Below are positions 1 to 26,569 of a stretch of DNA of 26,569 bases, one piece after another; within the stretch, counting starts at the first letter, position 1; each line of letters opens with the position of its first letter. This DNA comes from a virus. A program made the position numbers and the translations under genes. The stretch lies in IMG/VR virus record IMGVR_UViG_3300046790_000010, positions 1-26,569 of that record. One strand, written 5' to 3'. The notes beneath the pieces are model-generated. The model had not been told where the DNA came from. It did no database searches and was given only the letters and a program-made list of their open reading frames with translations.

Positions 1-23
1 TGAGTGATGTAGAGAGTGCTCAT
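1..23 (-). CDS. start of a leftward gene, cut by the window edge
   Basis: Seven codons (MSTLYIT) are visible before the window ends. The ATG overlaps the stop of the upstream gene as ATGA, the same junction used by its neighbours. A strong ribosome binding site, GGGGAGGA, lies just upstream, inside the 3' end of that gene. The product cannot be identified. Confidence 0.5.
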
Positions 24-298
24 CGCTCCTCCCCACCGAATAGTTCATCCCACTCGCTATCGAGTATGCCCGTCATGAGAAATTCTCTCTCTGACGGATT
101 CAGGAATGGAAACGCATTCTGAATGCTGTCACCTTCCATCGTCCAGTTGTACCAGCCCTGCGACATGCGCTGGATACTGTGGTCTACCACAATCTCCTTC
201 TTCAAATCGAGTGACTTGACGCGGGTACGCTGCATCCCATTCAGTTCTTCAAGGTAGTATTTCATGCCCATTCGATTGACACGATTCAATGCCATCAT
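20..298 (-). CDS. hypothetical phage early protein, 92 aa
   Basis: An unrecognised protein that starts with two methionines and is rich in charged and aromatic residues. It has no signal peptide, membrane segment or cysteine cluster. The start at 298 overlaps the stop of the 45-residue gene upstream as ATGA, and GAGGTGG precedes it, so translation is probably coupled. Its own stop overlaps the next start in the same way. It belongs to the leftward cluster read from about 4830. The coding assignment rests on the tight packing and the ribosome binding site; the function is unknown. Confidence 0.65.
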   Translation of the reverse strand: MMALNRVNRMGMKYYLEELNGMQRTRVKSLDLKKEIVVDHSIQRMSQGWYNWTMEGDSIQNAFPFLNPSEREFLMTGILDSEWDELFGGEER

Positions 299-432
299 TC
301 CGCCACCTCAGTCCTATCGAATTCGTCCTGTAGAATCTTCACTAGTTCCTGCGCGCGTTCCTTCGTGATAAATCCAGCCTTCATAGCCTGGAATATCATC
401 TGAAACTGACGCTCGTATTCCTGCTCAGTCAT
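295..432 (-). CDS. hypothetical protein, 45 aa, coupled at both ends
   Basis: A short open frame fills the gap between two longer genes exactly. It starts at 432 in a TGATG overlap with the upstream stop, ends in an ATGA overlap with the downstream start, and is preceded by AAGGGG at a suitable distance. The protein is helical and charged, with a central KAGFITKERAQELVKIL segment that loosely resembles the short helical hairpin of SHOCT-type domains. That resemblance is only a suggestion. The coupling at both ends is the main evidence that it is a gene. Confidence 0.6.
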   Translation of the reverse strand: MTEQEYERQFQMIFQAMKAGFITKERAQELVKILQDEFDRTEVAE

Positions 433-611
433 CAGTTACCCCTTTTCAGTATGACATCGAACGTCACGTCCTGCGTGAAGATATCAGGCGGACCAACGTC
501 CGGGTCAGTTTCGTCAGTCAGCATATCTCGAAGCTGTTCAGCCGCGAGTATTACGATTCTCGGGTCCGCATCTTCCTTCAGATACACACGGAACTCAATG
601 TAGTTTTCCAT
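432..611 (-). CDS. hypothetical protein, about 59 aa
   Basis: A small acidic protein beginning MENYIEFRVYLKED, predicted to be a strand followed by a helix. Three in-frame ATGs exist at 623, 614 and 611. I chose 611 because GGGGA sits five bases before it, while nothing like a ribosome binding site precedes 623. The stop overlaps the next start as TGATG. The tRNA gene lies just upstream in the same transcript direction. No family is recognised. Confidence 0.6.
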   Translation of the reverse strand: MENYIEFRVYLKEDADPRIVILAAEQLRDMLTDETDPDVGPPDIFTQDVTFDVILKRGN

Positions 612-646
612 CATTCTCCCCATTCAATCGGTTATGCCCAGTGATA

Positions 647-720
647 TGCGCCTAGTCAGATTCGAACTGACACTACGCAGATTTTAAGTCTGCTGCCTCT
701 GCCAGTTGGGCTATAGGCGC
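647..720 (-). tRNA. tRNA with UAA anticodon (Leu), short variable loop
   Basis: On the minus strand this folds as a full cloverleaf. The acceptor stem is GCGCCTA/TAGGCGC, the anticodon stem is GCAGA/TCTGC with loop CTTAAAA, and the T arm is GTCAG/CTGAC with loop TTCGAAT. The D arm contains a GG pair and a weak fourth base pair. The anticodon is UAA (684-686), which reads the leucine codon UUA. The base after the acceptor stem is A, as in leucine tRNAs, and no CCA is encoded. The variable loop is only five bases (GTAGT), whereas bacterial leucine tRNAs normally carry a long variable arm. It may charge poorly or differently from the anticodon's prediction. It lies within the leftward early cluster. 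Confidence 0.9.
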
Positions 721-733
721 ACAGGTGTAGTGA

Positions 734-820
734 TTACCGTTTCTCGTTCCACCACACTACAGCCACGAGTGCGTATAGCATGATGATACCCAACCAGTTC
801 ACCCAGGATAGCTTGCCCAT
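734..820 (-). CDS. 28-aa single-span membrane peptide
   Basis: A tiny open frame beginning MGKLSWVNWLGIIMLY, with one hydrophobic stretch of about 19 residues flanked by lysine near the start and NEKR at the end. This fits a single transmembrane helix. The ATG is two bases after the stop of the zinc-ribbon-like gene (TAATATG), and GGTAGAG lies just before, so translation is probably coupled. Small phage membrane peptides often act on host membrane proteins or on lysis timing. No specific role is claimed. Confidence 0.55.
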   Translation of the reverse strand: MGKLSWVNWLGIIMLYALVAVVWWNEKR

Positions 821-821
821 A

Positions 822-1025
822 TTACTCTACCTTCGTGATAATCTCGGTAATCATGCAGCCGGTAGCGCAGAACGGACAGAGATAGAAGTCGCCACGCGTA
901 GTCTCGTACACTTCGACGTTCTCACAGTGAACGTGGAAGTTGTGATACACGACTAAATCCTCGTGTGGCGGAGAATCCACGCCACCGAAATGTCCCTCGT
1001 GCTCGCATTCGCAGATATATTCCAT
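822..1025 (-). CDS. Cys/His-rich small protein, probable zinc binder, 67 aa
   Basis: It has CxC at residues 5-7, histidines at 9, 12, 21, 28, 31 and 33, C34, and a C-terminal CPFCATGC (C50, C53, C57). This arrangement suggests one or two structural zinc sites. GGGAGA lies six bases before the ATG at 1025. It is separated from the helicase gene by a 56-bp gap containing a hairpin. The family is not recognised. It is one of several Cys-rich proteins in this leftward cluster. Confidence 0.65.
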   Translation of the reverse strand: MEYICECEHEGHFGGVDSPPHEDLVVYHNFHVHCENVEVYETTRGDFYLCPFCATGCMITEIITKVE

Positions 1026-1042
1026 GTCAGTCTCCCGTAGTT

Positions 1043-1070
1043 ACCGGCTACCCACTATTGAGTAGCCGGT
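1043..1070. repeat. 9-bp inverted repeat (hairpin) between early genes
   Basis: ACCGGCTAC and GTAGCCGGT are perfect inverted copies separated by 10 bases. They lie between the stop of the helicase gene and the start of the next leftward gene. Neither strand has a T-run after the stem, so it is not a typical intrinsic terminator. It could be an mRNA-stabilising or processing hairpin. Confidence 0.5.
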
Positions 1071-1081
1071 GTGTTAGTAGT

Positions 1082-3169
1082 TCAGCCTCGCGCTGCGATT
1101 TGCTTGTTTTTCTTCGAGCGATGCGCGTTGATGATAGCGTTACCCAGCTCCACGCCGATAGCGTTATCGTTCCACTGTTGAATCTCCGTCTTATTCATCG
1201 TGTTATGAAACTGAATGCGCTTACGCTCAATGATGGCGTCCAACTGCGCGTCGATAGCAGTAAGACCCTGCATGTGAGCATAGATAGCATTCACCGACGT
1301 AGCCGTGGAGCCGATACGCGCGCATCGGTCCTCACACTGTTGCTCCTTACCAGGATTCCACTGGCGTTCGTGCATGATAAGGTCTGAACACGTCTGAAGA
1401 TTCAGTCCCTCTCCAGCGGCTAGCTGTGATGCGACGATGATAGCGCGCGGCGCATTGTTGAACGCTACCTGAATATCGTAGCGAACCTTAGCATCCGTGC
1501 CCGCGTCAATCTTGTATACGGGAAACTGCTTCCCGTATTTCTCCAAGATAGACTCGTACAAAAATCCTTGCACCTCGACATGATGCGCGAATACGATGAG
1601 TTTCCTATCCGTGTCCTCTACGAACTCGTCGATGTATTCCAGCGTAGCAGGAATCTTCGCGATGCCCACCAACTGTCGCATCTTCGCCATCGCAGCGAGT
1701 ATGTGGATGCCGGATGCCTGCTGCCGGTTATCCTCAAACCACTTCATGAATTCATCTACTGCGATGTCATACTCGCGTTCCTGCGTTTCGTCCATCGTGA
1801 CATTGAGCTTCGTCCTATTCGTAGACGGCAGTTCAGGCATCACTACTGACCTTTCACGACGGATGATGATGTCCTTCGTGTATTCGCGGAAACGTGCGAT
1901 GTTGCGGATACCACCTTCGGTGAGTCGCGGGCCGACGTAGTATTGGTCTACCCACTGGCGCCTGAACGCTGCCTCGGACCCAAACTTGATAGGGTCCATC
2001 ATGTTGAGTGCTGGAAACAATTCACTCCCTCTGTTATTCCATGGCGTCCCTGACAGCGGGATAACCTTACGTCCCTTCACCACCTTACGCACCATTTGCG
2101 TGCGCGAGGAATCTACGTTCTTGATTTGCTGGCATTCGTCGAGCACTACGCACTTGATACCCACGCGGTCAAACTGCGTGATGTCGAACCCTGAGCGTAC
2201 TTCCTTGCCCTTGACCATACGAACTTTGGGCACCAGAATGTCATACCCGGCGATGTAGTTCTTCAGACCGGGTATGAGCCAGTCCTTCGACGTGTTGATA
2301 ATCTGCGGCACATGGTCATCTCCCATCCAGTTAATGATGAAATCTGACGTTTGCCACTTCGTACCATTCTTCACCAGCCAGAGCGTAGGATTGCATAGCT
2401 CAGGATGGTATTTGATGACTCCACCAGCCTGTATGGTCTTACCCAGGCCCATGTCATCGAAACATGCTACGCCGTGCGCGATGGACAGACCCTTTTCCAG
2501 AAACTTCATACCTTCTAGCTGAAATGGGTATGGCCGTTTGCGCCCACACTTCAGGCAGTTGTTCTTGTCCCATGTATGTTTGCAGTTAGGGTCGCCATAC
2601 GCTTGAAACTTGTGGAATGGCGTACCCTTAGGAATCTGCTTGATGAGCGTGTGACCACATTCCAGATAGATAAACTTCAAATCTGGCGTGTTGTCGTTCT
2701 CGCTCAGTATGGTCTTTTCGTCCTTCTGTACTGCTACCTTCCCGCAGTATTCACACTTATCCTGCAACCGAGTGATGTTATACTTCGGTGTCCGGATGGT
2801 ATGTTCCTCGAATGTCACTTCCACGTCGGCCCCTGAGCGTATGGCATCGATAATTTCTGGACTCAGGGAGAGATTCGAGCATGGCAGCGTGTTGTCGCAT
2901 CCTATCTCGCGTGCCTTAGCGGCCCATACTGCGTCGTGCCCGTGACCTGGACAGAGCGCGTGGGCTACTTCATGCCGAATGGTGTTAATCACATCGGGCG
3001 TCGGATGGATGTCGATATGATGCGCGGACAGGATAATGCACTTATCCTTATACGAGCATAGACCCAGAAAACGACTATCTGGATTCTGATTGAGCCTTAC
3101 AGCCCAATCCTCTAGCTTGTGCTTGTTGAGTTCTTCCCGCAGTATGCGGCTAGCTTCCTGTCGTGTCAT
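1082..3169 (-). CDS. SprT-like metalloprotease / SNF2 helicase fusion, 695 aa
   Basis: The N-terminal ~110 residues form a SprT-like zinc protease domain: HEVAH at 66-70 and H78 in PGHGHDAVW match the HExxH plus third-His pattern of the family. Next come cysteine pairs C139/C142 with C171/H173, and C196, C205, C208, likely zinc sites. A SNF2-type helicase follows: Walker A MGLGKT at 240-245, DECQ at 344-347 as motif II, LSGTPWNNR near 372, a GEGLNL segment near 586 as motif V, and QCEDRCARIG at 611-620 as motif VI. SNF2 proteins translocate on DNA; SprT/Spartan proteases cut proteins crosslinked to DNA. A role in clearing protein from phage DNA, or in recombination, is inference. The nearest AGGAG is 13 bases before the ATG, which is long. 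The catalytic residues appear intact. Confidence 0.85.
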   Translation of the reverse strand: MTRQEASRILREELNKHKLEDWAVRLNQNPDSRFLGLCSYKDKCIILSAHHIDIHPTPDVINTIRHEVAHALCPGHGHDAVWAAKAREIGCDNTLPCSNLSLSPEIIDAIRSGADVEVTFEEHTIRTPKYNITRLQDKCEYCGKVAVQKDEKTILSENDNTPDLKFIYLECGHTLIKQIPKGTPFHKFQAYGDPNCKHTWDKNNCLKCGRKRPYPFQLEGMKFLEKGLSIAHGVACFDDMGLGKTIQAGGVIKYHPELCNPTLWLVKNGTKWQTSDFIINWMGDDHVPQIINTSKDWLIPGLKNYIAGYDILVPKVRMVKGKEVRSGFDITQFDRVGIKCVVLDECQQIKNVDSSRTQMVRKVVKGRKVIPLSGTPWNNRGSELFPALNMMDPIKFGSEAAFRRQWVDQYYVGPRLTEGGIRNIARFREYTKDIIIRRERSVVMPELPSTNRTKLNVTMDETQEREYDIAVDEFMKWFEDNRQQASGIHILAAMAKMRQLVGIAKIPATLEYIDEFVEDTDRKLIVFAHHVEVQGFLYESILEKYGKQFPVYKIDAGTDAKVRYDIQVAFNNAPRAIIVASQLAAGEGLNLQTCSDLIMHERQWNPGKEQQCEDRCARIGSTATSVNAIYAHMQGLTAIDAQLDAIIERKRIQFHNTMNKTEIQQWNDNAIGVELGNAIINAHRSKKNKQIAARG

Positions 3170-3247
3170 GGTAGTCGCTACGCTCCTACCGTATAGTGTC
3201 GTGTCATGATATTCTATGTCCTCTCGGATACGACTGTATGTGAATGA

Positions 3248-3925
3248 CTACTTAGAGTCGGCAGGAATCTTGCCCTGCAAAATAGCAAGTTCGCGTGCGG
3301 CTACTTGCGCCGACATGTTGCGCGTTTTCATCATAAGCGATGCGCCGAACATGTCCACGCCATACTTCGCGCATTCAGCCTTCAGAAGCGCGCGTGCCGA
3401 TGCTGAATTGTTGCTGTTTGCCGAAGTGACAGCCTTAACTGTCTTAGGCTTAACAGTTTTCGGTGTGACCGGCTGGTAGGTGAAATCTACTGACTTGAAA
3501 TGCTCGCGCTGAGTAGCCGTGAGCTTACCGATAGTCGTCTGAACCGCGCGCTGATACTCTTTCGCCATGTTAGCGGCTTCGAGCACAGCCTTACGCGCTT
3601 CAAACTCTACTTGCTGGAAGTGTTGCATACGCGCCTGGACTCGCTTCGCGTATTCAAACGTCTTTTCGCTCTCCGCGATGGACTCATCGGCCATGATTAG
3701 GCCATGCAATTCGATGAGTGCTACAGTTGGCGACGTGAAGATATCACCCTTCGCCTGAACATTCGCGTCTACCGTAGCCGCTACTTCCAGCTGAACCGTC
3801 ACATTCGACTCTCGCACAACACAGTGAACGCACATCATCATGCCGTGATGCTCGGAGCACATGACATTCTTACTGTCAGTGCAGCATTCACAGTCCATTT
3901 TAACTTCGCGCTGTTTGATGGCCAT
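3248..3925 (-). CDS. hypothetical protein with Cys-rich N-terminus, 225 aa
   Basis: The first 36 residues hold C12, C14, C15, C23, C32 and C35 with two adjacent histidines, a likely zinc-binding knuckle. Residues about 85-145 are helical and probably coiled coil. A basic, Thr/Lys/Pro-rich linker (QPVTPKTVKPKTVKAV) leads to a helical C-terminus. The start at 3925 overlaps the upstream stop as TAATG and is preceded by AAGGAAG. It sits directly upstream of the SprT-SNF2 gene, so it may be an accessory to it. No family is recognised. Confidence 0.7.
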   Translation of the reverse strand: MAIKQREVKMDCECCTDSKNVMCSEHHGMMMCVHCVVRESNVTVQLEVAATVDANVQAKGDIFTSPTVALIELHGLIMADESIAESEKTFEYAKRVQARMQHFQQVEFEARKAVLEAANMAKEYQRAVQTTIGKLTATQREHFKSVDFTYQPVTPKTVKPKTVKAVTSANSNNSASARALLKAECAKYGVDMFGASLMMKTRNMSAQVAARELAILQGKIPADSK

Positions 3926-4155
3926 TATCGCTTCCTTCCCATCTTCTGGCTACGAGTAGATGCGACGGGAGATGCGACGGGAGTCGGAGTGTAGCGTGGC
4001 GTCCGAGTAGCACGTGTGAGTAGCGACGGGTTGCGGTGCCAGTTACATTCGCCGCGACGGAACTCTACCATCGTATCCTGCGTGTTTTCGACGATGGTAG
4101 GCCACTTTTGGACGCGCTTCGCCCGCTTACAGACTGTGCAATAGAATCTTTTCAT
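3925..4155 (-). CDS. small zinc-finger protein, 76 aa (or 99 aa from a GTG)
   Basis: From the ATG at 4155 the protein begins MKRFYCTVCKRAKRV. The spacing CxxC (6, 9) and CNWH (37, 40) suggests one zinc site, and the C-terminus is basic and rich in Pro, Thr and Arg. A longer in-frame form starts at a GTG at 4224 with AAAGGA eight bases upstream. The ATG has GGAAGGA about eleven bases upstream. I prefer the ATG because the extra 23 residues look unstructured, but both starts have support. The stop overlaps the next start as TAATG. A nucleic-acid-binding role is plausible but unproven. Confidence 0.6.
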   Translation of the reverse strand: MKRFYCTVCKRAKRVQKWPTIVENTQDTMVEFRRGECNWHRNPSLLTRATRTPRYTPTPVASPVASTRSQKMGRKR

Positions 4156-4278
4156 GATGTTTTCTGTCCTTCCGGAATCAGACGTGATGGACGTGCTGTG
4201 AAATGCTGGAAAGTACTTTGACACGTTACACGTCCTTTCGGATTACATGTTTCATACTCGTAGTCGCCTACTAGTATG

Positions 4279-4388
4279 GCTGACCGGGACGGTCGGCACT
4301 GACTACGATAGCACGGTTCCGGGGGCCAGGTCAAACGGCCGTAACTGGCCTAGAATCAACGATTTGCAAGGTCCGACCGAATCGGTCG
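4279..4388. promoter_or_regulatory. palindromes in the 4225-4431 intergenic gap
   Basis: The gap between two leftward genes holds a hairpin at 4279-4297 (GCTGACCG, GGA loop, CGGTCGGC, one G-T pair). It also holds an inverted pair GGCCAG/CTGGCC at about 4324-4350 and a perfect 15-base palindrome CGACCGAATCGGTCG at 4374-4388. They share a GACCG/CGGTC core. They could be operator sites or RNA hairpins controlling the genes to the left. No clear promoter pair is seen, and only a 29-codon frame without a ribosome binding site. Confidence 0.35.
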
Positions 4389-4431
4389 CCATTCCGAATC
4401 GAGCGGACCCTGCCGTTCCGCTAGTATGCGC

Positions 4432-4830
4432 CTATTCGCTGTCGGGGTCGTATACTTCTACCTCGTCCTCCTCCTGATTCTCTGTACTGTGTTCCGGCCG
4501 AGTGGAGTGCGTGTTAGTCTCAGAAGGAAGTGGACTCTTGCCCAATGATGTTACTCCCTTCGGTTTGGGCATCACTTCATCCAGATATCTACCAATGATA
4601 TCCGTTTTCTCGGTGCAGCTATCGCACATCGGCTTATCATTCTTCATGTTGTCGGGTAACAACTGGAATGACTTCTCACAGCTCCAACAAATGCTGTTAC
4701 GACCCATTGGAGCGGGAGCCATGTTACGCGGCATGTAGTGAGTACAGCCATCGATACCCGAACATGCCCAGAGTCTATCCTCACGACGGAAATACTGATG
4801 AGTGTGATTTACCGTACCTGTTCTACCCAT
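4432..4830 (-). CDS. double zinc-ribbon-like protein with acidic tail, 132 aa
   Basis: C23, C29 and H31 form a first Cys/His cluster. CWSC (48-51) and CDSC (69-72) are spaced like a classic four-cysteine zinc ribbon. The last ~35 residues are disordered and acidic (ENQEEDEVEVYDPDSE), a tail that could mimic DNA or contact a partner protein. It is the first gene of the leftward early cluster, with a strong AAGGAG seven bases before the ATG and a TTGACA/TAGACT promoter about 110 bp upstream. Early expression is likely. The function is unknown; a host transcription modulator is one possibility. Confidence 0.75.
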   Translation of the reverse strand: MGRTGTVNHTHQYFRREDRLWACSGIDGCTHYMPRNMAPAPMGRNSICWSCEKSFQLLPDNMKNDKPMCDSCTEKTDIIGRYLDEVMPKPKGVTSLGKSPLPSETNTHSTRPEHSTENQEEDEVEVYDPDSE

Positions 4831-4924
4831 GTTATGCTCCTTTTCCTACTCGTATGCTACTTTCGTATACCCTGTCCCCGAGCTTCTCGCCGAAATACCC
4901 TGTTTTGGGGGGAGTGGGGGAGTC

Positions 4925-5126
4925 AGAGATAGAGAGAGTCTAGCCCATAAAAGGGCCAATGTCAACCCTGTCGAGGTGTCCTGTTTCGGTGACATCTACT
5001 AATTTCTTCCTTTTACTTTTTATTAAAAAAAAAAAAAATAAAAAAAAGGAAATAAGAAAAGCGAGCGGAAAAAGCGGATGTCCTGAAAAGGGGACGGCTA
5101 ATGTGGGCTAGGTTCTCTCTATCTCT
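4925..5126. repeat. 22-bp imperfect inverted repeat flanking a poly-A tract
   Basis: The left arm (4925-4946) and right arm (5105-5126) match in inverted orientation at 20 of 22 bases: AGAGATAGAGAGA plus TAGCCC on the left, GGGCTA plus TCTCTCTATCTCT on the right. Between them lies an A+T-only core with 14 A (5025-5038) and then 8 A (5040-5047). The left arm contains the -10 and start region of the leftward promoter. The right arm has the related TAGGTT facing right but no TTGACA. It may be a duplicated promoter element, or part of a replication or transcription control site. Confidence 0.6.
4937..4965 (-). promoter_or_regulatory. leftward sigma70-type promoter of the early cluster
   Basis: On the minus strand TTGACA (4965-4960) is followed after exactly 17 bp by TAGACT (4942-4937). 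The predicted transcript begins near 4930 and leads into the gene starting at 4830. The same two hexamers at the same spacing recur upstream of the first rightward gene (7959-7987), which strengthens both calls. Confidence 0.6.
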
Positions 5127-5531
5127 CTCTCCCTACTCTCCCCTCCCTACAGGCATACTAATATGAACTACGCACAGGGACGCACACAGGGACTATCCCA
5201 AAATGATATATGCCCGAGCGAAGCGAGGCCGCGCACAGGGACTAATTTTGATTACTGTATGGTCATACATGTAGGCGCATACTCGTATGGTCATACCTGT
5301 AGTGGCTAGTCCACTTTGCTCCAGCAAGTTGAGTCTACGAAACTCATCGTATTTGAGTGTCGGCTGCTCAACTTTATAATGCAAAGTTTAGCGGTTCACT
5401 AGCAGGTTATGTGAGTGTACGAATGTCATCGTACATTGTCGGTCGGCGGGTAGCCAGTAGCGAGCGCGGCTGATACCTGGCTGAATTGATAGCGGCTGAC
5501 TGGCGGGTAGTGTCGGCGGGTAAACGTGAAA
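4966..5531. other. gene-free region with repeats and palindromes
   Basis: No convincing gene lies here. The region holds the poly-A core, three copies of CACAGGGAC (5173-5181, 5185-5193, 5234-5242), and two perfect palindromes GTATGGTCATAC (5257-5268 and 5285-5296, 28 bp apart). It also has a 7-bp hairpin TGTACGA/TCGTACA (5416-5435), and GATACCTGGCTGA (5472-5484), which recurs elsewhere. The palindromes share the core TGGTCATAC with the array at 7484-7733. A possible rightward promoter TTGAGT-16-TATAAT (5353-5380) points toward the antisense of the small-gene cluster. Confidence 0.5.
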
Positions 5532-5565
5532 ATACCCGCTAGCCTGACGTAGCACTAGCGGGTAT
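5532..5565 (-). terminator. intrinsic terminator of the small-gene leftward cluster
   Basis: ATACCCGCTAG and CTAGCGGGTAT form a perfect 11-bp stem with a 12-base loop. On the minus strand the stem runs into TATTTTC. It begins about 20 bp after the last stop of the 5585-7025 cluster, where a terminator is expected. The T-run is short, so termination may be partial. Confidence 0.65.
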
Positions 5566-5584
5566 CAGTCGCGCGAGGTAGGCG

Positions 5585-5788
5585 CTAGTTACCCGACTGG
5601 CGACACAATCCGACTATGCGCCGTTCGTTGTCCCTGCGAGCGGCGTATCCCTGTCGCGCGGCTACTTCCATAGCGATAGCCAGTTCCACGAACGTGGACA
5701 ACGATACGCCCATGCGAGTAGCCGCCGCGGCTGCCTTTACCCACGTCGCCTGTCCGCCCTTGCTCACGTAGAGCGTTCGCGTAGCCAC
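5585..5788 (-). CDS. small ribbon-helix-helix-like protein, 67 aa
   Basis: The pattern is a short N-terminal strand (TRTLYV), a helix (about 14-26), the turn GVSLS, and a second helix (about 31-45). This fits the ribbon-helix-helix DNA-binding fold of CopG/Arc-type regulators, though no signature is strong enough to be sure. The tail is basic. The start is a GTG at 5788 overlapping the upstream stop as TAGTG, with GAGGG further up. It is the last gene before the terminator. If it is a regulator, the palindrome arrays in the two gene-free regions are natural candidate targets; that link is inference. Confidence 0.55.
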   Translation of the reverse strand: MATRTLYVSKGGQATWVKAAAAATRMGVSLSTFVELAIAMEVAARQGYAARRDNERRIVGLCRQSGN

Positions 5789-6003
5789 TAGCGCAGACCC
5801 TCGCTACGCTGTTGCGCGTTCTTCCATGCTGACGAACGCTCGATACGCGAGTGGAGCGCGTCTAGCAGGATGGCGCTAGCCGTGAGTGTGTCCAGCCCGC
5901 TAGCATGGAGTGTAGCCAGCGCCTTACGGAAGCGCCGATAGTCGGAAACGGTCAGCGATGCGAGTAGCAGTTGATTACGTGGAGTCAGATAGTTGTCAGT
6001 CAT
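5788..6003 (-). CDS. hypothetical protein, 71 aa
   Basis: An all-helical, Leu/Ala/Arg-rich small protein with no recognised family. The ATG at 6003 follows GAGGG by about 11 bases and lies two bases after the stop of the 23-residue membrane peptide. Its stop overlaps the following GTG start as TAGTG. The tight packing supports it as real. A helical bundle that binds protein or DNA is possible, but nothing in the sequence decides this. Confidence 0.6.
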   Translation of the reverse strand: MTDNYLTPRNQLLLASLTVSDYRRFRKALATLHASGLDTLTASAILLDALHSRIERSSAWKNAQQRSEGLR

Positions 6004-6005
6004 GG

Positions 6006-6077
6006 TTAGCGGTTCCCTCGGTAGGCGAATGCAAACGTTGCAACGGTGATGAGTAGAAACACGACGAACGGAAGCAT
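6006..6077 (-). CDS. 23-aa single-span membrane peptide
   Basis: The open frame MLPFVVFLLITVATFAFA followed by YRGNR fills the gap between two genes. It starts one base after the upstream stop (TAGGATG) and ends two bases before the next ATG. Nearly the whole peptide is one hydrophobic helix with a positive C-terminal tail, so its N-terminus probably faces outside. It resembles in design the 28-residue peptide at 734-820. No good ribosome binding site is present, so it would depend on coupling. Confidence 0.45.
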   Translation of the reverse strand: MLPFVVFLLITVATFAFAYRGNR

Positions 6078-6078
6078 C

Positions 6079-6273
6079 CTAGAGTAGCCGGTCAGTTTGG
6101 CGAAGCATGGCGTTGTATTCACGTTGTGCCAGTCTGCCAGCGTAGGACGACTCCATAATCATGGAGCGCGCGCAACCCTGCTCGATGCAGTAGCGGAGAA
6201 TCCCGGTCATGTTCGCGCGAGTATCGCTCTGCATGAATGCTTCGATACGCTGAACCGCTGAAGTAGCGGACAT
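6079..6273 (-). CDS. hypothetical protein, 64 aa
   Basis: A small helical protein with two cysteines in YCIEQGCARSM and an Arg-rich C-terminus. The ATG directly abuts the upstream stop (TAAATG), so translation is probably coupled. No domain or family is recognised. It sits in a run of five small genes packed without spacing. Confidence 0.6.
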   Translation of the reverse strand: MSATSAVQRIEAFMQSDTRANMTGILRYCIEQGCARSMIMESSYAGRLAQREYNAMLRQTDRLL

Positions 6274-6474
6274 TTAGCGCGATACCTGGCTGATACGTGG
6301 AGCATTGAAGTTGACGACGCGAGCGGCTGTCGGCGACTGGACAACGATACGCTCTACCTGATTGTGTTTGAGGTAGTCAACGAACGCGAGCGCGTCATCC
6401 TGCGAGTTGAAATGCTGAACGCGAGCGCCATAGCGCGAGAGAGTGAATCGGACTGTGTAGCGGTCAGTGTTCAC
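6274..6474 (-). CDS. hypothetical protein, 66 aa
   Basis: The predicted order is strand, helix, strand: a TVRFTLSRYGARVQHF strand region, then DDALAFVDYLKHN helix, then RIVVQS. This is a small alpha/beta fold without a known name. The start is a GTG at 6474 with GAGGA seven bases upstream, a strong site, so this is probably an independent translation start for the small-gene run. The C-terminal codons contain GATACCTGGCTGAT (6281-6294), a 14-mer repeated in the control region at 7384-7397. Confidence 0.65.
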   Translation of the reverse strand: MNTDRYTVRFTLSRYGARVQHFNSQDDALAFVDYLKHNQVERIVVQSPTAARVVNFNAPRISQVSR

Positions 6475-6548
6475 GATAGTTTCCTCGTTAGTGTTTCGCG
6501 TTTCGTCCTACATGGACTCAACGGACTGGCTAGTAGCCAGTGACGCGA

Positions 6549-6581
6549 AACGGACTGGCAGCATGTAGCCACCAGTCCGTT
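6549..6581 (-). terminator. hairpin after the 144-aa gene, possible weak terminator
   Basis: AACGGACTGG and CCAGTCCGTT form a perfect 10-bp stem with a 13-base loop, ten bases after the stop of the leftward gene at 6591. On the minus strand it runs into GTTTCGCG, only three T. A further direct copy of AACGGACTGGC lies at 6520-6530, so the downstream arm could pair with either copy. It is likely an attenuator or processing hairpin rather than a full stop. Confidence 0.45.
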
Positions 6582-6590
6582 ATGTGAGTG

Positions 6591-7025
6591 TTAGTCAGCC
6601 CATGCGATACCGAGCGCGGCGCTGGCCTTTGCGCGCGCTTCCGTTTCGCTTGCGCCTGCCGACTTGAAAATCTTCGTCATCTCGCGAAGCTTCAATTGGT
6701 CGTCCGTTTCGAGCGTCGGCTTCTTGATGCCCGCGAGGTTCAGCGCCTGAAGCATTCCCTTCTGGCGAGCATTCGCTTTTTCCTGCGCGTTGACGACATC
6801 CACGATATCGGCTTTCGACGGCCACTTGCCCGCCGTCTCTACGGCATCCGGCGTCAGAAACTTCCATGCGCGAGCGTAGTAGGTGAGTGGCGTTTCCAAC
6901 TTCTGACCGTAGGCGGACTCCATGACGCCGGAAAACTCGTATTCCTCGACGCCAGCCGGAAGTGGCGTAGCGGGTGCGACTGGCGTAGCGGTTTCGTTCG
7001 TTTCGGTCGTGTTCTGTTCGCTCAT
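6591..7025 (-). CDS. hypothetical early protein, 144 aa
   Basis: The first ~25 residues are disordered (Thr/Glu/Pro-rich). The middle (about 30-70) is mixed alpha/beta with aromatic residues, and the rest is helical and charged (IVDVVNAQEKANARQKGML). No family is recognised. It is the first gene of the second leftward cluster and borders the divergent control region, a typical position for a highly expressed early protein. GGAG lies about 10 bases before the ATG. Two longer frames overlap it, one on each strand, but both lack its sensible start and composition. Confidence 0.7.
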   Translation of the reverse strand: MSEQNTTETNETATPVAPATPLPAGVEEYEFSGVMESAYGQKLETPLTYYARAWKFLTPDAVETAGKWPSKADIVDVVNAQEKANARQKGMLQALNLAGIKKPTLETDDQLKLREMTKIFKSAGASETEARAKASAALGIAWAD

Positions 7026-7483
7026 GTTCTGTTCTGCTCCATGTATCGGGCTGACTCCATGCCAGCGCCGAACCTTTACGCCGCGCGATTCTGTCCGCTA
7101 GCGGCAAACTGGCCTATCCGTTAGGGGTCTAGGTTGTGGTGTCTCACGACAGCGCCTAAACGCTTAAAGGGAATCGGCACCTAACAGTGTCGCATGGCTG
7201 TCAATAGCGCGTGGAAACGGGCCGCCCAGTCGCTCACTGGTGAGCATTTCGTGCGGTTTCGGGTGCGAGGTTGGCGGCCTGTCTGACCGGCTGTGAGGCG
7301 ATTTGCGGGGTTTTCTCCCGGTGTCCGGCTGTGTGGCCGGTCAGCTAGTCCGACCCCGTAGGCGAGCGCGTAGCCAGTCGCCTATCAGCCAGGTATCGAG
7401 TAGGCGCCTATCAGCGGAGAACGGCTAGCAGACATCCGGGCATTACGTCAATTTGCGTTATGGGCACCGGCTGTGCTAGCGCC
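7026..7483. other. gene-free left part of the divergent control region
   Basis: No gene is supported. A perfect 9-bp inverted repeat CTGACCGGC/GCCGGTCAG (7283-7291 and 7336-7344) encloses a G+C-rich loop with a CCGGC/GCCGG inner hairpin. CGCCTATCAGC occurs twice (7379-7389, 7405-7415). Between and overlapping them is the inverse of GATACCTGGCTGAT (7384-7397), also at 6281-6294 and, as a 13-mer, at 5472-5484. CATTACGTC at 7441 is repeated near 7665. The leader of the leftward gene at 7025 must arise here, but no promoter is clear. Confidence 0.5.
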
Positions 7484-7733
7484 GTGGTCTGACCACTTAC
7501 CATGCGGGCTGTGCGAGTGGTCATACCACTTGCTTTGTCAAGTGACCGCGTGGTCTTACCACTTGCTTGTCAAGTTAATTAGTGGTCATACCACTTGGAC
7601 GCGCCCTGACATTTGCGCGCTTGTCAAGTTTTTATTTTCGACGTTTTTCCTAGGGATTTCGCACATTACGTCGCTTCACGTAGCCAAGTGGTCATACCAC
7701 TGGGGGGTACACCCATGAAAGTGGTCATACCAC
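7484..7733. promoter_or_regulatory. array of six phased palindromes with interleaved boxes
   Basis: GTGGTCATACCAC occurs at 7517, 7582, 7688 and 7721, with variants GTGGTCTGACCAC at 7484 and GTGGTCTTACCAC at 7550. Most are followed by TTG. Start-to-start distances are 33, 33, 32, 106 and 33 bp, about three DNA turns apart. A second element, CTTGTCAAG, lies at 7566-7574 and 7620-7628, with TTTGTCAAG at 7534-7542. On the minus strand these boxes read TTGACA. The layout suggests cooperative binding of a dimeric protein, either an operator array or replication iterons. No CRISPR features fit. Confidence 0.8.
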
Positions 7734-7754
7734 TTGCACCTCGGTTCGGGCTGC

Positions 7755-7862
7755 CTACAATCAAATGTTGGTCGGAAAATATAGTAGGAATATATAATAT
7801 GATAAGCTACAATCAAAAGTGTCAGGGAAAAGATAGTACGAATAGTTAGTATATAAAATTAG
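7755..7862. repeat. A+T-rich tandem repeat, unit about 52 bp
   Basis: Two imperfect direct copies begin CTACAATCAAA at 7755 and 7807. Both continue with a GGAAAA, TAGTA, GAATA and TATA order of blocks, the second copy being slightly longer. The sequence is much richer in A+T than its surroundings and directly follows the palindrome array. This could be an unwinding element of an origin or a pair of promoters; TTGGTC-17-TATATA is present in the first copy (7768-7796). Confidence 0.55.
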
Positions 7863-7958
7863 GGTCCCATACTAAGATACTATACTATAGGAAAGAGTCT
7901 CATACCTTGACCTATGTCGGTAGCTGCAACTCCCTCAGAATCAATGGGTTAGGTGGGC

Positions 7959-7987
7959 TTGACAAACGGGATCGACCGACCTAGACT
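7959..7987 (+). promoter_or_regulatory. rightward sigma70-type promoter, probably leaderless
   Basis: TTGACA (7959-7964) and TAGACT (7982-7987) are separated by 17 bp, identical in both hexamers and spacing to the leftward promoter at 4937-4965. The -10 ends five bases before the ATG of the HNH gene at 7993, so transcription would begin at or next to the start codon. No Shine-Dalgarno sequence is visible, in keeping with a leaderless mRNA. Confidence 0.6.
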
Positions 7988-7992
7988 AGCTC

Positions 7993-8364
7993 ATGACCAA
8001 AGCCGAACTAGGTAAGATGTTAGGAGTTAAGTTAGTTGAAGAACCCATAAAGAAATGTTGGTTCATACGAGACAGAGATTGGTCGAACTATACTACTATA
8101 AAGGGACTAGCAGCACATAGAGTCTCATACAGTGCAGCAATAGGTCCACTTAAGGTAGGAATGGAAATCTGTCATAGATGTGATAGAAAAGGATGTATCA
8201 ATCCTAAACATCTATTTCAGGGTACACATTCCGATAACATACAAGACGCGCGTAAGAAACATAGGATATTTAATATTAGAGTAGTACCTAAACTACATAA
8301 CATAACTAAAGAAGAACGTGATTGGGCTAGAATGAAACATCTTCGTAGATTGGTTGGGAGTTAG
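7993..8364 (+). CDS. HNH endonuclease, 123 aa
   Basis: The core runs from AAHRVSY (H42) through EICHRCDRKGCINPKHLF to a GTHSDNIQDA segment. H61 and H73, N70 and N82, and cysteines 60, 63 and 68 match the HNH_3-type pattern found in phage homing and free-standing nicking enzymes. The N-terminal 40 residues may bind DNA. It is the first rightward gene, directly before the probable TerS. In several phages an HNH enzyme next to terminase takes part in DNA packaging; alternatively it is a selfish homing enzyme. The gene is A+T-rich compared with the early genes, which may mark transfer. It has no ribosome binding site. Confidence 0.85.
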   Translation: MTKAELGKMLGVKLVEEPIKKCWFIRDRDWSNYTTIKGLAAHRVSYSAAIGPLKVGMEICHRCDRKGCINPKHLFQGTHSDNIQDARKKHRIFNIRVVPKLHNITKEERDWARMKHLRRLVGS

Positions 8365-8367
8365 AGT

Positions 8368-8994
8368 ATGCCCATAGGATTAGTTTCAGATGATGATTTC
8401 TTACGTGAACTGAGCAGGACGGTACCTGGTGGTAAGATTACTCCGGTAGTTCCTCCTACTGATACACTTACTGAAGTGGTGGATGCCCCTACAATTACGA
8501 GGGATGCAGTAGTAGAGGACACGCACTCTGCTGGACGTAACAAGGGTGACACGAACGTACCCGAGTCATTACGGAAAATCATTGGTGAGGAAGCAGTCAT
8601 TCATGGCAGGGCTTCCGCACTTCAGTTGGCGAAGGATGTAGGTGTATCCCCCTCATCCGTGAGTGCGTATGCGAAAGGTGCAACGAGCACCGCGAGCATC
8701 AAGTCCCCCGTCAAGTCGATTCTGACACACATCAACAAGTCGCGTGTACGTGCGGTGAAGCGCGCGTCCTCTACTCTGAACGCTGCGCTTGGAGCCATCA
8801 CGCAGGACAAGTTGGACTATGCTGATGTGAAGGATCTATCGACTATCGCTAAGGATATGTCGGTGATCATTAAGAATCTCGAACCCCCACCAGATAAACC
8901 AGGTGAAGGTGAGACTAAGGCGCCAGCTTTCGTAATCTTCGCTCCACAATTCAGGAGAGAAGAACAGTTCGAGACCATCACAGTTCAGGAGTAG
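8368..8994 (+). CDS. terS: probable terminase small subunit, 208 aa
   Basis: A helix-turn-helix is seen at about 84-104 (ALQLAKDVGVSPSSVSAYAKG region), followed by long helices at about 110-175 suitable for oligomerisation and a hydrophobic C-terminal tail (APAFVIFAPQF) like the part that contacts the large subunit. The first 65 residues look disordered. Small terminases recognise phage DNA and hand it to TerL; the length and domain order fit. TerL lies about 2.1 kb downstream, with five unusual genes between, so the call rests on the helix-turn-helix and cluster position. GGGAG lies upstream of the ATG. Confidence 0.65.
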   Translation: MPIGLVSDDDFLRELSRTVPGGKITPVVPPTDTLTEVVDAPTITRDAVVEDTHSAGRNKGDTNVPESLRKIIGEEAVIHGRASALQLAKDVGVSPSSVSAYAKGATSTASIKSPVKSILTHINKSRVRAVKRASSTLNAALGAITQDKLDYADVKDLSTIAKDMSVIIKNLEPPPDKPGEGETKAPAFVIFAPQFRREEQFETITVQE

Positions 8995-8996
8995 TC

Positions 8997-9554
8997 ATGC
9001 CTCTCACATCTATTCATACAGATCCGCTCCGTCCTGTGTTGAAGTCAGTCACTCCACCAGTTCTCACCACAGTTGAGCAGCGTGATTACTTGTGGTTGAT
9101 TCTGGATCTGTGCTGCTCAGATTCACGATTCGCTGAGAAGGCATACGCGGCCATCCTACTCGTACTCGCAGGTGGAGCTGAGCCTCTCCCTCCCGAAGTA
9201 GTTCTACCCAATCCTGTAATCACATCTCTGGTTCCATCTACCGCTGTAGTTGGTGGAGCTGACTTCACCTTACAAGTTCTGGGTACAGGATTCACAGCGA
9301 CCGCAGTCATTCACATCAATGGTACCGCAGCATCTCCTACTACATTCGTGAGTGCGACAGAACTTACCACTCCGGTAGATATGGGACTGGTGCTCGCTCC
9401 TGTAGTTGCTCCGATTACAGTAGTTGATCAGGGAGTTGTATCAGCTGCATTGGACTTCACTGTGACATCTCCTGTAGTGCTGAGTGCGGCGAAGATCAAG
9501 GAGATTGGTGACAACATTGTGAAGAAGCATGATGAGCGCGAGGGGAAGAAGTAG
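8997..9554 (+). CDS. Ig-like (IPT/TIG-type) domain protein, 185 aa
   Basis: Residues 72-157 carry the marks of an IPT/TIG immunoglobulin-like domain: NPVITSLVPSTAVVGG, then LQVLGTGFTATAVIHINGT, then the strands FVSATELTTPV. The first 65 residues are helical and the C-terminus is basic. Such domains on phage virions often decorate the capsid or tail and bind surface sugars. AGGAG lies five bases before the ATG and overlaps the end of the terS gene. Its place among the packaging genes is unusual. A surface-exposed structural role is likely but not shown. Confidence 0.65.
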   Translation: MPLTSIHTDPLRPVLKSVTPPVLTTVEQRDYLWLILDLCCSDSRFAEKAYAAILLVLAGGAEPLPPEVVLPNPVITSLVPSTAVVGGADFTLQVLGTGFTATAVIHINGTAASPTTFVSATELTTPVDMGLVLAPVVAPITVVDQGVVSAALDFTVTSPVVLSAAKIKEIGDNIVKKHDEREGKK

Positions 9555-9794
9555 ATGCCCACCGAGTTACTCTCCCCCGGCCCACCCACATTACTGAAGG
9601 CTGGAGTTGCATACGCATTACCAGCTGTGAAGGTGATGGTGTTCTCTGACTCAGCCGCTACACTCAGTGTCAGTAATACATTGGCATTCACTGCGTCTGC
9701 ACCTCTGACACTCACAGGTGGAGTCGCTCAGGTAGCGGGCGGTGGATTCATCAAGGCGAGTGCTGACGCTACCGTCACAGTTAAACGCGACTAA
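9555..9794 (+). CDS. small beta-rich protein, probably structural, 79 aa
   Basis: It is rich in Ala, Val, Thr and Gly with alternating hydrophobic strands, for example AVKVMVFSDSAATLSVS, and has no cysteine and few charges. This fits a small trimeric virion or fibre protein. The ATG directly follows the upstream stop (TAGATG), with GAGGGGAAG upstream. It has the same general look as the two small proteins after the capsid gene (18963-19572), though I cannot align it with them well. Confidence 0.6.
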   Translation: MPTELLSPGPPTLLKAGVAYALPAVKVMVFSDSAATLSVSNTLAFTASAPLTLTGGVAQVAGGGFIKASADATVTVKRD

Positions 9795-9804
9795 TTGGGG
9801 GTAT

Positions 9805-10245
9805 ATGACTTTACGCGCACTCACCATTACACTGTTGGTCGCGCTCGGAGTGTCATGCAGTGACACGAACATTATTATTCCTACTTCTCCTAGTGCTGTC
9901 GTTACTTCCCCTACTAATCCTGGCAATCCTAACAACCCGGTAGTTCAGACGCACAAGATTGAGTTCCGTGTAACGGGTAATGCGTTGGGAGCGCGCGTCA
10001 GATACTCGAATTCCAACGATGGACTCGCACAAGTTACGACAGTTCTACCCTTCGTGTTCAATATGACTACTTCCCAGCAGTCATTATTCCTGAGCATCGA
10101 GGCTACTCCAACTAGCTATTCAGTATTGACCACATTCCCATTCATGTCCGCCCAGATCTTCGTAGACGGATTACTGTTTCGTGAGTCATCCTCGTCCGAT
10201 TTCTTCTTACAGACGATCACAGCTAGTGGGACGTGGAGGCAGTAA
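9805..10245 (+). CDS. putative lipoprotein with MmpS-like domain, 146 aa
   Basis: The N-terminus MTLRALTITLLVALGVSC is a signal sequence ending in a possible lipobox at C18; the -3 residue is Gly, not the usual Leu. A Pro/Asn/Thr-rich linker (about 25-45) follows. The rest resembles the accessory domain of MmpS-type proteins: FRVTGNALGARVRYSN, then TTVLPF, then AQIFVDGLLFRES. I start it at 9805, where GGGGG precedes the ATG and the signal begins; a longer frame from 9742 would overlap the previous gene and bury the signal. A membrane-anchored phage lipoprotein may block superinfection. It could instead be a surface protein with no such role. Confidence 0.6.
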   Translation: MTLRALTITLLVALGVSCSDTNIIIPTSPSAVVTSPTNPGNPNNPVVQTHKIEFRVTGNALGARVRYSNSNDGLAQVTTVLPFVFNMTTSQQSLFLSIEATPTSYSVLTTFPFMSAQIFVDGLLFRESSSSDFFLQTITASGTWRQ

Positions 10246-10673
10246 TGGGTTTCATGAATGCGATGGGCAAGGCGTTTAAGGCACCAATCAAACCAATCCA
10301 GAAGATGGTGAATAAGGCACCTGGTATGGGTGCAATGAATAAGGCTGTTGGTAAAGTACCTGGTATGAACGCTATGGGTGGCGCTCTCGGTATTGGACCA
10401 TCGCCTCAGGCCGCTGCTATGCCACCTCCTCCACAGGATATGGGTCAACCAATTCCATCAATGGATCAGCCTATGCCTGATCAGAATATGGAAGTAGGTG
10501 GTGGCCCCCAGATGCCGCAGATTCCCCCACAGCCACAACAGCCACAGATGGGTGGAATGATGGGCGCATTACAGAAGCGTATGCCACAGGGTATGCCTCC
10601 TATGGGACAGCCACAGCAGCGTGGTGGTAATATGGGTAGGGCTATGGGCGGTGCGATGCGTCGTATGTTCTAA
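10245..10673 (+). CDS. Met/Pro/Gln/Gly-rich low-complexity protein, 142 aa
   Basis: Residues 1-50 form a basic amphipathic segment with an internal near-repeat (KAPGMGAMNKAVGKVPGMNAM region). The rest is dominated by Pro, Gln, Met and Gly, and it ends in a basic RRMF tail. It has no cysteine or catalytic motif. The ATG overlaps the lipoprotein stop as TAATG, with GGAGG upstream; a GTG at 10233 is less likely. Similar Met/Pro-rich tails occur in the portal protein here (C-terminus) but not as a separate domain. It may be an internal virion or membrane-active protein. The function is unknown. Confidence 0.6.
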   Translation: MGFMNAMGKAFKAPIKPIQKMVNKAPGMGAMNKAVGKVPGMNAMGGALGIGPSPQAAAMPPPPQDMGQPIPSMDQPMPDQNMEVGGGPQMPQIPPQPQQPQMGGMMGALQKRMPQGMPPMGQPQQRGGNMGRAMGGAMRRMF

Positions 10674-10690
10674 TGTAGTTCAGTTGACTC

Positions 10691-11080
10691 ATGCTGATAA
10701 TGTGCAAAGGTCTACCCGCGTCTGGTAAAAGTACGTGGGCGCTCGCACAACCCAACTGTGTAGTGATTAGTTCAGATGACATTCGAGTGCGCATGGGCGG
10801 CTTCAAACCAGAGCTAGAACATCTGGTTAAGATTGAGAAGTTAGCTCAGATTAGAAACGCACTACGTAAGGGACAGAATGTCATCTCGGATGATCCGAAC
10901 TACGGCAAGTCAATCGAGAAAGAACTACGCGGACTTGCTCGTAGATTCGGTACTGAGTTTCAGATCCATGTATTCGACACTCCAATAGAGGAATGTATTA
11001 GACGTGATGCACTCCGTCTTAAACATATCGGAGCGGATGCGATACGAAAGTATTTGAAGTATGGCTCGCAATCAGAATGA
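10691..11080 (+). CDS. polynucleotide-kinase-like P-loop kinase, 129 aa
   Basis: Walker A is GLPASGKST (7-15). ISSDDIR (26-32) matches the substrate-binding Asp/Arg of the T4 polynucleotide kinase family. SDDPN (66-70) and the lid ECIRRDALR (101-109) follow. The protein ends where the phosphatase domain of T4 Pnk would begin, so it is kinase-only. It would add phosphate to a 5' hydroxyl on nucleic acid, or to a small molecule, since the fold is shared by several kinases. It overlaps the start of the large terminase by 20 bp. No clear ribosome binding site is seen. A role in repairing broken ends or tRNA is inference. Confidence 0.75.
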   Translation: MLIMCKGLPASGKSTWALAQPNCVVISSDDIRVRMGGFKPELEHLVKIEKLAQIRNALRKGQNVISDDPNYGKSIEKELRGLARRFGTEFQIHVFDTPIEECIRRDALRLKHIGADAIRKYLKYGSQSE

Positions 11081-12710
11081 ATGGAAACCCGAACCTAAGC
11101 AGGAGCTATTCCTATCCATTCCTACCTCCATTAAGGAAGCATTCTATGGTGGGGGTGCAGGTTCAGGTAAGTCTGATGTACTTCTTCTTTATGGTATCGT
11201 ACACAGATGGCATGAACACCCCAAGTTCAAACAGGTGTTTATGCGGCGTTCTTTCCCTGAACTGAGGAACGAGATCATACCGAGAAGTCGCGAACTATAC
11301 AGGAGATTCGGAGCTACATTAAATAAAACTGAGATGTGCTGGACGTTCCCACGAGAAGATCAGTATGGAACAGGTACATCAACTAAGACAGGATTCACTA
11401 ACTCGGGTTCGATGATCTTTCTCGGACACTGTGAGAATGAAGATGATGTGCACAAATACGATTCAATGCAGATTAACTTGTTCACACCTGACGAGCTTAC
11501 GAGCTTTACAGAGTGGATCTATCTCTACATCGGATTTCAACGAGTTCGCTCACCTGTGCCAGAACTGCCTGCAATTATCCGAGCAGCAGGGATGCCAGGC
11601 GGCATTGGACATACGTGGACGTATAAGCGGTTTATTAAACCAGCTCCGAGTGGCGGAAAACTTATCGTCGGACGTGGTGGAAACAAGCGAATCTACATCC
11701 ACTCCACACTAGAAGATAATAAGCACATCGACCCTACGTATCGCCAGTCGCTACAGGGCATCACAATCGATGCTGAGCGTAAGGCGAAGTTACATGGCGA
11801 TTGGGAAGCGTATCAGGGCCAGGTCTTTGACGAGTTCAGAGATCATAAGTTTGAGGATGAGCCAGCCAACGCAATTCATGTAGTACCGCACTTCGAGATT
11901 CCGAAATGGTGGCCTAAGATTGTAGTAGGCGACTGGGGTTTCAGGGCGATGACGTGGATTGGGTATGGCGCCATCTCTCCCACGCGTAGATTATACATCT
12001 ATCGCGAGCAATGTTGGACTAAAACGAAGATAGCGGAGTGGGCACCTCATGTTAAAGCGTACATCGATAAGGAAAATCCGCGTCTTGTACGTTTCTGCAA
12101 ATCCGCGGGGCAGGATCGTGGGCAGGAGCATACGATCCAGCAGCAAATTGAGGATGAACTCAAGGTACCGGTAGAGTTATCTAATAACACCCCCGGATCG
12201 CGTGTGGCGGGTAAGATTCTGATTCACGAATATCTAAGATGGCAGCCCAAATTCATCAATCAGTTGGAGCTACCTGAATACGATGAGGAATACGCGATGT
12301 GGATTATGCGAAATAGGGGGATGGATGAATACAAAGCATACATGAATTCATTCCTCCCACAAGAGGAGGAGACTAATATCCCCAAATTACAGATACTAGA
12401 GGGCGCGTGTCCCATGCTGATTGAAGCTATTAAGGCTTGTTCATACGATAAGCCGAAGAATAACAAAGTCGTCGAAGATATCATGGAATTCGAGGGAGAT
12501 GATCCCATCGATGGACTCAGATATCTGGTAGATGCGGCTGAAGGATTCTTCGATGAGTCGAATGAGGAATTTAAGAAGATACAGAAGCAAGAAATTCTGG
12601 TTCAGAAGCTAGCGGCTACTAACGATTGGACCGCGTACTATAGAAATTCCGCGAAACTCGAAGAGGGAACTGAAGATACCATCAAGCCGGTGGGCCGCTA
12701 TCGTCATTAG
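11061..12710 (+). CDS. terL: terminase large subunit, 549 aa
   Basis: The ATPase has Walker A GGGAGSGKSD (30-39), a Walker B region INLFTPDEL (138-146) and a likely coupling segment IYIHSTLED. The nuclease domain starts at about 285 with VVGDWGF (D291 likely metal-binding) and ends with DPIDGLRYLVDA (481-492), whose acidic residues complete the site. The length is typical of TerL. It cuts concatemers and drives DNA into the prohead through the portal. Its start codon is inside the kinase gene. All core motifs appear intact. The packaging type (cos, pac or direct repeat) cannot be read from the protein. Confidence 0.95.
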   Translation: MARNQNEWKPEPKQELFLSIPTSIKEAFYGGGAGSGKSDVLLLYGIVHRWHEHPKFKQVFMRRSFPELRNEIIPRSRELYRRFGATLNKTEMCWTFPREDQYGTGTSTKTGFTNSGSMIFLGHCENEDDVHKYDSMQINLFTPDELTSFTEWIYLYIGFQRVRSPVPELPAIIRAAGMPGGIGHTWTYKRFIKPAPSGGKLIVGRGGNKRIYIHSTLEDNKHIDPTYRQSLQGITIDAERKAKLHGDWEAYQGQVFDEFRDHKFEDEPANAIHVVPHFEIPKWWPKIVVGDWGFRAMTWIGYGAISPTRRLYIYREQCWTKTKIAEWAPHVKAYIDKENPRLVRFCKSAGQDRGQEHTIQQQIEDELKVPVELSNNTPGSRVAGKILIHEYLRWQPKFINQLELPEYDEEYAMWIMRNRGMDEYKAYMNSFLPQEEETNIPKLQILEGACPMLIEAIKACSYDKPKNNKVVEDIMEFEGDDPIDGLRYLVDAAEGFFDESNEEFKKIQKQEILVQKLAATNDWTAYYRNSAKLEEGTEDTIKPVGRYRH

Positions 12711-12732
12711 TTAGTTAGTTTGTGAGAAATTG

Positions 12733-13047
12733 ATGTTAAAACAGCTTTTTGCGAAATGGTTCGGGCTTGACCTTGTCCCTGCTTGTACTTCATGTGACAT
12801 CCTCCGTGACCAACTCGAAAAGAGTGAGGTAGAGCGTAGAGAATTGTTGCATAAACTACTCGACCGAGGTCAGCCCGAGCCTGCTCCATCTGTTGTTTCA
12901 GAGGATTTACATCCCATCACTCCACAGTTCGTACCGTGGAGAGTGAAACAACAGATGTTAGAGCAGGAAGATCGTCGAACCGCTCAGTTAATGAAAGAAA
13001 AACAGAAGGAAATTTCCCAACTCGAACAGGAATTAGGTGTCAAGTGA
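12733..13047 (+). CDS. coiled-coil phage protein, 104 aa
   Basis: An N-terminal amphipathic segment (MLKQLFAKWFGLDLV) with CTSC (about 19-22) precedes a helix of about 25-45. A Pro-rich linker and PQFVPWRVKQQMLEQEDR follow, and the C-terminus is a charged coiled coil. Small proteins of this kind often sit just after TerL in podovirus-like genomes; the function is unknown. I prefer the ATG at 12733 over a TTG one codon earlier. The stop overlaps the next start (GTGA). Confidence 0.65.
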   Translation: MLKQLFAKWFGLDLVPACTSCDILRDQLEKSEVERRELLHKLLDRGQPEPAPSVVSEDLHPITPQFVPWRVKQQMLEQEDRRTAQLMKEKQKEISQLEQELGVK

Positions 13048-13214
13048 TCACATTAGTCATCACGCTCGTAATCATCGGCGTGTGTCTCTATCTGCTTGAA
13101 ACTTACGTTCCTATGTCACCCCCTATGATTGTAATTATCAGGGTTGTGGTAATTCTGTTCTCCGTTCTCCTGATTCTGCGAGCGTTCAACATCGTTGATA
13201 TTCCGATTCGCTGA
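13044..13214 (+). CDS. two-helix small membrane protein (Thivi_2564-like), 56 aa
   Basis: Starting at the GTG at 13044, which overlaps the upstream stop as GTGA, the frame reads MITLVITLVIIGVCLYLLE, a loop with TYVPMSPP, then a second hydrophobic helix and a short DIPIR tail. This two-helix layout with YVPM between the helices matches the small Thivi_2564-type membrane proteins found in bacteria and phages. The function of that family is not established. By topology it could act as a holin, but no endolysin is nearby. A longer reading from 12936 is rejected because its N-terminus is an out-of-frame shadow of the preceding gene. Confidence 0.65.
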   Translation: MITLVITLVIIGVCLYLLETYVPMSPPMIVIIRVVVILFSVLLILRAFNIVDIPIR

Positions 13215-13241
13215 ATTTCAGCTAGTGAAACGAGAGCAGAG

Positions 13242-14090
13242 ATGGGCTTCAAGAATGTAATGAAGAAAATCGGTAAGATTGCTCTTACCGCAGCACCATA
13301 CGTAGCCGCACCGTTCACTGGCGGTCTATCACTCGCAGCTACAGGACTGGCTAACAAGGCAGTTGCGAAGTGGAGTGAACATGACGCGAAAGATGCCATC
13401 TCTAAAGGACTAGCGCCAAGTAACTTCGATAAAGTTCTGGGTAAGGTAGGAAATTACGCTAGTATGGCGTCCTCCTTCCTGCCTACAGGCGCACTAGGTT
13501 CAGTCGGTAAGCTAAGTTCAGCAGTAGGTGGAGCAAGTAAGGCTGCTAAAATCGCTACCACGGTGGGTAAGGGCGCGTCAAACGTACTCGGTGGCTCCTA
13601 CAATGGTACCCCATCCAGTGCGGTAGGAAATGACCTACCATCGCAGGGTGGAATCGGTGGTAACATCGGTAGGAATACTGATTGGGGCAATTTGGCACAG
13701 TCAGTTGGTGGTCAAATCGCAGGTGACGTGATGGCTCGACGTTCAAATAGTCAGAGCGGTTCTACAGGAATCGGTCCATCCAGCGCATCTGTGGGAACTG
13801 CACAGCCACGTAGTAATAATTCATTTCAGGGCGGCGCGCGTTACCAACAGAGTATGGATTTGAATAACCCAAATCTGGCGAATTCCATCGCAGCCGGTCG
13901 TAAAGCAGCTACTAAAGATCAGGGCTTTAGGCGCGGATACGATGTCGTCACTCATGTAGGTGAACCTGACGAAGCTGGAACGTATGAGGAACGGATTACT
14001 CGTATGCCTCGTATTAGTTCTGATTTCGGTCGGCCCGGCGCACCCATCGGTGGATCGCGTTACAGCAAAAGAACTAAGCAGGCATCCTAG
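13242..14090 (+). CDS. probable internal virion or structural protein, 282 aa
   Basis: Residues 1-45 are basic and hydrophobic (KKIGKIALTAAPYVAAPFTG), and a second Gly/Ala-rich helical stretch runs to about 120. Residues 120-215 are disordered, Ser/Gly/Asn-rich. The C-terminal ~70 residues are charged and look folded. Such a layout is common in phage proteins that may be ejected into the cell with the DNA or line the head, and the gene sits between TerL and portal. The family is not recognised. GAGAGCAG precedes the ATG. Confidence 0.55.
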   Translation: MGFKNVMKKIGKIALTAAPYVAAPFTGGLSLAATGLANKAVAKWSEHDAKDAISKGLAPSNFDKVLGKVGNYASMASSFLPTGALGSVGKLSSAVGGASKAAKIATTVGKGASNVLGGSYNGTPSSAVGNDLPSQGGIGGNIGRNTDWGNLAQSVGGQIAGDVMARRSNSQSGSTGIGPSSASVGTAQPRSNNSFQGGARYQQSMDLNNPNLANSIAAGRKAATKDQGFRRGYDVVTHVGEPDEAGTYEERITRMPRISSDFGRPGAPIGGSRYSKRTKQAS

Positions 14091-14092
14091 CC

Positions 14093-16432
14093 ATGAGTAA
14101 TCAAGAACTATCAGAAGAACTTAAAACTCAACTCAAACAAATCATCGATCATTTCGATGATGAGGATAGAGCTGTCCGCGATAGACAGATTAAGACGTGG
14201 CGTAAACTCAAGTTACTCTGGGAGAACGTACAGCATACCTATTTCAGTGAGGTTGCGCATGATTGGCGTATGCCTGATGTGGGTGCTTCAGGAGATGAAT
14301 CGGATCAGGGTTTTTACGACAAGCCGGTTAACATTTTCCGAGCATATCTCGAATCTATCATAGCCGCACTCTCTATCACGGTGCCTCCTATCATCTGCTA
14401 TCCCGATGATGCGGATAATCCGATGGATGTCATGACCGCTAAGGCGGGTGACAAGGTAGCTGCACTCATCTTCAAGCATAACGACGCTCCCCTCCTGTGG
14501 CTTCATGCACTATTTATCTTCTGCACAGAGGGTATGACCGCGTGCTACACCTATGCGAAGGAAGATGAGAAGTACGGGACATACAAGAAGAAGCAATACG
14601 AGGATGTGAACGAGGAACACGAGATTTCAATGTGCCCTCTCTGCAATGTTGAGATGGCAGATGATATCGTGTCGGAAACACAGAAAGCTAAGTTCGATCC
14701 TAACGACGAGGACGCGCAAATCAATTACATGATGGACTCTGGCATGGAAGTTTGCCAGAATTGTTCACAACAGGTGATTCCCGACAAGAGGAATCAAACA
14801 GTTACGTTCACTCGCTTGACGGGAGAGACGGATCATCCCAAGTCGCGAGTGTGCATGGAGGTGTATGGTGGATTATTTGTTAAAGTTCCCAACTGGGCGC
14901 GAAACCAAGCCGACTGCAACTATCTTATCTTTTCATACGAGACGCATTACGCAAATGTACTCGAACAATACCCTGAACTTCGTGACAAGATTGTTCGGCA
15001 GGGTCACTCCAATTACGATCTTTATGAGCAGTGGGGACGAACTTCCCCTCAGTACCGTAGTGAGCATCCCGTCAATAACGTCACGGTAAGGAATTGTTGG
15101 TTAAGACCGAGTGCGTATAACGTATTGAAGGAAGAAGAAGTCGAAGAACTGAGGAAACTGTATCCTAACGGATGCAAAGTGGTGGTAGTCAATGATCAAG
15201 TCGCTGACGCTTGTAACGAAGCTCTTGATGATCATTGGACTCTTACTCAGAATCCCCTTTCGGATTTTATTCACTTCGATCCGATTGGTCTACTTCTCAC
15301 TTCGGTACAAGACATCACTAACGATCTCATATCGCTCGTACTTCAGACTGTTGAACATGGAATTCCGCAGACGTTTGCAGACCCTAAAGTATTAAACTTC
15401 AATGCGTATCGCAATAGTGAAGTCATTCCGGGTGGCATCTATCCGGCTACGCCTAAGTCTGGAAAACCTCTTAGTGAAGGCTTCTATGAGGTTAAGACGG
15501 CTACTTTATCGCAGGAAGTATTGCCATTTGCTCAGAAGATCCAAGAGATTGGGCAAATGGTATCTGGCGCATTGCCCTCTCTGTTTGGAGGGCAAATGTC
15601 AGGTAGCCGCACAGCGTCAGAATACTCGATGAGCCGTGCTCAGGCTCTCCAAAGGTTGCAGAGCACATGGAAGATGCTTCTACACTGGTGGAAGAACGTA
15701 TATTCCAAGGCAATTCCTCTCTACATCAAGGAAATGAAGGATGACGAGAAGCAGGTAGAGCGAGATGAGTTCGGTAACTTCGTAAATACCTTCGTTCGGC
15801 GTGCTGAACTTGAGGGTAAGATCGGAAGTATCGAGCTAGAGGCGAATGAGAACCTGCCTATCTCGTGGAACCAGCAGAAAGATGCGTTAATGGAGTTGTT
15901 CCAACTGAACAACGAACAGGTTAACGCGACTCTCGCATCCCCGGAGAATATGCCCTATCTGCGTAAGGCTATTGGGCTGACAGACTACATTATCCCAGGT
16001 GAGGATGATAGACAGAAGCAGTATGAGGAGATTAAACTATTGTCTACCTCAGAGCCTATCGTGATGCCGCCTGATCCTATGATGATGCAGCAGGCGATGA
16101 TGTCCGGTATGCCTCCACCCGAGCCACAGGAATTACCATCAATTGAAGTGGATTTCGATGTAGATGATCACCTGATGGAAGCCGATATTTGCCGTCGTTG
16201 GCTCGTATCGGATGCTGGTAGGCTGTTGAAGTTAGAGAATCCGACTGGATATAAGAACGTATTACTACACATGAAGGCGCATAAAGATGCCGACATGCAG
16301 AAGAAGTTCCAAGAACAGATGATGATGCAACCTCCGGGGCCAGGTATGAACCAAGGATCAGCCCCCTTACCGCCTGAAATGAATTCAGGTGTTCCATTAG
16401 GAATGGATCAAAATGCGCCTACAGTTCAATAG
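14093..16432 (+). CDS. portal protein with four-cysteine insertion, 779 aa
   Basis: The N-terminal part (KTWRKLKLLWENVQHTYFSE, then the FRAYLESIIAALSITVPP region) and the C-terminal stem region (GGQMSGSRTASEYSMSRAQ, then helices with WKMLLHWWKN) match portal proteins of short-tailed phages. The portal forms the ring through which TerL pumps DNA. The length is larger than most. CPLC (181-184) and CQNC (221-224) bracket an acidic insert and probably bind zinc, an unusual addition. The C-terminal ~100 residues are Met/Pro-rich. It lies directly before the scaffold and capsid genes, which supports the call; the scaffold start lies inside its last codons. Confidence 0.8.
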   Translation: MSNQELSEELKTQLKQIIDHFDDEDRAVRDRQIKTWRKLKLLWENVQHTYFSEVAHDWRMPDVGASGDESDQGFYDKPVNIFRAYLESIIAALSITVPPIICYPDDADNPMDVMTAKAGDKVAALIFKHNDAPLLWLHALFIFCTEGMTACYTYAKEDEKYGTYKKKQYEDVNEEHEISMCPLCNVEMADDIVSETQKAKFDPNDEDAQINYMMDSGMEVCQNCSQQVIPDKRNQTVTFTRLTGETDHPKSRVCMEVYGGLFVKVPNWARNQADCNYLIFSYETHYANVLEQYPELRDKIVRQGHSNYDLYEQWGRTSPQYRSEHPVNNVTVRNCWLRPSAYNVLKEEEVEELRKLYPNGCKVVVVNDQVADACNEALDDHWTLTQNPLSDFIHFDPIGLLLTSVQDITNDLISLVLQTVEHGIPQTFADPKVLNFNAYRNSEVIPGGIYPATPKSGKPLSEGFYEVKTATLSQEVLPFAQKIQEIGQMVSGALPSLFGGQMSGSRTASEYSMSRAQALQRLQSTWKMLLHWWKNVYSKAIPLYIKEMKDDEKQVERDEFGNFVNTFVRRAELEGKIGSIELEANENLPISWNQQKDALMELFQLNNEQVNATLASPENMPYLRKAIGLTDYIIPGEDDRQKQYEEIKLLSTSEPIVMPPDPMMMQQAMMSGMPPPEPQELPSIEVDFDVDDHLMEADICRRWLVSDAGRLLKLENPTGYKNVLLHMKAHKDADMQKKFQEQMMMQPPGPGMNQGSAPLPPEMNSGVPLGMDQNAPTVQ

Positions 16433-17675
16433 ATTCTATTCACCCGATGATGCCCCCGGAACCAGCAATCAGGGAGATGGTGCGTCAGATGACAACTTAG
16501 AAACGCTGGAACTACTGAATGTCGAGGATGAACCTGAAGTAATCGACATTAAGGGCATTAAGGAGAAGTCATTAGATGATGATGACGAATCCACTCCAGA
16601 TGACGAAGAAGAAGATGACGAACTAAAGGAACTCGAAGAAGAACTCGCAGGTCCGAAAGAGGAGGACTTAGAGTTAACTACGCCAGTTCGTCGTAAAGAA
16701 ATATTAGCCAAGTATCCGAAGCTGTTTAAGGACTTTCCCTACTTAGAGAAGGCATATTACAGGGAACAGCAGTTCACGGAGATCACTCCGACTATTGAAG
16801 ATGCGCGCGTAGCATCTGAAAAAGCGAAGATCATGGACATCGTGGAGCAGGAGATAATGTCAGGTGACATTAGCTCTGTTCTCGCGGCTGCTAAGGACGA
16901 GAATCAGGAAGCGTTCTATAAGGTAGTTGACAACTATCTCCCGACGCTTCGACGTGTAGACCAGCAGGCATACTATCATGTGCTTGGTAATGTCATCAAA
17001 GACACTATCATCACGATGGTTAAAGAGGGGCGAAATCTCGGAGATCAGGGTGCGCCCCTACAGGCAGCGGCTAATGTTCTGAACCAGTTCATTTTCGGTT
17101 CACAGAACTTTACTCCGCCCCAGAGATTAGCGCAGACTAGTCCTCAAGTAGATCGTCAGCAACAGCAGTTTCAGGAACAGCAGCGTCAGCAGGTATACGC
17201 TAAGTTTGAAGATACCCGCGAAACGTTGCAGACTAAAGCTGATAACGTGTTGATGTCTACTATTGATCAGAATATCGATCCTAACCAGACTATGACGGAT
17301 TATGTGCGTAAGAACGCTGTTAGGGATGCACATGGTACGTTAGAGACACTGATTAGTAAGGACACTCGCTTTCGCGGATTGTTAGATCGACTGTGGGAGA
17401 AGGCGTTCCAGAGTGGATTTGACAAGGATTCGACAGATCGTATCAAGAGTGCGTATCTCTCAAAGGCTAAGACACTGTTGCCATCAGTGATTAAAAAGGC
17501 CCGTAATGAGGCTTTGAGAGGCCACTCACAGGCTCGTAGTTCGGACACTGGTAATACGGCTCGCAAAGCCCCAATAACACCTGGGAGATCCGCTTCCCCA
17601 TCTAGCGGAAAGTTCAAGAAGTCGGGTGATATTCCGAAAGGAATGTCTACACTAGATGTGCTGATGTCTGACTGA
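16413..17675 (+). CDS. capsid scaffolding protein, 420 aa
   Basis: It lies between portal and capsid and overlaps the portal stop by 20 bp. Residues about 45-85 are extremely acidic (runs of Asp and Glu). The middle is helical with a Gln-rich stretch near 245-262 (QVDRQQQQFQEQQRQQVYAK). The last ~55 residues are basic and Ser-rich. Acidic N-terminus, helical body and basic C-terminal hook are typical of scaffolds, which guide capsid assembly and then leave. No protease motif is seen. The assignment is by position and composition, with no strong sequence signature. Confidence 0.75.
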   Translation: MRLQFNRFYSPDDAPGTSNQGDGASDDNLETLELLNVEDEPEVIDIKGIKEKSLDDDDESTPDDEEEDDELKELEEELAGPKEEDLELTTPVRRKEILAKYPKLFKDFPYLEKAYYREQQFTEITPTIEDARVASEKAKIMDIVEQEIMSGDISSVLAAAKDENQEAFYKVVDNYLPTLRRVDQQAYYHVLGNVIKDTIITMVKEGRNLGDQGAPLQAAANVLNQFIFGSQNFTPPQRLAQTSPQVDRQQQQFQEQQRQQVYAKFEDTRETLQTKADNVLMSTIDQNIDPNQTMTDYVRKNAVRDAHGTLETLISKDTRFRGLLDRLWEKAFQSGFDKDSTDRIKSAYLSKAKTLLPSVIKKARNEALRGHSQARSSDTGNTARKAPITPGRSASPSSGKFKKSGDIPKGMSTLDVLMSD

Positions 17676-17697
17676 TGTAGTCAGATGGGGGATTCCT

Positions 17698-18948
17698 ATG
17701 GCTGTTGTTGAAAGTCAGGTAGCCGCGCTCGAATTGGAGAAGGTTATCTCCAAAGTGCGCGTGCTGTTCGAGCGTGATGATAAGTTCTACGCGAACATCA
17801 AGAAGCGGGATGTGGAAAAAATTTCACACCGCCAGATGCGTGTTCCGTTAGAACTGCGGCCCGGTGGTAGCTTCCAGTATTTCAATCCAGATGGTGGTGA
17901 TCTGGGTCGAGGTGGTGGGCCTACTTTCGATAAGGCTGTGTTGAATTGTGTGTTCGCGTCAGAGAACATCGAATACACGAAGTTGACACAGTGGGCCACT
18001 GATGATGCGCGTAAGGCGGTCATCAACTCTGTGCGTCGGTTAACTGCTACCGCATTAGATGAAATGCGTAGGCAGCTCGACTCTCAGATGATGCAGACGG
18101 GTGATGGCGTCATCGGTGTGGTGACGACTGATACGCCTGCTGGTGGTAGCAACGTACTCACTCTGACTACCGATGGATTCGGTGTCAGGTTGATGCGTTT
18201 CGGTCAGACGGTGCAGGTGTTCGATGCGGCTCTCGCTATCAATCGTGGTAGCGCGAAGATCACGCTGTATGACGTGGAGAACAAGACTATTCAGTTGACT
18301 CCACAGATTGCTGGCGTGGTTCCGGGCGATAAGATCGTTACTGACGGTCTTGCTTCTCCCGCATCGCTCCCGGCGCTGTTCGGTGTTCCCTATCATCACT
18401 CGAATGCGAGTGCTGGCACTTGGTTGGGCTTCTCGCGTAGCACTACGCCTGAAGTGCGTGCTAACCGTGTGACGGGTAACAACGCAGCTTTGACTCTGCC
18501 TCTGCCGCGTCTTGCAATCAACAAGATCGGCAATCGTGTTGGAATTGATAACAATTTCAATCCGGTTGCATGGTTGCATCCGTGTCAGAAGCAGGCGTAT
18601 GAGGAAATCGGACAGTTGGTTTCCATCATTCAAAAGACTGCGAAGGAAGAAAGTCTCAACATGTACTTCGGTGATGGTATGCAGCTCGCTGGTGCATCTA
18701 CCAAGCCGTCGTTCAGTTGGGACAAGACGCGTATCGACTTCATTCTGGACGAGGTGTGGGGCCGCGGTGAAATCCTGCCGATTGGCTTCTACACTACGGA
18801 CGGAAGGAAGATTTTCGAGATTCGTGGTGCGTCAGGTGGCGTAGCCGCAGCGGAAATCTTCTACATGGTGGTGGGTATGCAGACGTTCGTGACGAACCCT
18901 GCTGCGTGCTCATACATTGACCAGTTGGCCGTTCCCGTTGGTTACTAG
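17698..18948 (+). CDS. major capsid protein, HK97 fold, 416 aa
   Basis: The length, position after the scaffold and composition fit. A helical N-terminal arm (KVISKVRVLFERDDKFYANI) is followed by a glycine-rich E-loop-like region (GGGPTF near 72-78). The body has GDGVIGVVTTDTPAGGSN and TWLGFSRSTTPEVRANRV, regions seen in similar short-tailed-phage capsids. The spine-helix and A-domain part contains NPVAWLHPCQKQAYEEIGQL. It should assemble into the icosahedral head. A strong GGGGGA lies six bases before the ATG. A terminator follows two genes later, so this is likely the most highly expressed protein of the cluster. Confidence 0.85.
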   Translation: MAVVESQVAALELEKVISKVRVLFERDDKFYANIKKRDVEKISHRQMRVPLELRPGGSFQYFNPDGGDLGRGGGPTFDKAVLNCVFASENIEYTKLTQWATDDARKAVINSVRRLTATALDEMRRQLDSQMMQTGDGVIGVVTTDTPAGGSNVLTLTTDGFGVRLMRFGQTVQVFDAALAINRGSAKITLYDVENKTIQLTPQIAGVVPGDKIVTDGLASPASLPALFGVPYHHSNASAGTWLGFSRSTTPEVRANRVTGNNAALTLPLPRLAINKIGNRVGIDNNFNPVAWLHPCQKQAYEEIGQLVSIIQKTAKEESLNMYFGDGMQLAGASTKPSFSWDKTRIDFILDEVWGRGEILPIGFYTTDGRKIFEIRGASGGVAAAEIFYMVVGMQTFVTNPAACSYIDQLAVPVGY

Positions 18949-18962
18949 GAAGGAGTAGGATC

Positions 18963-19259
18963 ATGCCGATTCCGGATTCTGATTGGGCTGCGCTTACTCC
19001 ATACGGGGGTAAGGCTACGACGATGGCGAGTGCTGCTACGCTGGCACCCGTATCGTTTCTTACCGTGTTGACTGGTAACGTGGCGGTAGTGAATATCGTA
19101 CCGCCCGTTCCATTCGCACACATGCTGGCATTACAGTTCGCTGGAACTGCTGGCGTGACGGCTGCGGGTAACATTCTGACGGCTGTTGCATCCGTTGTGG
19201 GTGTGGCGATGCTGTTAGTCTACAATCCCGCCGCTGGTAAGTACGTTCCTGTCGGTTAG
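18963..19259 (+). CDS. small capsid-associated or decoration-like protein, 98 aa
   Basis: A strand-rich protein with ASAATLAPVSFLTVLTGNVAV, then MLALQFAG, GNILT and a closing LLVYNPAAGKYVPV. These features resemble small trimeric virion proteins in which hairpins end in a LVY-x-GK motif. It aligns with the next gene over most of its length (shared ASAAT, TGNVAV versus TGSVAI, GNI, LVY and GK), so the two are likely tandem paralogues. AAGGAG precedes the ATG. Its position after the capsid gene suggests decoration or fibre duty. The exact role is not known. Confidence 0.65.
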   Translation: MPIPDSDWAALTPYGGKATTMASAATLAPVSFLTVLTGNVAVVNIVPPVPFAHMLALQFAGTAGVTAAGNILTAVASVVGVAMLLVYNPAAGKYVPVG

Positions 19260-19284
19260 TTGAATCATTAGGTGGAGGTGGACA

Positions 19285-19572
19285 ATGATTCCAGGAACGA
19301 CTTCTAAACTCAGCGAGAGCACGGTGGCGTCAGCGGCTACTATCAATGCCAAGACGGACATCGTGCATGTCACTGGTTCAGTCGCTATCAATACTATTCT
19401 TCCGAATTTCGGTGGGGGGTTCTCTGGACTTCTCATCCTGAATTCGTTGGCTGGTGTTGCATTGGGTACGTCGGGTAACATCAACGTGGGTGTGACTGTT
19501 GTCGCTAACAGGCCCATCTGGTTGGTGTACTCGCGCGCACTCGGTAAGTGGCTGATCAACTCGGGCGTGTAA
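19285..19572 (+). CDS. paralogue of the preceding small beta protein, 95 aa
   Basis: The frame ASAATINAKTDIVHVTGSVA, GLLILNSLAGVAL, GNINVGV, IWLVYSRALGKWLIN follows the order of elements in the previous gene. The ITHVTGT-like element (DIVHVTGSVAINTI) is a familiar mark of small phage virion proteins. GGAGG lies before the ATG. It is followed directly by the terminator at 19580-19618, so it ends the capsid transcript. Duplication with divergence is the simplest explanation of the pair. Confidence 0.65.
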   Translation: MIPGTTSKLSESTVASAATINAKTDIVHVTGSVAINTILPNFGGGFSGLLILNSLAGVALGTSGNINVGVTVVANRPIWLVYSRALGKWLINSGV

Positions 19573-19579
19573 TTGGGAT

Positions 19580-19618
19580 GGAGTGCGTATTCTTCATTGG
19601 ATGCGCACTCCTTCTTTT
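19580..19618 (+). terminator. intrinsic terminator after the capsid genes
   Basis: GGAGTGCG and CGCACTCC form a perfect 8-bp stem, extended by one G-T pair. The loop is about 14-16 bases and TTCTTTT follows. It lies 7 bp after the stop of the last capsid-associated gene. It probably lowers expression of the downstream head-tail and tail genes relative to the capsid gene. Confidence 0.85.
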
Positions 19619-19627
19619 AGGTGACAA

Positions 19628-20179
19628 ATGGAAAGTATTGAAACGCTCAATACGAGATTAGTAGATTTCTTCGGTACTGACTCGAATTCCGGCAAACCCA
19701 TGTTCAGAATCGTGTGGGCGAACGATGAGACAGAGAAAAGAATGGTAGGTGAGACTGAGAATGGAGTCCAACTACTATTCGCTGAAGTGAGATTGGTGAA
19801 GAAATATCCCTATCTCAAGGATTTATACCTTTTAGAACAGTTGGTGGCAGTTCCCGATATGAATATCGATGAACTCCCAACGCAAAAGTTATCATACGAG
19901 CCACTGTGGGCATACTGTAACGATAAGAGAATACCCAGACCACCGACGTGGCCTGCGACGAAGCTCATTATCGATACGATGTTCGCTGTGAAGGGTGTTC
20001 ATAGTCTGAGAAAGTATGTAGACTCTGAACTGAACACTACGGAAGATGGGAGACAGGAGCGAATTAAACTGATTCACGAAGAACTGTTCGGTGACGAGAC
20101 TGAAACAGGTGATGCACTTCGCTATAAAGAGGGTATCGTCGTTCCTAACAGCTATCAGAGTACAGAGGAGAAACAGTAA
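19628..20179 (+). CDS. conserved-looking phage protein, 183 aa
   Basis: An acidic mixed alpha/beta protein beginning MESIETLNTRLVDFFG, with MFRIVWANDETEKRM and a helical C-terminal half, and no cysteine cluster or membrane segment. AGGTGACAA precedes the ATG, just after the terminator. The stop overlaps the next start as TAATG. Position between capsid and adaptor suggests a head-completion, assembly or tail-linked job. I do not recognise the family. Confidence 0.6.
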   Translation: MESIETLNTRLVDFFGTDSNSGKPMFRIVWANDETEKRMVGETENGVQLLFAEVRLVKKYPYLKDLYLLEQLVAVPDMNIDELPTQKLSYEPLWAYCNDKRIPRPPTWPATKLIIDTMFAVKGVHSLRKYVDSELNTTEDGRQERIKLIHEELFGDETETGDALRYKEGIVVPNSYQSTEEKQ

Positions 20180-20871
20180 TGCAGGTCGGTGAATTTCCAG
20201 GACTACATCAAATGCACCGCAGGACTATTAGAGCTGCGGTAAATCCGATGGACAAGTCTACAGTAGTGTCCATCCTTCCGAAGCCTATCTACGAGCGTAA
20301 GGCTACGATTCAGCCGGGTATCTTCGAGATTTATCCCGGCACATTCGATGCACCCTCGGTTTTAGTCGTAGGTTCATCAAGCTGGTGGCGTGAAGTAGAC
20401 GAGGAACAGCCTCTTTTAGAGATTCCTGTGAGTTCCATTCAGGTTGCGGATTCGATTGTACGTGACTACTCGAATGGACTGCTCGGATGCAACATGTCCG
20501 ACCAGATGCCGGGATTGTTTTACATCCCCGGAGCATTTACATCAGCAGAGATCAAAGATCAGCACATGGCTCTCCTGCTGAGTGCGCATACAAAGCAGAG
20601 GAAGTGGTTCATGGAACTGATTAAGATGGCTGACATCTTATGGTCACGTTCCAACGGTAATCCCCTCTCGATTTCGGATGATGCTCGACTCGCGTGTAAG
20701 GAACTGAACATCTCCAATAAGCCGTGGTTGGGAGATTTACAGACGGCGGAATTGGTACGCTGCTTAGCATGTGGTTCATTGCGTAATCAGCTGTATCCTG
20801 TGTGTCAGACGTGTAAGGCAATCGTCGATCCGATTCGTGCAAAGGAACTTAACCTCGAATTTGCTAAGTAG
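20179..20871 (+). CDS. phage protein with C-terminal zinc ribbon, 230 aa
   Basis: The N-terminal ~150 residues are mixed alpha/beta with WWREVDEEQPLLEIPVSSIQ. The C-terminus has CLACGS and CQTCKA, a four-cysteine zinc ribbon at about 193-212. It is translated by TAATG coupling from the 183-residue gene, so the two probably work together. The function is unknown; zinc ribbons in this position are uncommon for structural proteins, and the portal here has a similar four-cysteine site. Confidence 0.6.
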   Translation: MQVGEFPGLHQMHRRTIRAAVNPMDKSTVVSILPKPIYERKATIQPGIFEIYPGTFDAPSVLVVGSSSWWREVDEEQPLLEIPVSSIQVADSIVRDYSNGLLGCNMSDQMPGLFYIPGAFTSAEIKDQHMALLLSAHTKQRKWFMELIKMADILWSRSNGNPLSISDDARLACKELNISNKPWLGDLQTAELVRCLACGSLRNQLYPVCQTCKAIVDPIRAKELNLEFAK

Positions 20872-20880
20872 GAGTCAGTC

Positions 20881-21105
20881 ATGCCGCATACAGCTACCGT
20901 CACCGCGAAAACAGGCCCGGATCGTCAGGTCACGGCGTTACAGTTATTGGGAGTTATTGGTATCGACTTCCAGTTGAATGACAAGCGTCTGTTCGTGCAG
21001 GTTGAACAGGGTGTTGGCGATAACATCAAGGAATTCGATCTGACTGCGGTGACGACTGTGACTATCACCATCACGAACGGAAATTACGCTGTTACTGTAG
21101 CGTAG
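20881..21105 (+). CDS. small beta-rich hypothetical protein, 74 aa
   Basis: It has strand-like repeats of Val, Thr and Ile, as in TAVTTVTITITNGNYAVTVA, and FQLNDKRLFVQVEQ in the middle. The N-terminus is TATVTAKTGPDRQVTALQLL. The composition fits a small virion component. AGGAG lies seven bases before the ATG. No family is recognised. Confidence 0.6.
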   Translation: MPHTATVTAKTGPDRQVTALQLLGVIGIDFQLNDKRLFVQVEQGVGDNIKEFDLTAVTTVTITITNGNYAVTVA

Positions 21106-21129
21106 CTCTCGGGCAGATAGGAAGGAATC

Positions 21130-21849
21130 ATGAGTACCACGGCAGTTACAGCAGGGCAGATTATGGATCGTGTAGCCAATCTGCTAAATGATCCGTCTAA
21201 AACGGATTACACCTATACTGTTCAACTGCCGTATCTCAATATGGCGATTGAAGAATTCTCCGAGATGCTAGCGGAATCTAATAGTCCATTCACTAACTTA
21301 TCGTCAAGTAATGGAATGGCAGTACCAATGATTCTGCCTGCGGGATCATCATTATTGACACCTCCTGAATATCCTCCGCCATTTGTTAACTATCCACTTG
21401 ATTTAATTGAAATTCAGGAGATAGGCGAGAGGCCAAACGGAGATAAGGGACCGTATATTAGATTACCAAGGAGAGAGTTTCAAGATATTTATCCTCAGAC
21501 TAGCTCCTTGCTATATTGGGTATTTGAGCGGGGTGCGATCAGATTCAATCCACCCGGTGCAAATGTTCCAATGGATATTCAGATAAAATATCTCTATCAG
21601 GGAATTCCCTATGCAGTTAGCGCAGATTCAGTCATTGACGTGATTGGCTCTCGAACCTATCTCGCATATAAGACTGCTGCATTCTGTGCTCTGTTCATTG
21701 GAGAGAACGAATCGAGGGCTAAAGTACTCGAAGAACAGGCAAATATCGCGGTAGATAGAGCTATTAACATCAGTAATAAGGGCAAGCAGGAAATTGTTAC
21801 CAGGCATCGTCCATTCCGTGCATCCTATAAGTCGAGGGGTGGATTCTAA
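21130..21849 (+). CDS. head-to-tail adaptor protein, 239 aa
   Basis: The N-terminal helices, with RVANLLNDPSKTDYT, then LPYLNMAIEEFSEMLAE, match the layout of short-tailed-phage adaptors that dock on the portal. IRLPRREFQDIYPQT and the strand IQIKYLYQGIPYAV follow, and the C-terminus is basic (RHRPFRASYKSRGGF). In T7-like phages this ring (gp11 type) joins portal and nozzle. The gene order, before a large nozzle-like protein, agrees. AAGGA precedes the ATG, and the stop overlaps the next start as TAATG. The family is assigned by pattern, not by a unique motif. Confidence 0.65.
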   Translation: MSTTAVTAGQIMDRVANLLNDPSKTDYTYTVQLPYLNMAIEEFSEMLAESNSPFTNLSSSNGMAVPMILPAGSSLLTPPEYPPPFVNYPLDLIEIQEIGERPNGDKGPYIRLPRREFQDIYPQTSSLLYWVFERGAIRFNPPGANVPMDIQIKYLYQGIPYAVSADSVIDVIGSRTYLAYKTAAFCALFIGENESRAKVLEEQANIAVDRAINISNKGKQEIVTRHRPFRASYKSRGGF

Positions 21850-23477
21850 TGCCGGGCACTCGTGACCATGATCCAATCGTAATTGAAAATTTTGGTGGTC
21901 TGTGGGCTAGGGGCGATCATGAATCTGCTCCATCCGACCATTTTATTCAAGCTGATAATGTTCAATACTTTCCATCGGGGGTAGAAACTCGTTATGGAGT
22001 TCGCCCTTATCTAACTAATCCACTACCACCATTTAAGTGTCTGAGAGCATATAACTATATCACTCTAATAGGTGATACGGTTATCGCTCTGACTGAAGGT
22101 GGGAATATCTATCACATCACTGGTCCCTCCGGTGGTGCTACGACTCCGATTCTTACCATTCCAGCAATGGAAGATTTCGGATTCGTGGCGATTAACGGTA
22201 GAGGATACATTACTCCATTCAAGATTTATACGAACTCACAGGGCGAGAACTATTCGCTTGGACTCCAGAATGAATTCGTGTATGTTTGCAAAGGTGATGG
22301 AACTCCTGCTAGGAAGGCGGCCGGATTACCTCCTACTGGAACTCCACCTGGAACTCCACTTATTGTAACCAATGGAGCGGTTCAACCAACTGAGGTCACG
22401 GATACTGGACTTCATCTCCTAGCTATAGTTTATGAGACGGATACTGGATATCTCACAGCACTAGGACCGGAAGTATTCGGTCAGTTGGATTTCACGGGTA
22501 TAAATCTAATTACCGTCTCAAATATTCCTGTAGCACCTGCTGGCGCTCATGTAATTCGACGTCATATCGTGTCAACGAAGGCTATCGTTAACTACAATGG
22601 AGATCAGAAGGGTTATCAGTTCTTCTTCATTCCGGGTGGAACGATTAACGACAACACAACTACAACTAAATCAGGAGCATACTTCGACTCAGATCTAATC
22701 TCTGACGCATCGCATCTGATCGATAATTTTAGTGAGATTCCAGCGGGAGTGAATCTGACTACATATCACTCACGGCTAGTCATTGTAGGAGAATATGGTA
22801 TTCCAGAGACTCTACAGGGTTTACCGTCTGGAGTTACAGATAACCGTTCTATCGCTAGACTCTCATTTCCTGGTGAACCTGAATCTATATCTAAAATCGA
22901 CGGGCTGCTCGTAGCTCCTTTAGATGGTCAGGCACTCACGAATGCGCAGGAGTTTCGAGACGTATTGTATTTGTTTAAGCACACGCGCACCTACTCATTC
23001 TCGGACAACAATGATGAGCCGGTTACGTGGCAGGAAGAAATACTTGATCAGGGCGTTGGCGCATCGGTGCATGGAATTGCTCAGGTTCTTGATACCGGCG
23101 GAGTGAATACTGACTTCCTCCTGATTATCGACTGGTCAGGACTGATGCTATTCAATGGCGTATTCGCGCGTCCGGAGATGTCGTGGAAGATTGAGGACTA
23201 CTGGAAAACGATAATCCGAAATAACTTCCATCAGATGCAAATCGTGAATGATTCTATCAATAAGAAGATTTGGATTGTATTTCCCGAGCCGAATCGTGAT
23301 GTAGTGATGCACGCAGACTACTCGGATGGCATGAATGCGATGAAGATTCAGTGGTCACGATGGCTATTTGAGATTGATGTCAATACGATTCTACTAATTG
23401 AAACGGATAAGCTAGTTTTGGGGTCTAGTGGACCGCATTCGACATCTGTTTTTAATCCTCTCACGGTGATTCCATAA
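21849..23477 (+). CDS. large tail nozzle / DNA-stabilisation-type protein, 542 aa
   Basis: It opens with VIENFGGLWARGDHESAPSD, then a QADNVQYFPSGVETRYGVRP segment. This is the typical start of beta-propeller-like proteins at the tail end of podovirus-like phages, such as packaged-DNA-stabilisation (P22 gp10-like) or nozzle (T7 gp12-like) proteins. Many strands and repeats of ITLIGDTVIAL type support a propeller. It follows the adaptor by TAATG coupling. The protein would close or extend the portal channel. Which of the two families is nearer cannot be told here. Confidence 0.6.
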   Translation: MPGTRDHDPIVIENFGGLWARGDHESAPSDHFIQADNVQYFPSGVETRYGVRPYLTNPLPPFKCLRAYNYITLIGDTVIALTEGGNIYHITGPSGGATTPILTIPAMEDFGFVAINGRGYITPFKIYTNSQGENYSLGLQNEFVYVCKGDGTPARKAAGLPPTGTPPGTPLIVTNGAVQPTEVTDTGLHLLAIVYETDTGYLTALGPEVFGQLDFTGINLITVSNIPVAPAGAHVIRRHIVSTKAIVNYNGDQKGYQFFFIPGGTINDNTTTTKSGAYFDSDLISDASHLIDNFSEIPAGVNLTTYHSRLVIVGEYGIPETLQGLPSGVTDNRSIARLSFPGEPESISKIDGLLVAPLDGQALTNAQEFRDVLYLFKHTRTYSFSDNNDEPVTWQEEILDQGVGASVHGIAQVLDTGGVNTDFLLIIDWSGLMLFNGVFARPEMSWKIEDYWKTIIRNNFHQMQIVNDSINKKIWIVFPEPNRDVVMHADYSDGMNAMKIQWSRWLFEIDVNTILLIETDKLVLGSSGPHSTSVFNPLTVIP

Positions 23478-24829
23478 TGGCGATCCAACCACGCGCGGGT
23501 AGTTACCCATTATGGATGCGAAACACAAATAGGGAGCTGGCTCTCTCCGCTATTAGTTTCCCATCAGTTAAGCCCACTACAGAATTCAGTTGGAGTGTGT
23601 GGGTCAAACCAACTGCACCTAGAATTCCGCTACAACTTATAATTCATTCCCACATTGGAGGTAGCCAGATTGTAATTGGACACGACGGATTCAACTGGTA
23701 TTTCTATTCGCGTGACCAGAATATAGCATTTCCCTCTGTACTAATCGCACCAGTCGTCATTGATGCGTGGACTCTAATCTGCTTTGCTAAGAGTGGAGTC
23801 ACTACGAATATTTACATGGGGAATGAAGATCCACTCGCTACCCAACCGTGGTTGACACCAGTTCAAATAACTCCTGTGATGGGAGTTGATTGCACTATTG
23901 ATGATGATTTTGACTCCTTCCAACTCATAGCTAATGCTGCGGGCGCTATCTGTGGGTTCAAATTCTGGAGTGTTGCTAACTCACAGGCGGTATTTGAGGC
24001 GCAATCACAGACGTGGCATGGAGATACGGGTGGAGTAGGAGTCAATCCATTCTGGGTAAGTCCTCTTAGAGTACCGGGTGATATCTCGAATACTCAGGTT
24101 CCTTACTCTGGATATGGTGAGGTGTGGAATCATGGTCATGCCTATTCAGCTCCATTAGGTGATCCGGGTACTCTAAACGCTGAGACTGATCCCGCTTACA
24201 TGGCGAATACGAGTGCGTGTCAGGCATGGTTGTATCCTAGAATCACTCCACATTGTTTCATTGATCCCGGTCTGACTCCATTAGTTCCTACATTCTATAA
24301 GGCTCCACAGTTCTTCGAGTTCGCTGATTTAGGTTCCATCGCTACTGAGGACCATCAAATAATCAGTATTCAGTATGTGGGATTCTCATTTCCCTCAACG
24401 GCTGAGGCTGCTGCATTCAATGAATCATGGGGACTATTCAAGGATGAGGGTGGTGTAGAAGTATCTGATAGGATAGATCCACAGTATCGATTCTTTCCTG
24501 GTACCTCGTTGGGAAATTCGGTGGTAAATATTCCACCCGGAACTACGGGTATTCCTAAAGCTAGTACTGTATATCTGTGGAAATTTGGTGCTCAGTTCTT
24601 ATGGAATCCTGTAACGCCGCAACGAGATGCGAGTCAGGCAAATCTCGCATACATGTTTCTCTACGTAACCTATTTGGGATATCCAACTGGTAATCCGGGG
24701 TTATCTGCTGAAGATATGGCGGGACTGTTTGTCATCGATCGTGGTGGACCCTCGGTAGATCGATATAATCGTAATGTGATAACGAGGATTCCACAACCCA
24801 CGATTAGAACTGCCTACATTGGTGAATGA
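23477..24829 (+). CDS. lectin-like (LamG-type) tail protein, 450 aa
   Basis: Residues about 25-165 look like a concanavalin A/laminin-G fold: FSWSVWVKPTAPRIPLQLII, then IVIGHDGFNWYFYSRDQ, then VIDAWTLICFAKSGV and IYMGNEDP. The remainder is rich in aromatic residues and strands, with no collagen repeats. Such proteins usually bind sugars on the host surface. Translation is coupled to the nozzle-like gene (TAATG). It could be a receptor-binding protein or a virion ornament. Confidence 0.65.
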   Translation: MAIQPRAGSYPLWMRNTNRELALSAISFPSVKPTTEFSWSVWVKPTAPRIPLQLIIHSHIGGSQIVIGHDGFNWYFYSRDQNIAFPSVLIAPVVIDAWTLICFAKSGVTTNIYMGNEDPLATQPWLTPVQITPVMGVDCTIDDDFDSFQLIANAAGAICGFKFWSVANSQAVFEAQSQTWHGDTGGVGVNPFWVSPLRVPGDISNTQVPYSGYGEVWNHGHAYSAPLGDPGTLNAETDPAYMANTSACQAWLYPRITPHCFIDPGLTPLVPTFYKAPQFFEFADLGSIATEDHQIISIQYVGFSFPSTAEAAAFNESWGLFKDEGGVEVSDRIDPQYRFFPGTSLGNSVVNIPPGTTGIPKASTVYLWKFGAQFLWNPVTPQRDASQANLAYMFLYVTYLGYPTGNPGLSAEDMAGLFVIDRGGPSVDRYNRNVITRIPQPTIRTAYIGE

Positions 24830-24844
24830 TTTGAGGAAAGAGTC

Positions 24845-25156
24845 ATGCCATTAGGTGCTTCAGCATCAGAGCAGAGTTCAGGTGAGGCTACATCTCACTT
24901 CTCCTCAATTCGTGTCAGAGTTGATGGAACGGGTCAGTTACAGTTGGCCGTGTTCTCACTCGGCGATTTGAGGTCGAAAGGTATGGTTCCGTTTACGATG
25001 GCGGAACGTAATAGATTCTCGCCTACTCGTATCGTGAATTTCGTTGAGCAGCGCGCATCATTCGCTCTCTATACGATTGATTTAGGTGCTAGATTTCGTA
25101 TCAATCGTATCGTCATTTTCTCCAAGGAACTCTATCGGTCCTATCCGGGATCATAA
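24845..25156 (+). CDS. small tail-associated protein, 103 aa
   Basis: It is strand-rich and basic towards the end: SSIRVRVDGTGQLQLAVFSL, LYTIDLGARFRINRIVIFS. The closing half has the look of a galactose-binding-like or jelly-roll strand pattern, but that is only a guess. GAGGAAAGAG precedes the ATG. The stop overlaps the fibre start as TAATG, linking it with the fibre. The function is unknown. Confidence 0.6.
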   Translation: MPLGASASEQSSGEATSHFSSIRVRVDGTGQLQLAVFSLGDLRSKGMVPFTMAERNRFSPTRIVNFVEQRASFALYTIDLGARFRINRIVIFSKELYRSYPGS

Positions 25157-26569
25157 TGGCTTTCAGACCTCCACGTAGGGCACCAGAATTCGCTGATCTC
25201 AAATCTACTCTAGCTGCGACTAGAGATGTAGATAATTCCCTGTATCAAGTCGTTCAGGAGATTATCGAGAGGTTAAGCCAGTTCCAATTTGACACTACTT
25301 CAGCTGCATCAGATAGTGGTTCTGGCGGTGGAAGTGGCGGGGGAGCATCAGATGATGCTACATACCTCACTAAACTAGATGAAACTGCCGCATTACCGAA
25401 TTCAGTTCAGTTCATGGCACGATATGGGCTGAAATTCGATGATTCTCAGGCTAAAAGACGAATTATTGACCTAGATTTAGAGTATTTAGGTAATTATACA
25501 GCCGGACCACTGTACTCGGATGGAGATGTCATCGTTGGACCAGATAATGTCGCATATCTGTGTGTTAAACCGACGAATGATGCTCCAATACCGTGGCCGG
25601 GAGTAGGAATAGCTACTGCTGTAGGTCCACCCGGACCTCCAGGTCCAGAAGGTGATATAGGACCACAAGGTATACAGGGACCAGTAGGTCCACAAGGACC
25701 ACAGGGGCCACCCGGAGGAGCTGTAGCTGATGCCACATACTGGTTACAAGTAGCTCATGCAAATTTACCTAATGCGCACGCACTCGGACCTCTTGGTGTA
25801 GGTTATGTCAGATCAAATACAGGTATTCCGGCTGTCGTAGCTACGATTCCACTGACAGATACGACTGGGATACTACCGGATAATCGACTGACTGCGAACG
25901 TCGCGTTAAAGAACATTAATAATAATTTCGTAGCACAGACCATCGGATCATACTCTACATTTCGCGGTACTAATGCCGCGGTCTATTATGATGATACGAG
26001 TGCTCCGGTAAATCAACGTACATGGAGAGCACTCAATTACTCGAATGGAAATTGGGTCCATGAAGCATTAGATGATGCTGGTGGAGCTGTTCTCGCCAAC
26101 TTTACAATGCGTCGAGATGGATACTTTCTAGCAGGTGGATTTTCAGGTGACGGTTTTTTCGTTACCGGCATACATGCACCCAATATCGCTACGGGAATCG
26201 TCAATACAGCCCGATTAGGTGCGGGTACAGCTAATGCCTCCACATTCCTTCGAGGAGATAATACGTGGCAGCCCATCAATATTCCACCTGCGTTTCCGTC
26301 TGGACTTATAGTAATTAGTGTAACACCATGTCCGCCCGGATGGACGCGAGTGGTGGTATGGGATGGATTATTCCTTCGATCTGGTCCTGTTGCTGGTGTA
26401 ACGGGTGGTGCAGCTAGTCACTCACACGGAGCGGGTTCATTAGTAACTGCGGACCATACACACTTTGCAGGTCCATTAGCTGTTCCTAATCATACACATG
26501 GATTAAGTGGAGCTTCAGTTCCTAACCATACACATGGACCGGGTTCATTCCAAACACCGGGTCATAGTC
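25156..26569 (+). CDS. tail fibre with collagen-like and HxH repeats, partial
   Basis: The frame is open through all 471 codons to the window edge. Residues 1-45 are a short virion-anchoring segment, followed by a Gly/Ser linker (53-67). Around 110-138 a [20 protein letters not shown] segment resembles a carbohydrate-binding repeat. Collagen-like Gly-x-y triplets run about 157-188 ([10 protein letters not shown] and on). [19 protein letters not shown] near 353-371 and [13 protein letters not shown] near 392 are tail-fibre and tail-collar marks. HxH motifs stand at 422-424, 434-436, 446-448 and 458-460, like the metal-binding needles of long fibres. This is the receptor-binding fibre; the tip is off the window. 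Confidence 0.85.

Follow-up and report, generated by a model that had tools for sequence, protein, structure and literature searches.

Cluster A mycobacteriophages carry many copies of a short regulatory site, the stoperator, which is asymmetric and dispersed through the phage genome. Sites for host regulators are also known in phages. In several lineages of Alphaproteobacteria phages, those for the host CtrA protein form clusters in intergenic regions and have been associated with "lytic deferment" (PMC9437464), and the host LexA protein acts at the lysogenic promoter P1 of phage GIL01 (PMC4551915). In bacteria, operators of the FadR subfamily of GntR regulators have the consensus TKGT/ACMA, with three nucleotides between GT and AC (PMC4494728).

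We analyzed an array of palindromes in 26.6 kb of DNA from an uncultured soil phage (the whole stretch is termed the window), a fragment of an IMG/VR virus record that lacks part of the phage's genome. The array sites form palindromes within a single region, and in both respects they differ from the stoperators. They share with operators of the FadR, PdhR, LldR and GlcC type the odd palindrome TGGT-N3-ACCA, which is often paired in bacteria. However, the array has as many as six sites, most of them with a 33-bp spacing, compared to 21–25 bp for most bacterial pairs, and it adds a ACCACTTG extension and a CAT centre. Furthermore, the bacterial pairs adjoin genes for FadR-like GntR proteins, whereas the phage carrying the array has no GntR gene. 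The CtrA clusters resemble the array in that dense host-regulator-like sites are found in one large intergenic region, were apparently acquired in several lineages and have no regulator gene in the phage (PMC9437464), but they belong to a different class of regulator. In GIL01, host repressor sites are likewise located in a phage promoter, but these are LexA boxes, a helper protein (gp7) is present, and the phage is known to be temperate (PMC4551915). Together the CtrA and LexA cases provide a published precedent for reading the array as a target of a host factor. We tentatively favor, at slightly less than an even chance, that the array would be a multi-site operator for a dimer of FadR/GntR specificity, most likely encoded by the host, that governs two divergent operons.

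Organization of the divergent control region

The genes to the left of approximately position 7025 are oriented leftward and include an SNF2-type helicase (1082-3169) and small genes of no assigned function. The genes to the right of 7993 are oriented rightward and encode an HNH endonuclease, an HTH protein, the large terminase and structural proteins. The phage also carries a tRNA-Leu (TAA) gene (646-721, minus strand). All six palindromes are located in the 970-bp gap between the two gene groups, from 7025 to 7993 (Table 1).

The initial annotation placed GTGGTCNNACCAC at 7484, 7517, 7550, 7582, 7688, and 7721, with gaps of 33, 33, 32, 106, and 33 bp, and every one of these positions and gaps was recovered as an exact match. 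No other exact match was found in the window, and all six fall within a 250-bp part of the divergent intergenic region. When up to two mismatches were allowed, 20 matches were found in the window against 6.4 expected, and none of 100 shuffles gave as many. While the sites are real, the frame first given to them was slightly off: the symmetric and functional unit is the odd palindrome AGTGGT-N3-ACCACT, extended to the right as ACCACTTG (TTG). The three central nucleotides are CAT in four sites and CTT and CTG in one site each. The suggestion that the sites are in helical phase was also borne out (R=0.97 at 10.5 bp in the window; p ~0.0008 by randomised placement).

Table 1. Features of the divergent control region and adjoining genes in the window
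Feature	Position	Strand	Remarks
First leftward-operon gene	6591..7025	-	144 aa, conserved family
Putative operator site 1	7483..7497	+	CGTGGTCTGACCACT
Putative operator site 2	7516..7530	+	AGTGGTCATACCACT
First TTGTCAAG element	7535..7542	-	CTTGACAA on the minus strand, -35-like
Putative operator site 3	7549..7563	+	CGTGGTCTTACCACT
Second TTGTCAAG element	7567..7574	-	
Putative operator site 4	7581..7595	+	AGTGGTCATACCACT
Third TTGTCAAG element	7621..7628	-	
Putative operator site 5	7687..7701	+	AGTGGTCATACCACT; left of the conserved GGGTACACCC core
GGGTACACCC core	7705..7714	.	GGGTATACCC palindrome in many relatives
Putative operator site 6	7720..7734	+	AGTGGTCATACCACT; right of the conserved GGGTACACCC core
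AT-rich stretch	7755..7852	.	Two 46-nt imperfect direct repeats, 76% (7755-7800, 7807-7852)
GGGTCCCATA	7862..7871	+	Conserved in the group
AGAGTCTCATA	7894..7904	+	Conserved in the group
Sigma70-type promoter of rightward operon	7959..7987	+	TTGACA-17-TAGACT; equivalent in many relatives
HNH endonuclease, first rightward gene	7993..8364	+	
HTH protein, probable small terminase subunit	8368..8994	+	HTH near-invariant across repeat types
Terminase large subunit	11061..12710	+	Anchor for finding relatives

Between the palindromes we identified three TTGTCAAG elements that had been overlooked initially. Their spacings are 32 and 54, compared to 32 and 55 for the TGTCAA elements of L025, a relative with another palindrome. 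The TTGTCAAG elements were rejected as leftward sigma70 promoters since no matching -10 hexamer was found in the window. No clear leftward promoter overlapping the sites was found in the window either, and which promoter the array would control is therefore something that we infer.

The GGGTATACCC/GGGTACACCC core, followed by NTG, was found to be the most conserved control-region element across the group. In relative L072 this core lies inside the spacer of a TTGACA-18-TATAAT promoter, and in L020 a minus-strand TTGACA-18-TATGAC combination begins at one operator and ends within another. The skeleton of the region, common to all relatives, combines the core and a GGGGGCTTG-type element with AT-rich DNA and then with GGGTCCCATA and AGAGTCTCATA; in many relatives a sigma70-type promoter follows ahead of the rightward genes.

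Conservation of the sites among related and unrelated phages

At least 187 relatives were found in IMG/VR by their terminase. The longest among 80 of these are contigs of 44–48 kb, and short matching ends suggest that several of the contigs are near-complete. In a DNA search of a phage collection no cultured relative was matched. The window terminase gave mostly 25–30% identical matches to cultured phages, and the probable major head (capsid) protein gave no match among them. When the capsid protein was used in a search for hosts, one weak match (26%) was obtained in Acidobacteriota and none in Actinobacteriota.

Whether related phages would share the motif and its spacing had been proposed as a check on the array, and the outcome was mixed. 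The array was found at the matching spot in the closest relatives L020, L008, and L012 (the whole contig of the latter is G001), in L087, whose terminase is 70% identical, and in G002, a far more distant phage at 36% terminase identity. Most other relatives are without it, and several have other repeats at that position. The gaps in the other array-bearing phages are 20-31-105-42, 33-132, 26-33, 65-95-44, and 42-18-34-64. The spacing thus differs from phage to phage yet keeps some helical phase (10.5 bp, p ~0.035, in a test that is not fully independent because the phages share ancestry). The exact sites span approximately 210 bp of 46.3 kb in G001 and approximately 170 bp of 47.6 kb in G002. 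In G000, G001, and G002 no exact site was found outside the control region, and near-matches with up to two mismatches outside the array numbered only three to four per genome.

We collected 26 sites from six phages, allowing up to three mismatches. TGGT-N3-ACCA was invariant in all of them. The 13 deviations were limited to the outer positions of the flanks, and the left arm accounts for 12 of them. Each of the 13 breaks pairing; compensatory changes numbered zero. At the level of sequence this variation is the signature of protein-DNA recognition with a strong right half-site. According to the initial annotation, the motif belonged to no known phage operator set. This is half right only: while no phage operator set of this kind was found in the literature searched, the core TGGT-N3-ACCA is the consensus of the FadR/GntR subfamily (PMC4494728), and all 26 phage sites have the TKGT-N3-ACMA palindrome.

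At the array position, L015, L025, L042, and L072 have repeated near-palindromes of other sequence at a level above that of shuffles. In the control region of L072 (G018 6605-8412, terminase oriented +), TTTGGATATTGAC is present ten times in two clusters, with many copies ending in TTGACA. The same control region of L042 (1-140) contains GCAGAGTACTTTA seven times with a spacing of approximately 17 bp. A swapped palindrome in every relative was rejected as a general rule, since only the GTGGT group and G018 showed strong arrays in a strict palindrome test.

Sites of the same class were also found in unrelated phages. In phage G025 (83.5 kb) a divergent gap contains two sites at a distance of 48 bp, the terminase of G026 is preceded by four TGTGGT-N3-ACCACA sites, and in L179-L181 the same operator class adjoins TTGACA. 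As for CtrA, the sites are concentrated in one intergenic region across several unrelated phage lineages.

Candidate regulators and alternative readings of the array

The GntR domain PF00392 was absent from 26 phage records including the array-bearing phages, while it was detected in 14 of 14 control genomes, and an HMM built from host GntR proteins gave no match in the phages (a positive control was run). The unrelated phages G025, G026, and L179-L181 were likewise without GntR. A cognate GntR gene was accordingly not found in the same genome as the array; a host gene could serve. In the complete relative G001, of which 40 proteins were scanned, the matches listed, which cover the 25 families with most matches, included PolA, a primase-like protein, SNF2, a nuclease and terminase, and among them were no integrase, no repressor and no HTH beyond that of the small terminase. 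Phage immunity of the temperate type, with a phage repressor and integration or partition genes, was thus not evident from this relative.

No gene family confined to and common to the array-bearing phages was found. A gene co-varying with the array was also sought, and none was found; the array-adjoining proteins of L087 were not closer to those of the array-bearing phages. The small terminase was rejected as the binder since its HTH is near-invariant whatever repeat type the phage carries. The product of the first leftward gene (6591-7025, minus) belongs to a fast-diverging but conserved family, of which 36 members were aligned. It gave a confident AF2 model (pLDDT 88 but pTM 0.48), and was rejected as a known DNA-binding fold, with no match in PDB/BFVD at E <0.001. 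A small possible ribbon-helix-helix protein is encoded at 5585-5788 (minus), and a similar short ORF is located near the array in G002. As regulators such proteins were rejected, since the candidates in the window and G002 are weak and their relative in G013 occurs without an array.

These searches bear on the possibility that, as in an immunity region, the regulator of the array is encoded by the phage, be it a repressor or an activator, and represents an undescribed family, with repeats that differ between phages because specificity has diversified. The different near-palindromes at the array position in other relatives would fit this, as would the many small orphan genes of the left arm, which include the weak ribbon-helix-helix-like ORFs. 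However, no gene shared by the array-bearing phages is exclusive to them, the terminase HTH is unchanged across repeat types, the matches listed for G001 hold no additional regulator, and the same operator is present in unrelated phages; we regard such a regulator as unlikely, although well worth keeping in mind. Should it be phage-encoded after all, its family would be one that escapes current models. Replication iterons were also suggested in the initial annotation; a phage initiator would then bind the array as part of an origin, and the AT-rich DNA at 7755-7890 could serve as unwinding element. The sites are clustered next to an AT-rich block, have helical spacing, and lie near a change in the sign of the GC skew, but divergent transcription explains the skew equally well. 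Moreover, no initiator family was recognised among the matches listed, and the number, type and spacing of the repeats vary freely while SNF2 helicase, PolA and primase are conserved. With palindromic sites, spacing that changes from phage to phage and no cognate initiator found, iterons appear improbable, and both iterons and stoperators are less likely readings of the array.

The array might also be a decoy that frees host genes by titrating a GntR repressor of the host, instead of acting on the phage's own promoters. Such a decoy would agree with three to six strong sites per genome without a cognate gene and with their variable position relative to promoter hexamers. However, the divergent control region is the only place where the sites are found, and there they lie on both sides of a conserved, promoter-associated core, which makes a decoy very improbable. 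Transcribed RNA hairpins or terminators are the reading to which we give least credence. GTGGTNNNACCAC is able to form a 5-bp stem with a triloop and one site scores as terminator-like, but terminator-like sites are at shuffle level, and all changes among the 26 sites break pairs while the GT/AC core is constant. The lack of compensatory changes led us to reject this reading and, together with the invariant core, argues for protein recognition of DNA.

The multi-site operator between early and late genes, which was among the original suggestions, is on the other hand well supported by the conserved position, the invariant core, the helical phase and the lack of compensatory pairing. In this explanation the AGTGGT-N3-ACCACT sites would be occupied by dimers that lie roughly on one face of the helix, presumably bind cooperatively, and govern transcription out of the gap, i.e., of the leftward replication operon versus the rightward packaging and structural operon. 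Repression is more likely than activation as the direction of control. The regulator is more likely encoded by the host than by the phage, and the phage would then read a host regulator, plausibly a sensor of a small metabolite. The identity of the protein, its host origin and the direction of control are what we infer here; a host factor is the more economical reading because the phages have no GntR gene and no array-linked gene, and because sites of the same class are present in unrelated phages.

Sites of the same class in bacterial genomes

Bacterial genomes were scanned for pairs of GTGGT-N3-ACCAC using the motif alone and no gene information. Among the matches listed, a FadR-like GntR gene started within 400 bp of the site pair at 55 of 80 loci, a descriptive figure since these matches are mostly from related Actinobacteria and many of the loci are orthologous and not independent cases. 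The gene beside the site pair of locus L187 encodes GntR and FCD domains. The exact 15-mer AGTGGTCATACCACT was not enriched in Acidobacteriota (0 of 277 genomes), in the phylum of Aureimonas (2 of 279) or in Actinobacteriota (0 of 276). A common regulon of a host from these phyla, with exact sites, would have been expected to show such enrichment. The result argues against a common exact-sequence operator in those three phyla; the test covers the exact sequence there, and degenerate sites or another phylum are still compatible with it.

It is conceivable, but rather doubtful, that a large group of uncultured soil phages, and unrelated phages as well, independently came to have FadR-type arrays in the main control region, by which a host metabolic regulator would time their operons. 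To our knowledge there are very few cases in which a host regulator is given control of the main promoter region of an apparently lytic phage. If the array is indeed read by a host FadR-type protein, the phage would have a sensor of host metabolism, and other such phages could be sought directly by the motif sequence.

The genome of Cytophaga aurantiaca contains six AGTGGTNNNACCACT sites, compared to none for the reversed control, and AGTGGTCTGACCACT sites flank an ABC/MacB-type efflux operon in this species (L249 2420-3352). The Cytophaga aurantiaca sites probably represent a Bacteroidota regulon of this motif class.
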